Shown: piece after piece, positions 1-64,000 of the stretch
Position numbering within the stretch: the first letter of the stretch is position 1
Layout of the letters: every line of letters begins with the position of its first letter
Origin: an uncultured Coriobacteriaceae bacterium
GTDB lineage: Bacteria; Actinomycetota; Coriobacteriia; Coriobacteriales; Coriobacteriaceae
Assembly: GCA_944320725.1 (NCBI GenBank)
Contig: CALUIM010000002.1
Span: 1-64,000 of the forward strand
Reading direction: 5' to 3'
Length of the DNA: 64,000 nt
The notes under the pieces: generated by a model
The model's database searches: none
What the model was told of the DNA's origin: nothing
The model's input: only the letters and a program-made list of their open reading frames with translations
Translations under genes and position numbers: made by a program

Positions 1-52
1 CGCGCCGATGGTACTGCGGGTGGAGCCCGTGGGAGAGCAGGGCGCCGCTGAC
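1..52 (+). rRNA. rrf: 5S ribosomal RNA, 3' part only
   Basis: The first ~52 bases match the conserved 3' portion of bacterial 5S rRNA: the GATGGTACTGCGGG segment, then GTGGGAGAG, then the closing GGCGCCGC. The 5' half lies outside the window, so the window begins at the end of an rRNA operon. The exact 3' end is uncertain by a few bases. A strong terminator follows at 82-104. Confidence 0.85.
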
Positions 53-81
53 CGGTGGACGGCACCGGCCTGGAGCCGGAG

Positions 82-104
82 GGCCCCCGAGAGGGGGCCT
101 TTTT
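82..104 (+). terminator. Intrinsic terminator of the rRNA operon
   Basis: A perfect 7-bp stem (GGCCCCC/GGGGGCC) with a GAGA tetraloop is followed directly by five T. It sits about 30 bases after the 5S end and closes the rRNA transcript before acpS. Confidence 0.92.
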
Positions 105-204
105 GGTATCTATCCGAGGTGATAGATTATGGGTTTCCTCCTGTTCTTCGATTGATTACCATGGTGTGCAGGTATGTTGGTTCTGCACGCGTTGGAGGTG
201 ACCT

Positions 205-768
205 GTGTCCCGCGCACGTATTGGCGTGGATATCGTTGAGATTCCTCGGATGGAGCGAATCTTGCAGCGTACGCCATCATTTGCCACGCGCGTCTTCACC
301 GATGAAGAGCGCGCCTATTGTGACGCCACCACTCGTCCCTATGCCCATTACGCAACGCGTTTTGCAGCCCGTGAAGCGGTCTTGAAGGCGCTCGGCACAG
401 GGTTTAGCTGCGGGGTCGGCAGGAAAGATGTCTCGGTCACCCGGGATGCGCTCGGACGTCCCCAGGTGCTTCTTGCGGGGCGTGCGCGTGAAATCGCCAA
501 TGAGCTTGGCGTTGTCGAGATTGCCCTTTCGCTTTCCCTTACCGCTGATCTTGCCGTTGCAAATGCGATGGCTATCACCGAGGATGCGCGTCCGCGTGCC
601 AACGATAAGCCTGAAGATGAACGCGCGCGTCTGGCGCGCTCCTTCAAAGAGGCGCGTTCGATTCTTGACGAGTTAGAGCGCGTTCAGGATGAAGAACTTC
701 TTGCCGTATCGGGTGATACGGCGTCCGTCGATCATGGGGGTGCACATGAGACCGGTACTCAATTGTGA
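205..768 (+). CDS. acpS: Holo-[acyl-carrier-protein] synthase with C-terminal extension
   Basis: AcpS transfers 4'-phosphopantetheine from CoA to a serine of acyl carrier protein and so activates fatty acid synthesis. The N-terminus (RIGVDIVEIPRM) carries the Mg2+-binding aspartate motif, and FAAREAVLKALGTG carries the conserved glutamate and lysine region. The start is a GTG preceded by GGAGGTG at 194-200. At 187 aa it is longer than the usual ~120-130 aa: the family fold ends near residue 125 and a charged, probably helical tail of ~60 residues follows. The gene overlaps nnrDE by 23 bp, so the two are probably translated together. A weak promoter (TTGATT at 152-157, TATGTT at 173-178, 15-base spacing) may lie upstream. 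Confidence 0.93.
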   Translation: MSRARIGVDIVEIPRMERILQRTPSFATRVFTDEERAYCDATTRPYAHYATRFAAREAVLKALGTGFSCGVGRKDVSVTRDALGRPQVLLAGRAREIANELGVVEIALSLSLTADLAVANAMAITEDARPRANDKPEDERARLARSFKEARSILDELERVQDEELLAVSGDTASVDHGGAHETGTQL

Positions 769-2362
769 GCAGGTGTCCCAGCTCGAGGATCTTATCGAGA
801 AGGAAGGCACATCGAAAGCCGAGCTCATGGAGCTGGCTGGCGAGTTCGTTGCCGCCGAGGCGGAAAAGCTCGGTGCCAAGCGCGTGGTGGTGCTTACGGG
901 CTTTGGCAATAACGGCGGCGATGGCTGGGTTGCAGCCGATATTCTTGCTCATAAGGTGTCGCATGTCGACGTCGTGTCGCCGGTTGAGCCGGATGAGATT
1001 CCGGCCGCGCTTGCGCGCCATGTGGCACGTCGCACCGCCGGGCGCGAAGTCACCATCACCGTAGGTCCATCGCGCGATGAGCTTGCCGAGCTGATCGAAG
1101 CGGCCGACCTTGTGATCGATGCGATCCTTGGCACGGGCTTCCATGGCGCGCTGCGTCCGCCCTTCTCGATCTGGATTCCGCTGGTAAATGAGATGGGCAA
1201 GAAGGTGCTCTCCGTCGATGTTCCTTCGGGCCTTAATGCCGAGACGGGCGTAGTTGAGGATGCGAGCGTGCGTGCCGATCGCACGGCCACGATGCTGGCT
1301 CCCAAGATTGGCCTCTATAGTGCCGATGGGCCTGAATACGTGGGCGAGCTGGTATGCGGCGAGCTCTACGATAAGCTCGATGAGGTGGTCGACGATGTCG
1401 ACCATGCCGCCGAGATTGTCGAGGGCGGCGACTACATCGATTATCTCGAGCCGCTGCCGGCAAATATCAACAAGTACACGCGCGGCTCGGTGCTCGTGGT
1501 TGCAGGGTCGGCCCAGTATCCCGGCGCGGCTATCATGTCGGCGAAATCGGCTGCCCGCGCGGGCGCTGGCTATGTTGCCATTGCGGCTCCCGATGCCATC
1601 GCGAATCTCATTCGCATCGCGCTCCCGTCGGTCCCGGTGTTCGGTATGCCGTCGGATTCACGCGGTTCGTTTGGCGCGGCTGCGCGGCTCGACGTGTGCG
1701 ATCTCGCCAAGAAATACAGCTGCGTGCTCTGCGGGCCGGGGCTCACGACCTCGGCCGGCTCGATCGATGTGGTGCAAGGTCTGCTCAAGACCGATGTGCC
1801 GCTCATCCTCGACGCCGACGCGCTGAACTGCCTCTCGAAGCTCTCCATTGGCGGCATTGATAAGACGCCCGAGCTCTATCGTCGCGACGCGCCGCTCGTC
1901 TTCACGCCGCACTACGGCGAGTTGGAGCGCTTGGTCGATGCCGGCTCGATTGACAATCTCGACACCGCCATATCCGCAGCGCAGACACTCACCTGGGCTG
2001 TTGGTTCGGATGATTTTGTTGTTGTGGCGAAGGGACCCACCACCGCGATCGTGGGTGTTGAGAAGGTCTTGCTGCCTATGTCGGGGCCGGCTGCGCTGGC
2101 AACTGCCGGCTCGGGCGATGTGCTTGCGGGCATTATGGCGGGCAGCGCCGCCCTCGCGGTGCCGCATATCGACCGCTGGGAGTTGCTGTGCGCCTATGCG
2201 GTGGCAATTCACTCCTACACAGGCTTCATCGCGGCTTCGAAGATGGGCGAGAAGAGCGTCATTGCCACCGACCTGATCGATGTGATCGGTGAGGCCATGC
2301 AGCTTGCAACCGATGAGGCGCTGCGCGGCCTAGGGGTCCAGTCAGATGCTGGGGAGGCATAA
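746..2362 (+). CDS. nnrD: Bifunctional NAD(P)HX epimerase / ADP-dependent NAD(P)HX dehydratase
   Basis: This 538-aa protein repairs hydrated NAD(P)H. The N-terminal YjeF_N epimerase domain contains TGFGNNGGDGWVAA, DAILGTGFHG and SVDVPSGLNAETG. The C-terminal carbohydrate-kinase-like dehydratase contains VVAGSAQYPGAAIMSA, CGPGLT, LDADALN, FTPHYGELERL and the ATAGSGDVLAG motif that positions the nucleotide. The ATG at 746 was preferred over in-frame ATGs at 689 and 734 because GGGGGTG lies just upstream. In many actinobacteria the same protein sits between acpS and alr, as here. Both halves look complete, so both activities are expected. Confidence 0.93.
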   Translation: MRPVLNCEQVSQLEDLIEKEGTSKAELMELAGEFVAAEAEKLGAKRVVVLTGFGNNGGDGWVAADILAHKVSHVDVVSPVEPDEIPAALARHVARRTAGREVTITVGPSRDELAELIEAADLVIDAILGTGFHGALRPPFSIWIPLVNEMGKKVLSVDVPSGLNAETGVVEDASVRADRTATMLAPKIGLYSADGPEYVGELVCGELYDKLDEVVDDVDHAAEIVEGGDYIDYLEPLPANINKYTRGSVLVVAGSAQYPGAAIMSAKSAARAGAGYVAIAAPDAIANLIRIALPSVPVFGMPSDSRGSFGAAARLDVCDLAKKYSCVLCGPGLTTSAGSIDVVQGLLKTDVPLILDADALNCLSKLSIGGIDKTPELYRRDAPLVFTPHYGELERLVDAGSIDNLDTAISAAQTLTWAVGSDDFVVVAKGPTTAIVGVEKVLLPMSGPAALATAGSGDVLAGIMAGSAALAVPHIDRWELLCAYAVAIHSYTGFIAASKMGEKSVIATDLIDVIGEAMQLATDEALRGLGVQSDAGEA

Positions 2363-2367
2363 GCGCG

Positions 2368-3519
2368 ATGATGGCGAGCAAGCAGCCGGCAACACGCTGG
2401 GCGTGGGTTGAGATTGATCGCGGGGCGCTGCGCCGCAACGTACGCGCGTTCAAGGCGCTTCTTGGTCCTCGGCAGAAGATGTGCTGCGTGGTGAAGGCCG
2501 ATGCATACGGGCACGGTGCGGTGGAATGCGCCCGTGTCATGCATTCCATGGGTGTCGACATGTTTGCCGTTGCCACGGTATCGGAGGGCGCTGAGCTGCG
2601 CGAGGCAGGCATCTCTGCACCCATCCTGATGCTCTCGGAGCCTCCCATCAGCGCCATTCCGGAGCTCATTGCGCACGAGATCATGCCGTCGGTGTATACC
2701 ACCGAGTTCGCGCTCGCGTACGGCGAGTGCGCGGTCCAGGCGGGTACGGTTGGCAAATATCACTTGGCAATCGAGACAGGTATGAATCGCATCGGCGTGC
2801 ACTACACCGAGGCGCTTGAGTTCATGCGCGGCATCGATTTCCATCGCGGCATCGAGTGCGATGGCGTGTTCACGCATTTTGCGACCGCCGACGACCCTGA
2901 TGGCTGGGATTACAAGCTGCAGTGCCGCCGGTTCGATGAGGCAGTTGCCGCGTTGCGCGACGCCGGGCTCTCGTGCGGTACGGTTCACTGCGACAATACG
3001 CCGGCAACCATCCTCGATGCCTCGACGCACTATGACATGGTGCGTGTGGGCGTGGGCCTCTATGGCCTGCAGCCCTGTGATGCAACGCGCCCGCGCATCT
3101 CGCTGGAACCGGTCATGAGCGTGCGCGCACGGGTGACGCGGACGGCGCATCCCGCCATGGGCGAGGGTGTGGGTTACGGATTTACCTACCGCGTGCCGAG
3201 GACGGCGGTGCAGATTTGCACGCTGCCGCTTGGGTACGCCGACGGCCTTTCTCGCACGCTTTCCAATCGCATGGAGGTGCTCTATCGCGGTGAGCGCGTG
3301 CGGCAGGTGGGCAATATCTGCATGGATCAATGCATGGTCGCCATCCATGCCACGCCCATCCATCCCATCCCCGAGGCTGAGTACGGCGACACCATGACCA
3401 TCATTGGACGCGATGGCCACGAAGAGATCACCATGGATGAGATGGCCGAGCTGCGCGGTACCATCAATTACGAGGTCGCGTGCAACTTTGGCATGCGGCT
3501 TGAGAAAGTGTATCTGTAG
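2368..3519 (+). CDS. alr: Alanine racemase
   Basis: This PLP enzyme interconverts L- and D-alanine for peptidoglycan. The pyridoxal lysine is K43 in VVKADAYGHGA. The second catalytic base is the Tyr of the VGYGFTY segment, and it is followed by the conserved PLGYADG. DMVRVGVGLYG and GNICMDQ are also family signatures. Its length of 383 aa is typical. GGGGAGG at 2351-2357 serves the start; the ATG at 2371 is an alternative. The gene follows nnrDE after 5 bp, and its stop codon overlaps the ribosome site of the next gene, so it sits inside an operon. Confidence 0.96.
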   Translation: MMASKQPATRWAWVEIDRGALRRNVRAFKALLGPRQKMCCVVKADAYGHGAVECARVMHSMGVDMFAVATVSEGAELREAGISAPILMLSEPPISAIPELIAHEIMPSVYTTEFALAYGECAVQAGTVGKYHLAIETGMNRIGVHYTEALEFMRGIDFHRGIECDGVFTHFATADDPDGWDYKLQCRRFDEAVAALRDAGLSCGTVHCDNTPATILDASTHYDMVRVGVGLYGLQPCDATRPRISLEPVMSVRARVTRTAHPAMGEGVGYGFTYRVPRTAVQICTLPLGYADGLSRTLSNRMEVLYRGERVRQVGNICMDQCMVAIHATPIHPIPEAEYGDTMTIIGRDGHEEITMDEMAELRGTINYEVACNFGMRLEKVYL

Positions 3520-3530
3520 GAGGGCGAGCC

Positions 3531-4208
3531 ATGGGCGTCATGCATATTCCTGGACATGAGCATCAGGCTCCGCGCGAGGTGACCCTCGAGGAAATTCGTG
3601 CGGTGCTGGGCGATTGCCGGCTCTGTGAACTTGCGCAGACGCGCACGAACATCGTGTTTGGTGTGGGCAACCCGCATGCACGCGTGATGTTTGTAGGCGA
3701 GGCGCCCGGTCGCAACGAAGACCTGCAGGGCGAGCCGTTTGTAGGCCGCGCTGGCGAGAACCTCAACGGCATCCTTTCGCTCGCGGGGTTGCGTCGCGAG
3801 GACATCTACATCGCCAATGTGCTGAAGTGCCGGCCCCCAGGAAACCGTGATCCCAAGGCAGATGAAGTGCTTGCCTGCTCGCCGTTTCTCCGCGAGCAGA
3901 TTCGCAGCATCTGGCCCGATGTTATTGTGACGCTGGGCAATCCTGCGACGCACTTTGTGCTCAAGACCGAAATCGGCATCACCCGCCTGCGCGGTCGCTT
4001 CCATCAGATGGGCCACTTCGTGGTCATGCCCACGTTCCATCCGGCGGCGGCGCTGCGCAATCCCGCGTGGCAGGAGCTGCTCGAGGCTGACTTCAAGATG
4101 CTGGGCGAGTGGCTGGAGCGGCATCCGGCGCAGCCGGTTCCCGTTCCATCTGCAGCCGCATCGGGAGCGGATGGCGCGGCCGATCATCTGCCGCAGGTTG
4201 GTGAGTAG
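3531..4208 (+). CDS. Uracil-DNA glycosylase, family 4 (Fe-S)
   Basis: The enzyme removes uracil from DNA in base excision repair. FVGEAPGRNEDLQGEPFVGRAG is the family-4 active-site block (first 20-odd residues from about residue 55), and HPAAALRNP is the second motif. Four cysteines suited to a [4Fe-4S] cluster are visible: the C-x2-C pair near residues 29-32, one in NVLKCRPPGN and one in the LACSPF segment. Length is 225 aa, with a proline-rich C-terminal tail. AGGAGGG overlaps the alr stop codon and sets the start. It lies in the same transcription unit as alr and tsaE. Confidence 0.94.
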   Translation: MGVMHIPGHEHQAPREVTLEEIRAVLGDCRLCELAQTRTNIVFGVGNPHARVMFVGEAPGRNEDLQGEPFVGRAGENLNGILSLAGLRREDIYIANVLKCRPPGNRDPKADEVLACSPFLREQIRSIWPDVIVTLGNPATHFVLKTEIGITRLRGRFHQMGHFVVMPTFHPAAALRNPAWQELLEADFKMLGEWLERHPAQPVPVPSAAASGADGAADHLPQVGE

Positions 4209-4209
4209 C

Positions 4210-4713
4210 GTGTCGCTCGAGCGCGTGGGGCGCGGTGTGTATACGAGTGCGTCTCAGGCGGATACCGAACACCTCGGCGAGCTTGTCGCCCCACATCTTG
4301 CAGACGGAGATGTGCTCATTCTCACGGGCGGTCTCGGTGTGGGCAAGACGCACTTCACCAAAGGCGTTGCTCGGGCATTGGGCGATACACACCCCGTGAC
4401 GAGCCCTACCTTTGCCTTGATGGCCGTGCACGACGGCGGACGCATTCCGTTATTTCATTTCGATCTTTACCGGCTTGAGCATGCGTTCGAGCTCGAGGAT
4501 ACCGGCATCTACGACGTGCTGGGCTATGAGGGCGCGTGTTTGCTGGAATGGGGCGAGCAGTTCCAAGACGAGCTGACCGACGAGTACCTCTCGGTGCGCA
4601 TCGAGCGCACGGGCGATAGCACGCGATGCATCGCGCTTGAGGCGCATGGGAGCCGTGCCGAGGAACTCGCCGACGCCATCGATGCGGGCGTCGTGGCGGC
4701 AGACAATCAATAG
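4210..4713 (+). CDS. tsaE: tRNA t6A37 biosynthesis ATPase TsaE
   Basis: TsaE is the P-loop ATPase that drives the TsaB-TsaD complex making threonylcarbamoyl-A37 in ANN-reading tRNAs. The Walker A motif is GGLGVGKTHFTKG; TSPTFALM, HFDLYRL and LEWGEQF are family signatures. I chose the GTG at 4210, giving 167 aa, because the product then begins close to the usual N-terminus. GTG at 4201 and ATG at 4171 are possible, and the ribosome sites for all three are weak. It starts 1 bp after the glycosylase gene and ends 8 bp before the tsaB-rimI-tsaD fusion, so all four functions of the pathway step are encoded together. Confidence 0.92.
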   Translation: MSLERVGRGVYTSASQADTEHLGELVAPHLADGDVLILTGGLGVGKTHFTKGVARALGDTHPVTSPTFALMAVHDGGRIPLFHFDLYRLEHAFELEDTGIYDVLGYEGACLLEWGEQFQDELTDEYLSVRIERTGDSTRCIALEAHGSRAEELADAIDAGVVAADNQ

Positions 4714-4721
4714 GGGACACC

Positions 4722-7169
4722 ATGGACACAGAGCCAGTGAAGCTTGAATCTACGAGCATCGTGGTGGCGCTCGACACCTCGTCTGACATGCTCGCTTGCG
4801 CGGTTGCTCGCCTGAACGGCGATATGCGTGCTGCGGACGTCCAGACGCGCGGTGCGTGCACCGTGTTGGCTTCGGGCGACCACATGTGCCGCCGGCATGC
4901 CAACGTCGAGTTGGTGAATACGGTGGATGCAACGCTCACGGCGGCGGGTCTTACACGTGCCGATGTCGATGCCTATCTCGTGGGGCGCGGTCCGGGATCG
5001 TTCACGGGCGTGCGCATTGGTATCTCGACGGCAAAGGGCCTGGCGTGCGGCGCGGCGAAGCCGCTCTTTGGCACGTCGACGCTCGATGCATATGCATGGA
5101 CCGCGTGGAAGGCGGGCGTGCGCGGCCTGTTGGGCGTTGCGGCCGACGCCATGCGCGGTGAGGTGTATCCGGCGCTCTATGAGCTCGACGAATGCGGCGC
5201 GCATCGCCAATTTGAGCGGGAGCGCGTGGTAAAAGCTGCCGTAGCGGTCGACGAGTGGGCTGCACGCCCCGATGCCGCGTCGCTTCAGCTCACCGGCGAT
5301 GGCCTCGTGCGCTACGGGGCGCGCTTCGAAGCTGCGGGGCTGATGCAACGCGCCCTGCCGCGCGAGCTCTGGTGGCCCACGGGCGAGGGGTTGCTGCTCG
5401 CGGCCTGTTCCGCCGAGGGGCGTGCCGCGCTGGGCTCGGGTGATCCCGCGCTCGTGCTGCCCATCTATACGCGGCTTTCTGATGCCGAGGAGAACGAGCG
5501 ACGCCGCTTGGGCAGGGCCGAGAGCGAGCGCGACGGCGCGGTTGGCGTGGCAGAGGAGCTTGCCGGTAGGCATTTGCAGTTTCGCCCGATGGGCGCCGCG
5601 GATGCCGAACCTGCGGCGGCGCTCGAACGCATGTGTTTTGAAGGGGCGGCGCATGCGCCCTGGACGGCATCGCAGTTCCTCGCTGAGTTTTCCAACGAGG
5701 CGGCGGTCCCCAGAAGCTGGTGGGTTGCACATGACGATGGCGAGCTCGTGGGCTTCGCCGGTGGCATGGTGGTCGATCAGGATATTCAGATTCTCGACGT
5801 CGCTACCGTGCCTGCGCGGCGACGCGAGGGTATTGCGCGCACGCTGCTGGGGCGCGTGAGCTACGATGCGCAGATGCTTGGCTGCACGACGGCATCGCTT
5901 GAGGTCGAGGCGGAAAACGCCGCCGCGATCGCCCTGTATGAGGGGCTCGGCTTTGCGCAGGCAGGCCTCAGGCGCAACTATTATGCGCCCGGGTGCGATG
6001 CACTCGTCATGACGGCGCCGTTGCCGCTTGCGCTGCCCGTAAGCGATGCTTCGCCCGAGCCTACGGCGCGCGCTGCGCGTCCGTGGCCACCCAAGGAGCC
6101 GGTGCGGACAGATGATGAGCACAAGCGGCTTGCAGAAGCGCGGCCCGTGCTTGCCATCGAGAGCTCGTGTGACGAGACCGCCGTTGCCGTTATGGATGCC
6201 GAGGGTGCGCTACTTGCCAATCAGGTTTCGACGCAGATCGATTTTCACGCGCGGTTTGGCGGCGTGGTTCCCGAGATTGCCTCGCGCAAGCACGTCGAGG
6301 TGATTGCGAGTGTGGTTGATGCCGCGCTTGAAGAGGCAACGCGTGCGCTTGGTCTTGCGGGTGGAACGCTGGCGCCGCATGAGCTTGCTGCGGTTGCCGT
6401 CACCCAGGGCCCGGGCCTGGTGGGCGCGCTTGTGGTGGGCGTGGCATTTGCCAAGGGCTTTGCCTATGCTGCAGACGTTCCGCTCATCTGCGTCAACCAT
6501 CTCGAGGGCCATCTTTTCGCCAATCTGCTCACCACACCCGATCTTGAGCCGCCGTTTATCTTTACGCTCGTTTCGGGCGGCCACACCATGCTGGTGCATG
6601 TGCGGGCATGGGGCGATTATGAGGTGCTGGGCGAGACGCTCGACGACGCGGTGGGCGAGGCGTTCGACAAGGTTGCCAAGGCGCTCGGTCTGGGATATCC
6701 GGGCGGCCCGGTCATCTCGCGCTTGGCCGAGACGGGGAATCCGCATGCCATCGAGTTCCCGCGTGCGCTCAACCGCAAGGGCGACTACCGCTTCTCGCTT
6801 TCGGGTCTCAAGACCGCCGTGGTCAACTACATCGAACATGAGACGCAGGCAGGGCGCCCCATTCATCTACCTGACCTTGCGGCGTCGTTCGAGGCCGCGG
6901 TGTTCGACGTGCAGTACAAGAAGGCGTGGGCGGCGCTACGCCAAACCGGTGCGCGCGAATATTGCATTGGCGGCGGCGTGGCCGCTAATCCCCATCTCCG
7001 CGAGATGATGATTCGCAAACTGGGTCGACAGGGCGTGCGCGTGACGGTTCCTCCGCAGGGGGCCTGCACCGATAACGCCGCCATGATTGCCGAGGTGGCA
7101 CGCCGCAAGCTCGCTCGCGGTGAGTTTGCCGCGCTCGACATTGACGCCGATCCCAACATGACGCTGTAG
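4722..7169 (+). CDS. TsaB-RimI-TsaD three-domain fusion protein
   Basis: This 815-aa protein joins three normally separate proteins. Residues ~13-255 are TsaB (VALDTSSDML, GRGPGSFTGVRIGISTAKGL), the scaffold partner of TsaD. Residues ~285-432 are a GNAT acetyltransferase like RimI, the ribosomal protein S18 N-acetyltransferase (VATVPARRREGIARTLLGR is the acetyl-CoA loop; NAAAIALYEGLGF is typical). Residues ~474-815 are TsaD, which transfers threonylcarbamoyl to tRNA A37 (AIESSCDET, metal-binding HLEGH at 593-597, SGGHTMLVH, GGGVAANPHLR). Linkers at ~256-284 and ~433-473 are Ala/Pro/charged. The domain order equals the tsaB-rimI-tsaD gene order seen elsewhere. All key motifs are intact, so each domain is probably active. 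Confidence 0.94.
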   Translation: MDTEPVKLESTSIVVALDTSSDMLACAVARLNGDMRAADVQTRGACTVLASGDHMCRRHANVELVNTVDATLTAAGLTRADVDAYLVGRGPGSFTGVRIGISTAKGLACGAAKPLFGTSTLDAYAWTAWKAGVRGLLGVAADAMRGEVYPALYELDECGAHRQFERERVVKAAVAVDEWAARPDAASLQLTGDGLVRYGARFEAAGLMQRALPRELWWPTGEGLLLAACSAEGRAALGSGDPALVLPIYTRLSDAEENERRRLGRAESERDGAVGVAEELAGRHLQFRPMGAADAEPAAALERMCFEGAAHAPWTASQFLAEFSNEAAVPRSWWVAHDDGELVGFAGGMVVDQDIQILDVATVPARRREGIARTLLGRVSYDAQMLGCTTASLEVEAENAAAIALYEGLGFAQAGLRRNYYAPGCDALVMTAPLPLALPVSDASPEPTARAARPWPPKEPVRTDDEHKRLAEARPVLAIESSCDETAVAVMDAEGALLANQVSTQIDFHARFGGVVPEIASRKHVEVIASVVDAALEEATRALGLAGGTLAPHELAAVAVTQGPGLVGALVVGVAFAKGFAYAADVPLICVNHLEGHLFANLLTTPDLEPPFIFTLVSGGHTMLVHVRAWGDYEVLGETLDDAVGEAFDKVAKALGLGYPGGPVISRLAETGNPHAIEFPRALNRKGDYRFSLSGLKTAVVNYIEHETQAGRPIHLPDLAASFEAAVFDVQYKKAWAALRQTGAREYCIGGGVAANPHLREMMIRKLGRQGVRVTVPPQGACTDNAAMIAEVARRKLARGEFAALDIDADPNMTL

Positions 7170-7344
7170 TCCCTAGCACCGCCGCTGTCCGTGTGGGCGG
7201 AGATACGCTTGTTGCAACAACATGGCAACGCGCTGGTAACATGCCGCATTGTCGTTTGACGGCGCCCGCGCACAGGTCGATACTACGTTCAGCCCAACGG
7301 GGCAGCGCGGAGATCCGCGTCACGTCTAGGGAAGTGTGTGAAAC

Positions 7345-7389
7345 ATGACCATCTATCAGCTACGCATTGCGATTGAGATTATCTGCTAG
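7345..7389 (+). CDS. Putative Ile-rich leader peptide upstream of cstA
   Basis: A 14-codon ORF encodes MTIYQLRIAIEIIC and ends in TAG. Five of 14 residues are isoleucine, and a CTA leucine codon is present, which is rare in this GC-rich genome. AGGGAAG lies 9-15 bases upstream. It is followed at once by alternating hairpins and a terminator (7391-7472) ahead of cstA. That layout is the one used for leader-peptide attenuation. The peptide is too short to have a recognisable family. Translation has not been shown, so this is inference from position and RNA structure. Confidence 0.55.
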   Translation: MTIYQLRIAIEIIC

Positions 7390-7390
7390 C

Positions 7391-7472
7391 GCGGGCTGAC
7401 GTATGCCGCCCGTGCAATACGGGCGGCCGCAAGATGGGTTTGAGGCCGTCGATGAACGTCGACGGCTTTTTT
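7391..7472 (+). promoter_or_regulatory. Candidate transcription attenuator of cstA
   Basis: Five segments can pair in alternative ways. Segment 1 (7391-7396) pairs with 2 (7408-7413). Segment 2 (7405-7413) pairs perfectly over 9 bp with 3 (7419-7427). Segment 3 (7423-7428) pairs with 4 (7444-7449). Segment 4 (7445-7452) pairs over 8 bp with 5 (7459-7466) and is followed by six T, an intrinsic terminator. A ribosome resting at the leader TAG would cover segment 1, allowing 2:3 and then termination. A ribosome stalled earlier would free 1:2 and then 3:4, the antiterminator. The terminator is clear; the switching model is inferred. Confidence 0.65.
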
Positions 7473-7504
7473 GTTTTGCATGCTCGCCAAAGGGGGACTT
7501 CGGT

Positions 7505-9343
7505 ATGAATGGTTTGGTTGTGGTAGTGGTATCGGCGGTGGTGCTTGCCGCCGGATATCTCGTGTACGGGCGCTGGCTTGCTCGTACATGGGGCATCGAT
7601 GCGAGCGCGCTCACGCCGGCGAAGCGCATGGAGGACGGGCGAAACTTCTCGCCGGCGTCGTGCTTCACGGCGTTCTCGCATCAGTTCAGCTCGATTTGCG
7701 GCGCGGGCCCGGTGACGGGCACCATCGCGGCGATGATGTTCGGATGGCTGCCGGTGCTGCTCTGGGTGCTTGTGGGCGGCATCTTCTTCGGCGCGGTGCA
7801 TGATTTTGGCGCGCTGTATGCGAGCGTCAAGAACAACGGCAAGTCGCTTGCCCAGCTCATCGAGAAGTACATCGGCCACACGGGGCGCAAGTTGTTCTTG
7901 CTGTTCAGCTGGCTGTTTACCATCATCGTGATCGCTGCGTTCGTCGATATGGTTGCGGGAACCTTCCAGGCTACTTTCACCGATGCCGGTGCGGTCGACG
8001 TTGCCGCCTCCTACGCAGGCGGCGCCGCAGGCACCATTTCGATCCTGTTCACCTTCGTGGCCATCGCGTTCGGCTGGATCAACCGTCGCTTCGGCTTGAG
8101 TGGATGGCGCGAGCTCGTGCTTGCTGTCGTGCTCTTTGTCGCGATGTTCGCGGTGGGTATGCAGCTGCCCGTGTATCTCGACAAGCTTGGGTGGTTCGCC
8201 GTCATCATGGTGTATTTGCTGTTCGCAGCAGCCATGCCCATTCAAACGCTCAAGCAGCCGCGTGATTACCTTACGAGCATCATGATGATCGTGATGATCG
8301 CCTGCGCCGTGGTGGGCCTGGTCGTGCTGGCGCTCTCCGGCCAGGCGACGATGACCGCGCCTGCACTGGCCGATTTCGGCGCCCTTGCCGAGGGCGGCAG
8401 CTACGTGTTCCCGCTGTTGTTCGTCTCGGTTGCCTGCGGCGCGCTTTCGGGTTTCCATAGCCTCGTCTCCACCAACACCTCGTCCAAGCAGGTTGAAAAC
8501 GAGCAGGATATGGTGGTCGTTGGCTATGGCGCCATGGTAGCGGAGTCCTTCGTGGGCGTGCTCGCCATCGTGGTTGCGGCAATCATGTTCACCGATCTCA
8601 ATACGTCCGGCGCGCTGGGGGCGGCTGTAGGTACGCCGTTCCAGATCTTCAGCCAGGGTATCGCGCGCGGCATGACGGCGTTTGGTGTCGATGCGACGCT
8701 GGCGACGGTGTTCATGACGATGTGTGTTTCGGCGCTGGCACTCACTTCGGTCGATGCCGTGGCACGTATCGGTCGCCTGTCGTTCCAGGAGTTCTTCGCT
8801 CGTGGCAACGATGCGGCGGAGGATGCCGAAGCGGAGAACACCGGCGTTGCCCGCGTGCTTTCAAACACGTGGGTGGCCACGGTGCTTACGCTGGTGCTGG
8901 GGCTTGCGCTAGCATTTGGCGGATACACCAATATCTGGCCGCTGTTTGGCGCATCCAACCAGCTGCTGGGCGGCATGACTATGATCATGCTGGCGGTATT
9001 CTGCAAGTGCACCGGTCGCCGCGGCTTCATGCTCTACGTGCCTGTGGTGTTTTTGCTGTGCTCTACGTTTACATCGCTTGTGCAGAGTACGCTGGGCTGC
9101 ATCGCGGCGCTTCAGGCGAGCGGCGCTGCCGTTATCGCAACGTCGGGGCTGCAGCTGGTGTTCGCGATTCTGCTTATGGTGCTCGGTGTGATTGTTGCCT
9201 ATAACTGCTTGAAGGAGCTGTTTGGCAAGGATGCCGGCTCTATTCCCGATGAGGAGCCCGAGTGGTCGCAGATGGGCCGCGCGCACTATGCAAACGGAGA
9301 CGCTCGCGAGGTGCCTGCGCACGGTGAGCGCGCAAAGGCGTAA
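7505..9343 (+). CDS. cstA: CstA-family carbon starvation / pyruvate or peptide transporter
   Basis: This is a polytopic inner-membrane protein of 612 aa. CstA proteins in E. coli and Campylobacter are linked to uptake of peptides or pyruvate during carbon limitation. Family motifs are SCFTAFSHQFSSICGAGP, the HDFGALYAS loop, GFHSLVSTNTSSKQ and the late FGASNQLLGG. The ATG at 7505 is supported by AAAGGGGG at 7490-7497. An in-frame upstream extension to 7403 would cross the attenuator and was rejected. The gene is monocistronic, with its own leader and a terminator at 9383-9416. The substrate cannot be told from sequence. Confidence 0.92.
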   Translation: MNGLVVVVVSAVVLAAGYLVYGRWLARTWGIDASALTPAKRMEDGRNFSPASCFTAFSHQFSSICGAGPVTGTIAAMMFGWLPVLLWVLVGGIFFGAVHDFGALYASVKNNGKSLAQLIEKYIGHTGRKLFLLFSWLFTIIVIAAFVDMVAGTFQATFTDAGAVDVAASYAGGAAGTISILFTFVAIAFGWINRRFGLSGWRELVLAVVLFVAMFAVGMQLPVYLDKLGWFAVIMVYLLFAAAMPIQTLKQPRDYLTSIMMIVMIACAVVGLVVLALSGQATMTAPALADFGALAEGGSYVFPLLFVSVACGALSGFHSLVSTNTSSKQVENEQDMVVVGYGAMVAESFVGVLAIVVAAIMFTDLNTSGALGAAVGTPFQIFSQGIARGMTAFGVDATLATVFMTMCVSALALTSVDAVARIGRLSFQEFFARGNDAAEDAEAENTGVARVLSNTWVATVLTLVLGLALAFGGYTNIWPLFGASNQLLGGMTMIMLAVFCKCTGRRGFMLYVPVVFLLCSTFTSLVQSTLGCIAALQASGAAVIATSGLQLVFAILLMVLGVIVAYNCLKELFGKDAGSIPDEEPEWSQMGRAHYANGDAREVPAHGERAKA

Positions 9344-9382
9344 GCAGTTGGGCGCTCATAACGCTGCTTGATGCGGTGAAAG

Positions 9383-9416
9383 AAGGCGGATGCAACATAT
9401 ATTGCATCCGCCTTTT
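9383..9416 (+). terminator. Intrinsic terminator after cstA
   Basis: AAGGCGGATGCAA pairs with TTGCATCCGCCTT over 13 bp around a short AT-rich loop and ends in a T run. It lies 40 bases after the cstA stop. Confidence 0.93.
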
Positions 9417-9652
9417 GCGCTTCGCTGGCGAAAATCTCCGCAGAGGTGAGAATACGATTATTGTTTTTTCAGGCACGCAATGGTTGGGCTACCGACTCTC
9501 AGGTAGCCATGAAAGGCGTCTCACATCGCTGAAGGTAGATAGATTGGCATGTGCGGCATATCATGCAATCTACTCTGGGGGCAGAGTTCAAACCATTGAA
9601 TATCTGTATTTTGCAAATTGTCTGGGTCTTGTGAGTGGCTAAAACGATAAAA
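9417..9652. other. AT-rich gene-free stretch beside tRNA-Gln
   Basis: This region is visibly richer in A and T than its surroundings. It holds two hairpins: GCTACC/GGTAGC at about 9489-9508, and an imperfect ~11-bp stem AGATTGGCATG with CATGCAATCT at about 9541-9572. A short plus-strand ORF (9376-9642) starts inside the cstA terminator and has no ribosome site, so I did not call it. The stretch lies just beyond the 3' end of tRNA-Gln, where integrated elements often leave remnants, but I see no attachment repeat or integrase. Confidence 0.5.
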
Positions 9653-9687
9653 AGCGGGCGACGAAACGATTTTCGTCGCCCGCTGTT
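9653..9687 (-). terminator. Terminator of tRNA-Gln
   Basis: On the minus strand a stem AGCGGGCGACGAAA with its complement (13-14 bp) ends in a T run right after the tRNA 3' end. A T run is also present on the plus side, so it may work in both directions. Confidence 0.9.
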
Positions 9688-9691
9688 TTTC

Positions 9692-9765
9692 TGGCTGGGG
9701 CAGAGGGATTCGAACCCCCGTAACCGGCACCAAAAACCGGGGTCCTGCCGCTGGACGATGCCCCA
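9692..9765 (-). tRNA. tRNA-Gln (anticodon TTG), CCA encoded
   Basis: Read on the minus strand, the 74-nt gene has acceptor arms TGGGGCA and TGCCCCA, discriminator G and an encoded CCA. The D arm region contains CCAGCGGCAGGA, and the T arm has the GTTCGAATCC loop. The anticodon stem CCGGT/GCCGG closes the loop TTTTGGT, placing TTG at the anticodon, which reads CAA and CAG. The T-A-type first pair (T1-A72) is usual for bacterial tRNA-Gln. Confidence 0.96.
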
Positions 9766-9810
9766 CTATTGTTGCTGCTGGCACGTGCCTAGGCAGCGGA
9801 ACAAGTGTAC

Positions 9811-10713
9811 CTAATCGCTGAGCGCATCGCAAACGCCGTCGAGAAGCTGCACGGCGAGGGATTGCGCGTCGCTTGCGGTGAACGAACCCATACGCGAAAG
9901 ACCGGTGAGCTCGATGCGCAGGTGCACCGGATGCTCATCAGATGCGGCGATGGCCGTGCGGATGCGCTGGCTGGGATCGAGGCACTCGGCAAGCACGATG
10001 GTTGCTTGCGGCTCCGCCTGTTCGGGCAGCTCGTCCGAGGCAATTTCCAAGATGATGTCCATGTCCGCGGGCGGCTCGGCGTCGCAGAGCACGAGCTTGC
10101 TGTCGTCGGTGGTGGCAGTAGCGATGTTCCACATGCGCGACGCCACGTTGCGCGCGATGGGGTCGTCGCCCACGAGTGCGATATGGTAGCGCTCGAGAAC
10201 GGAGGCGGCGCGGGCAAAGCCGGCGCGCTCGTCGGTCTCGCTTACCGAAGGCTTGCCAGCCCAGATGTGCTTGAGGCGATTGATGTAGTTGAACGTATCC
10301 TGAAACGCCATGCCATCGGCAAACAGGCCCACGTTCTCCTGGAATTGCTGCAGCGCAGCTTCGGTATGCGGGCCAAAGTAGCCGTCTGCCTCGCCGCACG
10401 AGAAGCCGAGTGCATTGAGCGCGTTTTGCAGCGCCTGGACATCGGCACCGTGGAAATTGGGAAGACGCAGGTACAGGGTGCGGTCGCCCAAGCGATACGA
10501 GGCGTCTACAAGCGTGCTCCAGCACGGCGCATCGATGCTCTCGCCGGCATCAAGGCCGTTGCTCATACGGAACATGCTAACGGCCATGGCGGTCGAGGCG
10601 CCAAAATCATGGGCTTCGAGCTCTCCCTGTTCAATGGTATAGCCAAGAGCAGAAAGACGCGTCTGCACGTCCTCCACCGCGGGACCCTGCATTCCTCGGG
10701 TAATCGGCTCCAT
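9811..10713 (-). CDS. Protein with two peptidoglycan-binding (PG_binding_1) domains
   Basis: The N-terminal half of this 300-aa protein has two PG_binding_1 repeats: GPAVEDVQTRLSALGY from about residue 8, and GADVQALQNALNALGFSCGEADGYFGPHTEAALQQFQ from about residue 90 (quoted here in part as VQALQNALNALGF and DGYFGPHTEAALQQFQ). The C-terminal ~120 residues are acidic and mixed alpha/beta in pattern; I do not recognise them. No signal peptide and no Zn-amidase histidine motif is visible, so a catalytic amidase role is not supported. AAGGAG before the ATG at 10713 sets the start. It lies directly downstream of nothing on its strand and 46 bp before tRNA-Gln. Confidence 0.75.
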   Translation of the reverse strand: MEPITRGMQGPAVEDVQTRLSALGYTIEQGELEAHDFGASTAMAVSMFRMSNGLDAGESIDAPCWSTLVDASYRLGDRTLYLRLPNFHGADVQALQNALNALGFSCGEADGYFGPHTEAALQQFQENVGLFADGMAFQDTFNYINRLKHIWAGKPSVSETDERAGFARAASVLERYHIALVGDDPIARNVASRMWNIATATTDDSKLVLCDAEPPADMDIILEIASDELPEQAEPQATIVLAECLDPSQRIRTAIAASDEHPVHLRIELTGLSRMGSFTASDAQSLAVQLLDGVCDALSD

Positions 10714-11047
10714 GTGGCTCCTTCTATACAACATCGGCGTTGCCCGATTCGTGCGTGCGGACATACCGAGGGCATGTTGATGAACCCTATCAATATACGA
10801 CATGCGCCGCGCTACAACGGTCCGACGCCGCAGGTTCGAAAAAGTTTCCATCGTACACAGGCTAAATCATGAGGGAGGGCCTATGAATTAAGGCATGTCG
10901 CGACGGCGGCTTTCGATGTGTCGCGCGAGCCTTAACGAAACCTTAGGCACTCATTTGATTTCAATTAGTCGGCTTCTTTTTACACTCGCCGCCAAAGGCG
11001 GCGAGCGGGTGGGGCGCGCTGCCGCACGGAATGACAAGGTGAGCATG
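10714..11047. other. Divergent intergenic region with a 9-bp palindrome
   Basis: This gap separates two divergently transcribed genes and must hold both promoters, but no clear -35/-10 pair stands out. The main feature is a perfect hairpin at 10985-11005, CTCGCCGCC-AAA-GGCGGCGAG, inside the presumed 5' leader of the VTT gene. It is not followed by a T run on either strand, so an operator or mRNA structure is likelier than a terminator. No gene is supported here. Confidence 0.5.
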
Positions 11048-11812
11048 ATGGGCGAAAGCAATCGGGATATGGCTCAACAGAGAAGTGCTGTTCAGGTGAT
11101 GCGCGCTGACGGCGGAAAGCGTTTGACGCCTCGGGCTAGGCGCGTGGTCATGATCGTCGCGGCGGCGCTCGCGGCCCTGTGCGCAATCTATGCGGGCTGG
11201 CGATGCCTGCCCGGTATCTACGCATGGCTTATGGATGCGGAGGCAGTTCGTGCGTATGTGGCCGAGCATGCGCTTCTCAGCCGAGTTGCGCTAGTTGGCA
11301 TCAACGTTGCACAGGTGCTTCTTGCTTTTTTGCCGGGAGAGCCGGTCGAGCTTGCCAGCGGGTATGCGTTCGGCTTTGTCGAAGGCACCGTGCTCTGCCT
11401 GGTGGCGAGCGCGATTGGCACCACGATCATCTATGGGGCGGTGCATCGCAGGGGGAGGCGGGTTGTCGAGCTGTTCTTCGCACAGGACATGCTTGAGCGC
11501 TATGCATGGCTGCGTGATGCGCGCAAGCTCGAGCTCGTGATGCTCGTTGCGTTCCTCATTCCCGGCACGCCCAAAGATTTCCTTACCTACTTTGCTGGGC
11601 TCACTGCGATGCGTTTTCCCGCGGTGCTGCTGATTGCCACGCTTGGGAGGCTCCCTTCCATCGTGACGTCAACAATTGCCGCATCGGCGTTTGGTGACGG
11701 CAACTATCTGGGTGCAGCTGCTGCGATTGTTGTCGCTGGATTGTTGCTCGCTGCAGGCACGGTGGCCTATCGCATGCTTGAACGCCGTTCAGCTAGCTCG
11801 CGCGCTCGATAA
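11048..11812 (+). CDS. VTT (TVP38/TMEM64, DedA-like) membrane protein
   Basis: This 254-aa integral membrane protein has the VTT-domain pattern: a first helix near residues 30-50, then FLPGEPVELASGYAFGF, then the conserved FLIPGTPKDFLTYFAGL re-entrant region and RLPSIVTS. Family members are linked to lipid scrambling or transport and membrane homeostasis; the substrate here is unknown. Starts at 11045 and 11048 are both possible; AAGGTG at 11036-11041 fits 11048 better. Its last 20 bp overlap the convergent polyprenyl synthase gene. Confidence 0.85.
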   Translation: MGESNRDMAQQRSAVQVMRADGGKRLTPRARRVVMIVAAALAALCAIYAGWRCLPGIYAWLMDAEAVRAYVAEHALLSRVALVGINVAQVLLAFLPGEPVELASGYAFGFVEGTVLCLVASAIGTTIIYGAVHRRGRRVVELFFAQDMLERYAWLRDARKLELVMLVAFLIPGTPKDFLTYFAGLTAMRFPAVLLIATLGRLPSIVTSTIAASAFGDGNYLGAAAAIVVAGLLLAAGTVAYRMLERRSASSRAR

Positions 11813-12890
11813 AGAAGCGCACCATCGAGCAGATAAGCTGGCTGGCCTCGGTGGTGATGGCGCCCGAGAGTGCAAGATGCTCGGTGCGTGCGATGGCGGT
11901 TTGCGCGAGCTCCTCTGCGCGCTCGCGGCAGTAGCTGATGCCGCCACCCTGCTCGATGAGCTCAACGGCGCGTTCAAGCTCGCGGAGATCGGTGGTCTTT
12001 GCCTCGAGGAGCGCAACGAGCTCCGCGCGCGGCTCCTCAGAAAGATGCTCGAGCGCGGTGACAACGGCGAGCGTGCGCTTGCCCTCGGTAATGTCTGAGC
12101 GGAAGTCTTTGCCCTGCGCGGCTGCGTCGCCTACAAGGTTGAGCAGGTCATCTTGAATCTGGAACGCGATGCCCGCGGGACGACCAATCTCGATGAGGGC
12201 ACGGGCGACCTCGTCGCTTGCGCCGCCGGCAAGCGCGCCCAGCGCGAGCGGGAACGCGGCGGAATACCATGCGGTTTTATCTTCCACCATATCAAGGTAC
12301 GCGCTGCTGATGACATCCCAGCGTGCGTCACGTGCCCAACCGAGATCGAGCGCCTGGCCTTCAAGCGTGTAACGCTCCATGCAGGCGAGTCCCTCCAAAA
12401 GGCGCAGACGACGCTCTGCGGGCAGCTCTTTGTCTGCAAGCACAACCTCGAACACCTGCGTAAGGGCAAGATCGCCGGCGTTGATAGCCAAGCCTATGCC
12501 CTCAGTGCGATGCAGACAGGGCTCACCGCGCCTGAGCTCGCTTTCATCGGCGATATCGTCATGGATGAGCGCGGCGCTTTGAAACAGCTCAATCGCGATG
12601 CCGCACGAAAGCGCCTGCTCGGCTCGCGCCCCTACCGCCTCGGCGCCCAAGAGCGCGAGCACGGGACGTACCCGCTTGCCTCCGGACGAGGTAAAACGGG
12701 AGAGCGGTGTATAGAGGTAGCGGTCGAGATCGTCTGCAACGTCCGCCTGGTGCTCGGGCATGATGTGCGGTGCCGTGCGCGCAAGCGCATCTTCTACCAG
12801 CGGGAGCTTGCATGCAAGGTAGGTCGTGAAGTCCGATTCGCCCTGAGGCGCCTGGTGCGCGGCAGCGGTCGGGTTGATTGCGTTGGCCAT
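11793..12890 (-). CDS. Polyprenyl (geranylgeranyl/heptaprenyl-type) diphosphate synthase
   Basis: The enzyme condenses isopentenyl diphosphate with allylic diphosphates to make trans-polyprenyl chains for quinones or other isoprenoids. SSGGKRVRPVLAL binds the homoallylic substrate. The first Asp-rich motif is HDDIADES and the second is QIQDDLLNLVGD; both are intact. Length is 365 aa, slightly long because of an N-terminal ~30-residue lead. GAGGAG precedes the ATG at 12890. Chain length cannot be fixed from sequence alone. It is convergent with the VTT gene, and a repeat-rich gene-free stretch lies upstream. Confidence 0.9.
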   Translation of the reverse strand: MANAINPTAAAHQAPQGESDFTTYLACKLPLVEDALARTAPHIMPEHQADVADDLDRYLYTPLSRFTSSGGKRVRPVLALLGAEAVGARAEQALSCGIAIELFQSAALIHDDIADESELRRGEPCLHRTEGIGLAINAGDLALTQVFEVVLADKELPAERRLRLLEGLACMERYTLEGQALDLGWARDARWDVISSAYLDMVEDKTAWYSAAFPLALGALAGGASDEVARALIEIGRPAGIAFQIQDDLLNLVGDAAAQGKDFRSDITEGKRTLAVVTALEHLSEEPRAELVALLEAKTTDLRELERAVELIEQGGGISYCRERAEELAQTAIARTEHLALSGAITTEASQLICSMVRFFIERAS

Positions 12891-13103
12891 GTCAAGCTCC
12901 TCAAGACGCGTTCGGGCTGGTGCGGGCGATGCCGCTCTATGGAGGCCCGGTCCGCTCCTTAGATTCTAACTGCTTGCGGCTTGACGGGCATCCTTATTGG
13001 CTGCCCTTTTAGCGTGCGAGCGCATGGGCGCAGGAGGAGATGGGGCCAACGGGCCTCAACCGCCGCTCGCAGGCCCTCGTCATCTTGCCGGGCGTCGGCA
13101 CAT

Positions 13104-13283
13104 GGTCACGAGAGGGGACCTATGGGCAGTATGGTCGTAGGAATACGGTGACAATGGTCATTGCGGTAGACGTATGGGTGCCGAATGCGTAGCGGAGGCG
13201 GGGCGCTGGTCACATCGATGGACCTATGGGCGCCGGGTGCATAGCAAGACGGCGCCGATGGTCATCGCGAGGGGGTTATGGGT
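13104..13283 (+). repeat. 52-bp-period repeat array, four direct units
   Basis: Four 24-bp units, each GGTCAY, 12 variable bases rich in G, then ATGGGY, start at 13104, 13156, 13208 and 13260. The spacing is exactly 52 bp each time. The 28-bp intervals share a central CGTAG-like core at the same offset in most copies, so the real repeat is a diverged 52-mer. No gene is present from 12891 to 13568. Outside the array, the 5' part (12891-13103) shows nothing I can name. Confidence 0.9.
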
Positions 13284-13333
13284 GAGCTGCGGCCTGTTGA
13301 GAGCGCGTTATGCCTGATTCGCACAGCGCAGAT

Positions 13334-13461
13334 GCCCATAGGCCCCGCCTCGTGACCACAGGAGGCCGCGAGCTACCAACATTTCACCCATAGGTCCCGC
13401 CTCGTGACCATCAGGGACGCTCGGTTGCGTCTGAAGTGCCCATAGGTCTCCGTTCGTGACC
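13334..13461 (-). repeat. 52-bp-period repeat array, three inverted units
   Basis: Three units of the same 24-bp motif, now reversed (RCCCAT, 12 bases, GTGACC), start at 13334, 13386 and 13438, again exactly 52 bp apart. They face the four direct units across a 50-bp centre (13284-13333). In an RNA the two arms could pair unit by unit into one very long hairpin. In DNA they form seven evenly spaced sites. Consensus in the direct sense is GGTCAC, GAGGNGGGACCT, ATGGGY. Confidence 0.9.
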
Positions 13462-13568
13462 AGCGTGACGCGGCACATGGCGCCCGTATATGCTGTACGC
13501 GCCCCTTATGAGGCGCGTACGGCGTGGCGTTCTATGCGATTGGATGAGCGAGAAGGTCGCTCGCTGGT

Positions 13569-14633
13569 CTAGGCTTCTGCGGTGGCAAAGCCGTCGGGGT
13601 TCTTCGACTGCCAGTTCCAGGAGTCGCGGCACATGTCGGCAATGTCGAACTGGGCTTTCCAGCCCATCATGCGCTCGGCCTTCGACGCATCGCACCAGTT
13701 GGCGGCGATGTCGCCCGCGCGACGAGGGCAGATCTTGTAGGGCAGCTCGTGGCCGCACGCCTGCTCGAAGGCGTGGATGACGTCGAGTACGCTGGAGCCG
13801 GTGCCGGTGCCCAGGTTGAAGATCTCGACCTCGGAGCGGCCGTTCATCCACTCCAGTGCCGACACGTGACCGCGGGCGAGGTCGACCACGTGGATGTAGT
13901 CGCGCACGCCGGTGCCGTCGGGCGTGGGGTAGTCGTTGCCGAACACCTGAACGGCCTCGCGCTTGCCCACCGCAACCTGTGCCACATAGGGCACGAGGTT
14001 GTTGGGGATGCCCTTGGGGTCCTCGCCAATGAGGCCTGAAGGGTGCGCGCCAATGGGGTTGAAGTAGCGCAAGAGCACGACATTCCATGCGGGGTCGGCG
14101 GTGTGCAGGTCCATGAGCATCTGCTCGATCATCCATTTAGTCCAGCCGTATGGGTTGGTGGCCGGCTTCTTGGGATCTTCCTCGGTCACGGGCGGGTTGT
14201 CCGGATCGCCGTAGACGGTCGAGGAGCTCGAGAAGATGATTGATTTGCAATCATGCTCGCGCATGACATCGCACAGGGTAAGCGTGCTGCCGATGTTGTT
14301 GCTGTAGTACTCGAGCGGCTTGGCAACGCTTTCACCCACGGCCTTGAAGCCGGCGAAGTGGATCACGCGATCGGGGTGGTGCGTGTCGAAGATGCGTGTG
14401 AGCGCTGCGCGGTCGAGGATGTTCTCCTCGTAGAAGGTGAGGTTCTGGGCGGCGTCTGCGCCCACGATCTCCTTGATGCGCTCGATAGCAACAGGGCTTG
14501 AGTTGGAGAGGTCGTCGACGACCACGACGTTATAGCCGCGCTCGAGGAGCTCGACGGTGGTGTGCGAGCCAATAAAGCCAGCGCCGCCGGTAACGAGGAC
14601 GCAGGTCTCGGATGGTGCGAGCGAGCAGGACAT
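13569..14633 (-). CDS. galE: UDP-glucose 4-epimerase
   Basis: GalE interconverts UDP-glucose and UDP-galactose for the Leloir pathway and glycan precursors. The Rossmann motif VTGGAGFIGSH opens the protein. The catalytic Ser/Thr region is SSSSTVYGDP, and the Tyr-x3-Lys is in NPYGWTKWMIEQ. LRYFNPIGAHPSG and the RDYIHVVDLARGH segment are typical of GalE. Length is 354 aa. The ATG at 14633 has AAGGAGGG upstream; an in-frame upstream extension lacks one. The gene is not clustered with other gal genes here. Confidence 0.96.
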   Translation of the reverse strand: MSCSLAPSETCVLVTGGAGFIGSHTTVELLERGYNVVVVDDLSNSSPVAIERIKEIVGADAAQNLTFYEENILDRAALTRIFDTHHPDRVIHFAGFKAVGESVAKPLEYYSNNIGSTLTLCDVMREHDCKSIIFSSSSTVYGDPDNPPVTEEDPKKPATNPYGWTKWMIEQMLMDLHTADPAWNVVLLRYFNPIGAHPSGLIGEDPKGIPNNLVPYVAQVAVGKREAVQVFGNDYPTPDGTGVRDYIHVVDLARGHVSALEWMNGRSEVEIFNLGTGTGSSVLDVIHAFEQACGHELPYKICPRRAGDIAANWCDASKAERMMGWKAQFDIADMCRDSWNWQSKNPDGFATAEA

Positions 14634-14828
14634 AGAGTCCCTCCTTCCATGGTGGATGTGGCTTGAGTATAGCGCAGGAACGGGGGTATCGGGCGTGCTC
14701 CCCGAGGGTTTCACGCACGCCTGAGCCGTGTAAGTCTATGAATGTTTCGCAATGGTGGCCCCCAGTGCGTTATCCTTATACCTACAACGGTCACGCGACA
14801 TATACACACGATCATAAATGGAGCACGT

Positions 14829-16130
14829 ATGTCACAGAACGTTTCACGCAACAACGAGCGGGAGCAGCAAGCTGCGCTCAAAGACAAATTCCTTAGCATT
14901 GCATATCAGGCGGAGTTCTCACGCCGCGACGCCCTGAAGGGGCTTTTTGGCGTTGCCGCCGCGGCCGTATTGTTTGGCGGTCCGGCAAAGGCGCTCGCCG
15001 AGCCTCAGGCCTCGCAGGAGACGCTGGATGCGCTGAGTGAAGCGCAAGAGGAGTACAACGCCGTCCAGGCACAGCTCGATAGCATCTCCACACAGTTTCA
15101 GGAGTTGAGCGTTCAGCAGAGCGAGACGCTGCAGCAGATCGAGGATGTTCAGACGCAGATCGACGACACCCAGGCGCAGATCGAGCAGAAGCAAGAGGAG
15201 CTCGAGGAGAAGCAGGCCGGTCTTGCCAGTCGCGTGTCCTCAAGCTACAAGAGCGGCGACGGCGGTGCGTTGGCGTTGCTGCTTTCTTCGACGTCGTTCG
15301 ATGAGCTCATCTCCAATGCCTACTACCTCGATAAGGTGAACGAGAGCGATCAGCGCGCCATCGAAGAGGTCCAGGAGATCCAAGAGGAGCTCGCTGCCCA
15401 AAAGCAGGAGCTCGAGGAGCAGAAGAGCGACCTCGAGGAGCTCAAGGAGCAGCAGACCCAGCAGCTCAATGACATGCAGGCGAAACAGACCGAGGCGCAG
15501 AATCTCTTGAACGGCCTGTCTGGCGAGGTCAAGCAGCTCATGGAGCAGCGCGACGCCGAGATTATGGAGGCCGCTGCCGCAGAGGCGGCTGCAGCCGAGG
15601 AAGCGCGTCGTCGCCAGGCCGAGGAAGAGGCACGTCGCGCTCAGGAGCAGCAGAATGCCAGCTCGGGTGGCGGCTCGAGCTCGGGTGGCGGAAGCAGCTA
15701 TATTCCCGAGAAGGGCAGCGGCCAGGATTACGATGCCGCGAGCGGCGCCCAGAAGCGCATCGTGAACGCGTGCTATGCCACGCCCTCACCCGGCCGCGGC
15801 TACTGCGCGGCGTGGGTGTCGCGCGTGTTCCAGCGCGCTGGCTTTGGGTACCCGGGCGGCAACGCCTGCGATATGTACTCGCGCTGGTGTAGCTATTCCA
15901 AGAAGGCCGATCTCCAGGTGGGCATGATCGTGGCGGTCTCCACGCACGGGCATACCTATGCCGGCCGCATTTGGGGCCATGTGGGCATCTATATTGGCGA
16001 TAACCGCGTGATGGAGAACATCGGCGCCATTAACACCAACAGTCTCGATAGCTGGTGCAGCTACTATGGCGACATCGTGACGCCGCGCTGGGGTTGGGCG
16101 TCGGGCATTAACCTCGCCGAGCGCGACTAG
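14829..16130 (+). CDS. Tat-exported coiled-coil CHAP/NlpC-type peptidoglycan hydrolase
   Basis: This 433-aa secreted protein begins with a twin-arginine signal (SRRDALKGLFGVAAAAV followed by small residues and ALA). Residues ~60-270 form a long Gln/Glu-rich coiled coil of the PcsB/RipC kind, which usually docks on a septal ABC-type activator. A Gly/Ser linker (~285-305) leads to a CHAP-like cysteine peptidase: the nucleophile is the Cys in GRGYCAAWVSRVF and the His is in WGHVGIYIG. It probably cleaves stem peptides during division. A weak TGGAGC precedes the ATG at 14829. It is divergent from galE. Confidence 0.88.
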   Translation: MSQNVSRNNEREQQAALKDKFLSIAYQAEFSRRDALKGLFGVAAAAVLFGGPAKALAEPQASQETLDALSEAQEEYNAVQAQLDSISTQFQELSVQQSETLQQIEDVQTQIDDTQAQIEQKQEELEEKQAGLASRVSSSYKSGDGGALALLLSSTSFDELISNAYYLDKVNESDQRAIEEVQEIQEELAAQKQELEEQKSDLEELKEQQTQQLNDMQAKQTEAQNLLNGLSGEVKQLMEQRDAEIMEAAAAEAAAAEEARRRQAEEEARRAQEQQNASSGGGSSSGGGSSYIPEKGSGQDYDAASGAQKRIVNACYATPSPGRGYCAAWVSRVFQRAGFGYPGGNACDMYSRWCSYSKKADLQVGMIVAVSTHGHTYAGRIWGHVGIYIGDNRVMENIGAINTNSLDSWCSYYGDIVTPRWGWASGINLAERD

Positions 16131-16140
16131 CACGCACGGC

Positions 16141-16947
16141 TTACAGCAACACGGCGAGCGCGATAAGCGCAAGCAGATAGACGGCGGTTCCCATGATGAG
16201 GGGGCCGTCGTTTTTCATGCGGATGCGCAGGGGTCGATAGTGCGTCCGCCCTGCCCCGCCCGTGTAGCAGCGAGCCTCAAGGGCGCATCCAAGCGCCTCG
16301 GCATGGCGCAGCGCGCTTGAGAACAATGGTGCCAGCATGGGGATGCAGATGCGCGCGTAGGTGGCAAGGCGGCTGCCGCCCAGTGCGGCGCCGCGGGCGA
16401 TCTGCGCGTCGACCACGTCACGCGCTTCCTGTGAAAGGATCGGCACAAACCGAAGTGCAATCGAGATGGTGAGCGCAATCTCCGAGCTCGAGGCCCCCAG
16501 ACGGTCAAGTGGTGCCAACAGGCGCTCGATGCCGTCGGTGAGGGCTGTGGGCGAGGTTGTGAAGAGCAAGAGCGACCCTGCTGCGAGCATCAGCAAAAAC
16601 CGCAGCGTATAGAGCACGGCGGCTGCGACGCCGCCCTCGTGGATGGCGAGGGGACCAAGTGCGATGGCAACCGCGCCGTCCTGCACGAAGAACAGATTGA
16701 CGAGCGAGGTCACCACAAAGAAGATGGCAAGCGGTCGCATGTGCGCCGCGAAGCGCGCAAGCGGAATGCGCGCGCTGCGTACGGCGATGCCTGCCGCCAC
16801 GAAGGCAAGGGCAAGTTGCGGTGGCGTTGCGATGAACGGGCAGCTCAACATGAAGATGAGCGCGCAGACAATCTTGGCGCGGGGGTCTGCCCGATGAAGC
16901 GGGGAGTCTGCCGAGAAATACTGTCCCAAGCTAGCCTTGAGCGCCAC
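16141..16947 (-). CDS. ecfT: ECF transporter transmembrane component EcfT
   Basis: EcfT couples ATP hydrolysis to vitamin or metal uptake with interchangeable S components. The 268-aa protein has about six hydrophobic segments (CbiQ fold). Near the C-terminus the two coupling helices carry QIARGAALGG and EALGCALEARCYTGG, which match the Ala-Arg-Gly-type motifs that contact the ATPases, although the second has Cys in place of Gly. The start region overlaps the ATPase gene by 17 bp, so the two are co-translated. Confidence 0.92.
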   Translation of the reverse strand: MALKASLGQYFSADSPLHRADPRAKIVCALIFMLSCPFIATPPQLALAFVAAGIAVRSARIPLARFAAHMRPLAIFFVVTSLVNLFFVQDGAVAIALGPLAIHEGGVAAAVLYTLRFLLMLAAGSLLLFTTSPTALTDGIERLLAPLDRLGASSSEIALTISIALRFVPILSQEARDVVDAQIARGAALGGSRLATYARICIPMLAPLFSSALRHAEALGCALEARCYTGGAGRTHYRPLRIRMKNDGPLIMGTAVYLLALIALAVLL

Positions 16948-18835
16948 GGGCCACCTCCTCTACAAGATCGTCGAGCGTCAGCGCGTCACGTTGGATTGGC
17001 GCGCCGGCCGCGGCAAGCAGGCGCGAGAACGCAAGTGCGTGCGGGGTGCCCGGAAGCACTGCGTTGTGTGCAGAGGATGCGCCAAACACCTCACGGGGTG
17101 CGCCATGCGCCACGAGGCGCCCGTCAGAGAGCACGAGCATGTCGTCTGCCAGCAACGCAGCATCGTCCATATCATGCGTGACGAGCAGGATGGTCGTACC
17201 TGCTCGTTTGAGCGTACCGAGCAGTGCCCGCATATGTTGTTTGCCGACGGGGTCGAGGCCCGCCATGGGCTCATCGAGTACGAGTACGGGGCACCTCATG
17301 GCGATGATGCCGGCGAGGGCAACGGCGCGTTGCTGGCCGCCCGAGAGGGCGTGCGGGGCGCGCTTGAGCAGCTGCGGCTGGACGGCGAGCCCAACAGCAT
17401 CCAGTGCTTGCTGCACGCGCACCTTGACTTCAGACTCGGAGAGGCCGAGATTGCGCGGGCCGAAGGCGACATCGTCAAAGACGGTCACCGCGAAGAGCTG
17501 ACGCTCGGGAAATTGGGACACGTAACCCACGTGCGCGCGCAGCTCGCGCTGGCGCACGGCATCGGCGATATCGATGTCTGCGATGCGCACCGTGCCGGCG
17601 CGTGGCGTAAGCAGGCCGCAGGCGAGCTTCGCGGTGGTCGTCTTGCCCGAGCCGGTATGGCCTACTAGTGCGGTGATCGTTCCGCGCGCCACAGAAAAGC
17701 TGAGGGCGTGTACCGCATCGGGCGCAGGGCTCTGCTCGTTGCGCCATTGCGCGCGGTGATGCCGCGCGGGGGATGCGACATAGCTCAGTGAGACCTCGTG
17801 AAACACGATGGGGCACGGCGCCTCGGCGTGGGGGAACGACGGTGTGGCCGCAACGGGCGCGGCGGGCGACGCCGAGGGTGTATGCGCGTCAAGCAGCGCT
17901 GCCACAGCATCAGCCAGCTCACGCATGTCGCCGCAGGAGGGCAAATTGGCGCTGCGGGGCAGATGCTCGCACAGCGCTTCGCGAAGCCGGAACGGGAACG
18001 GTGCTTCCAAGCGTAGCGACCGGAGCAGGTCGGCGCGCCCAAAGAGCTCGGTGGGGTGTCCATCAAAGGCGATGCGGCCGGCATTGAGTGCGATCACGCG
18101 GTTCGCGTGCAGCGCCTCATCCATATGCTGCGTGGTGTAGACGATGGTGATGCCGCGTGCATGCAACCGCTCCATGATGGCGGCAACGTCGCGCCGACCT
18201 TGCTCGTCGAGCATCGAGGTCGCCTCATCAAGCAGCATCAACTCGGGCCGCATGGCGAGCGCGCCCGCAATAGCCACGCGCTGCCGCTGGCCGCCCGAGA
18301 GATCGGCGGGGTCCATGCTCGCGTACGCGCTCATGCCCACGCAGGCAAGTGCCTCGTTGACGCGTTGCACGATCTCGGTGTGCGGAAGCCCCAGGTTCTC
18401 GGGGCCAAAGGCAACATCGTCCGCCACGATGCTGGTAACCATCTGATCATCGGGGTTTTGGAACACCATGGCACAACGCCGGTGGACCTGTGCCGCCCGC
18501 GCGGGGTTGCCCGCTCCATCCACGGGCACATCTGCAATCGTTGCGCATCCGCGTTGCGGGTACGCCAGCGCGCCCATGATGCGCATGAGGGTCGATTTGC
18601 CCGAGCCGTTGGCGCCCACGATGCATACAAGCTCGCCGCGATCAACGCGCACCGAGACATCTCGAAGCGCCCACGTGGGGTTTGAGGCATCTTGGGCTTC
18701 AGGGCGACCTGCTTCGTAGGCATACCACGTGTCCTCGAGCTGCACCAAGGGGCGCTCATCTGTGCCGCTGCCCGCCGCCATGCACATTGCGGGCGCGCCG
18801 GAGCGCTCAGATGTACAGGGCGGGCGCGGGTCCAT
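16931..18835 (-). CDS. ECF transporter ATPase, two ATPase domains fused (EcfA1-EcfA2)
   Basis: The 634-aa protein contains both ATPases of an energy-coupling-factor module. Domain 1 has GANGSGKST, LSGGQRQRVAIAGAL and LMLLDEATSMLD. Domain 2 has GHTGSGKTT, ALSGGQQRAVALAG and VLVLDEPMAGLD. A variable Ala/Pro linker and a family C-terminal segment lie between (~290-370). All catalytic residues are intact in both. ATG 18835 was preferred to an upstream TTG at 18883 because AAGGGA lies near it. No S component is adjacent, so substrate specificity is supplied from elsewhere, as in group II ECF systems. Confidence 0.92.
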   Translation of the reverse strand: MDPRPPCTSERSGAPAMCMAAGSGTDERPLVQLEDTWYAYEAGRPEAQDASNPTWALRDVSVRVDRGELVCIVGANGSGKSTLMRIMGALAYPQRGCATIADVPVDGAGNPARAAQVHRRCAMVFQNPDDQMVTSIVADDVAFGPENLGLPHTEIVQRVNEALACVGMSAYASMDPADLSGGQRQRVAIAGALAMRPELMLLDEATSMLDEQGRRDVAAIMERLHARGITIVYTTQHMDEALHANRVIALNAGRIAFDGHPTELFGRADLLRSLRLEAPFPFRLREALCEHLPRSANLPSCGDMRELADAVAALLDAHTPSASPAAPVAATPSFPHAEAPCPIVFHEVSLSYVASPARHHRAQWRNEQSPAPDAVHALSFSVARGTITALVGHTGSGKTTTAKLACGLLTPRAGTVRIADIDIADAVRQRELRAHVGYVSQFPERQLFAVTVFDDVAFGPRNLGLSESEVKVRVQQALDAVGLAVQPQLLKRAPHALSGGQQRAVALAGIIAMRCPVLVLDEPMAGLDPVGKQHMRALLGTLKRAGTTILLVTHDMDDAALLADDMLVLSDGRLVAHGAPREVFGASSAHNAVLPGTPHALAFSRLLAAAGAPIQRDALTLDDLVEEVARGAQG

Positions 18836-18943
18836 GCGGGGCAATTCCCTTCGGGCGTGATTGATGGGGCATCGTGAGTGCAACTATAGTTCTGGGTACA
18901 ATGCAAAGCAAGTTGGTCAAGCTCACCTGGCAAGGCGGTTACC

Positions 18944-19903
18944 ATGCACGAATACAGCTATCTATCGGATGAGGTCATCTGCGCGTTTGCCGAGGCGGCC
19001 GGAGAGGACGCGGTTGCGCTCACCGAGCCCATGGCACAGCACACGACGTTTCAGATTGGCGGCCCCGCCGACGTAGTGATTTCCCCGCATACGCCTCAGG
19101 CTGTCGAGCGGGTGCTCGACATCTGCGCGATCGCGGGTGTTCCGGTAGTTGTGGTGGGCAACGGGAGCGACATTCTCGTGGGCGATCGCGGAATCCGCGG
19201 CGCCGTGGTGCTGCTGCGCGACAACTACGCCGGTATCGAAGTTTCAGGTACGCGCGTGCACGCGCAGGCCGGCGCGTTGCTGCGCGATGTGGCGCTCGCT
19301 GCGGCAGACGCGGGGCTCACGGGCATGGAGGCGCTCTGGGGCATTCCCGCCAGTGTGGGCGGTGCCTGCTTTATGAACGCCGGCGCCTATGATGCCGCGA
19401 CATCCGATGTGCTCGAGTCGGTTGAGGTGTACGTGCCTGGTCCCGCGTGCCCCGACGGCACGCACGAGAAGGGCGTGGTCAAGCGTTTCACGGTGGATGA
19501 GCTTGCGATGGGCTACCGCAAGAGCCGTGTTGCTGCAGAGGGCCTCATCGTGCTTTCCGCCACATTCGCGCTGGCTCCTGGCAATGAGGCGCAGATTCGC
19601 GCGAGCATGGACGACTACCAGCGTCGGCGCGAGGAGAAGCAACCGCTCGAGCTGCCCTCCGCCGGGTCAACGTTCAAGCGCCCGCAGGGTTATTTTGCCG
19701 GCAAGCTCATCATGGACGCGGGCTTAGCGGGCACGCGCGTAGGCGGCGCGCAGGTATCCGAGAAGCACTGCGGGTTTGTGGTGAATACCGGGGATGCCAC
19801 GGCGTCCGACGTCTGCCGTCTCATCGAGCGCGTGCAGAGCGAGGTGCGCAAGCAGTTTGGCGTAGATCTCGAGCCGGAGGTTCGCCGCATCGGCGAATTC
19901 TAA
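18944..19903 (+). CDS. murB: UDP-N-acetylenolpyruvoylglucosamine reductase
   Basis: MurB reduces enolpyruvyl-UDP-GlcNAc to UDP-MurNAc with NADPH and FAD. FQIGGPADV and VVVGNGSDILV are FAD-binding motifs, and GIPASVGGACFMNAGAY is the core signature. SAGSTFKRP holds the catalytic serine, and a Glu in LEPEVR near the end completes the site. The 319-aa length fits a type II MurB. A TACAAT -10-like element at 18897-18902 lies in the divergent gap shared with the ECF ATPase. Confidence 0.95.
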   Translation: MHEYSYLSDEVICAFAEAAGEDAVALTEPMAQHTTFQIGGPADVVISPHTPQAVERVLDICAIAGVPVVVVGNGSDILVGDRGIRGAVVLLRDNYAGIEVSGTRVHAQAGALLRDVALAAADAGLTGMEALWGIPASVGGACFMNAGAYDAATSDVLESVEVYVPGPACPDGTHEKGVVKRFTVDELAMGYRKSRVAAEGLIVLSATFALAPGNEAQIRASMDDYQRRREEKQPLELPSAGSTFKRPQGYFAGKLIMDAGLAGTRVGGAQVSEKHCGFVVNTGDATASDVCRLIERVQSEVRKQFGVDLEPEVRRIGEF

Positions 19904-19905
19904 GG

Positions 19906-20991
19906 TCAGCTCGCGCTCGTGAGCTCATCCCAGCGGGAGCTCGTACGTATCTCGCCGCTGGAGGTGATGAAATAGGCCGCCGTATCGTCATAGGCATCGA
20001 CGAGATGCATGCCTTCCTCGCTCCCAGCGATGAAGAGCATCGTCGAGAGCGCGTCGGCGCGCGTGGATGACGGTGAGACAACGGTGACGCTCACCGTGTC
20101 GGTTACCACGGGCATGCCGGTTGCCGGATCGAGAATATGCCAGTAGGTGACATCGTCGAGCGTGAAGGTGCGCTCGTAGAGGCCGCTCGTCACGAGCGAG
20201 CAGGCGCGCGTGCTCACGGTATCGACCACGCGGCTACCGCCGGGGTCGTTGGGGTCGCGGATGCCGGTCTCCCATGCCGAGCCATCGGGCTTCTCGCCCA
20301 GATATGCTATGTTGCTGCCGAGCGAGATGGCGGCTGCGGTTGCATCCGTCTCGTCGCGTAGCAGCTCGCAGAGCTTATCGGCGATGTAGCCCTTGGCAAT
20401 GCCGCCCAAATCGAGCTTCGCGGCGGGGTCGGTCAGCGTGACCGTGGGGGCGTTCGCATCGGTTTCGTCAACCTGTACACAGGTCCAGTCGACATGCGGC
20501 AGCGCGTGGGCAATCTCGCTGTCTGCGGGGCGCACGCCCGCCTCGAAATCCCAGAGGGTCGATACGGTGCCGATGGTGATATCGAAGCGCCCGTCCGCCT
20601 CCTCGCAATACGTGAGCGCTTGCTTGATGATGTCGGCGGTTGCCGGGTCTACCGTGGTGGGCGCGCCAGCCGCAGCGTTGATGCGCGCGATATCGCTCTC
20701 GCTGTCATACAGATCGAAGAGCGCGTCGTAACGGGCGCAGGCGCGTGCCAGGAGTGCCGGTGCGGCATCATCGCCGTAGACGGTGAACGTGCAGTAGGTG
20801 TCGAACGCAAAGGTCGAGCTGGTGGCAGGTTCTGTCGCCGTGTCGCCGGTGTCCTGCGTAGTCTGAGGGGCCGTCGTGCAGCCGGCAAGGCCGCTTGCGC
20901 CCAGGGCAGCGCTCACACCGAGGGCGCCTGCCGCAGTGAGCAGGCGAAGCGCGTGGCGGCGAGAGATGATGGGGGCGTGGGTGTCAGGCAT
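19906..20991 (-). CDS. apbE: FAD:protein FMN transferase (ApbE), Tat lipoprotein
   Basis: ApbE attaches FMN to Thr/Ser residues of exported flavoproteins. The 361-aa precursor opens with SRRHALRLLTAAGALG, a twin-arginine signal, and ends the signal with the lipobox LAGC, so it is probably a membrane-anchored lipoprotein. FDTYCTFTVYG, DLGGIAKGYIAD and the late TADALSTMLF-like segment (SSTRADALSTMLFIAG) are ApbE motifs. GGGAGGGG precedes ATG 20991. It overlaps the Gx-type gene upstream by 8 bp. That pairing is common near flavin-dependent extracellular electron transfer or Rnf-like genes, none of which are seen here. Confidence 0.93.
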   Translation of the reverse strand: MPDTHAPIISRRHALRLLTAAGALGVSAALGASGLAGCTTAPQTTQDTGDTATEPATSSTFAFDTYCTFTVYGDDAAPALLARACARYDALFDLYDSESDIARINAAAGAPTTVDPATADIIKQALTYCEEADGRFDITIGTVSTLWDFEAGVRPADSEIAHALPHVDWTCVQVDETDANAPTVTLTDPAAKLDLGGIAKGYIADKLCELLRDETDATAAAISLGSNIAYLGEKPDGSAWETGIRDPNDPGGSRVVDTVSTRACSLVTSGLYERTFTLDDVTYWHILDPATGMPVVTDTVSVTVVSPSSTRADALSTMLFIAGSEEGMHLVDAYDDTAAYFITSSGEIRTSSRWDELTSAS

Positions 20992-21535
20992 GCGAACCTG
21001 CCCCTCCCGAGCTCGCGGCAGCGCCATCTGATGTGGCGAGTACGGCCCGCACAACCACGCCAATAATGGCGCCGGCGACCACGCCCGAGATGGCGAGTAC
21101 CGGCACATTAACGAGTGCAACCTGCGGCGAGAGCAGGGCGGCGACAACCAGGAGCTGTCCTGCGTTGTGCGCGATGCCGCCGAGCACCGATGTCGCGACC
21201 ACCGAGAAGAGCCGGCTGCGCCACGCCGCCGTCATGAGAAGCCAGGAGAGCACGCCGCCGGCAAGACTGAAGAGCAGCGTCTGCATATTGGCGAACAGCA
21301 GCGTAGAGCAGATAACCTTGGCAAGCATGAGCAGCCCTGCCGGGCGCGGGCCTAGGCGCACGAGGGCAAAGAGCACCACCGCGTTGCCCAGCCCCAGCTT
21401 AACGCCGGGAACGGTGACCGGCAGCGGGATGAGCACCTCGAGATAGCCCGCAATGAGGGCGAGTGCGCAGAGCACACCGAGCAGTGCGCAGCGACGCGCG
21501 GGGGAGAGCTTGTCTATGGGAGTTCGGTTCGTCAT
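20984..21535 (-). CDS. Gx transporter / heptaprenyl diphosphate synthase component I-like membrane protein
   Basis: This 183-aa protein has about five hydrophobic segments. IPLPVTVPGVKLGLGNAVV and the GGIAHNAGQLLVVAALL segment match the Hpre_diP_synt_I family, often named Gx transporter. Such proteins resemble ECF S components and often sit beside ApbE, as here. The biochemical role is unsettled; flavin, quinone-precursor or vitamin transport are possible. Only a weak ribosome site is visible before ATG 21535. Confidence 0.8.
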   Translation of the reverse strand: MTNRTPIDKLSPARRCALLGVLCALALIAGYLEVLIPLPVTVPGVKLGLGNAVVLFALVRLGPRPAGLLMLAKVICSTLLFANMQTLLFSLAGGVLSWLLMTAAWRSRLFSVVATSVLGGIAHNAGQLLVVAALLSPQVALVNVPVLAISGVVAGAIIGVVVRAVLATSDGAAASSGGAGSHA

Positions 21536-21629
21536 GGGTCACAGTATACGCGATACATGCAACGGGGCGGCACGCGACCTGTTCGGGTGCCGCCCCGGCA
21601 TGAGCGACGATGTCTTGACGCAACGCGCG

Positions 21630-23591
21630 CTACTCGAGCTCGAACGCTCCCGTGTAGAGCTGATAGTACACGCCCTTCTTGGCGATGAGCTCGTCGTGGC
21701 TGCCGCGCTCGATGATGCGGCCGTGGTCGAGCACGATGATCGCATCGGAGTTGCGCACCGTCGAGAGACGGTGAGCGATAACGAACGTGGTGCGCCCGTT
21801 CATGAGGGCGTCCATGCCGCGCTGCACAATCGCCTCGGTGCGCGTGTCGATGGAGGAGGTAGCCTCGTCCAAGATCATGACCGGCGGATCGGCCACGGCA
21901 GCGCGGCTGATGGAGAGCAGCTGACGCTGGCCCTGGCTGAGGTTGGAGCCGTTGTCGGTGAGCATGGTCTGGTAGCCCTCGGGCAAACGCTCGATGAAGC
22001 CGTGCGCGCCGGCGAGCTTAGCTGCGGCGATGCATTCCTCGTCGGTGGCGTCCAGGCGGCCGTAGCGGATGTTATCCATAACGGTGCCGGTAAACAGGTT
22101 CACGTCCTGCAGGACCATGCCCAGCGAGTGGCGCAGGTCGTCCTTTTTAATCTTCTCGATGTTAATGCCGTCGTAGCGAATCTTGCCGCTCTGGATGTCG
22201 TAGAAGCGGTTGATGAGGTTGGTGATGGTGGTCTTGCCGGCTCCGGTTGCGCCCACGAAGGCGATCTTCTGGCCAGGTTTTGCCCAGACGGAGATATCGT
22301 GCAAGACGGTGTGTCCGGGCGTGTACCCAAAGTCGACGTCGTTGAGGCGCACATCGCCCTCAAGCGGCGTGAGCGTCGTCGTGCCGTCGGCATGCGGGTG
22401 CTTCCAAGCCCAGCGTCCGGAGTGCTCCTGGCACTCAACAAGCTCACCATTGACCATCTTGGTGTTCACCAGCGTGACGTAGCCCTCGTCTTGCTCGGGT
22501 TCCTCGTCCAGAAGCTCGAACAGGCGCTCGGCGCCAGCGAGACCCATGACCACGGCGTTGATCTGCTGCGAGATCTGGCCGATCTGCCCGGCGAACTGCT
22601 TGGTCATGTTGAGGAACGGCACCGTGACCGCGATGGAGAAGGCGAGGCCGGAGACCGAGAGGTTGGGCACGCCGAGCTCGATGAACACGCCGCCCACGAG
22701 CGCCACGATAACGTACATGAGGTTGCCGAGGTTCATGAGGATGGGGCCGAGCGTGTTGGAGTACATGTTCGCCGCGCGCGACGCCTGGAAAAGCGCTTCG
22801 TTGCGTGCGTCGAAATCCTCCTGCGCGGCATCTTCGTGGCAGAAGACCTTCACGACGCGCTGGCCGTTCATGATTTCCTCTACATGGCCCTCGACGATAC
22901 CAATCTCGCGCTGCTGCGCTACGAAGTTCTTCGCAGAGCGGCCGCCGAGTTGCTTGGTGACATAGGTCATGAACAGCACGCCTACCACGATGATGATGCA
23001 CATCCATACGCTGTAGTACAGCATGACGCAGATTACGGAGATGCAGGTCACGATCGTGAGGGTGATATTCGGCAGCGACTGGCCGATCATCTGGCGCAGG
23101 GCGTCGATGTCATTCGTATAGTGGCTCATGATGTCGCCGCGCTGGTGCGTGTCGAAGAAGCGGATGGGCAGGTCCTGCATGTGGTCGAAGACCTTCTCGC
23201 GGAACTTCTCGAGTGATCCCTGCGTGACGATAGCCATGACGCGGTTCCATGTGAAGCTGAGCGTGAGCGACACCGCGTAGATGCAGACGAGCGAGAGCAC
23301 GATGGAGCGGATGGGGCCGGATGCGCTCGCCCAGTCACCCGACTCCCATGTGGCGGTTACGATCTCAAGGGCGCGCTGCATGAAGGTTGCAGGCAGCGCC
23401 GAGAGGATGGAGTTGATTACCAAGCAGCAGAATACCAGCGGCAGGAGCTTGGGATAGAACGAGAACAGGGTGCGCAAGAGGCGAGCGAGCGTCTTGCCCT
23501 TGCCGCCTTTGGGTTTCGCCGGGGCCTTGGTGCGCCCGGCAACGTTCTGACGGTTGGCTTCGTATTGTTCGCGTGCGTCGTTACTGGCCAT
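21630..23591 (-). CDS. ABC exporter half-transporter, catalytically consensus subunit
   Basis: This 653-aa type IV ABC exporter subunit has six predicted helices (~45-330) and an ATPase domain with GATGAGKTT, the signature LSQGQRQLL and Walker B VMILDEATSSID with the catalytic glutamate. The signature is degenerate (LSQGQ for LSGGQ). An ~40-residue insert rich in His and Gly precedes the ATPase. Together with the next gene it should form a heterodimer. ATG 23591 follows AAGGAGGT and overlaps the end of the partner gene by 11 bp. Likely export of drugs, lipids or peptides; the substrate is unknown. Confidence 0.93.
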   Translation of the reverse strand: MASNDAREQYEANRQNVAGRTKAPAKPKGGKGKTLARLLRTLFSFYPKLLPLVFCCLVINSILSALPATFMQRALEIVTATWESGDWASASGPIRSIVLSLVCIYAVSLTLSFTWNRVMAIVTQGSLEKFREKVFDHMQDLPIRFFDTHQRGDIMSHYTNDIDALRQMIGQSLPNITLTIVTCISVICVMLYYSVWMCIIIVVGVLFMTYVTKQLGGRSAKNFVAQQREIGIVEGHVEEIMNGQRVVKVFCHEDAAQEDFDARNEALFQASRAANMYSNTLGPILMNLGNLMYVIVALVGGVFIELGVPNLSVSGLAFSIAVTVPFLNMTKQFAGQIGQISQQINAVVMGLAGAERLFELLDEEPEQDEGYVTLVNTKMVNGELVECQEHSGRWAWKHPHADGTTTLTPLEGDVRLNDVDFGYTPGHTVLHDISVWAKPGQKIAFVGATGAGKTTITNLINRFYDIQSGKIRYDGINIEKIKKDDLRHSLGMVLQDVNLFTGTVMDNIRYGRLDATDEECIAAAKLAGAHGFIERLPEGYQTMLTDNGSNLSQGQRQLLSISRAAVADPPVMILDEATSSIDTRTEAIVQRGMDALMNGRTTFVIAHRLSTVRNSDAIIVLDHGRIIERGSHDELIAKKGVYYQLYTGAFELE

Positions 23592-25449
23592 CGGCGGCAC
23601 CTCCTTCCTGGGTTGCGACTTCGGTGGCGGGAGCTTCCGGGGCAGATGCGGCAGAAGCTTGCCCGTCGTTATGCTCCGCGAGCGCGGGTCCCTCGCCGGG
23701 CGCGATCTCCTCCGTTTCGTCGCCGGTGCGGTTCTGCGAGATGTACGTGTCGCGGTAGATATCGCAGGTCTTCATGAGCTCATCGTGCGTGCCGAGTCCG
23801 GCGATATGGCCGTTGTCGAGCACGAGGATGCGGTCGGCGTGCTCCACGGAGCTTGTGCGCTGCGCGATGATGATCTTGGTGGTCTCGGGCAGGTACTGCG
23901 CCAGGCCCTCGCGGATGAGGGCGTCGGTCTTGGTGTCCACGGCGCTCGTGGAGTCGTCGAGGATGAGCACCTTCGGATGCTTGAGCAACGCGCGCGCAAT
24001 GCACAAACGCTGCTTCTGGCCGCCGGAGACGTTCGTGCCGCCCTGCTCGATGTAGGTGTCGTACTTCTTGGGGAAGCCCTGCACGAACTCGTCGGCCTGC
24101 GCAAGCTCGCAGACCTCCTTGATCTCGTCATCGGTGGCGTCGGCTTTGCCCCAGCGCAAATTCTCCTTGATGGTGCCGGAGAACAGCACGTTTTTCTGCA
24201 GCACCACGGCGACGTTATTGCGCAGGAACTCGAGGTCGTAGTCGCGCACGTCCACGCCGCCTACCTTGACCGAGCCCTCGGTGACATCGTACAGGCGGCT
24301 GATGAGGTTCACGAGCGAGGTCTTCGCCGATCCTGTGCCGCCCATGATGCCGATGGTCTCGCCGCTTTTGATGTGCAGGTCGATCTCGGCGAGCGCGCGG
24401 TGCTCGGCCTTCTCGGAGTACTTGAACGTCACGTTGTCGAAGTCGATCGAGCCGTCCTTCATGTAGGTGACGGGGCGCTCCGGGTCCTTGATGGTGGGCT
24501 CGGTCTCGATGACCTCAACGATACGCTCGGCGCTCTCCTGTGCCATGGTGATCATGGCGAAGACCATCGACACCATCATGAGCGCCATCAAGATCATGAA
24601 GCCATAGGTGGTGAGGGCGCTCATCTGGCCAACGTTCATGAGGGTGCCCTGGCTGGAGATGATGAAGTAGCTGCCGAACTGGATGACCACGAGGAACACC
24701 ACGTTCACGGAGAAGTTCATCATGGGGTTGTTGAGCGCGAGGATCTTCTCGGCACGGGTGAAGTCGCGGCACACGTCCTGGGCGGCGCGGCCGAACTTCT
24801 GCTTCTCATAGTCCTGACGTACGTAGCTCTTCACGTCGCGCATGCCCGTGACGTTCTCCTCGATGGACTCGTTGAGCGCGTCGTACTTACGGAACACGGA
24901 GCGGAAGATGGGGTGCACGGTGCGCACGACCTTGAAGAGGCCGAAGCCCAGAAGCGGCACGATGATGACGAACACGAGCGCCATGGGGCCGGCCATGATG
25001 AACGCCATGACGATGCCGCAGATGAGCAGCATCGGGCAGCGCACTGCGGTGCGGATGACCATCATGTACGCGAGCTGCACGTTTGTAACGTCCGTGGTGA
25101 GACGCGTGACGAGCGATGAGCTCGAGAACTGGTCGATGTTAGCGAAGCTGAAGCGCTGCACCGCAGCGAACACGTCGTGACGCAGGTTCTTTGCAAAGCC
25201 GCAGCTGGCCTGGCTGCAGGTAATGCCTGCGCCGATGCCGAATGCGAGCGAGGCGAGTGCCATGGCCACGAGCACGCCGGCGTAGGGCATGAGCTCGCCG
25301 AGCGTCGCGCCCGCCTGGATGGCGTTGATGAGCTGCGCGGTGACAAAGGGGATGGCAACCTCCATAACCACCTCGCCTGATACGATGATCGGCGTGGCAA
25401 TGGCCGCTTTTTTGTATTCGCGGATGCTTGCCATAAGGGTTTTAAGCAT
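23581..25449 (-). CDS. ABC exporter half-transporter, degenerate-site subunit
   Basis: This is the 622-aa partner of the downstream exporter subunit. Its Walker A is GGTGSAKTS, with Ala for the usual Gly before Lys. Its signature VSGGQKQR is normal. Walker B reads VLILDDSTSAVD, with Asp replacing the catalytic Glu. The normal signature here pairs with the partner's intact Walker B, while the altered Walker B pairs with the partner's LSQGQ, as in TM287/288. GGGAGGA precedes ATG 25449, which overlaps the marR-like gene by 8 bp. Confidence 0.93.
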   Translation of the reverse strand: MLKTLMASIREYKKAAIATPIIVSGEVVMEVAIPFVTAQLINAIQAGATLGELMPYAGVLVAMALASLAFGIGAGITCSQASCGFAKNLRHDVFAAVQRFSFANIDQFSSSSLVTRLTTDVTNVQLAYMMVIRTAVRCPMLLICGIVMAFIMAGPMALVFVIIVPLLGFGLFKVVRTVHPIFRSVFRKYDALNESIEENVTGMRDVKSYVRQDYEKQKFGRAAQDVCRDFTRAEKILALNNPMMNFSVNVVFLVVIQFGSYFIISSQGTLMNVGQMSALTTYGFMILMALMMVSMVFAMITMAQESAERIVEVIETEPTIKDPERPVTYMKDGSIDFDNVTFKYSEKAEHRALAEIDLHIKSGETIGIMGGTGSAKTSLVNLISRLYDVTEGSVKVGGVDVRDYDLEFLRNNVAVVLQKNVLFSGTIKENLRWGKADATDDEIKEVCELAQADEFVQGFPKKYDTYIEQGGTNVSGGQKQRLCIARALLKHPKVLILDDSTSAVDTKTDALIREGLAQYLPETTKIIIAQRTSSVEHADRILVLDNGHIAGLGTHDELMKTCDIYRDTYISQNRTGDETEEIAPGEGPALAEHNDGQASAASAPEAPATEVATQEGGAADGQ

Positions 25450-25915
25450 CGAGTTCCTCCCATCTCTTCCTAATCTTCTGAAGCATGATGCCAAGTGATT
25501 CCTGCTCTTCGGGTGTGAGGCAGGTGAAGGCCTGGCTGCGGAACCGTTCGCGCGCAGCTTGGTCGAGCGCGGCCTCCCGTACGCCCTCATCGGTGAGCTT
25601 GATAATGAGCTGGCGCCGGTCTTCCGGGTTGCGGGTTCGCTCGATCAGACCCGCCGTTTCGAGTTTCGCCAATACCTCGGAAAGCGATCCGGGCTTGAGC
25701 TCGAAGAGCGTGCCCAGCTCCTGCTGGGAGATCTGACCGCCGCGTTTGGCGATCAAGCAGATAATCGGTGCCTTGCCCGAGCGCCCGCCGCCGTGAAAGT
25801 GCATGTAGTGCCCGCAATAGCCTAGGCCGGCAAGCAACTGACGAGCGCGCTCGTCAGCTTCGCTGGAGATTGCGTCTGCACGTTCGGGGGAGGCGCCATC
25901 ATTGGTCTCGCACAT
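25442..25915 (-). CDS. MarR-family transcriptional regulator
   Basis: This 157-aa winged-helix protein has the MarR pattern: ISQQELGTLFELKPGSLSEVLAKLETAGLIERTRNPEDRRQL holds the recognition helix and the DxRx wing (residues ~70-112, quoted in pieces: LKPGSLSEVLAKLE, NPEDRRQL). It is the first gene of the exporter operon, with 8-bp overlap, and so probably represses it and senses an exported compound. ATG 25915 was chosen because GGAGGGAGG lies 6 bases upstream; the in-frame ATG at 25921 abuts that site. The N-terminus has a HFHGGGRSGK loop that could bind a ligand or metal. Confidence 0.9.
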   Translation of the reverse strand: MCETNDGASPERADAISSEADERARQLLAGLGYCGHYMHFHGGGRSGKAPIICLIAKRGGQISQQELGTLFELKPGSLSEVLAKLETAGLIERTRNPEDRRQLIIKLTDEGVREAALDQAARERFRSQAFTCLTPEEQESLGIMLQKIRKRWEELDA

Positions 25916-25961
25916 GTTCATCCTCCCTCCGGTTACGTGATTGCATTTGTTGGACCAGAGA

Positions 25962-25989
25962 AGATTACTACGGTATGCCAAATAGTCAA
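25962..25989 (-). promoter_or_regulatory. Promoter of the MarR-ABC exporter operon
   Basis: On the minus strand TTGACT (25989-25984) and TAATCT (25967-25962) are 16 bases apart, ~45 bases upstream of the marR-like start. GGTACC and two direct CCAAAT copies overlap or flank the -35 and may serve as the operator, but no full MarR palindrome is clear. Confidence 0.6.
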
Positions 25990-26024
25990 GGTACCAAATG
26001 ATTAGGTTGCAAAATATTGACGCA

Positions 26025-26486
26025 TCAACGACAGGATGGGGACAGATGAGCCAGCAATCCCTTGCAGCCAGCGAGCACGTCGCGGTAGGTGGCATCAAAG
26101 TTCCCGGTATACCAAGGATCCGCTACATCGCCGGGATGGTCGGTCCAGTCGAGTAGGCGGCTGAGCTTGCCTGCGGGGTCGCTGTGCAAAATGCGCTTGA
26201 GGCCTCGGCGGTTCTCTGCGTCCATATATACGATGTGGTCCCAGCTGTCGTATTCTGCGCGCGTGATGATGCGCGAGCGGTGCGGTACCACGGGGATGCC
26301 CACCTCGTGCAGCTTGGCGACGGTCCCGTGATGCGGGGGATTGCCAATCTCCTCATAGCTCGTGGCTGCAGAGTCGATCTCGAATTCCTTTTCGAGATTG
26401 GCGCGGCGCACGAGCTCGGTCATGACGGATTCGGCCATGGTCGAACGGCAGATGTTGCCGTGACAGATGAATAGCACACGGTGCAT
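26025..26486 (-). CDS. Low-molecular-weight protein-tyrosine phosphatase
   Basis: The active-site P-loop CHGNICRS (C-x5-R-S) is at residues 8-15, and the general-acid Asp is in DVADPWYTG near the C-terminus. The 153-aa length is standard. This family removes phosphate from tyrosine in proteins and often acts on capsule or exopolysaccharide kinases, or as a redox-linked arginine phosphatase. No partner kinase is adjacent. It lies upstream of, and on the same strand as, the MarR operon but has a separate promoter between. Confidence 0.94.
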   Translation of the reverse strand: MHRVLFICHGNICRSTMAESVMTELVRRANLEKEFEIDSAATSYEEIGNPPHHGTVAKLHEVGIPVVPHRSRIITRAEYDSWDHIVYMDAENRRGLKRILHSDPAGKLSRLLDWTDHPGDVADPWYTGNFDATYRDVLAGCKGLLAHLSPSCR

Positions 26487-26523
26487 GGGGCCTCCCGATA
26501 ACTCAACACTACATGCAGCATTC

Positions 26524-26529
26524 TATAAT
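26524..26529 (+). promoter_or_regulatory. TATAAT -10 element for the zinc-ribbon gene
   Basis: A perfect TATAAT lies 50 bases before the GTG at 26579 in the gap divergent from the phosphatase gene. No good -35 hexamer is present at the expected distance. Confidence 0.5.
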
Positions 26530-26578
26530 GATGGCAAAGACGCACGTGGATGATCCGCGCCTGATGAGAGGGGGCACT

Positions 26579-27775
26579 GTGATTTGCCCGAACTGCCATA
26601 CCCCAATGGCCGATGACGCCCGTTTCTGCACGCAGTGTGGCACGAAGCTCGAGCCGCCTCAAGAGCAGAGCGCCTCGGAGGGCAAGAAGACTGCCCGTCA
26701 CGTTGCGATAATTGTAGCTGCATGCGCAATTGTTCTGATTGCTGTGGTTGGCCTTTGGTCATGGCGAGAGCATCAGCGCCAGGAGGAGCTTGCGCAGCAG
26801 GCGGCCTATGAATACGAGCGTCAATCGGTGACGATTCCTCTGCTTGTCGAGATATCGGGCTGGGATACGGCGGCGGGCGCCTCGCGACTTCCGATTCACG
26901 TGACAGGAGCCGATCTCGATGGCAACGAGGTCGATGAGACGTGCTACATCGATACGCAGGGCATGGGACTGGCTCTTTTGCAGGGAAGTTACACGCTGGC
27001 TGTTGCGGCGTCGCCCATCGGGGCAGACGGAACCATCTGGGCCGTGCCAGATAAAGCGCTCGCTATCGAGGTCACGCTCGAGGGCGCGACCACGCAAGAT
27101 GGCACGTCGCCGGCGTTCCAGCTGCAGGCCATCGAGGCGCAGGCGGTAACCGATTCAGAAATCGACGCGGCGGTCTCGTGCGCGGCAGGCGATCCTTCGG
27201 AAGACGCACCCGATGCCGACGCGCTCCGCGCGGCAGCCGTGGCGCGCCGCGATGAGGCGCTGCAGGCCGAGCAGGCCGAACAGCAGGAGCTTCTCGAGCA
27301 GCAGGCGCGTGAGGCGCGGCATGTAGTGGCAGCAAGTTACGAGCTGTACCTGCCCGAATACTGGGATGGCCGGGTAGATGTCGAGGTCTCTGGTGATAAC
27401 GTGACCGTCTACTCGCGTGCGTATCCGCGACTCGAGGTATGCCGGATCTTCGTGCAAAACGGTCCGTCCGACGTAATGGGCGACATTGGCAATGCGACTA
27501 TGGGCGACGTAGCGCTGGGCGGCGGACGCTATGCCTGCGTGTGGGCAACGCGCTGGGGATGGATCATCGCCGATGCCTATCGTCGCAACTCGACCAACCC
27601 TGCCGATTACTACAGCCAAGCCGAGGCAGACGAGATTGTCGACCTGCAAACGGGCGGCGCTACCACGTACGACGTCATACGCGAGGAGGTCGTCGCGTCG
27701 GGCTCGGGCTCTGCGGTGTTTCTCGTCGACGAGTTCATGCGCGAGCACGTAACGAACGCGATTCGCGCGCGGTAG
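26579..27775 (+). CDS. Zinc-ribbon single-pass membrane protein of unknown function
   Basis: The 398-aa protein opens with a C4 zinc ribbon (CPNC-x11-CTQC) at residues 3-20, has one membrane helix at ~43-61, a Gln/Glu-rich helical stretch at ~215-245, and a C-terminal domain (~250-398) with no family I recognise. The ribbon is probably cytoplasmic and the C-terminal part outside. Similar proteins are common in Coriobacteria and are usually left unnamed. The GTG at 26579 has GAGAGGGGG just upstream and places the ribbon at the extreme N-terminus, so I prefer it to ATG 26513. Confidence 0.78.
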   Translation: MICPNCHTPMADDARFCTQCGTKLEPPQEQSASEGKKTARHVAIIVAACAIVLIAVVGLWSWREHQRQEELAQQAAYEYERQSVTIPLLVEISGWDTAAGASRLPIHVTGADLDGNEVDETCYIDTQGMGLALLQGSYTLAVAASPIGADGTIWAVPDKALAIEVTLEGATTQDGTSPAFQLQAIEAQAVTDSEIDAAVSCAAGDPSEDAPDADALRAAAVARRDEALQAEQAEQQELLEQQAREARHVVAASYELYLPEYWDGRVDVEVSGDNVTVYSRAYPRLEVCRIFVQNGPSDVMGDIGNATMGDVALGGGRYACVWATRWGWIIADAYRRNSTNPADYYSQAEADEIVDLQTGGATTYDVIREEVVASGSGSAVFLVDEFMREHVTNAIRAR

Positions 27776-27900
27776 CGCTGCCGCGTGGGGCGCGCTGCGG
27801 TTTCATACGTGTTTCCTCTGCGTAGAAGCTGGCAAAGCGCGTGGCGGCGCGGTAAGCTAGCCGATTGTGCACGTAACTTTCTCGCATTAAGTTGCAAGGG

Positions 27901-27921
27901 GGAGGGAAATGGGTTCCCTCC
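27901..27921 (+). promoter_or_regulatory. Hairpin hiding the ribosome site and start of an upstream ORF
   Basis: GGAGGGAA (27901-27908) pairs perfectly with TTCCCTCC (27914-27921). The five-base loop is ATGGG, which holds the start codon of the 27909 ORF, and the 5' arm is its Shine-Dalgarno sequence. A weaker stem, AACTT/AAGTT, lies just upstream. Confidence 0.6.
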
Positions 27922-27977
27922 GGTTGCGCTGCACGGAAGGGGATATCAGCAAAACATCGCGGAAGGATCAACCATGA
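27909..27977 (+). CDS. Putative 22-residue upstream ORF overlapping the amino-acid-binding protein gene
   Basis: The ORF encodes a basic 22-residue peptide (it begins MGSLRLRC and ends KDQP). Its TGA overlaps the ATG of the downstream substrate-binding protein as ATGA, the classic arrangement for translational coupling. It has a strong AGGGGGAGG site, which is itself folded into a hairpin. Two signals, the site and the overlap, support translation. The peptide sequence has no known family. It may tune expression of the importer. Confidence 0.5.
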   Translation: MGSLRLRCTEGDISKTSRKDQP

Positions 27978-28900
27978 CGAGACCCACTTCAGCTGCGCAA
28001 CATCAACCACAGGCGCGTTTCACGCGCCGCGATTTTCTCAAGCTCTCCGGCTGCACGGCGGGCGTGGGCGGTCTCATGATCCTTTCGGGCTGCGGCCCGG
28101 CTGCGCAGGACGCTGGTACCACCACCGGCTCTGCGGCAGACGAGACGGCTGCTTCTGGGGTGCTCGGCGACGGCAAGACCCTGCGCGTGGGCATGGAGGC
28201 GGCCTACGCGCCGTACAACTGGCAGGTGTCCGAGGCATCCGACACCACGATTCCCATCGATAACGTGGACGGCGCCTATGCCGACGGGTATGACGTGCAG
28301 ATTGCCAAGCGCATTGCCGAGGGTCTTGGCATGGAGGCTGTTGCGGTAAAGCTCGACTTCTCCGCGCTCATCGACTCGCTCAACAACGGCCAGATCGACA
28401 TCGTGTGCGCCGGCATGTCCGTGGACCCCGAGCGCGCACAGTCGGCCGACTTCTCCGATTCCTATATCGACGACGACATCGTGCTCATCACCACGAGCGA
28501 TTCGCAGTACGCCGGCGCCACCACCTTCGCCGATCTTGCCGGTGCGTCGGTGCTTGGCCAGGCTGCCACGATGTTCGACGATGTTATTGAGCAGATTCCC
28601 GACGTCAACCACATGACGCCCGCCGAGACCGTGCCGCTTGTGGTGGAGAATCTCTCTAGCGGCACCTGCGATGTCATCACGTACTCGAAGCTCTCGGTGC
28701 CTCAGCTCCTCGAGACCTATCCCAACTTCGTGCAGCTCGAGATGACCGATACGTTCGAGGGCTCCACCATGCCCGACAACGCGGCGATCGCTAAGGGCCA
28801 GGACGACATCCTCGAGCAGATCAACGAGATTATCGGCGAGGTGTCCGAGCAGGAACGCCAGGAGATCTGGAACGAGTGCATGGAGCGCCAGCCCGCGTAA
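27974..28900 (+). CDS. Amino-acid ABC transporter substrate-binding lipoprotein
   Basis: The 308-aa precursor has a twin-arginine motif (TRRDFLKLSG) and a lipobox (LSGC), so it is probably a membrane-anchored lipoprotein. The mature part is a type II periplasmic-binding fold (SBP_bac_3): LRVGMEAAYAPYNW, GYDVQIAKRIAEGLGM and DIVCAGMSVDPERAQSADFS are typical of polar amino-acid receptors. The key Arg that binds the ligand carboxylate is expected in the SVDPERAQ segment. GGAAGGA precedes ATG 27974. It forms one unit with the permease and ATPase downstream. The ligand is not predictable. Confidence 0.92.
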   Translation: MTRPTSAAQHQPQARFTRRDFLKLSGCTAGVGGLMILSGCGPAAQDAGTTTGSAADETAASGVLGDGKTLRVGMEAAYAPYNWQVSEASDTTIPIDNVDGAYADGYDVQIAKRIAEGLGMEAVAVKLDFSALIDSLNNGQIDIVCAGMSVDPERAQSADFSDSYIDDDIVLITTSDSQYAGATTFADLAGASVLGQAATMFDDVIEQIPDVNHMTPAETVPLVVENLSSGTCDVITYSKLSVPQLLETYPNFVQLEMTDTFEGSTMPDNAAIAKGQDDILEQINEIIGEVSEQERQEIWNECMERQPA

Positions 28901-28906
28901 CAAGCT

Positions 28907-28960
28907 GGGGACAGGTCAAAACGTGTCACGCGACGTGGCGGGGTTTGACCTGCCCCCTTT
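28907..28960 (+). terminator. Hairpin between binding-protein and permease genes (partial terminator)
   Basis: GGGGACAGGTCAAA (28907-28920) pairs with TTTGACCTGCCCCC (28944-28957) with one A-C mismatch, followed by TTTCTTT. Such hairpins lower distal expression, giving more binding protein than permease. The palindrome could also be a dispersed repeat. Confidence 0.7.
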
Positions 28961-28984
28961 CTTTCAAGAATGAGGTTCATAGCA

Positions 28985-30253
28985 ATGGGTTCGACCCTGC
29001 AAGATTCACGGCTCGGACGCCTGCGTGCGTTCGTGCTTGATGACCATCGGTACGTGCTGCTGGGCACAAGCGTTGTCGCCGGCATCGGCATGCTGCTTTC
29101 CAGCTCGCCGCGCCCGGCGATGAGCTTTTTGGCGCACGTCTTTACGCTCGAGGTCGTGATGTACTACCTGCTGGTGGCATGGCTTGTGGTAAGCGTTGCC
29201 GCCTTGGTGTTCAAGCTTGTCCGCTGGCGCGACTACGCATCCGCGGCGCCGTTCACCAAGCCCGCTGTCCGCCGTGTGCTGCGGTATGCATCGTATGGCG
29301 TATGCGCGATCACGGCGGTGCTCGTGGTTGACCGCGTGGTGATGGGTGCCGCCTCGGCGTGGAGCGTCGCCATGGCGGGTGTCGCCGCCGGCCAGCGCCC
29401 CGATGCAATGCTCGAGAGCATGTTCTACATCCTCTACCAGGGCCGCCAGACCTTCATCACCGGTCTTACCACCACGGTGGAGCTCGCGGTCTTCGGTACC
29501 GTCATCGCCTTTTTCCTGGCGCTGCTGCTGGTGTTTTGTCGTATTCAGACCGTTGACCGGCCGGATAACGACTTCGTTCGCTTCTGGAAGGTTGTAGGCG
29601 CGGGCTTTGCCAAGGTGTACAGCACCGTGGTGCGCGGCACGCCTATGATGGTCCAGGCCATGGTGATCTATTTCGGCGTCTTCGGGCTCTTCCGCATGAC
29701 GAGCCTCACCACCACGCAGATCAACAGCATCTGGACCACGTTTTTGGCGGGCTTGGTAACCATCACGCTCAACTCGACCGCCTATATGATGGAGGTGCTG
29801 CGCGGCGGCATCGCTTCGGTGGACAAGGGCCAAATGGAGGCGGCGCGCAGCCTGGGCCTTTCGCAGTGGCAGGCTATGCGCAAAGTGGTGTTCCCGCAGG
29901 GCATCAAGTACTCGATCCCGGGCCTTTCAAACGAGCTCGTCATCAACATCAAGGATTCGTCGGTGCTTTCTGTGATCGGCACGTTCGACCTCATGTTCGC
30001 AACCACCACGGTTGCCGGTATCTACTACCAGCAGTTCCAGACCGCGCTCATCACAAGCGTGGTGTACCTGGTGCTCACGATGCTTGCCTCGTGGCTGCTG
30101 GGCAAGTTTGCCAAGCGCTTCGACGTAACGCCCGGCCCGGTAATGGGCACCTCCGACCTCAAGGTGGAGCGTGATGACGAGACGGTGTCCGCGCTGCCCG
30201 CGCGCGACAACAAGCGGCATCGCCGCCGCGCCTCAACCGGGGAGGGGAGATAG
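28985..30253 (+). CDS. Amino-acid ABC transporter permease
   Basis: The 422-aa protein contains the HisM/GlnP-type permease domain. [20 protein letters not shown] starts it at about residue 158, and [21 protein letters not shown] is the EAA loop that docks the ATPase. About four helices precede this core, which is long for the family, and a basic tail of ~45 residues follows. ATG 28985 has GAGGTT 7 bases upstream; the earlier in-frame ATG at 28970 lacks a site. Confidence 0.92.
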
Positions 30254-30255
30254 CT

Positions 30256-31023
30256 ATGTCAGCTGAAATGCGCGCCGCGCATGCGGCCGAGCCCATGGTC
30301 CGCATCGAGGGTCTGCGCAAGAGCTTCGGCGACCTCGAGGTTCTGCGCGACATCAATCTCGACATTATGCCTGGCCAGGTGGTCACGATCATTGGCGCCT
30401 CTGGCTCGGGTAAATCGACGCTGTTGCGTTGCATCAACCTGCTTGAGACGCCCGATGCGGGTCATGTGTGGTTCCATGGCGCCGACCTTGCGGCCGAGCA
30501 CGTCGACGTGAACCGTCTGCGCGAGAAGATCGGCATGGTGTTCCAGGGCTTCAACCTGTTCAACAACATGAACGTACTCGACAACTGCACGCTTGCGCCC
30601 GTGACCCTCAAAAAATGCGCCAAGGCCGAGGCTGAGCAGATTGCACTCGGGCACCTCGAGTCGGTGGGGCTCGGCGGCTTTGCCCACGCCGATGTCAATA
30701 CGCTTTCGGGCGGCCAGAAGCAGCGCGTCGCCATTGCCCGCGCCCTCTGCATGCAGCCCGACCTCATGCTGTTCGATGAGCCCACCTCCGCGCTCGATCC
30801 CGAGATCGTGGGCGAGGTGCTCGAGGTCATGCGGCGTCTTGCGGCTGAAGGCATGACGATGGTCGTGGTCACGCACGAGATGTCGTTCGCGAAAAACGTG
30901 TCGGATCGCGTGGTCTTCATGGACAAGGGCGTCATTGCCGAGCAGGGTTCGCCGGCAAAGATGTTCTCTGCGCCTGAACAGCCCCGTACGCGCGAGTTTT
31001 TGGCGCGCTATCTCGAGGACTAA
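30256..31023 (+). CDS. Amino-acid ABC transporter ATP-binding protein
   Basis: This 255-aa GlnQ/HisP-type ATPase powers the importer encoded just upstream. Walker A is GASGSGKST, the Q-loop is MVFQGFNLF, the signature is [15 protein letters not shown], Walker B is [12 protein letters not shown] and the switch His is in VVTHEM. It starts 2 bp after the permease stop, with GGGGAGGGGAG as ribosome site inside the permease end. All motifs are intact. Confidence 0.95.
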
Positions 31024-31122
31024 CCAAGCACGCATATTGCGCGATAATGGGTGCAACCGGCGCGATGCGGCACCGCATGGCGCATCGTGTTGCGACAACA
31101 TCCTCAAGAGGAAGGGGCGGCC

Positions 31123-32007
31123 ATGTCCGATATCGTAACCATTGCCTCCGGCGACCTTGCAGCGCGCATCGATCCTGCGGGCGCGCAGCTCACGAGTCTC
31201 GCATATGGCGGCGTTGAGTATCTGTGGCAGGCCGACCCCCGCTGGTGGAATCGCCATGCACCGGTGCTCTTCCCCATCGTGGGCGTGTTGCGCAACAACG
31301 AGGCGACGTCTGCCCAGGGGCCGGTCAAGCTCGCGCGCCACGGCCTTGCACGCAACTACGAGCATAGAATCGTGGAGCAGCGTGACGATACGGTGACGTT
31401 TGAGCTTACCGATACGGCCGAAACCCGCGAGGTCTTCCCGTATGCGTTCAAGCTCAACATGTCCTATACGCTTACCGGCCCGCAAACGCTTAAGCAGGCA
31501 TTTCGCGTTGAAAACACCGGCGATGTCGACCTGCCGTTCTCGGTGGGTGGGCACCCGGCGTTCAACGTGCCTGTTCCGGGTTGCGATGAGACGTGGGAAG
31601 ACTATGAGCTCGTGTTTGCCGAGCCTTGGACCTACGATTCGCCCACCATTGCGGGGCCCGGCCTGCTTACCTACGACGTGGTGAATCCCATCGTGCGCGA
31701 CGCGGATCGCATGCCGCTTACCCGAGAGGCGTTCCGCTTCGATACCATCATGCTCGAGAACGTGCCCGGCAATACGGTTACCCTGCGCGGGCGCACAAGC
31801 GGCCACGGTGTGCGCGTCGATTTCGAGGGATTCCCGTATCTGGGTGTTTGGGCCGGCGAGGGCGATGCGCCGTTTGTTGCACTTGAGCCCTGGACCGGCC
31901 ACGCTACGCTCGACACCGAAGACGACGTGCTTGAGCACAAGCGCAACATCACCATCCTTGCGCCTGGCGAGGTCTTCGAGCGCGCGTTCACCGTCACCGT
32001 GCTGTAG
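31123..32007 (+). CDS. Aldose 1-epimerase family protein (LacX-like)
   Basis: The 294-aa galactose-mutarotase-fold protein interconverts alpha and beta anomers of sugars or sugar phosphates. GAQLTSLAYGGVEYLWQ, the ARHGLAR segment with a catalytic-type His, FSVGGHPAFNVP with the second His, and the late VALEPWTG with Glu fit the LacX/YeaD branch. GAGGAAGGGG precedes ATG 31123. It may be a separate unit from the importer, as 100 bp divide them. Confidence 0.88.
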   Translation: MSDIVTIASGDLAARIDPAGAQLTSLAYGGVEYLWQADPRWWNRHAPVLFPIVGVLRNNEATSAQGPVKLARHGLARNYEHRIVEQRDDTVTFELTDTAETREVFPYAFKLNMSYTLTGPQTLKQAFRVENTGDVDLPFSVGGHPAFNVPVPGCDETWEDYELVFAEPWTYDSPTIAGPGLLTYDVVNPIVRDADRMPLTREAFRFDTIMLENVPGNTVTLRGRTSGHGVRVDFEGFPYLGVWAGEGDAPFVALEPWTGHATLDTEDDVLEHKRNITILAPGEVFERAFTVTVL

Positions 32008-32111
32008 TTTCCGCGCGGGCTAGGTGCTGCCCGCGCGTGAGCGCTATGCCCGTGCGCCCGGGACCCCGCTTGCACGGCGCCTGCGCCGACTCGTGCTGCG
32101 CCACGCTTTCA

Positions 32112-32217
32112 CGTTGTGTGTGGCGGGTCCTCGTGTTGTGTGTGTGAAAAGCTCATCTTAAACCCCTGAGACGGCGTTTTGCCACACATAACGCGCGAGG
32201 CCACCACACATAACGCG
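32112..32217. repeat. Long inverted repeat built from four copies of a 12-mer
   Basis: The motif CGTTRTGTGTGG occurs at 32112-32123 and 32134-32145 on the plus strand, and inverted at 32182-32193 and 32204-32215. Within each arm the copies start exactly 22 bp apart. As RNA the arms form a ~33-bp stem with a ~36-nt loop; the A/G differences become G-U pairs. It lies between the epimerase gene and the prfA promoter. No T run follows, so it is not an ordinary terminator. Confidence 0.85.
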
Positions 32218-32290
32218 GCGACGGGGCCGTTTGGGCTGCGGCGGCACCGTCTTGTGGCGGAGGAGATAATCTGTTGCTGCCGGTGCCCGC

Positions 32291-32318
32291 TTGCCCTGCG
32301 TGATCGAGCGGGTATCAT
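32291..32318 (+). promoter_or_regulatory. Promoter of prfA leader
   Basis: TTGCCC (32291-32296) and TATCAT (32313-32318) are 16 bases apart. Transcription would begin near 32325, just ahead of the ribosome site of the 32343 leader ORF. Confidence 0.6.
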
Positions 32319-32342
32319 GGATGGTCGAGAGAAAGGGAGCGC

Positions 32343-32369
32343 ATGTATCTGAAATTCGACATGTTCTAG
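32343..32369 (+). CDS. Putative leader peptide 1 upstream of prfA
   Basis: The eight-residue ORF MYLKFDMF ends in TAG. AAAGGGAG lies just upstream, and the promoter above would place it at the start of the mRNA. Release factor 1, encoded by prfA, is the factor that reads UAG, so slow release at this codon could feed back on prfA. Bases 32353-32360 inside the ORF can pair with 32415-32422, which links its translation to downstream RNA folding. This is inference from position. Confidence 0.45.
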   Translation: MYLKFDMF

Positions 32370-32378
32370 CTGGGTGAT

Positions 32379-32465
32379 ATGCACCTCGACCGCTGCGCGC
32401 GGTCGCCCTCTACCGTCGAATTGCATCCGCCGGCGCCCATGCGCCCATGCGGATATCAGAGATAA
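32379..32465 (+). CDS. Putative upstream ORF 2 before prfA
   Basis: A 28-codon ORF begins 9 bases after the first leader's TAG, with GGGTGAT ahead of it, and ends in TAA. Its stop overlaps the prfA ribosome site (TAAGGA). It contains a stem CGACCGC/GCGGTCG (32387-32405). The peptide is Pro/Arg-rich and unrecognised. Evidence is positional only. Confidence 0.3.
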   Translation: MHLDRCARSPSTVELHPPAPMRPCGYQR

Positions 32466-32474
32466 GGAATCATC

Positions 32475-33542
32475 ATGCGCGACAAGCTGGAAAAACTCAT
32501 CGCTGCCTACGAGGAGCTCGAGAAGAAGCTCGCCGATCCTTCTGTGGCCTCCGACATCAAGGAGTACACGCGACTCAACAAGGAGTACGCGCACCAGACC
32601 CCGTTGGTAACGGCGGCCCGCGAGTACCTGGCTGCCCTCGATGACATCGAGGCTGCCAAGGAGATGCAGCACGATACGAGCGACCCCGATGAGAAGGCGA
32701 TGCTCCAGGAGGATATCGCCGCGAACGAGGCCAAGCTTCCCAAGCTCGAGGAAGACATCAAGTTCATGCTCATCCCGGGCGACCCCAACGACGAGAAGAA
32801 CACCATCGTGGAGATTCGCTCCGCTGCCGGCGGCGACGAGGCCGCCATCTTCGCGGGCGATTTGTTCAAGATGTACGAGCGCTTCTGCACGGCCCGGGGC
32901 TGGAAGCTCGAGGTGCTCGATGCAAGCCCCAGCGAGGCCGGCGGCTTCAAGTCTATCGAGTTCAAGGTCTCGGGCGACAAGGTCTACTCGGTCATGAAGT
33001 ACGAAAGCGGCGTGCACCGTGTGCAGCGCGTTCCCAAGACCGAGAGCCAGGGTCGCATCCAAACCTCGACGGCGACCGTGGCGGTGCTGCCCGAGGCGGA
33101 CGAGATTGACATTCAGATTGACCAGTCCGACCTGCGCATCGACACCTACTGCGCGTCGGGCCCCGGCGGCCAGTGCGTGAACACCACGTATTCGGCGGTG
33201 CGCATCACCCATCTGCCCACCAACACCGTGGTGCAGTCGCAGGAGCAGCGCAGCCAGATCCAGAACCGCGAGGTCTGCATGCAGATGTTGCGTGCCCGCC
33301 TCTATGAGATGGAGCTCCAGAAGCAGCAGGCCGAGCTTGGCGCCGAGCGCGCCAGCCAGATCGGCCACGGCAACCGCTCCGAGAAGATCCGCACGTACAA
33401 CCAGCCGCAGGACCGCGTGACCGACCACCGCATCGGGTTCAACTCCACCTACAACGGCGTGTTGCTGGGCGATCAGCTGAGCACGGTGATCGACGCGCTC
33501 GCCGCGGCCGATCGTGCCGAGAAGCTCGCGCAGGCGGTATAG
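32475..33542 (+). CDS. prfA: Peptide chain release factor 1
   Basis: RF1 ends translation at UAA and UAG. SGPGGQCVNTTYSAVR contains the GGQ that triggers peptide release, and PKT in RVPKTESQGR is the PxT stop-codon recognition motif. At 355 aa it is standard length. AAGGA at 32464-32468 precedes ATG 32475. Most bacteria place prmC, which methylates the GGQ glutamine, next; here a DUF362 gene follows after a hairpin. Confidence 0.96.
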   Translation: MRDKLEKLIAAYEELEKKLADPSVASDIKEYTRLNKEYAHQTPLVTAAREYLAALDDIEAAKEMQHDTSDPDEKAMLQEDIAANEAKLPKLEEDIKFMLIPGDPNDEKNTIVEIRSAAGGDEAAIFAGDLFKMYERFCTARGWKLEVLDASPSEAGGFKSIEFKVSGDKVYSVMKYESGVHRVQRVPKTESQGRIQTSTATVAVLPEADEIDIQIDQSDLRIDTYCASGPGGQCVNTTYSAVRITHLPTNTVVQSQEQRSQIQNREVCMQMLRARLYEMELQKQQAELGAERASQIGHGNRSEKIRTYNQPQDRVTDHRIGFNSTYNGVLLGDQLSTVIDALAAADRAEKLAQAV

Positions 33543-33551
33543 TCCGTATTT

Positions 33552-33576
33552 AAGCCGGCGTCGCCTGCGCCGGCTT
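33552..33576 (+). terminator. Hairpin after prfA (weak terminator)
   Basis: AAGCCGGCG pairs perfectly with CGCCGGCTT (9 bp), 10 bases after the prfA stop. No T run follows, so termination is probably partial. Confidence 0.5.
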
Positions 33577-33610
33577 GCGTTATACGCCATACCATCGAGA
33601 GGGGAAGCCC

Positions 33611-34795
33611 ATGGAGCCCGCCAAGGTCTATTTCACGAACCTCCGCACCTATGCCAAGGAAAGCCAACTCGACAAGCTCAAGCGGCTCATCAAGAAGGCT
33701 GGCATTGGCGAGATTGATTTCGAGAACAAGTTCGTGGCCATCAAGATTCATTTTGGCGAGCTGGGTAACCTGAGCTTTCTGCGTCCCAACTACGCGTGCG
33801 CCGTGGCAGATGTGGTGAAGGAGCTGGGCGGCAAGCCCTTCCTCACCGATTGCAACACGCTCTATGTGGGCAGCCGCAAAAACGCGCTCGAGCACATCGA
33901 CTGCGCCTATCAGAACGGCTTCACGCCGTATGCCACCGGCTGCCATGTGATCATCGCCGACGGCCTCAAGGGCACCGACGAGGCGCTCGTGCCGGTGAGA
34001 GGCGGCGAGTACGTGCAGGAGGCCAAGATTGGCCGTGCGCTCATGGACGCGGACATCGTGATCTCCCTCACGCACTTCAAGGGCCACGAGCAGGCTGGCT
34101 TCGGTGGCTGCATGAAGAATCTCGGCATGGGCGGCGGTAGCCGTGCCGGCAAGATGGAACAGCACGCCGCGGGCAAGCCGAGTGTCACGCCCGAGCAGTG
34201 CATCGGTTGCCGCGCGTGCGAGCGCATCTGCGCGCACGGTGCCATCTCCTTCGAGCAGACACGCGAGCGCGAGCTGCCGAACGGCCAGGTGCGCACGGTG
34301 CATGTGGCCTCGATCGACCACGACCGCTGCGTGGGCTGCGGCCGCTGCATCGGCGCGTGTAACCAAGATGCCATCGAGCCCGACTACGATGCCGCGGTCG
34401 ACGTGCTCAACTATAAGATTGCTGAGTACACGCAGGCTGTGGTGCAGGACCGCCCGAGCTTCCATATCTCGCTCGCGCTCGATATCTCGCCCAACTGCGA
34501 TTGTCATGCCGAGAACGATACGCCCATCGTGCCCGATCTGGGCATGTTTGCAAGCTTCGATCCCGTGGCCATCGATCAGGCGGCCATCGACATGGCCCTC
34601 GCCGCGCCCACGCTGCCCAACTCCGAGCTCACCGATATGAAGGCTAAGCTCGAGGCGGAAGGCGGCATTCCCGAGCGCTGCCAGCACGATCACTTCAACC
34701 TCACCCATCCCGACACCAATTGGCGGAGCATGATCGAGCACGGCGAGAAGATCGGGCTCGGCACGAGCCACTACGAGCTCATTGAGGTCAAGTAA
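33611..34795 (+). CDS. DUF362 domain protein with 2[4Fe-4S] ferredoxin module
   Basis: The 394-aa protein has a DUF362 domain interrupted at ~190-260 by two ferredoxin clusters, CIGCRACERIC and CVGCGRCIGAC, each followed by the usual distal Cys or Pro context. DUF362 proteins are common in anaerobes; the reaction is not established. FTNLRTYAKES, KIHFGELGN, LTHFKGHEQAGFGG and NLGMGGGSRAGK are family segments. GAGAGGGG precedes ATG 33611. A terminator follows at 34828-34855. Confidence 0.88.
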   Translation: MEPAKVYFTNLRTYAKESQLDKLKRLIKKAGIGEIDFENKFVAIKIHFGELGNLSFLRPNYACAVADVVKELGGKPFLTDCNTLYVGSRKNALEHIDCAYQNGFTPYATGCHVIIADGLKGTDEALVPVRGGEYVQEAKIGRALMDADIVISLTHFKGHEQAGFGGCMKNLGMGGGSRAGKMEQHAAGKPSVTPEQCIGCRACERICAHGAISFEQTRERELPNGQVRTVHVASIDHDRCVGCGRCIGACNQDAIEPDYDAAVDVLNYKIAEYTQAVVQDRPSFHISLALDISPNCDCHAENDTPIVPDLGMFASFDPVAIDQAAIDMALAAPTLPNSELTDMKAKLEAEGGIPERCQHDHFNLTHPDTNWRSMIEHGEKIGLGTSHYELIEVK

Positions 34796-34827
34796 CACAC
34801 CGGATAACAGCCGAACGACACGCATGG

Positions 34828-34855
34828 CGGGCCCTGCATCTGCGGGGCCCGTTTG
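34828..34855 (+). terminator. Terminator after the DUF362 gene
   Basis: CGGGCCC pairs with GGGCCCG around a ~10-base loop, followed by TTTGTG. It lies ~30 bases beyond the stop. Confidence 0.75.
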
Positions 34856-34883
34856 TGTGCGGTACACGTGCCTATGCTGCGAG

Positions 34884-34913
34884 TTGTATCAACGAATCGC
34901 CTTTTGGTAAAAT
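34884..34913 (+). promoter_or_regulatory. Promoter of the hemolysin III gene
   Basis: TTGTAT (34884-34889) and TAAAAT (34908-34913) are 18 bases apart, and a TGG precedes the -10. It sits ~37 bases upstream of ATG 34950. Confidence 0.65.
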
Positions 34914-34949
34914 AGCGAACAGTCTATGTTGGGAGGATGACCGTCGAAC

Positions 34950-35756
34950 ATGTCTGCATCGAGCGACAGTTCAACATCTCGAAGTACGTCGGGCGCACCG
35001 GATGCGCCCGATCCTGCCGCTATGCAGGAAGACGTTTGCGCAACGTGTCGCAAACGCCGCCGGTCCTGCCCCAAATACCCCCGCGAACAACAGCATGATG
35101 CGCCCGAGCGCGACCAAGAGCAACCGCTCTACACCTTAGGCGAGGAAATCGCCAATGCCATCACGCATGGCATCGGTGTGCTGTTGGCCATTGCCGGGCT
35201 GGTGCTGCTCATTGTGAAAGCCGCGCTCGGTGGGGCGGAGCCTACGCACATCGCCTCGGCGATTGTGTTCGGCGTCACGCTCATCTTGGAATACCTCGCC
35301 TCGACGCTCTACCATGCCATCGCGGTGCCGGGGGCGAAGCGCGTGTTCCGCGTGATCGACCACAGCAGCATCTATCTGCTCATCGCCGGTAGCTATACGC
35401 CGTTTTGCCTCATCACACTCGCCGATGTGGGCGGCATTCCCATGTTCGTGGTGGTGTGGGCGCTTGCGTTCGCCGGCATCTCGTTCGAGATCATCTTCCG
35501 CCAGCGCCAGCCGCGCTGGGTCACCATTCTCATTTATCTCGCGATGGGATGGCTCGTGGTATTTCGCCTGTTCGAGCTCATCGCAGCGCTTGATCCGGTG
35601 GCGCTCGCCCTGCTCGTGGTGGGCGGCCTGTGCTATACCATCGGCACCGGCTTCTATGTCATGAAGCACATTCGCTACATGCACAGCGTTTGGCATCTAT
35701 GGGTGCTCGCCGGAAGCATCTTCATCTTCATGGCGGTGATCCTGTACGTGATTTGA
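34950..35756 (+). CDS. Hemolysin III / PAQR-family membrane protein
   Basis: The 268-aa protein has seven predicted helices and the family's zinc-site residues: HGIGVLLA near the first helix, YLASTLYHA, IDHSSIYLLIAGSYTPF and HSVWHLWVL. It is a hydrolase-like receptor relative of unknown physiological substrate; the hemolysin name is historical. The ~55-residue N-terminal extension carries CATC and a third Cys near several Arg, possibly a small metal site, and is unusual. GGGAGGA precedes ATG 34950. Confidence 0.9.
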   Translation: MSASSDSSTSRSTSGAPDAPDPAAMQEDVCATCRKRRRSCPKYPREQQHDAPERDQEQPLYTLGEEIANAITHGIGVLLAIAGLVLLIVKAALGGAEPTHIASAIVFGVTLILEYLASTLYHAIAVPGAKRVFRVIDHSSIYLLIAGSYTPFCLITLADVGGIPMFVVVWALAFAGISFEIIFRQRQPRWVTILIYLAMGWLVVFRLFELIAALDPVALALLVVGGLCYTIGTGFYVMKHIRYMHSVWHLWVLAGSIFIFMAVILYVI

Positions 35757-35847
35757 TGAAAGACCCCGCGCCGCACCACGTGCGGCACCCCGTCGTTTCG
35801 CCCGTCACGGGCACATGTACCAGGTATATCAGGAGGTTTGACCTACA

Positions 35848-37218
35848 TTGGGTATGATCGTCTTTTCTATTGTGGCAACGCTGTTGCTCACCGTGCTCAA
35901 CGGCTTCTTCTCCATGTCGGAGATGGCGCTCACCACGGCCAAGCGCGCAACGCTTGAGCACGACGCCGAGGAGGGCGACAAGCGCGCCGTCCAGGCACTC
36001 GAGCTCGCCACCGACTCGACCGATTTCTTGGCGACCATCCAGGTGGCCATCACGCTCGTGGGCTTCTTCTCGGCCACCGTGTCCTCCAACACGCTCTCCG
36101 ACCCGCTCGCCACGTGGATGGAATCGTTTGGGCTCGCGCCGCTTTCTGCCGCAGCGCCGGTGATCGCGCCCATCATCATCACGCTCATCGTCTCCTACCT
36201 CTCAATTGTGGTGGGCGAGCTTGTCCCTAAGCGCATTGGCCTGTCTGATGCCGAGGGCATGGCGAAATCGGTCGCCGGCACCATCATGGTGTTCCGCAAG
36301 ATTGCCAAGCCGCTCGTGTGGCTCACGCAGGCGAGCGCCAACGGTCTGTCTGCGCTGCTGGGCATCAAGAGCGCCGACGATCGTCAGAACGTGTCCGAGG
36401 AGGAGATCAAGTACATGGTCTCCGAGCAGGAGACGCTGCTTGACGAGGAAAAGCGCATGATCCACGAGATCTTCGACCTGGGCGACGCCGTGGCGCGCGA
36501 GGTCATGGTTCCGCGCGTGGATGTCACCATGGCCGAGGACAGCGATACCATCGAGCAGGTGCTCGACCTCATGCGCTCCACGGGCTTCTCGCGCGTGCCG
36601 GTGTATCGCGAGGACCCCGACAACGTGGTGGGCATGGCGCACATCAAGGATCTTATCGAGCGTGCGCTCTCAAGCCGTGGCAAGGAGTTTGTGAATACCT
36701 GCCTGCGCGATGCCACCTTCGTGCCCGATACCAAAGACATCCTGCCGCTGCTCTCCGAGATGCAGACTGCGCACGAGCAGATGGTTGTGGTGGTCGACGA
36801 GTATGGCGGCACGGCAGGCATCATCACGATCGAGGATATCGTCGAGGAGATTGTGGGCGAGATCGAGGACGAGTTCGATCCCGACAACAAGTACCTCACC
36901 CGTCTCTCGGATCGTGAGTGGCTCGTCGACGGACGTTTCCCGTGCGACGATGCCGAGGAGCTCGGTTGGCCTATCGAGGAGAGCGACGATTACGAGACCA
37001 TCGCCGGCTGGATTTTGGATATCTGCGACGGCGTGCCCAATATCGGCGAGGTTCTCGAGCAAGAAGGGTACAAGTTCAAAGTGCAGTCCATGCGCGGTCA
37101 GCGCATTTCGCTGGTCCGCGTGACCGCTCCCGAGAAGCAGCCCGAGGTCGATGAGGCCGAGGATGCCGAGGGGCAGGAGCCTGCAGCCGATGATACGTCG
37201 CGCGCGGAAGCCGAGTAG
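35848..37218 (+). CDS. CNNM/CorC-type transporter (DUF21, CBS pair, CorC_HlyC)
   Basis: This 456-aa membrane protein has the DUF21 (CNNM) domain in residues ~1-180 with about four helices, a CBS pair at ~200-330 (EVMVPRVDVTMAEDSDTIEQ and the DEYGGTAGIITIEDIVEEIVGEI end), and a CorC_HlyC domain at ~345-430. Such proteins are linked to Mg2+ or Co2+ efflux. A TTG at 35848 lies 10 bases after AGGAGGT; the ATG at 35854 is too far from it. The acidic ~25-residue tail is not conserved. Another Mg2+ system is encoded at 42.3-45.5 kb. Confidence 0.92.
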   Translation: MGMIVFSIVATLLLTVLNGFFSMSEMALTTAKRATLEHDAEEGDKRAVQALELATDSTDFLATIQVAITLVGFFSATVSSNTLSDPLATWMESFGLAPLSAAAPVIAPIIITLIVSYLSIVVGELVPKRIGLSDAEGMAKSVAGTIMVFRKIAKPLVWLTQASANGLSALLGIKSADDRQNVSEEEIKYMVSEQETLLDEEKRMIHEIFDLGDAVAREVMVPRVDVTMAEDSDTIEQVLDLMRSTGFSRVPVYREDPDNVVGMAHIKDLIERALSSRGKEFVNTCLRDATFVPDTKDILPLLSEMQTAHEQMVVVVDEYGGTAGIITIEDIVEEIVGEIEDEFDPDNKYLTRLSDREWLVDGRFPCDDAEELGWPIEESDDYETIAGWILDICDGVPNIGEVLEQEGYKFKVQSMRGQRISLVRVTAPEKQPEVDEAEDAEGQEPAADDTSRAEAE

Positions 37219-37251
37219 GCGCGGGGCGACACAGGTAAGGACGGTGACGTT

Positions 37252-37824
37252 ATGGCCGAATTGATGAGCATCACGAGCGTGCGCGTGGGCGCGGACAAGC
37301 TGTGCGCGCGCGTGGTCGTGAACCCCGGTATGCCGCTTTCGACTGCCGAGGATATCGAGGCAACGGCTCGTGTGTACTATCTGGCACCCGCGATTGCCAC
37401 GCATACCTGCCTGGGCGATGCGGGCGAGAAATTCCAGGATTGCATGGGCGATACCGAGATTGCGCATCTGCTCGAGCACCTGACGGTCGAGATTATGAGC
37501 CAGACCGGCCTTTCCGGCGAGATTTCCTGCGGCCGCACGCGTCGCGCGCCGGGCGAGGAGCGCGCCTTCGACATCGAGCTGAGCTGTCCCGATGACGCGC
37601 TCACCATCGGTGCGCTTTCGTCGGCCGTCTTCATGATGCAGTGGGCGTTTGTGAATCCCGATACGCCAGCACCCGATTTCGAGGGCACGGTGCGCGGCCT
37701 GCGCCAGCTGGTGGAGAGCCTCCGCGGCGAGCAAGGCGATGCCGCCCCTGCGGACGCCGAGCCTGCCGAGGAGCCTGCGGGAGGCGCCGTCTTCGGCGGT
37801 GCCGCTGCGGCATACGAGCATTAA
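37252..37824 (+). CDS. Stand-alone protein resembling the N-domain of cyanophycin synthetase
   Basis: The 190-aa protein is not a known enzyme by name. Residues ~66-130 match the pattern of the CphA1 N-domain: IAHLLEHLTVEIMSQTGL, then SCGRTRR, then a strand, then ALSSAVFMMQWAF. H72, E75 and H76 form an HxxEH set that could bind a metal. In CphA1 this N-domain has been reported to cleave cyanophycin to make primers. The ATP-grasp and Mur-ligase parts of CphA are absent, and the last 45 residues are an Ala/Glu/Gly tail. It is 33 bp after the CNNM gene. Function is unknown. Confidence 0.6.
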   Translation: MAELMSITSVRVGADKLCARVVVNPGMPLSTAEDIEATARVYYLAPAIATHTCLGDAGEKFQDCMGDTEIAHLLEHLTVEIMSQTGLSGEISCGRTRRAPGEERAFDIELSCPDDALTIGALSSAVFMMQWAFVNPDTPAPDFEGTVRGLRQLVESLRGEQGDAAPADAEPAEEPAGGAVFGGAAAAYEH

Positions 37825-37870
37825 ACCTTTCCGTCTACGGGAGTTATGGCCGCTCGGCACGTCAAGCGGG

Positions 37871-37876
37871 TATAAT
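37871..37876 (+). promoter_or_regulatory. TATAAT -10 element for the ytxH-like operon
   Basis: A perfect TATAAT lies 58 bases before ATG 37934. No good -35 is present, which suggests an activator or reliance on upstream contacts. Confidence 0.5.
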
Positions 37877-37933
37877 TGGTCCACATCTGGGATTCATCCA
37901 TTCGATTTGCGTTTCTGATTTGGAGGGAACGAC

Positions 37934-38314
37934 ATGGGAAAGACCTTCAGCTTCATGGTCGGTGCAACCATCGGTGCCGCTGCCGGCGCTATCATCGGCA
38001 TCCTCGCGGCTCCGCGTTCTGGTGCCGAGACCCGCGCCATGGCTGCCGATATGGCCAACGACGCCTGGGACAACGCCCGTGATATGTACGAGCAGGGTGC
38101 CGAGCAGGCTCGTGCCGCAGTGAACGACTTTGGCCCCATGATGGACGCCAAGACCGATGAGCTGCGCGCGAAGGTCGACCTGGCCCGCGAGCGCATGGAC
38201 CAGCTCCGCGAGACGCTCAACCAGGCGGTTGCGTCGGGCAACGTTACCCCCGCCGTGGATGTCGAGGTCGAGGTTGCGCCCGAGGCTGCTGCTGAGGTTG
38301 CCCCCGAGGCATAA
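37934..38314 (+). CDS. YtxH domain protein
   Basis: The 126-aa protein starts with a Gly/Ala-rich membrane segment, SFMVGATIGAAAGAIIGILAAPRSGAETR, typical of YtxH (the motif LxAPxSGxETR is visible in pieces as ILAAPRSGAETR). A helical, amphipathic region at ~45-100 and a Val/Glu/Ala tail follow. YtxH proteins belong to the general stress group in Bacillus; the molecular role is unknown. GGAGGG precedes the ATG. The stop overlaps the next start as TAATG. Confidence 0.88.
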   Translation: MGKTFSFMVGATIGAAAGAIIGILAAPRSGAETRAMAADMANDAWDNARDMYEQGAEQARAAVNDFGPMMDAKTDELRAKVDLARERMDQLRETLNQAVASGNVTPAVDVEVEVAPEAAAEVAPEA

Positions 38315-39072
38315 TGCGCGTTCGAGATTTTCAGGGCGTCAAGGTATATCGCTCGCCCGCTCCCGATAAGCGTACGAACAAAGATGGCTCGCCCAAAGAG
38401 CCGCGCCGCCTTGGAAAGATCCACTTTCCGGTGTTTGAGCCGCGCGGTCGGCGCGTGGTTGGCTTCATGGTGAGCCTGCCCGACGTTGTCGGCATGATCA
38501 AGCAGCCCGACCGCTTCGTGGCGCGCGACGCCCTCCATATCTACGAGGGTGCGCTTTCCGTGGTCGACGAGAAGGCCAACTTCGATAAAGCCGCCGCAAA
38601 ACGCCTGGGTATCGATCTTGATGCCTGCGTCATCTGGACGGGTATGGATGTTCGCACCGAATCGGGCGAGGCGCTGGGGTACTGCAGCGACGCCGCCTTC
38701 GACTTTAAGACCGGTGCGGTCGAGACGCTGTCGCTCACGCGCGGTGCCACGGCGAGCGCGCTGCTGGGCGATGTCGAGATGCCTCTCGAGATGCTCAAGG
38801 GCTACGCTCAGGGCGCTATGGTGGTGAGCGACGCCGCCGCGACACTCGATGTCTCGGGCGGTGCCGCCGCCAAGGCAGCCGAGGTAAGCGTTAAGGTGGG
38901 TGCCAAGGTGAAGCAGGGTGCCCAGGTGCTCGACGACAAGGGCTCTGTGGCGGTGGAGAAGGGAAGCCGCGCGCTCGGCCGGCAGCTGGGCAAGACGCGA
39001 GGCATGTTCTCTGCATTCAAGAGCGAGTTCAAGAAAGCTGCGGGTCCCGCGCCTAAGAAGAAAAAGCGTTAA
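38314..39072 (+). CDS. PRC-barrel domain protein
   Basis: The 252-aa protein begins with RVRDFQGVKVYRS and has two beta-rich PRC-barrel-like segments at ~30-90 and ~95-160 (ALGYCSDAAFDFKTGAVE). The C-terminal ~75 residues are Lys/Ala-rich, ending in a strongly basic KKKKR tail that could contact nucleic acid, ribosomes or the membrane. Its start is fused to the ytxH-like stop by a TAATG overlap. Family members act in metal, photosystem or RNA-processing contexts, so the role here is open. Confidence 0.8.
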   Translation: MRVRDFQGVKVYRSPAPDKRTNKDGSPKEPRRLGKIHFPVFEPRGRRVVGFMVSLPDVVGMIKQPDRFVARDALHIYEGALSVVDEKANFDKAAAKRLGIDLDACVIWTGMDVRTESGEALGYCSDAAFDFKTGAVETLSLTRGATASALLGDVEMPLEMLKGYAQGAMVVSDAAATLDVSGGAAAKAAEVSVKVGAKVKQGAQVLDDKGSVAVEKGSRALGRQLGKTRGMFSAFKSEFKKAAGPAPKKKKR

Positions 39073-39117
39073 GCGCCCGGTCTCCGTGCGGGCGCCAACC
39101 ATTATACGGAGGAACCA

Positions 39118-40551
39118 TTGCTTAAACACACCACCTCCTATCGCATCAAGTCAAATCGTCCGCGTCGTCGTCGCGGGACGTCGGTGGGCAGCCAGCTCCC
39201 CGGCACGCGCTCGCGCGTGCATCGTCGGCGCGGAGCGTCGTATCTCAACCACTCCCGCGGTTTTGGATCACGCCGCAGGGGATTCCGTGCCGGCGGCGGC
39301 AACGCGCGCAAGCCGTATGCGTTCATCGCAATTGGCTGTGCGCTGCTCTTCTTTGTGGCGAGCGTCATCTGGTACGCCAACCGCAGCGTCGACATCACGC
39401 TCAACGGCGAGACCACCGGCGTGCGCATCAACTCGACCGTTGAACAGTTTATCGAGGAAAACGGCCTCGACGAGACCTACGACGCCGGCAATCTCTTGGC
39501 GGTCGATGACAGCTTGCTCGAGCGTGGCGCCGGTGACCGCTACGCCATCACGCTGAACGGCGAGCCGCTTGCGCTCGACGCCTTGGCTTCCACGCACCTT
39601 GAGGGCGGCGAGGAGCTCACCATCGACGACGGTGCCGATGTCTACGAGGAACATGACGTTCAGGCAACCGATATTGCCCCCACCATCACGGTAGAGGGGT
39701 CGGGCCCGGTGCAGTTTGTCGAGACCTGGGGCATTCCCGGGCGCTCGGAGGTGTGGACCGGACACACGTCGGGCAAGACCCAGGACCGCGGCATCGTGCA
39801 AGAGGTACAAAACTGCGTGGTGCGGCGTACGTCGGTGCTGCCGAGCGATGAAGATGCCAAGTACATCGCGCTCACGTTCGACGAAGCGCCGAGCACCTAC
39901 ACCCAGCAGGTGCTCGATATTCTCGAGGAGAAGGGCGCCAAGGGAACCTTCTTCCTCTCCGGCGATGCTGCAGAGGAGAACGTCTCGGCGGCGCAGGCCA
40001 TCGCCGCGTCGGGCAACGAGATGGGCTCGAACACGATGAGCGACGTGAACCTCACCAACCTCGATGGCGAGGACCTGCGCAGCCAGATCACGGCGGGTGC
40101 CGATGCCATCGAGGCGGCAAGCGGCACGCGCCCTGCGCTGTTGCGCGCGCCCTACGGCGAGTTCTCGACCAAAAACTGGACCGAGGCCATGGACCTGGTG
40201 AGCGCGGTGATCTCGTGGAGCGTCGATTCGGGCGACTGGTTGCTCAACGGATCCGACGATGTGGTGGACACCGTGGTGGGTTCGGTGAAGAACGGCAGCA
40301 TCGTGCTGCTCACCGATAACGAAGCGTGTGGTGAACAGTTGGTTGAAGCACTGCCGCAAATCATTGACCAATTGCAGGATGAAGGTTACAAGTTTGTGAC
40401 GCTCTCCGAGCTTATCGCAACCGACGATGACCTGGCAGATGTGGTTGATCTCACGAAGGTTTCGATGCCCGAGGGCGCCGTGCTTCCCGTGATTCCGGAT
40501 AAGAACGCCACCGCCGGCGATGAAGCATCTGAGGATGCCTCCGAGGAATAG
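39118..40551 (+). CDS. NodB-fold polysaccharide deacetylase paralogue with lost catalytic residues
   Basis: The 477-aa protein has a very Arg-rich cytoplasmic N-terminus (1-65), a membrane helix (~66-86), DUF348-like beta modules (~90-175), and a NodB domain (~245-430). The motif normally TFDDGP reads TFDEAP at 253-258. The SHTxxH metal motif reads SNTMSD at 304-309. The late L-x-H reads LLTD. All metal-binding histidines are thus replaced, while the RAPYG and SGDW frames remain. It should be inactive as a deacetylase. A TTG start follows GGAGG. An intact paralogue follows at 40618. Confidence 0.88.
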   Translation: MLKHTTSYRIKSNRPRRRRGTSVGSQLPGTRSRVHRRRGASYLNHSRGFGSRRRGFRAGGGNARKPYAFIAIGCALLFFVASVIWYANRSVDITLNGETTGVRINSTVEQFIEENGLDETYDAGNLLAVDDSLLERGAGDRYAITLNGEPLALDALASTHLEGGEELTIDDGADVYEEHDVQATDIAPTITVEGSGPVQFVETWGIPGRSEVWTGHTSGKTQDRGIVQEVQNCVVRRTSVLPSDEDAKYIALTFDEAPSTYTQQVLDILEEKGAKGTFFLSGDAAEENVSAAQAIAASGNEMGSNTMSDVNLTNLDGEDLRSQITAGADAIEAASGTRPALLRAPYGEFSTKNWTEAMDLVSAVISWSVDSGDWLLNGSDDVVDTVVGSVKNGSIVLLTDNEACGEQLVEALPQIIDQLQDEGYKFVTLSELIATDDDLADVVDLTKVSMPEGAVLPVIPDKNATAGDEASEDASEE

Positions 40552-40617
40552 GCTTCGTGTCCGTGCGTCACGGTATGATGCAGCATAACAGGAGTTGTTT
40601 GGGTTAAGGACTGGGTC

Positions 40618-42030
40618 ATGGACTCGAAGATTAAATACGTGCACACCGGTAAGGCGGGCGGCCGTCGCTACTCGGCAACGGGCGGGAGGGCGTCTACGGG
40701 TCGCGCCGCATCCGCCGCGCCGCATCCGCCGCGTGCCACGAAGAGCTCATATACTGCGTCTGGTGCGCAGGGAACCCGTCCCGCCACGCGTGTTGCGCAT
40801 CAAACACGCGCTAACACCTATGTCCCGCGTCGTCCGCGCCGCAGGCGCTCGCTTAAGCCTGTGCTCGCGGTGCTCGCGGTGATTGCGCTCGCTGCGGGCG
40901 TTGGCTGCTGGTACTTCAAGTTCCGCAACATCACGGTCGCGGTCAACGGGCAGTCGGTGACGACGCACGTAAACACGACCATCGAGACGTTGTTGGCCGA
41001 TAACGACAACTTCGGCGTTACGCCGGGGCGCCTGCTCTCGGTAGGCGGTAACGTCCTCGATGAACAGGGCGGCGATGTTTGCGCTGTCAAGCGAGGCGAT
41101 GAGGCGGTTGCCGCCAAGGACTTTGCTACCACGACGGTGTCGGACGGCGACGCCCTCACGGTGGAGAACGGCGCCGACGCCACCGAGCCCAACCATGAAG
41201 AAGAGGTCGAGCTGCCCTGCGCTATCCAGTCCGAGGGGCATGGCGCCGTGCAGTATGTCTCGCAGTGGGGCAAGCCGGGCAAGAAGATCGTTGCCGTAGG
41301 CGAGACCTCGGGCGAGACGGTCGATAAGGAGATCGTCGAGGAGGCAACCGACATGGTGGTCACCTCGAAGAACCTGAGTCCCAAGGGCGGCAAGTACGTG
41401 GCGATTACCTTTGACGATGGCCCGAGCGACTATACACAGCAGATTCTCGACATCCTTGAGGAGAAGGGCGCCAAGGCGACGTTCTACAACCTGGGTGAGA
41501 ACGCTCAGAACAAGCCCAAGCTCACCAAGGCGGTGGTCGATGGCGGCCATGAGCTGGCAAGCCATACGATGGCGCACAAGAATCTCCCCAAGCTCGACCG
41601 CGATAGCCTGCGCAACGAGATTACCACCGCGTTCGACGCGCTGAAGGAAGCTTCGGGCGAGACCACGCAGATGATCCGCGCGCCATACGGTGCCTTCACG
41701 GCAACCGAGTGGGCGCGCAGCGGCGACATCGTGTCGTGCAACGTGCTGTGGAACATCGACACGCTTGACTGGAAGCGCCCCGGCGCCGATGCGATTACCG
41801 CCGCCGCGCTCGATGGTGTGAAGAATGGCTCGATCATCCTCATGCACGATGGCGGCGGCAACCGCGAGCAGGATGTCGAGGCGTTGCCCGCCATCATCGA
41901 CGAGCTGCAGAACCAGGGCTATAAGCTGGTGACGGTGAGCAAGCTCATGGAGCTCGACGGCTCGATCCCCGACGAGGTGATCGAGAACAAGGTCAAGCTT
42001 CCCGAAGGCAGCGTGCTGCCCGAGGCGTAG
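40618..42030 (+). CDS. Membrane-anchored polysaccharide deacetylase
   Basis: The 470-aa protein has the same layout as its upstream neighbour: basic N-terminus (1-80), helix (~81-100), DUF348-like modules (~103-190), NodB domain (~258-430). Here the motifs are intact: TFDDGP at 264-269, SHTMAH at 315-320, RAPYG, and LMHDGGG. It probably removes acetyl groups from peptidoglycan or a wall glycan outside the membrane. AAGGA precedes ATG 40618. The two genes lie 66 bp apart and are likely a duplication. Confidence 0.92.
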   Translation: MDSKIKYVHTGKAGGRRYSATGGRASTGRAASAAPHPPRATKSSYTASGAQGTRPATRVAHQTRANTYVPRRPRRRRSLKPVLAVLAVIALAAGVGCWYFKFRNITVAVNGQSVTTHVNTTIETLLADNDNFGVTPGRLLSVGGNVLDEQGGDVCAVKRGDEAVAAKDFATTTVSDGDALTVENGADATEPNHEEEVELPCAIQSEGHGAVQYVSQWGKPGKKIVAVGETSGETVDKEIVEEATDMVVTSKNLSPKGGKYVAITFDDGPSDYTQQILDILEEKGAKATFYNLGENAQNKPKLTKAVVDGGHELASHTMAHKNLPKLDRDSLRNEITTAFDALKEASGETTQMIRAPYGAFTATEWARSGDIVSCNVLWNIDTLDWKRPGADAITAAALDGVKNGSIILMHDGGGNREQDVEALPAIIDELQNQGYKLVTVSKLMELDGSIPDEVIENKVKLPEGSVLPEA

Positions 42031-42117
42031 CGCCTGCGCCCGTATGGCGCGCGTTTGCTGCATGTAAGGTTTGTCGCAGGGGACGAGTGCGTACGGCATC
42101 GCCGCGAGAAAAGATGG

Positions 42118-42335
42118 TATAGTAGGTTGGCTGCGTGCGCCATGCGTTGCGTACGGCAGCCAACGTGTTTAGCAGGGTCATGAGAAAGGCAACAGGTGAA
42201 ATCGAAACCTCGACCTCACAGTCGCTGACCCCTGCGGGTGCTCACGGCGCGCGCATGGGGTATCTCCCGGAGCGCGGGCTCTCTCGGCCGGCGCGCCGCG
42301 CGTCCATAGAATCCTTTTAGGTTCAAAGGAGCACC
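42118..42335 (+). promoter_or_regulatory. Promoter and structured 5' leader of the MgtE-like gene
   Basis: An extended -10, TGG then TATAGT (42118-42123), starts a ~205-base leader. The leader opens with a 37-base hairpin at 42127-42163 (TTGGCTGC/GCAGCCAA plus six inner pairs). It also contains an in-frame ORF of 46 codons from ATG 42180 to TAG 42320, ending 15 bases before the MgtE-like ATG, but its ribosome site is poor. I find no M-box core. A metal-responsive leader is possible, not shown. The rest of 42031-42117 holds nothing I can name. Confidence 0.45.
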
Positions 42336-44219
42336 ATGAACTATCTATCCGAGATGCTCAAGCTCCCCGTGATCGATGTTGCCGGGGAAAAGCTCGGCGT
42401 GGTAAACGATCTGGGCATCGCCACCGGCGAGGTCTTCCCGCACGTCACATCGCTCGCGTTCCAGGGGCCGGGTAAGACGCCCTTCATGATTTCGTGGCGC
42501 AAATACGTCGACCATATCGACGATACGGGCGTGTACCTCAAGGCCACCGCAACCGACGTGCGCTTTTCCTATCTGCAGCCCGACGAGGTGCTGCTGGCGC
42601 GCGACATCTTGAACAAGCAGATCGTCGATACGCAGGGCATGAAGGTCGTGCGCGTGAACGACATCAAGCTCTCGGCGACAGGCGAGAACCAGTTGCGCCT
42701 GCTGGGCGCCGAGGTTGGCATGCGCGGCCTTTTGCGCGCAATGCATCCTGTGCTGGAGCGCGTGGCGGTGCGTGTGAGCAAGGCGGTGGGCAAGCCGCTT
42801 GCCGAGGAGATCATCGCCTGGTCGTACATGGACCTGCTTGAGCGCAGTACGCAGCAGATTAAGCTCTCCGTCTCGCACAAGACGCTCGACGAGCTGCATC
42901 CAGCCGATATCGCCGATATTATCGAGCAGCTCGATCCGCGCTTGCGCGGGCAGGTGTTTGCCCAGCTCGATACCGCGCAGGCGGCCGAGGCGCTCACCGA
43001 GCTCGATGACGACGACCTCGTTGCCGAGGTTATCGACGGTCTCTCCGATCGCGATGCATCTTCGATGCTCGCCCTCATGGACCCCGATGACGCAGCCGCC
43101 CTCATCGAGGAGCTCGATTACGAGAAGGCCGAGAAGCTGCTCCGCATCATGGGCGTCAATGAGGAGAAGGCGATCCGCAACCTGCTCGGCTACGAGGAGA
43201 ACACTGCGGGCCGTATCATGACCTCGGAGTTTGTGGCGCTGCCGGCTACCTCCACCGTCGCCGATGCCATCGACGCCATTCGTGAGCTCGATGAAGACTT
43301 CGAGAGCGTGTATTACGTCTACACCACCGATGCCACGGGGATGCTCACCGGCGTGCTGTCGCTGCGCACCCTCATTGTTGCCGAGCACGATCAGCAGCTT
43401 GTCGATTTGGCCTACCGCGACGTGGTGTGGGTGGCACCCGACCTCGACCAGGAAGATGTGGCCGAGGAGATGACCAAATACAACCTCGTGGCCATCCCGG
43501 TGTGCGATGAGGCGCGCCATCTGTTGGGCATCGTCACGGTTGACGATGCGCTCGACGTCATCGCCGAGGAGCACGAGGAGGATCTGCAGATCGCCGGTGT
43601 GGGCACCGGCGGCGAGGGTGCGGGCGAGTCGGCGCATGTGCTCTCGTGGTTCGCAGGCCGGTTCTACTGGGTGCTGGTGTGGGCGGTTGCCTCGGGTATC
43701 GTTGCCTCGGCGCTCGCTTGGATGGGAGCGCCGTCCGAACTTTTCATCTACCCCATGTGCGCCATGCCGGTGGTACTCATCGCAGCATCGCGTGCGGTGT
43801 CGTTCGCGAAGAACTACTACCTCGAGGATGACGAGCATGACGAAGACACCCGTCCGTATCTGGCCTTTTGGCTGCAGAGCACAGGTGTGGGCATCGTGCT
43901 GGCGCTCGTGGTTTATCTGTCGGGCCAGCTTGTGGCCGGCGCGGCCTTCCCCGATGACGTCCTGTCTCAGGCGGGCGATCGCATAGCGCTCGGACAGCAG
44001 GTGCTCGCCGCGACGGCGCTTACGCGTTCGTTTGCCTGCGCGGCGGGTGTGGTGGCGCTCATGTGCACCACGTCGGTTGCCTACCTCAAGCTGCTCGACT
44101 GGCGTGACGAGCACGATCTCGACACCTCGGGTACCGCGCTTAGTGCCTCGGCGGTCATCATCGCTTGCATCGTCTTTTCCGTTGCGGCGACGCTCGCCGT
44201 TGTGCTCACGGTGGCATAG
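42336..44219 (+). CDS. MgtE-like protein: PRC-barrel, MgtE_N, CBS pair and divergent membrane domain
   Basis: The 627-aa protein starts with PRC-barrel-like repeats (LPVIDVAGEKLGVVNDLG). An MgtE_N superhelix follows at ~185-290 (LHPADIADIIEQLDP), then a CBS pair at ~295-435 that in MgtE senses Mg2+, then about five helices (~450-627). The membrane part lacks the Gly-Gly-Asn-type pore motifs of MgtE, so I doubt it is a standard channel. AAAGGAG precedes ATG 42336. An NRAMP-related transporter starts 12 bp later, so this may be its Mg2+-sensing partner. Confidence 0.82.
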   Translation: MNYLSEMLKLPVIDVAGEKLGVVNDLGIATGEVFPHVTSLAFQGPGKTPFMISWRKYVDHIDDTGVYLKATATDVRFSYLQPDEVLLARDILNKQIVDTQGMKVVRVNDIKLSATGENQLRLLGAEVGMRGLLRAMHPVLERVAVRVSKAVGKPLAEEIIAWSYMDLLERSTQQIKLSVSHKTLDELHPADIADIIEQLDPRLRGQVFAQLDTAQAAEALTELDDDDLVAEVIDGLSDRDASSMLALMDPDDAAALIEELDYEKAEKLLRIMGVNEEKAIRNLLGYEENTAGRIMTSEFVALPATSTVADAIDAIRELDEDFESVYYVYTTDATGMLTGVLSLRTLIVAEHDQQLVDLAYRDVVWVAPDLDQEDVAEEMTKYNLVAIPVCDEARHLLGIVTVDDALDVIAEEHEEDLQIAGVGTGGEGAGESAHVLSWFAGRFYWVLVWAVASGIVASALAWMGAPSELFIYPMCAMPVVLIAASRAVSFAKNYYLEDDEHDEDTRPYLAFWLQSTGVGIVLALVVYLSGQLVAGAAFPDDVLSQAGDRIALGQQVLAATALTRSFACAAGVVALMCTTSVAYLKLLDWRDEHDLDTSGTALSASAVIIACIVFSVAATLAVVLTVA

Positions 44220-44231
44220 GGGACGTTTGTC

Positions 44232-45518
44232 ATGCCCCGCCGCTTCAAACCAGATATGCGCCGGCACGATCCGGCGCCGCGCGATCCCGGCAGACGCCGG
44301 CTCACGCTCGCCGCGGTGCTTGGCGCCATGGGCCCCGGCCTGTTGGCTGCGCTCGCTGGCAACGATGCCGGCGGCATCGCCACGTATTCCAGCGCGGGCG
44401 CGCAGTTTGGCTACGGCACGCTCTGGATCTTACCAGTGATGGCCGTGCTCCTCATCGTGGTGCAGGAAACGGCCGCGCGCTGCGGCTGCGTGACCGGCAA
44501 GGGCTTTGCGTCGCTCATCCGCGAGAAATACGGTGTGCGCAAGAGTTCGTTCGCCATGATGGCGCTGCTCATCGCCAATACCGCTGTTACCATTTCGGAA
44601 TTTGCGGGTCTGGCGAGCGGTCTTGCGCTTTTTGGCGTACCCAAGACCATCTCGATCCCGCTCATCGGCCTTATTATCTGGCTGCTCACCATGTCGGGGA
44701 GCTTCCGTCGCATCGAGAAGATTCTGCTACTGGTGAGCTGTGTGTTCCTCACCTATGTCGTGGCGGCCTTCATGGTGGGCCCCGATTGGGGCGAGGTTGC
44801 CCGCGCAACCATTACCCCGCATGTCGAGAGCGATCCCTCCTATGTATCGCTGCTCGTAGCCACTATCGGCACAACGATCGCGCCGTGGATGATCTTCCTC
44901 GCGCAAAACAACGTGGTGGATAAGAACGCCAACGAGGACGATCTGCCCCTGCAGCGTGTTGACGCTGTTTCGGGCTCGGTCATCGCGTGCGCGATTGCGT
45001 GGTTCATCGTGATCGCCACCGGTGCGGTGCTCTTCCCGGCGGGTATCGAGGTTGCCGATGCCGCTGATGCGGCGCTCGCCTTGGAGCCCATCGTGGGGCC
45101 GTGGTCCACCATCCTGTTTGCCGCGGGCCTTGTTGCCGCGAGCTTTTTGGCCGCCTGCGTGCTGCCTGGTGTGACCTCAAGCGCTATCTGCGAGGCATTT
45201 GGCTGGGAGCGCGGGGCCGACCGCACCTGGGAGGAAGCGCCCGCCTACCGCGGCATCATCACCGGCATCATCCTCTTCTCGGCGTTGCTCGTGATCCTTC
45301 CGGGCGTCAACCTCTTCGACATCATGATGAGCGCGCAGGTCATCAATGGCGTGCTGCTGCCGATTCTTCTGGTATTTCTCGTGTTCATCGCTGGTGACAA
45401 GCTCATCATGGGGACCCACGCCAACGGGCGCGTGTGGAACGCACTCACCTGGGCCACGATCGTGCTCGTAACGGTGCTCACCGTGGTTATGTTTGTGCTG
45501 CAGGCGCTCGGATTCTAG
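44232..45518 (+). CDS. NRAMP-related Mg2+ transporter (NRMT type)
   Basis: The 428-aa protein has the NRAMP (SLC11) fold with about eleven helices. The helix-1 motif that reads DPGN in Mn2+/Fe2+ carriers reads DAGG at 45-48. The helix-6 motif with the metal-binding Met reads TTIAPWM at 214-220, with Ala in the Met place. Loss of that Met is the mark of Mg2+-carrying NRMTs, a group studied in Eggerthella lenta. The gene is 12 bp after the MgtE-like gene and likely co-transcribed. Uptake of Mg2+ is inferred. Confidence 0.86.
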   Translation: MPRRFKPDMRRHDPAPRDPGRRRLTLAAVLGAMGPGLLAALAGNDAGGIATYSSAGAQFGYGTLWILPVMAVLLIVVQETAARCGCVTGKGFASLIREKYGVRKSSFAMMALLIANTAVTISEFAGLASGLALFGVPKTISIPLIGLIIWLLTMSGSFRRIEKILLLVSCVFLTYVVAAFMVGPDWGEVARATITPHVESDPSYVSLLVATIGTTIAPWMIFLAQNNVVDKNANEDDLPLQRVDAVSGSVIACAIAWFIVIATGAVLFPAGIEVADAADAALALEPIVGPWSTILFAAGLVAASFLAACVLPGVTSSAICEAFGWERGADRTWEEAPAYRGIITGIILFSALLVILPGVNLFDIMMSAQVINGVLLPILLVFLVFIAGDKLIMGTHANGRVWNALTWATIVLVTVLTVVMFVLQALGF

Positions 45519-45541
45519 AGCGCTCGCTGCATCGCGGCGCT

Positions 45542-47767
45542 TTACGCGGCGCTGCCCTCGGTCTGTTCGCCAAGCGGGTGCGGCGCGAGTCCTGCCGAGA
45601 GCGCTTGTAGGAGCTTGTTCGCGGCGTCGCGTGCCAGCGCGGGCTGCGGATCGTCCACATGGTCTTCAGGGTGGATGGGCAGCTCCTCGCGCACCGCGTT
45701 GTATACGAGTTGCACGTACTCCTTGGCACCCGACGCCTTGAGATGCGTGCCGTCGCCGTCGAAAAGATCGTCGCGGCCCTCGCTATAGCTGTACCAGTCA
45801 ACTAGGTGCACGTTATCGTAGCGCTCGGTGGCTCGTTGCAGCGCCGCATTGGTGTCGGCAAGCCACGGCTGCGGGTGGCGCGTGTTGACAAACACCACGT
45901 AGCGCTCGGTGCCGATATCGGCCATGAGGGTATCGATGAGCTCGTCGGTCACCAAGCCGTTCGTGCCCAAGGCAATCACGACAACCTTACCCGAGAGGTT
46001 TTGAGAGAGGTAGCTCTCATACACCTCGATGCCTGCCTTGAACTGGCGGTTTTTGAGCGCGTCGATATGTCCATGCGGGAAGAGCTGCTCAAAGGGGTCG
46101 ACGCACATGAGCGATACCGAGTCGCCGATCCAGAGAATATCGTAGGAGCCCTCGGGGAAGCCGCCGTTATCGGTGGCGGCGCTGGTATCGGCATCGGTAC
46201 CCGCTTCGCCATCCGCCTGGGCGTTGGATGCGCCGCCCTCGCCATCATCGGCAGGTTGCGCGGTGGCAGCATCGTCTTGGTTGAGCAGCGCCGCGCCCTC
46301 TTCGCTCAGTGCCGAGGTATCTGGCACAAACGCCAGGCCTCCGAGCGCGATGGCGAGCACGATGGCGAGTACTGCGGCAGGTATGGGGCGCTTGCGAGCC
46401 GAGGCGACAGGATGGAATCCCTGCTCGCGCATGCGGTGCAGCGCCTCGCCGATGGCGCCCTTGCGGCAGGGCGTCTCGACAAAATGATAGGAGAGCTCGG
46501 CTGCGCCTATAACCACAGCAACTTGGATGATCATGAGCCACCAGGGGGTCTGCGAGACGTTGGAGACGGGGTTCATGAGCAGCAGCAACGGGTAATGCCA
46601 GAGGTAGATGCTATACGAGCGCTTACCAAGCCATACGAGCGGCGGCAGCGCGAGCGCACGGGCAACAAGACCGCCCTCCTGCACGCAGCCGGCAATGACC
46701 AGCAGGGTGAGCAGCGTTGCGAGCAACGTGCCGCCTTGATACTGGAACGAGGTGTAGCCGTTGGTGAGCCCCACCATGAGTGCGAGCCCTGCGATGCCCG
46801 CGATGGCCAGGATGTCAATTGAGAGCGCAGGCGCGCTTGTGCGTGGTGCCGAGGATGCCCGGCGGCGCGCGGTGCGCTCGACGGCAGGTGCATAGGTGCT
46901 GGGAGCAGCACCGTTGATGGCGGCGAGCTCGGAATCGGTGGGCTCGTCACCATCGCTGGGCAGGGTGGCACGCATGCCGGCGGGGAGCAGACGGTCCAGG
47001 CCAACTGCCTCGAGCAGCCGGGCCGGCGACATCGATCGCTCGGGGATAAACGCGAGCCATGCGCCAAACAGCAGGGAGAACGCACGCGTGTCGGTGCCGT
47101 AGTACAGGCGGCTTGGGTCGGCGGCGGGATCGTAGAGCACCGCCATGGCCACGGCCGAGGCAACCGCGGCGCCCAGCGCGATGCGGCGCACCCAGGCGCG
47201 CTTCACGCCGCAACGCAGCAGCACAAACAGCACCGGTGGCCAAACGAGATAGAACTGTTCCTCGATAGCGAGCGACCAGAAGTGCGTGAGCGGCGAGGGA
47301 TCGCCGAGCGCATTGAAGTAGGACACCTGGTTGATGATCTGCCACCAGTTGTTCACGAACAAAAGAGACGGGATGATGTCCGGGCGCATCTTGGTGAGCA
47401 TGACGTGGTTGAAGAAGGTGCACAGCACGACGGTGACCAGGACAACCGCACCGATCGCAGGCAGCAGGCGCCGTACGCGGCGCACCCAAAAGTTCTTGAG
47501 GTCGATGGTGCCGGTGGTATCGAACTCGCCGATGAGCAGGCGGGTGATGAGATAGCCCGAGAGCACGAAGAATACGGTGACGCCCAGAAGGCCGCCCTGT
47601 GCCCAGGGGAGGTGGAGGTGGTAGAGCACCACGGCAGCCACAGCGAGCGTGCGCAAGCCGTCGAGCGCGGGGATGTAGCGCATGCGCTTGCCGGCGGTGC
47701 GAGCAGATTGCGCGTTTGCGTGCGGCGTACGCGTGGTGTTGCGCGTGGTGTTGGTCCGTTTGGTCAT
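45542..47767 (-). CDS. OatA-like acyltransferase 3 with SGNH domain
   Basis: The 741-aa membrane protein has an acyltransferase-3 domain (~30-440; RYIPALDGLRTLAV, VFFVLSGYLIT, HFWSLAIEEQFYLVWP) and an extracytoplasmic SGNH esterase-like domain (~560-700) with the Ser in WIGDSVS and the Asp-His pair in DGTHLKASG. This two-domain form O-acetylates peptidoglycan or secondary polymers, which blocks lysozyme. A ~75-residue loop with Ala/Arg/Ser repeats interrupts the membrane domain (~275-345). AAAGGA precedes ATG 47767. It faces away from ribokinase. Confidence 0.92.
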   Translation of the reverse strand: MTKRTNTTRNTTRTPHANAQSARTAGKRMRYIPALDGLRTLAVAAVVLYHLHLPWAQGGLLGVTVFFVLSGYLITRLLIGEFDTTGTIDLKNFWVRRVRRLLPAIGAVVLVTVVLCTFFNHVMLTKMRPDIIPSLLFVNNWWQIINQVSYFNALGDPSPLTHFWSLAIEEQFYLVWPPVLFVLLRCGVKRAWVRRIALGAAVASAVAMAVLYDPAADPSRLYYGTDTRAFSLLFGAWLAFIPERSMSPARLLEAVGLDRLLPAGMRATLPSDGDEPTDSELAAINGAAPSTYAPAVERTARRRASSAPRTSAPALSIDILAIAGIAGLALMVGLTNGYTSFQYQGGTLLATLLTLLVIAGCVQEGGLVARALALPPLVWLGKRSYSIYLWHYPLLLLMNPVSNVSQTPWWLMIIQVAVVIGAAELSYHFVETPCRKGAIGEALHRMREQGFHPVASARKRPIPAAVLAIVLAIALGGLAFVPDTSALSEEGAALLNQDDAATAQPADDGEGGASNAQADGEAGTDADTSAATDNGGFPEGSYDILWIGDSVSLMCVDPFEQLFPHGHIDALKNRQFKAGIEVYESYLSQNLSGKVVVIALGTNGLVTDELIDTLMADIGTERYVVFVNTRHPQPWLADTNAALQRATERYDNVHLVDWYSYSEGRDDLFDGDGTHLKASGAKEYVQLVYNAVREELPIHPEDHVDDPQPALARDAANKLLQALSAGLAPHPLGEQTEGSAA

Positions 47768-47976
47768 GGATATCCTTTGGCGGCGCATGTGCGGCGCGCA
47801 TGCACCCGCCACAGAGGGCGAATCTGTGCGTCACGCGTGCGCCGCATCGGTGTCTCGAACGTTCAAATTGTAGCGTTATGCAGGCATAAAGGCCAACGCA
47901 TCACGACGTGACCACAGCCCGTGCATCGCGCTGGGCGCATGGGTACCATAGCGGTATCAGACCGAAAGGGGGCATC

Positions 47977-48948
47977 ATGGACAACGAGCGATCGGTGATT
48001 GTGTTCGGCAGCATGAACATGGACCTGTCGGTATCTTGCGCGCGTCTTCCGCGAGCGGGGGAGACGATTCTGGGCGATGAACTGGTAACAAACCCCGGCG
48101 GCAAGGGTGCCAACCAAGCGGTCGCGGCGGCGCGTATGGGGGCGCGCACCTACATGATCGGCGCCGTGGGCGACGATGCGTTCGGAGGCGAGCTCGTCGC
48201 GTCGCTCGAGCGCGCGGGCGTGTCGTGCGCGCACGTCGCGCGTCGCACGGATGCTCCTACCGGTACCGCGGTGATCATGCGCAACGAAGGCGACAACCGC
48301 ATCATCGTGGTCCCCGGTGCCAACACTGCGCTCGCGCCGTGCGAGGTGGAGGCGGCCATCGACGAGCTCGTTGCGTCGGGCGCGGCTCCGGTTGGCAGCG
48401 TGCTGCTCGTGCAAGGGGAGTGCGCCCGCGCGAGCACCGAGCGCGCCATCGTGTGCGCGCATGCGCACGGGCTCTACACGGTGCTCAATCCCGCGCCCGC
48501 CTTCTGCGTTGCCGATAACGTCTGGCCGGAGGTCGATCTCATCTGCCTCAACGAATCGGAGTGCGAGATGATCTGCGGCATCAAGCCGCATGATGAGGCG
48601 TCGTGCACCCGTGCCCTCACGGCGCTCGAAGACCTTACGGGCGGTGCCGCTATCGTGACCTTGGGGGCCCAGGGCTCGGCGATGCTCGGCGAACACGGCC
48701 TGCTGCCCCTACGTGCCGAGGCCACCAAGGTGGTGGATACCACGGCGGCGGGCGATACCTACATTGGTGCGTTGGCCGCATCGCGCGTACAGGGCATGAC
48801 GCTTGCCGAATGCATGATGGAGGCAACGCTTGCCGCTGCCGTGACAGTCTCGCGCGTAGGTGCGCAGCAGTCGATACCCACCTCGGATGAGGTATCGCAG
48901 TGGTTCCTCGATCGCGTCGGGTTTGAAGAGGACGACGGCACCCCCTAG
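47977..48948 (+). CDS. rbsK: Ribokinase
   Basis: The PfkB-family enzyme phosphorylates ribose at O5. The N-terminal GSMNMDLSV and [17 protein letters not shown] are ribokinase signatures. [13 protein letters not shown] holds the catalytic Asp and anion hole. The 323-aa length fits. GAAAGGGGG precedes ATG 47977. No ribose transporter is adjacent; deoC lies 1.8 kb downstream, and with pyrE the neighbourhood has a pentose/nucleotide flavour. A related 2-deoxyribose or nucleoside kinase role is not excluded. Confidence 0.9.
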
Positions 48949-49064
48949 GCGTCGCATATCACGTGCGTCCCGTCTGTGCGTCTGCTCTGCTATGCTCAAT
49001 GCAGCGCACATAACCAAGGGAGGGCGCCGCCCGCAGGCGGGCCTGCACCGCGAAGGGAGGCCTC

Positions 49065-49748
49065 ATGGAGGCGTATAAGCAGGAGTTCATCCAGTTCATG
49101 GTCGAGTCCGACGTGCTCAAGTTTGGCGAGTTCACGCTCAAGAGCGGTCGCACCTCACCGTTTTTCATGAATGCTGGCGCCTATGTGACGGGAAGCCAGC
49201 TCAAGCGTCTGGGCGAGTACTATGCTCAGGCCATCCACGATAACTTCGGGCTCGATTTCGACGTCGTGTTCGGCCCGGCATACAAGGGCATCCCGCTGGC
49301 GGTTGTGACCGCCATCGCCCTCGACGAGCTCTATGGTAAAGAGGTTCGCTACTGCTCCGACCGCAAGGAGGTCAAGGACCACGGTGCCGACAAGGGCGGC
49401 ATGCTTGGCTATGAGCTCAAAGATGGCGACCGCGTGGTCATGGTGGAGGATGTCACGACCTCGGGCAAGTCGATCGACGAGACCTATCCCAAGCTCAAGG
49501 CCGCTGCCGATGTCGAGGTCAAGGGTCTGATCGTGAGCCTCAACCGCATGGAAGTTGGCAAGGGCGGCGTGGTGACGGCTCAGCGTGAGATTCAGGATAA
49601 GTACGGGTTCCCGGTGGCGTCGATCGTCAACATGGTCGAGGTGACCGAGGTGCTGTACAACCATGAGGTCGACGGGCGCGTGGTGATTGACGACAAGATC
49701 AAGGCGGCGCTCGACGCCTATTACGAGCAGTACGGCGCGAAGGAGTAA
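49065..49748 (+). CDS. pyrE: Orotate phosphoribosyltransferase
   Basis: PyrE joins orotate to PRPP to give OMP in pyrimidine synthesis. FTLKSGRTSPFFMNAG is the N-terminal signature, FGPAYKGIPLA binds orotate, CSDRKEVKDHG is the catalytic loop and VVMVEDVTTSGKS is the PRPP motif. Length is 227 aa. GAAGGGAGG precedes ATG 49065. The ~115-base leader includes a GCCCGC/GCGGGC hairpin. The gene stands apart from other pyr genes. Confidence 0.95.
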   Translation: MEAYKQEFIQFMVESDVLKFGEFTLKSGRTSPFFMNAGAYVTGSQLKRLGEYYAQAIHDNFGLDFDVVFGPAYKGIPLAVVTAIALDELYGKEVRYCSDRKEVKDHGADKGGMLGYELKDGDRVVMVEDVTTSGKSIDETYPKLKAAADVEVKGLIVSLNRMEVGKGGVVTAQREIQDKYGFPVASIVNMVEVTEVLYNHEVDGRVVIDDKIKAALDAYYEQYGAKE

Positions 49749-49896
49749 TTCGCGCTGGCGCCTCCTGCCACTTGCCGAAACACGTTCGCCTTCAACGGCC
49801 CGCGCCGGGGAGGGCGGGCAAGTCGGATACAATGGTAGGACCTATCCAAGGGACGCTTTTGGGCTTATGCCGCGTCCCCGTCTGTTCGGGGGAACT

Positions 49897-50451
49897 ATGA
49901 AAAAGAAGCTGCTTGCACCCATCATGGCGGTTATCGCCCTGTGTCTGGTTGCGCTGACCGCCTGCGGCGGTCCGTCGGTCGAGGACTTGATTCGCGAGGA
50001 CCTCACCACGCAGTTCGAGGAGATCAAGGCCGGCAGCGATGAGCTGGTTGAGGACATCGAGGCGAACGCCGGCGCCGAGTTCGATCAGCTCGGTGTCGAT
50101 CCTGCCGCGTTTACCGACTCCTATCTTGATGGCTTTGATTACGAGATTGGCGACATCACCGTCGAGGACGGTACCGCCACGGCGAACGTGACCATCACCT
50201 GCAAGTCGATGGGCGATATTCTTACGAACTTCCAAACCCAGTTCACCGAGGAGCTCAACTCCATCGACCTTACAACCCTCGAGAGCGAGGATGACCTGTA
50301 CAAGATGGCTGGTCAGGTTATGATCGATGTCACGGCGGCTGCTGAGGCGCGCGAGGTGGAGTGCGACTTCACCTATTCGCAGAACGACGAGGGCACTTGG
50401 AGCGCCGACGCCAGCGCCGAGGACGAGATGATGAACGCGATGATGTCGTAG
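49897..50451 (+). CDS. Small lipoprotein of unknown function
   Basis: The 184-aa precursor has a signal peptide (KKKLLAPIMAVIALCLVAL) and lipobox LTAC at the +1 Cys near residue 23. The mature part is acidic, mixed alpha/beta, with many Asp/Glu/Thr and no Cys beyond one near residue 110. It resembles the loosely defined DUF5105-type lipoproteins, but I cannot assign it. CGGGGG lies upstream of ATG 49897, and a TACAAT at 49828-49833 may be its -10. A terminator follows. Confidence 0.78.
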   Translation: MKKKLLAPIMAVIALCLVALTACGGPSVEDLIREDLTTQFEEIKAGSDELVEDIEANAGAEFDQLGVDPAAFTDSYLDGFDYEIGDITVEDGTATANVTITCKSMGDILTNFQTQFTEELNSIDLTTLESEDDLYKMAGQVMIDVTAAAEAREVECDFTYSQNDEGTWSADASAEDEMMNAMMS

Positions 50452-50476
50452 TACATCACACCATATGCTGCGTGTG

Positions 50477-50516
50477 CGGGGCCTGTCGAGTTGTCGGCGG
50501 GCCCCGTTGCGTTTCT
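50477..50516 (+). terminator. Terminator after the lipoprotein gene
   Basis: CGGGGCC pairs with GGCCCCG around a 16-base loop, then TTGCGTTTCTT. It begins 26 bases after the stop. Confidence 0.75.
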
Positions 50517-50760
50517 TCCCAATATCCATACGGGGAGTGCGCACGTTTCGCGACCTTTGCGGGCAAAAACTGGGACTTACAAACATTGGGTAAGGTTCGC
50601 GGCGGGTCTGCCGAGTAGACGCAACTTTGGTTGCAATAAAATCGCAGGTACAAAGCGCGTCAAGTTTTCGGATACTTTGCACATGCGCGCTAGAATAGAA
50701 CAAATCTTCATGTTGGCGTCGTGGACGCCTGCTTTGTGCGCTCGAAAGGGGAGAAGTCGC
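50517..50760 (+). promoter_or_regulatory. deoC upstream region
   Basis: This AT-richer leader holds a TAGAAT -10-like element (50691-50696), a GCAAC-TTTG-GTTGC palindrome (about 50622-50635) and a GGCGTC/GACGCC hairpin (about 50714-50728). The palindrome could be an operator. No strong -35 is visible and no gene is supported. Confidence 0.4.
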
Positions 50761-51471
50761 ATGAAACGCTACACGCTCGATGATTTTGCACGCCTGGTAG
50801 ACCACACCAATCTGCATCCGGACGCCACGCGCGCCGATATGGAGCAGCTGTGCGACGAGGCGAAGCGCTATCACTTCAAGATGGTGGCCATCAATTCGGT
50901 GCAGTCGCGTTTGTGCTCGGAGTTGCTTGCCGGCACGGATATCGACACCGGAGCGGCGATCTCTTTCCCCTTGGGACAGACTTCCATTGCAACGAAGGTG
51001 TTCGAGACGCGCGATGCGCTGGCACATGGCGCGAATGAGATCGACTATGTTGTGAATCTTACCGAGGTGAAGGCGGGTAACTGGGACTACATCACGCGTG
51101 AGATGACCGAGATCGTCGCCGTGTGCCGCGAGGCTGGTGCGCCCTCGAAGGTCATTTTTGAGAACTGTCTGCTCACCGATGATGAGAAGATTCGCCTGTG
51201 CGACATCGCGAGCGATGTGGAGCCCGATTTCATCAAGACGTCAACGGGCTTCTCGACGGGCGGTGCTACCGTTGCCGACGTGCGTCTTATGCGCGAGCAC
51301 GTTGCCCCGCAGGTGAAAGTCAAGGCAGCGGGCGGCATACGTACCGCAGACGCCTTCCTCGATATGGTGCGCGCCGGCGCCGAGCGTATTGGCTGCAGCG
51401 CGGGCATCCCCATTATCGAGGAGATTGGCCGACGCATGGAGGCAGAAGGCGTCACCTATTACGAGCTATAG
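50761..51471 (+). CDS. deoC: Deoxyribose-phosphate aldolase
   Basis: DeoC splits 2-deoxyribose-5-phosphate into acetaldehyde and glyceraldehyde-3-phosphate. The Schiff-base Lys is in [14 protein letters not shown], and the second Lys is in [21 protein letters not shown] and [14 protein letters not shown] are family motifs. Length is 236 aa. AAAGGGGAG precedes ATG 50761. Its end overlaps the convergent HAD phosphatase gene by 13 bp. Confidence 0.95.
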
Positions 51472-52127
51472 CCCGAAAGGATGCAAGCGGCGAGCTCGTC
51501 TGGGGTGTCAACGATGACATCGGCCCCGGCGCGCGCGAGCTCGTCTTTGCCGCGAAAGCCCCACGATACGCCCGCGGCGCACAGCCCAGCGTTGTGCGCC
51601 GTGAGGACATCGACGTTGCTGTCGCCGACATAGAGCACATCGTGCGGCGCGACATCGAGCTGGTCGAGCACGTAGCGAGTAATGGGCGGGGCCGGTTTGG
51701 GTGGGAACGCGTCGATGCGCCCCTGCACGCAGGCAAAGCGATCGCCAAAGTAATGCGCCACCAACGGCGCCACTGCGGCATGGTCTTTGTTCGAGAGGAC
51801 GGCGAGTACAACACCGGCGGCAGCGAGGGCATCGAGCATGTCGATCACGCCGGGGTAGGGGCAGGTCGCATCCTGCTTATGGACGGCATAGTACGCGGTG
51901 AATTCGGCGAAGGTGTGCTCGAACACGCGGCCGTCACCTGCGAGCTCGGCGGGAATGATGCGCTCGATAAGCTTGGGGATGCCATTGCCCACCTTGAAGC
52001 GGTAAGCGTCGGTGGAAAAGGTGGGCCATCCGTGTGCCGTGCACACGTGGTTGCCGGCGGCGGTAAGATCGTCGAGCGTGTTGAGCAGCGTGCCGTCGAG
52101 ATCGAATATCACGTGGGTGAACGCCAC
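51459..52127 (-). CDS. HAD phosphatase, phosphoglycolate phosphatase-like
   Basis: The 222-aa haloacid-dehalogenase protein has motif [11 protein letters not shown], motif II VLSNKD, motif III Lys in FPPKPAP and motif [13 protein letters not shown], with a helical type C1 cap. It is closest in pattern to Gph, which clears 2-phosphoglycolate from DNA repair, but related sugar phosphatases look alike. It is 20 bp downstream of hypE on the same strand, so it may be read through from the hyp operon. Confidence 0.88.
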
Positions 52128-52146
52128 AGAACTATCCTCCCTGAAC

Positions 52147-53175
52147 CTAGCAGATACGGGGGAGCTGCTCGCCTACGAGCATGTCGAGCACGCGCGTCGC
52201 CCCCCAGGGCGTGCGCACGCGCACGCTGGGTAGAGCGTCTTCTGCCAGCTCATGTACGGTGCCGATGATCGCTGCCTGCTCGCCGTAGCGCGCATCGCGC
52301 ATCGCGGCGAGTGCTGCTTCCGCTTCGTCGGCAGGAACGACGGCGACCATCTTGCCCTCGTTGGCAACCTGCAGAGGGTCGTAGCCGAGCATCGCACATG
52401 CCGCCTGTACGTCTGGGCGCACCGGCACGCGCTCCTCGTCGACCTCGATCATGACATGGCTGGCAGATGCAAACTCGTTGAGCGTGCTTGCCAGGCCGCC
52501 GCGCGTGGGGTCGCGGAAACAGCGCGTGTGCGGCGCCGCCTCGAGTACGGCGGCGATGAGGTGGTTGAGCGGAGCGGCGTCGCTGGTGATTTCAGTTGAG
52601 AAGGCGAGGCCCTCGCGTTGGCTCATGATGGCGATGCCGTGGTCGCCGAGCGTTCCGGAGACAAGGACGACATCGCCCGGGGTGCACGAGCTGCCAGAAA
52701 GCTCAATGCCCTCGGGGACCTCGCCCACGCCGGCGGTGTTGATGTAGATGCCGTCGGCGCTGCCACGCTCGACGACCTTGGTATCACCGGTGATGATGGC
52801 AACGCCTGCCTCGCGAGCGGTTGCGGCCATGCTTGCGCAGATGCGGCGCAGATCCGCTAGCGGGAACCCCTCTTCGAGGATGAATCCGCAGGAGAGATAG
52901 CGTACGTGCGCGCCTGAGGTGGCGACGTCGTTGACCGTGCCGCAGACTGCGAGCCTGCCGATGTCGCCTCCGGGGAACGTGTGCGGCGTGACCACGAAGC
53001 TGTCGGTGGAAAGAGCGATGCGGCCCGTGGGCGGTAGCGTCGCCACGCCCGCGTCGTTGCCGGCGGCGAGCTCGGGCGAGCCGTATGCAGCGAGAAAGAC
53101 ATCATCGATGATGCGCTTCATCATCTGCCCTCCCGAGCCGTGGCCCAGAAGAACGGTTTCGGTTGATGCAGACAT
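52147..53175 (-). CDS. hypE: Hydrogenase maturation protein HypE
   Basis: HypE dehydrates the carbamoyl group from HypF to a thiocyanate on its own C-terminal Cys, which gives the CN ligands of [NiFe]-hydrogenase. The protein ends in PRIC, the required C-terminus. LGHGSGGQMM, DSFVVTP and RDPTRGGLASTLNE are PurM/HypE motifs. Length is 342 aa. It starts 10 bp after hypD. Confidence 0.96.
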   Translation of the reverse strand: MSASTETVLLGHGSGGQMMKRIIDDVFLAAYGSPELAAGNDAGVATLPPTGRIALSTDSFVVTPHTFPGGDIGRLAVCGTVNDVATSGAHVRYLSCGFILEEGFPLADLRRICASMAATAREAGVAIITGDTKVVERGSADGIYINTAGVGEVPEGIELSGSSCTPGDVVLVSGTLGDHGIAIMSQREGLAFSTEITSDAAPLNHLIAAVLEAAPHTRCFRDPTRGGLASTLNEFASASHVMIEVDEERVPVRPDVQAACAMLGYDPLQVANEGKMVAVVPADEAEAALAAMRDARYGEQAAIIGTVHELAEDALPSVRVRTPWGATRVLDMLVGEQLPRIC

Positions 53176-53184
53176 GGCATCTCC

Positions 53185-54285
53185 TTAATCGCGGTAGCGA
53201 TAGTGCGCCGCGCAGCTGCCCTCACTCGACACCATGCAGGGGCCAACGGGGTTCTGCGGCGTGCACACGCGGCCGAAAAGCGGACACGCGCTAGGCGCGA
53301 TGCGCCCGCGCAGCACGTCGCCGCACCGGCAGCCTGCCGGCTCAACGGTGGGTTCCACCGCAACATCAAGACGACGGCGCGCATCGAAGCGTGCGTATGT
53401 GGGGCGGATGGCCAGGCCAGAGGCTGGAAGCTCGCCAAGCCCGCGCCACGTGGCATCGGCCAATTCGAAGACCTGGTCGATGAGGGCGCGCGCATGGGGA
53501 TTTCCCTCACGGGCGACACCACGGGGATAGGCGTTCTCAATGCGCGGGGTTCCCGCGACGATGAGCTCGACCAAGCGCTCGACGCCGGCGAGGATGTCGA
53601 CCGGTTCGAACCCGCACACCACGCCGGGCGTCTGGTGCTCGCGCACGAGGAACTCATAGGGCTCAAGGCCGATGATCGTCGAGACGTGGCCCGGCAGGAT
53701 GAAGCCATCGATGCGCGTCTTAGGGTCGGCGGCGATGGCGGCAAGCGCGGCGGGGGTGAGCTTATGCACGCAGAAGACCGAGAAGTTTGCAAGGTCGCGT
53801 GCCTCGGCTTCGAGGATGCACGCGGCAATTGCGGGCGCGGTCGTTTCGAACCCCACGCCCATAAAGACAACGTGCTGCTCGGGGTGTGCCGCGGCGATAT
53901 CGAGCGCGTCGAGCGGGGAGTACACCACGCGCACGTCGCGCCCCTGGGCCTTCTCGGCAGCAAGCGAAGAGGTCGAGCCAGACACGCGCACCATATCGCC
54001 AAAGGTGGCGATGATGACCCCTTCGTGGCGTGCGAGCGCGACGGCGTGGTCGATGTCGCGGTTCGCAGTCACGCACACCGGGCAGCCGGGGCCCGAGAGC
54101 AGATGCAGATTGCGCGGGAGGATGGAGCGGAAGCCGTAGCGGCCGATGCTCATAGTGTGGGTGCCGCAGACCTCCATGAGGTTGATCTCGCGTTCACCCG
54201 CGAGCCTGCCGATGCGTTCGACAAGCCCACGCACGCGTTCGGGATCGCGAAAAACCGAGAAGTCGATAGCCGCGGTGGCGCTCAT
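53185..54285 (-). CDS. hypD: Hydrogenase maturation protein HypD
   Basis: HypD is the Fe-S scaffold on which Fe(CN)2CO is built. MEVCGTHTM, SGPGCPVC, GFETTAP and the CGFEPVDIL segment are core motifs, and the C-terminal Cys cluster for [4Fe-4S] (CRCGDVLRG, CPLFG, CTPQNPVGPC) is complete. Length is 366 aa. Its start overlaps hypC by 4 bp. Confidence 0.96.
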   Translation of the reverse strand: MSATAAIDFSVFRDPERVRGLVERIGRLAGEREINLMEVCGTHTMSIGRYGFRSILPRNLHLLSGPGCPVCVTANRDIDHAVALARHEGVIIATFGDMVRVSGSTSSLAAEKAQGRDVRVVYSPLDALDIAAAHPEQHVVFMGVGFETTAPAIAACILEAEARDLANFSVFCVHKLTPAALAAIAADPKTRIDGFILPGHVSTIIGLEPYEFLVREHQTPGVVCGFEPVDILAGVERLVELIVAGTPRIENAYPRGVAREGNPHARALIDQVFELADATWRGLGELPASGLAIRPTYARFDARRRLDVAVEPTVEPAGCRCGDVLRGRIAPSACPLFGRVCTPQNPVGPCMVSSEGSCAAHYRYRD

Positions 54286-54533
54286 GCCGGCTCCGCAGCG
54301 AGCAGCTCGTCTTCGGCCAGCTCGTCGATCTCTTGGAAGAGCTCGATCGTCGCAGCCGCTTCTTCGGCGTCGATAACCTGGATGCTGAAGCCAGCATGCA
54401 CCAGCACGTAGTCGCCCGCCTGCGCTTCGGGCGTGAGGCGCAGCGAGATGTCACGCGTGACGCCCATCATGTCGATGGTTGCCTGCGCGTTATCGTGCAG
54501 CTCGGTAATCTTTCCCGGAACAGCTAGGCACAT
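54282..54533 (-). CDS. hypC: Hydrogenase maturation chaperone HypC
   Basis: HypC shuttles the iron ligand complex to the large-subunit precursor. The N-terminus MCLAVPGKI has the essential Cys2, and VLVHAGFSIQVID is the second signature. Length is 83 aa. Its stop overlaps hypD. Confidence 0.95.
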   Translation of the reverse strand: MCLAVPGKITELHDNAQATIDMMGVTRDISLRLTPEAQAGDYVLVHAGFSIQVIDAEEAAATIELFQEIDELAEDELLAAEPA

Positions 54534-54599
54534 GCTTCCTCCTTATCGCCGGCGCAGCGCCGCGATGCGTATGGTCTGCGTTGGATGGTACCGCTCTCA

Positions 54600-57176
54600 T
54601 TACCCGAGCGCAAACGGGGCGAGCCGCGCGCGAGCGATGGCCGCCTGTCCATAGGCGATGCAGCCATCGTTGGCGGGGACGGTGTGTGCGAACAGCGGCG
54701 TAAGCCCGCGATCGATCAGACCGTGTTCGATGCGCGTGAACAGCAGGCGGTTCATGAAGACGCCACCCGAGAGAGCGATGGTCTGCACACCCGCGCGCGC
54801 GGCGATGCGCTCGGCGGCGTCGCAGAGTGCATCGGCGATGGCGATGTGGACCTCGAGAGCGATTGCTTCTGGATCCACGTTCGCAGCGAGATCGTCGAGC
54901 ACGCCCGCGAGCAGCGGCTCGGGATCGATGATGAGCTCCTCGGATGCAGCGGTCTCGCCTACGCGTGTCATGGCGGCTTGCGTTTCCGGTGAAGGCTCCG
55001 GGGTGGGCTGCCATGTGAGGGCGAGCTGGTAGCGAGGGGCCTGTGCTGTGCGCGCGGCGGCGGTGCGGTCGAGATATCGCCAGGCTGCCGCCTCGAGCTC
55101 GATGGCAGGTTCGCCCTCGTAGGTCGCGCGCAGGCATGTGCCGGTTATGGCGGCGAGCGCGTCGAGCAAGCGCCCCATGCTCGAGGTGAGCGGGCTCGCG
55201 ACGCCGCGTTCAACCATGCTGCGAGTGATGGCGCGCTCGTTGGGGGTCAGCGAATCGTTGAGCCGCGCAGCGCCCGCGTGATCAACAAGGCCGCAGGTTA
55301 TGAGCAGCGAGAGCGCGCAGCGTCGCGCGTCGCGCACGGAGGCAGCGCCTCCCGGCAAGCGCCAGCTGCAAAGATGCCCCGCGCGCGTATAGCCCGCGCA
55401 GGTTGCCACCATGAGCTCGCCGCCCCAGACGCTGCCATCGGTTCCGGCGCCGGTGCCGTCGAGCGCGATGCCAAGCACAGGCTCCCTCGCCTCGAGAAGG
55501 CCCGTCGCTGCCGCCTCGGCAAGCACGCTTGCAATATGGGCATGGTGATGCTGCACCTCAATGAGCGGCAGGTCGCTGCGCGCGGCTTCGTTGCGCGCCC
55601 ATTGGCTGGTGAGATAGGCGGGGTGCATATCGCAGGCAAGTACCGTGGGCGCAAGGTCGAAGAGCTGCTCCATGCGATGGCGTGCCTCGTGCCAGGCGTC
55701 GAGCACCGCAGCATGCTCGATATCTCCGATGTGCTGAGAAAGCAGGCACTGCGCGGCGCCTTGATCGGTCTCGCGCGTGAGGGCAAGCGTCGTCTTTTGC
55801 TCGGCACCGCAGGCAAGCACCACCGTCGCACGATTCTGTTCGGGCGTGTCACCACGGCGCTCGCCTTCGGGCAGATCGAGCGGGCGGGGCGCGTAGCCGC
55901 GTGCACGACGCACGAGCGTCGGCGTGCCCTCTACCACGCGCACCACCGAGTCGTCGAAGCGCGTGAGGATGGCGCGATTGTTGCCCAGAAGCGCATCGGC
56001 CAAGCCACCCTCAACGAGGTGCTGCCATGCCAGCTCGTCATCGATTTCGATGGGTTCCTCGGAGATATTGCCGCTCGTCATAACGAGGGCGTGCACACCG
56101 TGCGCCCGGCAGGCGGCGAGCAGCAGATGCTGGAGCGGCGTATAGGGCAGCATGATGCCCACCTCGGGGAGGTCGAACGCCACCGCATGCGCGAGCGACA
56201 GCGCCTGCGTGCCCTCCTCGGCAAGGGGCGCGTTTGCTGCAACATCTGCACGCCGACGCATGAGCACAATGGGGCGCACCATCCCGGTAAGCAGCGCGCG
56301 CTCGGTATCGTTCACCACGCACAGCTGCTCGGCATCTTCGATGCACGCGACCATGACGGCGAGTGGCTTGTTGCTCCGGCGCTTGCGTCGCCTCAGCTCG
56401 CGCACGGCATGTTCGCATGTCGCGTTGCATGCAAGGTGAAAGCCACCGAGCCCCTTGATGGCCACGATGCTACCTGCAGCGAGCATCGCCGCGCACCGCT
56501 CGATGATGGCGTCGCTTGCCTCGCGCGTCGCGCCAACCTGTGGCTTGGTGTCGTTTGCCACGCGCTCACGCCAGGTGATATGGGGGCCACAGGCAAAGCA
56601 AGCATCGGGCTGCGCGTGGAAGCGGCGGTCGGTGGGGTCGGCATATTCGGTGGCACAGGTGGGGCACATGGGGAACGCGCGCATCGAGGTGTTCGCGCGA
56701 TCGTAGGGGAGCGCATCGATGATGGTGAAGCGCGGCCCGCAGTTGGTGCAGTTGATGAAGGGGTAGTGGTAGCGGCGGTCGCGGGGGTCGAAGAGCTCGC
56801 GTAGGCAGTCGGGGCAGGTGGCGATATCGGGCGAGACGAGCGTGGTGCGCGCGCCATCGCGCTCTGAGGAGACGATGCGAAAGCGCTGCTCGGCAGCTGT
56901 CTTCTCCGCCGTTGCCGCATCCTCGTTGTCGAGCAAGGTCACGTTGATGCCGGTTATCTGCGATGCCGCCGGCGCGTGGTCGCGCAGTGCTTGGATGAAG
57001 GCCTCGAGCGCCTCAGCCTCGGCAGCCGCCTCGATATGCACGCCGTCGCCCGCGTTGAGCACCCAGCCCGCGATGTTGTGGGCAATCGCCTCGCGATAGA
57101 CGAACGGCCTGAAGCCCACGCCCTGAACGATGCCCGTGATATGGATATGTGTATGTTCGATAATGCCCGCTGCCAC
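54600..57176 (-). CDS. hypF: Carbamoyltransferase HypF
   Basis: HypF makes the carbamoyl-AMP-derived group passed to HypE. The 858-aa protein has an acylphosphatase domain (~8-95; GIVQGVGFRPFVYR), two C4 zinc fingers (CPDCLRELFDPRDRRY; CPTCATEY with CFACGP), a YrdC-like domain (~215-400; KPLAVMV), and a Kae1-like C-terminal domain with QHHHAHIASVLAE and LSGGVFMNRLL. All parts look complete. It lies between nikR and hypC, 66 bp before hypC. Confidence 0.96.
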   Translation of the reverse strand: MAAGIIEHTHIHITGIVQGVGFRPFVYREAIAHNIAGWVLNAGDGVHIEAAAEAEALEAFIQALRDHAPAASQITGINVTLLDNEDAATAEKTAAEQRFRIVSSERDGARTTLVSPDIATCPDCLRELFDPRDRRYHYPFINCTNCGPRFTIIDALPYDRANTSMRAFPMCPTCATEYADPTDRRFHAQPDACFACGPHITWRERVANDTKPQVGATREASDAIIERCAAMLAAGSIVAIKGLGGFHLACNATCEHAVRELRRRKRRSNKPLAVMVACIEDAEQLCVVNDTERALLTGMVRPIVLMRRRADVAANAPLAEEGTQALSLAHAVAFDLPEVGIMLPYTPLQHLLLAACRAHGVHALVMTSGNISEEPIEIDDELAWQHLVEGGLADALLGNNRAILTRFDDSVVRVVEGTPTLVRRARGYAPRPLDLPEGERRGDTPEQNRATVVLACGAEQKTTLALTRETDQGAAQCLLSQHIGDIEHAAVLDAWHEARHRMEQLFDLAPTVLACDMHPAYLTSQWARNEAARSDLPLIEVQHHHAHIASVLAEAAATGLLEAREPVLGIALDGTGAGTDGSVWGGELMVATCAGYTRAGHLCSWRLPGGAASVRDARRCALSLLITCGLVDHAGAARLNDSLTPNERAITRSMVERGVASPLTSSMGRLLDALAAITGTCLRATYEGEPAIELEAAAWRYLDRTAAARTAQAPRYQLALTWQPTPEPSPETQAAMTRVGETAASEELIIDPEPLLAGVLDDLAANVDPEAIALEVHIAIADALCDAAERIAARAGVQTIALSGGVFMNRLLFTRIEHGLIDRGLTPLFAHTVPANDGCIAYGQAAIARARLAPFALG

Positions 57177-57185
57177 GCTGGATCC

Positions 57186-57626
57186 TCAGAGGTCGAGGCT
57201 CGCGTTCGTGGCCGCGCAGGATAGCTTGCCATGATGCACGCCGCGGAGCCCCAGTAGCTTATTGGCGAGCTCGTGCACGCGTGTGCCGGTGCCGCGTACG
57301 GCCAGGATCTCCAGGCAGTTGTGGTGATCGAGATGCACATGCATGGTCGATACGATCTCTGTGGTGTAGTCGTGCTGAATCTCATCGAGCCTGCGGGTGA
57401 GATCGCCGGTGTGGTGGTCGTAGATCATGGTGAGCGAACCGATGACCTGCGCGTCGGGTGTCGTTGCCTCGTCGCGCACGAGCGAGGCGCGCATGAGGTC
57501 GCGAATCGCCTCGGAACGGTTGACGCCGTCGCCGCGCTGGGCGATCTGCGCATCGAAGGCACGCAAAAGCTCTTCGGGGACCGCGATGGAGAACCGGACG
57601 AGGTCGCCCGTACCAATGCCGTCCAT
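57186..57626 (-). CDS. nikR: Nickel-responsive regulator NikR
   Basis: The N-terminal ribbon-helix-helix (RFSIAVPEELLRAFDAQI) binds DNA. The ACT-like C-terminal domain has the Ni2+ site in TMHVHLDHHNCLEIL (His, His, His, Cys). Length is 146 aa. Being 9 bp upstream of hypF and on the same strand, it is co-transcribed with the hyp genes and probably matches their expression to nickel. I see no clear GTATGA-type operator. Confidence 0.94.
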   Translation of the reverse strand: MDGIGTGDLVRFSIAVPEELLRAFDAQIAQRGDGVNRSEAIRDLMRASLVRDEATTPDAQVIGSLTMIYDHHTGDLTRRLDEIQHDYTTEIVSTMHVHLDHHNCLEILAVRGTGTRVHELANKLLGLRGVHHGKLSCAATNASLDL

Positions 57627-57629
57627 GGT

Positions 57630-57878
57630 CTAGACCAGCGTGACCGAACCCACAGCATTGTGGTCGGCCTCGATCGCGTCCTCATAGCCCTCGAGCGCGC
57701 GGTGTGCCTCGTCGAGCGATGCCATGGCGGCGGCGAGCTTCTCGTTCGTGCGTTCCATGTCGAATGCCTCGGTAGCGTGGAACAGATCGTGGCTCCAGCT
57801 GCGTGCGAGCGCGATGGTGTCGTCGATCTGCTTGACGCTCATCGCGAGCTGGCTCATGTTCATGCCGACGTCGTGCAT
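57630..57878 (-). CDS. Small helical protein, first gene of the nikR-hyp operon
   Basis: The 82-aa protein is predicted to be almost wholly helical, with His/Asp/Glu-rich segments (ARSWSHDLFHATEAFDMER) but no known domain. GAGGAGGA precedes ATG 57878, and its stop is 3 bp from the nikR start, so it is very probably real and part of the nickel/hydrogenase operon. Functions could include a nickel or regulatory accessory role; none is established. Confidence 0.72.
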   Translation of the reverse strand: MHDVGMNMSQLAMSVKQIDDTIALARSWSHDLFHATEAFDMERTNEKLAAAMASLDEAHRALEGYEDAIEADHNAVGSVTLV

Positions 57879-57941
57879 GGTTCCTCCTCGGGTCTTAGTG
57901 TTCGGGGCTAGTGTACTACGTCGCGCGGGTTCACCTCGACA

Positions 57942-57978
57942 TAAAACGGCGGCACTCGGAATACCGAGCGCCGCCGTT
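57942..57978 (-). terminator. Terminator of trx
   Basis: On the minus strand AACGGCGGCGCTCGG pairs with CCGAGTGCCGCCGTT (one mismatch) and ends in TTTTA. It separates trx from the nikR-hyp operon. Confidence 0.88.
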
Positions 57979-58004
57979 GCGCGTGCTCTGTGCCAGCCTG
58001 TGTA

Positions 58005-58325
58005 CTACAGGTACTTCTGCAGCTCTGCGACAAGCTTCGCCTTGGGCATAGCACCCACGATGCGCCCGGCCTCCTCGCCGCCCTTCAGGATCACGAGGGT
58101 GGGAATCGACATGACGCCGTACTGCATTGCGATCTCTTGGTTCTCGTCTACGTTGCATTTGGCGACCTTGAGCGAGGCGGCCATCTCGTCGGCCAGCTCG
58201 TCAACTATAGGCGAAAGCATGCGGCACGGGCCGCACCACGGTGCCCAGAAGTCGATGAGGACGGGAAGCTCTTCGGTCAACAGGGAAGGAAGCGACCCTG
58301 TGGTGACGTCGGTGATGTTTGCCAT
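58005..58325 (-). CDS. trxA: Thioredoxin
   Basis: The redox-active WCGPC is in DFWAPWCGPCRM near residue 30, and the cis-Pro is in MSIPTLVI. Length is 106 aa, standard for a single-domain thioredoxin. ATG 58325 follows GGAGG; the in-frame TTG at 58337 is part of that site. It has its own terminator. Confidence 0.95.
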   Translation of the reverse strand: MANITDVTTGSLPSLLTEELPVLIDFWAPWCGPCRMLSPIVDELADEMAASLKVAKCNVDENQEIAMQYGVMSIPTLVILKGGEEAGRIVGAMPKAKLVAELQKYL

Positions 58326-58410
58326 TGGTTCCTCCAAATGAGTGCGCTCGTTGGCACGGAAATCGGTACGGTGAGGTTATACCCAGTTGCAGCAGGGGAT
58401 TGCAGCTTGT

Positions 58411-58440
58411 TTGGTAGCAGTTCTCGCGGGCGCGTAGAAT
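58411..58440 (+). promoter_or_regulatory. Promoter of the 58514 gene
   Basis: TTGGTA (58411-58416) and TAGAAT (58435-58440) are 18 bases apart in the region divergent from trx, ~74 bases upstream of ATG 58514. Confidence 0.5.
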
Positions 58441-58513
58441 AGAGAGAGCCTTGCCGCCGCGCTGTTTTGCGCGCGACATTGGCATGGTGGGTTGGTTTGT
58501 TTGGAGGGACACC

Positions 58514-59101
58514 ATGACGATATCTACACGAGCGATACGAGACGCCTACCAGGCGGCCTCCCAGCAGGAGCTCGATGCGCTCGCGCAGCGCGGCGTGCTC
58601 ATGGCGGGCGACGCTTCGTCGGATATCGTGCTGGTGAAAGGTGTGCTCAACGAGCGCGAGCAGGAGGGCGCCGCACTGCTTTCCGGGCCCGACGGAGACG
58701 CGATTCGCGCCGCGTTGTTGCGCTTGGGGTATCCGCCCGAGGCGTTTTGTGCGCTGGCAGCGGTGCGTGGCGCCGGCGATCCCGATGTGGTGGAGACGCA
58801 GCCAGCCGGCACCCCGCTTGAACCTGCGCTGTTTCGGGAGGCACTCGAGGCGCTCGATCCCGAGGCTGTGGTGCTGCTCGACGATGTAGCTGCCCATGCC
58901 ATGCGGGAGGCATATGCCGAGAGCCTGGCGCAGATCGAGCAGTTCGAGGTCGCCATGCTCGAGCCTGGGCTGGTGGCGCATGTGCTGGGCAGGCGTGTGC
59001 TGGCGCTCGACGGGTTCGAGGCGGCGCTCGGCGACGCCGCGGCGAAGCAGCGCATGTGGGCCTATCTTAAGCAGCTTCCGCCTGCGGGCGCACCATATTA
59101 A
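58514..59101 (+). CDS. Hypothetical protein with weak uracil-DNA-glycosylase-like pattern
   Basis: The 195-aa protein has no family I can name. Its layout recalls the UDG fold: a strand ending LVKGVLNEREQEGAAL where UDG4 has the VGEAPG block, then LLRLGYPPEAFCALAAV, then VVLLDDVAAHAM, then a C-terminal AKQRMWAYLKQL. All catalytic residues of UDG4 (compare the 3531 gene) are missing, so any relation is structural. GGAGGG precedes ATG 58514. It is monocistronic. Confidence 0.7.
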   Translation: MTISTRAIRDAYQAASQQELDALAQRGVLMAGDASSDIVLVKGVLNEREQEGAALLSGPDGDAIRAALLRLGYPPEAFCALAAVRGAGDPDVVETQPAGTPLEPALFREALEALDPEAVVLLDDVAAHAMREAYAESLAQIEQFEVAMLEPGLVAHVLGRRVLALDGFEAALGDAAAKQRMWAYLKQLPPAGAPY

Positions 59102-59171
59102 GGAGGCGCCATCCACGGGAGCCCCATCTCCATGCCTTCCGCGCCGGTTCGTGTTTCGCGCGGGCGGCATG

Positions 59172-59196
59172 AAAAAAGGCTCCCCGAAGGGAGCCT
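59172..59196 (-). terminator. Terminator of the ferredoxin gene
   Basis: On the minus strand AAGGCTCCC-TTCG-GGGAGCC is followed by six T: a perfect tetraloop terminator. Confidence 0.93.
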
Positions 59197-59233
59197 TGCG
59201 AGCTTGTGCTCAACGCGCCGTATGGGCTAGATA

Positions 59234-59419
59234 CTAGTCCTCAGCGATCTCGGTGATCGCGCCGGCGGGGCAGGAATCCTGGCAGACGCCGCAAGCGATG
59301 CAGGAATCCTCGTCAACCACGGTCGCTACGTCCTGGAGCTCCAGAACGCCCTGGGGGCAGTCGTCAACGCAGACGCCGCAGGCGATGCACTCATCGGCAT
59401 CAATAACTGGATGTGCCAT
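59234..59419 (-). CDS. 2[4Fe-4S] ferredoxin
   Basis: The 61-aa clostridial-type ferredoxin has two motifs, CIACGVCVDDCP and CIACGVCQDSCP, giving eight Cys for two clusters. It carries low-potential electrons for anaerobic enzymes. ATG 59419 follows GGAGG by six bases; longer in-frame starts lack a site. No partner oxidoreductase is adjacent. It has its own strong terminator. Confidence 0.95.
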   Translation of the reverse strand: MAHPVIDADECIACGVCVDDCPQGVLELQDVATVVDEDSCIACGVCQDSCPAGAITEIAED

Positions 59420-59660
59420 AATGGTCCTCCTCTGGTCGTGCCCGATGCCGTAGGCGAGTGACATCGAGTCGTGTGGCTTCATTATGCCCCCAGACGCGTT
59501 CAATGCAACCCCTTGCACAACTCTTTTCATACCGTTCGCCGAGTCAGCTCAAGTGAACTTAGCGGCTTCACGTCGAGAGGGGGCATGCCTGCGGGCAACA
59601 TCTCGGTGGAGGGGCGCGCTCAATAGCTCCAGAACCGCATTGTGACGCGCGTTCAGTAAC

Positions 59661-59730
59661 CTTAGTTTGAGGCCGCGCAAAAAATCTTATATATGTTGAC
59701 TTAGATTTTGTGCATCGCAGCGTATAGATT
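59661..59730 (+). promoter_or_regulatory. AT-rich promoter region of dnaK with inverted repeat
   Basis: TTGAGG (59667-59672) and TATATG (59690-59695) are 17 bases apart; a second -35-like TTGACT lies at 59696. AAAATCT (59681-59687) and AGATTTT (59703-59709) form an inverted repeat with a 15-base centre over these elements. It matches neither CIRCE nor the full HspR box, so the operator is unassigned. The remainder of 59420-59660 shows no gene. Confidence 0.45.
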
Positions 59731-59843
59731 GCAGAAAAAGCGGTTAAGATAGGAGCGAAACAAAATTCGTGCCGCGCTGGAATCACAAGAAGCGGTGCGG
59801 CGACGACCGGATGCCGGGCATCCGGCAGAAGGAGGAATCACAG

Positions 59844-61748
59844 ATGAGCAACAAGATTCTCGGTATCGACCTTGGTACCACCAACTCGGCAATGGCCGTG
59901 TTCGAGGGCGGCAACCCCACCATCATCGTGAACGCCGAGGGCGACCGCACCACCCCGTCTGTGGTGGGCTTCCGCTCCGATGGCGACCGCGTGGTGGGCA
60001 AGGCCGCTAAGAACCAGGCCGTGACCAACCCCAAGAACACCGTCTTCTCCATCAAGCGCTTCATGGGCCGCAAGTTCTCTGAGGTTTCCTCTGAGATCAA
60101 GACCGTGCCCTATGCGGTCAAGGAGGGTCAGGGCGGCCGCGCCGTCGCTTCGATTGACGGTCAGGACTTCACGCCCGAGCAGATCAGCGCCATGATTCTG
60201 CAGAAGATGAAGACCGATGCCGAGAAGTACCTCGGCGAGACCGTGACCGACGCCGTCATTACCGTGCCGGCCTACTTCAACGACGCGCAGCGTCAGGCCA
60301 CCAAGGACGCCGGCAAGATCGCCGGCCTCAACGTCAAGCGTATCGTGAACGAGCCTACCGCAGCGGCGCTTGCCTACGGTCTTGACAAGCAGAACTCCGA
60401 TCAGCGCATTCTCGTCTTCGACCTGGGTGGCGGCACCTTCGACGTCTCGATCCTCGATCTGGCCGACGGCGTGTTCGAGGTTCTCTCGACCTCCGGCGAC
60501 AACCACCTGGGCGGCGACGACTGGGATCAGCGCGTCATCGACTGGCTTGCCGACAAGTTCAAGCAGGACAACGGCATCGATCTGCGTCAGGACCCCATGG
60601 CCCTGCAGCGCCTGAAGGAGGCTGCCGAGAACGCCAAGAAGGAGCTCTCCGCTGCGCAGCAGGCCACCATCAATCTGCCGTTCATCACGGCCGACGCCAC
60701 GGGCCCCAAGCACCTCGACTACACGCTCACCCGCACCGAGTTCGAGCGCATCACCCACGACCTGCTCGAGCGCTGCAAGCAGCCGGTTACGAACGCCCTG
60801 CGTGACGCCAACCTGCGCCTGTCCGATCTTACCGAGGTCATCCTCGTTGGCGGTTCCACCCGTATGCCCGCCGTTCAGGAGCTCGTGAAGAACATGACCG
60901 GCAAGCAGCCCAACATGTCCGTGAACCCCGACGAGGTCGTTGCCTCCGGCGCGGCTGTCCAGGGCGCCATCCTCTCCGGTGACGGCCCCTCCGACATCCT
61001 GCTGCTCGACGTGACCCCGCTGTCGCTGGGCGTTGAGACCATGGGCGGCATCATGACCAAGATGATCGACCGCAACACCACGATCCCGACCTCCAAGACC
61101 GAGATCTACTCCACCGCGGCCGATAACCAGACTTCCGTCGAGATCAACGTGCTCCAGGGCGAGCGCGAGCTGGCGCGCGACAACAAGAGCCTCGGTAAGT
61201 TCCAGCTCACCGGCATCCCGGCTGCGCGCCGCGGCGTGCCGCAGATTGAGGTTACGTTCGACATCGACGCCAACGGCATCGTGACCGTCTCCGCGAAGGA
61301 CAAGGGCACCGGCAAGGAGCAGCAGATCACCATCTCCGGCTCCACCGCGCTTTCCGACGAGGAAGTCGATCGCATGGTCAAGGACGCCGAGGCCCATGCC
61401 GAGGAGGACAAGCGCCAGAAGGAGGAGGTCGAGGTTCGCAACCAGACCGACAGCCTTGCCTACTCCACCGAGCAGACCCTCGCCGACCTGGGCGACAAGG
61501 TCTCCGCGGACGTGAAGGCCGAGGCCGAGACCGCGATTGCCGACGCCAAGAAGGCGCTTGAGGGCACGGATGTCGACGCCATCAAGAGCGCTGGCGACAA
61601 GCTCCAGGAGGTTGCGTACAAGCTGGCGCAGCTCGTCTACGCCGATGCACAGCAGGCTACCGACGGTGGCGCCGCTGCCGGCAACGCCGATGACGACGTG
61701 GTCGATGCCGAGTACGAGGTCGTCGACGACGATAAGGATGCGAAGTAA
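59844..61748 (+). CDS. dnaK: Chaperone DnaK (Hsp70)
   Basis: The 634-aa Hsp70 has an ATPase domain ([37 protein letters not shown]) and a substrate-binding domain with a helical lid, ending in a DUF-free acidic tail with EEVD-unlike DDKDAK. AAGGAGGA precedes ATG 59844, and an in-frame extension upstream is rejected. It leads dnaK-grpE-dnaJ-hspR, which HspR is expected to repress. Confidence 0.98.
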
Positions 61749-61750
61749 TC

Positions 61751-62611
61751 ATGTCAGCTGAGGAAACTCAAACGGGGGCGGCTGCAACCGCCGCTCCCGC
61801 TGACGCTGAGGAGACCGACGTGAAGATCCCCGTAGAGTCGGCTGACGAAGAGCCGAAGGCGGCAGACACTGCCGATGCCGCTGCGACCGAAGATGCTGCG
61901 CACGAGACCGCGACCGAGGGAGGCGATGCGACCATGACCGAGGAGGAGATGGTCGAGGCAGCCATCCGCGCGGGCGAAGAGGCTGCGGAAAACGATTTCA
62001 AGCTCAAGTACGAGCAGGCGCAAGATGAGCTCGCCGAGGTGCGCCGCAAGCTTGCCGAGGCTGAGGAGGTGCGCGAGAGCGCCGATGCGCGCGTGCAGGA
62101 GGCGCAGGACCGTGCCCAGCGCCTGCAGGCCGATTGGGAGAACTATCGTCGGCGCACCGCTGCCGAGCGCATTGCCGAGCGCGAGCGCGCTACCGAGAAG
62201 CTCGTCTGTGCCCTGCTTCCGGTGATCGATGACATCGAGCGCGCGATTGACCATGCGCGCTCGCAAGAGATGTCCGACGACATGAGCCAGTTTGTGGACG
62301 GCGTTGATGCCGTGCACACCAAGATGCTCGATGTGCTGGTGCACGAGGGCGTCGAGCCGATCGACCCCAAGGGCGAGGCTTTCGATCCGCTCAAGCATCA
62401 GGCGGTGGGTCGCGTCGAAGATCCCGATCAGTACGACGAGACCGTAAACGACGTCTACCAGAAGGGCTACCGCATGGCGGACCGTGTGCTGCGCGCTGCT
62501 ATGGTCACGGTGACGTACGGAGGCGCCAAGCGTCCCGCACCCGAGCCCGAGGAGGCGGACGGCGAGGATGCCGCTGCTCAGGAGCAGGCGGCGTCGGAGC
62601 CGCAGGAGTAA
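61751..62611 (+). CDS. grpE: Nucleotide exchange factor GrpE
   Basis: GrpE releases ADP from DnaK. The 286-aa protein has an acidic, Ala-rich lead (~1-75), the long paired helix (~80-140; ENYRRRTAAERIAERERA), and the beta domain (HEGVEPIDPKGEAFDPLKHQAV, seen in pieces as FDPLKHQAV and GYRMADRVLRAAMVTV). It starts 2 bp after dnaK. The acidic lead is long for the family; an internal start near residue 62 cannot be excluded. Confidence 0.95.
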   Translation: MSAEETQTGAAATAAPADAEETDVKIPVESADEEPKAADTADAAATEDAAHETATEGGDATMTEEEMVEAAIRAGEEAAENDFKLKYEQAQDELAEVRRKLAEAEEVRESADARVQEAQDRAQRLQADWENYRRRTAAERIAERERATEKLVCALLPVIDDIERAIDHARSQEMSDDMSQFVDGVDAVHTKMLDVLVHEGVEPIDPKGEAFDPLKHQAVGRVEDPDQYDETVNDVYQKGYRMADRVLRAAMVTVTYGGAKRPAPEPEEADGEDAAAQEQAASEPQE

Positions 62612-62707
62612 CGAACAGGGCCTCGGAAACCGGGGCCCTTATCATCTAGGGTGCCGATTGCTGTGTTGCGCAGCGCGGTGCCACAAGCAACGAAAGGGGG
62701 CAGTTCG

Positions 62708-63667
62708 ATGCCACAGGCGAAGAATTTCTATGATGTCCTCGGCGTGAAGCGCGACGCCTCCGACAAAGAGATCAAAACGGCGTTTCGCAAGCTCGCCCAG
62801 AAGTACCACCCCGACGCGGGCGGCGACGAGCAGAAGTTTAAAGAGATCAGCGAGGCCTACGAGACGCTATCTGACCCCAAGAAGCGCAAAGAGTACGATC
62901 AGCTGCTCATGTTTGGGGGCATGCCCGGTGCCGGCGGCCCGGGTGGCGGCGCGTACACCTATACCGGTGGTGCCGGAGCCGGCGGCTGGAGCGATATCTT
63001 CAGCAGCATCTTCAACGGCGATGGCGCGTTTGGCGGCGATTGGGCCCAGGGCTTTGGCGGCATGGGCGGCGCCCGTGCGGCGAACCGGCCCACCAAGGGC
63101 AGCGATCTTTCGCTCACCGTCGACGTGTCTGCCGAGGACGCGTTCCGCGGCACCACGCACAAGGTGACCTATCGCATTCCCTCAACGGGCGAGCAGCAGG
63201 TTATTACCGTATCGGTGCCGGCGGGTGCCGTCGATGGCGGTAAGCTCCGCTATAAGCGCAAGGGCGAGTACGGCCGCAACGGCGGCGAGCGCGGCGATTT
63301 GGTGGTTACCACGCACGTCGAGGAACATCCCATCTTCAAGCGCAAGGGCGCCGACGTCACGATGACGCTGCCCATCTCGGTTGCCGAGGCGGCGCTGGGT
63401 TGCCAGATCGATGTGCCTACGCCGGGCGGCAAGACGGTTCGTCTGAAGATTCCGTCGGGCACGCAGACCGGTAAAACCTTCCGCTTCAAAGAGATGGGCG
63501 CGCCCGATGTCAAACATCGCGGGCGCACGGGCGCCTTGCTGGTGACGGTGGAGGTGCGCGTGCCTACGCGTCTGTCTGCCGCTGAACGCGCAGCGTTCGA
63601 GAAGCTGCTTGACCTTGACGAGCGCGACTACCGCGCCGACGTGAATCGCTACCACGGAAAGATGTAG
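62708..63667 (+). CDS. dnaJ: DnaJ-family co-chaperone without zinc finger
   Basis: The 319-aa J-protein has the J domain with HPD ([12 protein letters not shown]), a Gly-rich region (~75-120), and two C-terminal peptide-binding domains, but no CxxCxGxG zinc-finger repeats. It is thus a CbpA/class B type, though it holds the dnaJ place in the operon. It brings substrates to DnaK and stimulates its ATPase. AAAGGGGG precedes ATG 62708. Confidence 0.94.
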
Positions 63668-63673
63668 GTGACT

Positions 63674-64000
63674 ATGATGGGCAAGGCAGATCGAGATAAG
63701 CCGTTGTACATGATCAGCGTGGCCGCAGAGCTCACGGGCATGCACCCGCAGACCCTGCGCGTGTACGAGTCGAAGGGGCTTGTGAACCCCAAGCGCTCGG
63801 GCGGCAATACGCGTCTGTACTCGCGCGCCGATATCGAACGCCTTGAGCTCATCAACCAGCTTACCGACGAGGGCATCAACCTCGCGGGCGTGGTGCGCAT
63901 CCTCGACATGAAGGAGCGCGCCGAAAAGCGCGAGGAGGAGATCGAGCGCTTGCGCGTGCGCGTGCGCGAGCTTGAGGATCAGGTTGCCGAGTACAAGGTG
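63674..64000 (+). CDS. hspR: Heat-shock repressor HspR (MerR family), truncated by window end
   Basis: The first 109 codons are present. The MerR-type winged helix (MISVAAELTGMHPQTLRVYESKGL, given here as AAELTGMHPQTLRVYE) is complete, followed by RSGGNTRLYSRADIERL and a coiled coil. HspR represses the dnaK operon and is relieved when DnaK is busy. TAGGTG at the dnaJ stop serves the start; ATGs at 63674 and 63677 are both possible. The C-terminus is outside the window. Confidence 0.93.
   Translation, partial: MMGKADRDKPLYMISVAAELTGMHPQTLRVYESKGLVNPKRSGGNTRLYSRADIERLELINQLTDEGINLAGVVRILDMKERAEKREEEIERLRVRVRELEDQVAEYKV

Follow-up and report, generated by a model that had tools for sequence, protein, structure and literature searches.

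Ribosome-mediated attenuators of the enterobacterial his, ilvGMEDA and leu operons combine a leader peptide rich in cognate codons with alternating pairings and an intrinsic terminator, and the rare codon CUA is found in leu leaders as well. T-boxes normally give read-through on uncharged tRNA, so that the gene is switched on at starvation. Both peptide transport and pyruvate transport have been ascribed to members of the CstA family. In the Actinobacteria, ilvB leaders and the Corynebacterium ilvB-II uORF motif contain a uORF rich in codons for branched-chain amino acids (BCAA) and a terminator, with an antiterminator also present in ilvB-II (PMC1262725, PMC10272879); codon substitution in the Streptomyces ilvB leader was without effect (PMC1262725). 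In Escherichia coli, CRP, Fis and CsrA control cstA at the promoter and at translation initiation, in a paper that mentions no leader peptide (PMC7730263). A T-box has been reported upstream of Bacillus methanolicus cstA1, where it was regarded as a relic (PMC4342826).

Here we investigate the leader of cstA in a Collinsella-like member of the Coriobacteriaceae and its relatives. As judged from comparative sequence data, it appears to hold a real and conserved attenuator that is undescribed as far as we have searched, a known type of mechanism on an unexpected gene. By architecture it can be likened to the his, ilvGMEDA and leu attenuators, yet it precedes a carbon-starvation transporter rather than a biosynthetic operon, and it is actinobacterial, from the Coriobacteriia. 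The nearest relatives so far described are the ilvB leaders of Actinobacteria (PMC1262725, PMC10272879), but their target is ilvB, and PMC1262725 mentions neither carbon starvation nor Coriobacteria. E. coli cstA belongs to the same transporter family, although its regulation takes place at the promoter and at translation initiation (PMC7730263). The first-pass annotation held that ribosome-mediated attenuation of cstA had not been described, and no description of cstA attenuation or of a cstA leader peptide was found in the literature searched (cstA, Collinsella, carbon starvation), the only related report being the B. methanolicus cstA1 T-box (PMC4342826). Two large surveys of non-coding RNA mention neither cstA nor Coriobacteria.

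The window, a 64,000 nucleotide stretch, contains a cstA gene (7505..9343, + strand; Pfam PF02554, E 6.8e-136) encoding a carbon starvation protein, the proposed regulated gene, whose nearest named relatives are from Collinsella and Enorma. For comparison, relatives of CstA were fetched with their flanks. A recognisable leader was present at 35 of the 58 loci which, with the window added and duplicates removed, gave 34 distinct leaders from the Coriobacteriaceae and their allies. In the window the gene upstream of the leader is a tsaD-type gene ending at 7169; positions 4722-7169 form a single 815-aa open frame that apparently joins TsaB-, RimI- and TsaD-like parts. A promoter scan placed a σ70-like promoter for the leader transcript, TTGACG-N17-GATACT, at 7256..7284 (+). 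By pattern search, 23 of the 34 leaders, the window's among them, have TTGAC with a -10-like hexamer 71-111 nt 5' of their ATG. An additional hairpin is found between promoter and leader ORF (7301-7320), an interval in which many relatives have GC-rich hairpins of varying sequence. The possible Shine-Dalgarno sequence of the leader ORF, AGGGAAG (7328..7334, +; read from the sequence), is weak and somewhat distant, which is a weak point of the attenuator reading; most relatives have a purine-rich stretch in a like position. The Shine-Dalgarno sequence of cstA, AGGGGG (7491-7496, +), was also read from the sequence. Compared with shuffled versions, the fold of the 131-nt leader is better by 4.6 SD.

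The leader ORF itself, MTIYQLRIAIEIIC*, runs for 14 codons from the ATG at 7345 to the TAG at 7389 (+). Its five Ile codons 5' of the hairpins had been pointed out in the first-pass annotation, and both the ORF and its character are kept in all 34 leaders: an ATG start, 12-16 codons that include Ile and Leu codons, and a stop directly 5' of the first pairing segment, except that in L015 and L067 the ORF runs on for three codons to a stop inside segment 1. Alignment gaps within the ORF are mostly of whole codons, with start and stop conserved. The control codons in the window are CTA (Leu) and ATT/ATC (Ile). Across the leaders, 133 of the 431 residues are Ile (31%; 2.7% in the adjacent upstream gene), always encoded by ATT or ATC and never by ATA; Leu accounts for 14%, and each leader contains 4-10 residues of Ile, Leu and Val together. 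Of the 61 Leu codons in the leaders, 36 are the rare CTA, which accounts for 8 of the 2147 Leu codons in the cstA genes that follow them. The residues other than Ile and Leu drift among relatives. Three leaders (L028, L064 and L066) are rich in Leu, Val and Ile, for example MLIGLLDILVLVIS. Ile at -2 from the stop is the most conserved residue (31/34). These features are those that attenuators require, and they argue for a short translatable ORF enriched in codons for the regulating amino acid or acids.

A conserved short hydrophobic peptide near a stop codon might also be expected of nascent-peptide arrest, in which the leader peptide would stall the ribosome in the exit tunnel on a drug or metabolite and an RNA switch would follow. 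The peptides, however, vary widely across relatives and target genes while their Ile/Leu/Val content and the rare CTA are kept, a preference at codon level that would be surprising in an arrest peptide, and T-boxes with BCAA specifiers precede the same gene in Firmicutes. We regard such arrest as quite unlikely.

Downstream of the ORF, five segments on the + strand allow two mutually exclusive states, 1:2 with 3:4, or 2:3 with 4:5. Segment 1 (7390..7400) is immediately 3' of the leader stop and pairs with segment 2 (7405..7415), which may instead pair with segment 3 (7420..7428); both are assigned from covariation and from the swap test described below. Segment 3 may alternatively pair with segment 4 (7442..7453) to make the antiterminator, the 2:3 pairing being assigned from the swap test and 3:4 from conservation. 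Segment 4, assigned from a terminator scan and pair counts, is the 5' arm of the terminator, and segment 5 (7458..7477; covariation and swap test for 4:5) comprises the 3' arm (7458-7469) and the U tract. The intrinsic terminator so formed (7442-7477, +), 27 nt upstream of cstA, was detected independently by this terminator scan. Folded segment by segment, essentially all 34 leaders form all four helices, with 3:4 weak or differently placed in L012 and L018. In 1:2, compensatory changes on both sides are seen at 9 of 11 pairs; 4:5 is 96% paired, with both-side changes at 6 of 11 pairs. Column counts understate 2:3 because a bulge shifts the register, and the swap test, in which each segment is paired with the partner segment of another species (5000 permutations), was therefore chosen for this helix. 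The native pairing was better in 5000/5000 permutations for each of 1:2 (z -7.4), 2:3 (z -6.2) and 4:5 (z -11.4). Across the 34 leaders native 3:4 was no better than the cross-species swaps (z -0.7). The control pairings 1:3 and 1:4 were also no better than swaps and are ruled out as real helices. The 3:4 columns, which are also constrained by two other helices, contain standard pairs in 91.6% of cells and are near-invariant without covariation, and the support for the antiterminator is therefore conservation.

Mutually exclusive terminator and antiterminator structures thus appear to be encoded here. The alternating hairpins and clear terminator of the first-pass annotation stand, and to the pairings 1:2, 2:3 and 4:5 that it proposed covariation can now be added, while its 3:4 is conserved without such support. 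The alignment of cstA leaders that it called for contains both a conserved ORF and compensatory pairs in 34 leaders. Conservation of the terminator alone, which it had named as the outcome that would count against it, is not what is seen; the ORF, the codon bias, and 1:2, 2:3 and 4:5 are conserved with compensatory change.

Is the structure instead the plain intergenic terminator of the upstream tsaD-type gene, with hairpins and ORF present by chance? That gene ends at 7169 and there is a terminator ahead of cstA, but the promoter-like site at 7256-7284 separates the gene from the leader, and the conservation of the ORF, 1:2 and 2:3 with compensatory changes contradicts both a plain terminator and a chance ORF. 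We find this explanation extremely improbable. A metabolite riboswitch or protein-dependent antiterminator, to which the ORF would be incidental, could account for a 5' UTR that is structured and conserved and contains a terminator. However, there is no match to any Rfam family, the gaps in the ORF mostly span whole codons, its start and stop are kept, its amino-acid composition is strongly biased, and no conserved aptamer-like unpaired core is present beyond the segments explained by pairing; this too seems very improbable. In the Rfam 15 search, the window leader gave only sub-threshold chance matches (7378-7479), none over the gathering score, and a T-box (RF00230) or known riboswitch in this leader was rejected. 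Elsewhere in the window, positions 27867-27940 are a strong Rfam match to Corio-PBP RNA (RF02945).

The effect of ribosome position was computed with a nascent-RNA model in which partition functions were used to fold each of the 34 leaders just after the emergence of segment 4, the bases that a ribosome would cover being masked for each codon in turn. If the 3' edge of the ribosome is set at 12 nt, A-site positions 4-7 codons ahead of the stop make 1:2 with 3:4 the dominant state in 25-26 of the 34 leaders. For positions from -2 up to the stop, the dominant pairing is 2:3 in 30-34 of the 34, and in 34/34 at the stop itself. The pattern holds with edges of 9 or 15 nt, where the switch is displaced by a single codon. 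The first Ile codon falls in the ON zone in 26/34 leaders; in the other 8/34, where the ON state is not called, six favour 2:3, and L012 and L018 are narrowly under threshold. Early CTA and ATT codons (in the window, Leu at -9 and Ile at -7 and -5 from the stop) lie in the ON zone and the last Ile pair (-3/-2) in the OFF zone in this model; induction is therefore predicted on shortage of Ile, and perhaps of Leu or Val. The window leader RNA folded with no ribosome mask favours 2:3, so that a lack of translation would mean termination. The earlier suggestion that ribosome stalling opens cstA agrees with the model for the early Leu and Ile codons; at the last Ile codons and the stop segment 1 is covered, and termination is predicted.

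These calculations, together with the comparative data, make it very probable in our judgement that the element is a ribosome-mediated transcription attenuator of cstA, ON when branched-chain aminoacyl-tRNA is short. With charged tRNA-Ile, and probably tRNA-Leu and tRNA-Val, in ample supply, the ribosome would get to the stop and mask segment 1; 2:3 would then pair, leaving segment 4 available for segment 5, and transcription would terminate ahead of cstA. When branched-chain aminoacyl-tRNA is scarce, the ribosome would pause at the early CTA and ATT codons, 1:2 would form, segment 4 would be taken by segment 3, and RNA polymerase would continue into cstA. If the leader were not translated, the ORF RNA could pair with segment 1, and termination would also be favoured in the window sequence.

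A stall restricted to Ile -3/-2 would terminate in the model, and this counts against the attenuator reading. It raises the possibility of attenuation of opposite sign, in which stalling at this terminal pair covers segment 1 and turns cstA off when Ile is short, consistent with Ile -2 being the most conserved leader residue (31/34) and with the 2:3 pairing that a stall there gives in the model. The earlier Ile and CTA codons are met first by ribosomes, though, and the T-boxes of cstA would normally switch on at starvation; we consider the opposite sign quite unlikely.

The T-boxes lie directly 5' of cstA at eight loci, in Lachnospirales and at one Eubacteriales locus. They comprise two Firmicutes loci of our first search (L062:1506-1783 and L063:1438-1902) and six others, out of 28 additional Lachnospirales cstA loci; no T-box was found at E 1e-4 at the cstA loci L086-L099. 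The specifiers, read from alignments, are AUC (Ile) in L062, L063, L072, L073, L076 and L082, CUC (Leu) in L083 and GUC (Val) in L084. An azaaromatic (yjdF) riboswitch is also present in the last of these fetched loci (L084:40-190). The T-boxes of B. methanolicus, Lachnospirales and Eubacteriales resemble the attenuator in target family, in BCAA tRNA charging and in terminator read-through, but T-box RNA binds tRNA and has no leader peptide. A distinct RNA mechanism therefore appears to tie the cstA family to the same amino acids. Because BCAA specifiers precede eight cstA genes, the cstA T-boxes, including the one dismissed as a relic, may be functional. Returning to the attenuator with its ON state at starvation, it is most likely Ile that is sensed; given the conserved rare CTA, the Leu/Val-rich leaders of L028, L064 and L066 and the Ile/Leu/Val T-boxes of Firmicutes, the signal is probably BCAA generally, with Ile dominant, rather than Ile alone.

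A covariance model of the element was built and run over genomes of the family and the class. The element was present in 51 same-family genomes, usually in one copy, and absent from only three of the same-family genomes listed; across the class, 74 of the 298 genomes gave a match at E 0.001, in some cases a weak one. The genome of the window contains it once, before cstA only, and this single copy rules out a generic repeated element. Among the fetched matches it precedes cstA in several families and other genes as well, always with leaders that differ but contain Ile codons. The other genes encode an MHS-type MFS metabolite/H+ symporter (L139, L142, L145, L154, L156), a 2-oxopentenoate-hydratase-like protein (L135, L143, L148) and a ketopantoate-reductase-like protein (L146). 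The match at L153 is doubtful, and those at L159, L160 and L165, below about 30 bits and with no Ile leader, look like chance.

There are also CstA proteins 82-87% identical, in an Olsenella/Thermophilibacter group, whose genes are without the element, which speaks against the attenuator reading. No attenuator was found in these cstA upstream regions (L031-L037, L039-L042, L044-L048, L054-L056, L058 and L059). Olsenella/Thermophilibacter cstA genes are preceded by conserved inverted repeats, GTATGTTTC..GAAACTATG, many of them also by GTTGCGCGCGCAAC-like palindromes. A divergent response-regulator gene with an adjoining histidine kinase is found at L042, and similar gene starts are present in several other loci.

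In the genome of the window, ilvD, ilvB, ilvN and ilvC are in a single cluster (ilvC identified by Pfam, the other three from the ORF list), with no Ile or BCAA attenuator seen upstream. A weak T-box-like element is found 5' of ilvD-ilvB-ilvN-ilvC (L161:466-698; own genome G000:C13, about 49465-49697). It scores 43 bits, under the gathering score, and its specifier, read as CAC or ACA, does not encode a BCAA.

Because the same element precedes several other genes in related families, the matches suggest a small BCAA-controlled regulon in the Coriobacteriia. That this is an attenuator regulon for 2-keto-acid and peptide handling, comprising cstA and, in some families, the symporter, hydratase-like and ketopantoate-reductase-like genes, is a tentative proposal to which we give slightly less than an even chance. 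If it is true, this branch of CstA would take in peptides that contain BCAA, or keto acids of the branched-chain or a related type, and not just pyruvate; the BCAA T-boxes in Firmicutes would be an independent mark of that role.

In the papers searched we came across no attenuator from this bacterial class, to which a well-conserved one can now be added. Two unrelated RNA mechanisms, the attenuator in Coriobacteriia and the T-boxes in Firmicutes, appear to couple cstA to branched-chain aminoacyl-tRNA supply. Such a link would tie a poorly understood transporter of Collinsella-type bacteria, which are abundant in the gut, to BCAA shortage, and it makes testable predictions of the substrates of that transporter.
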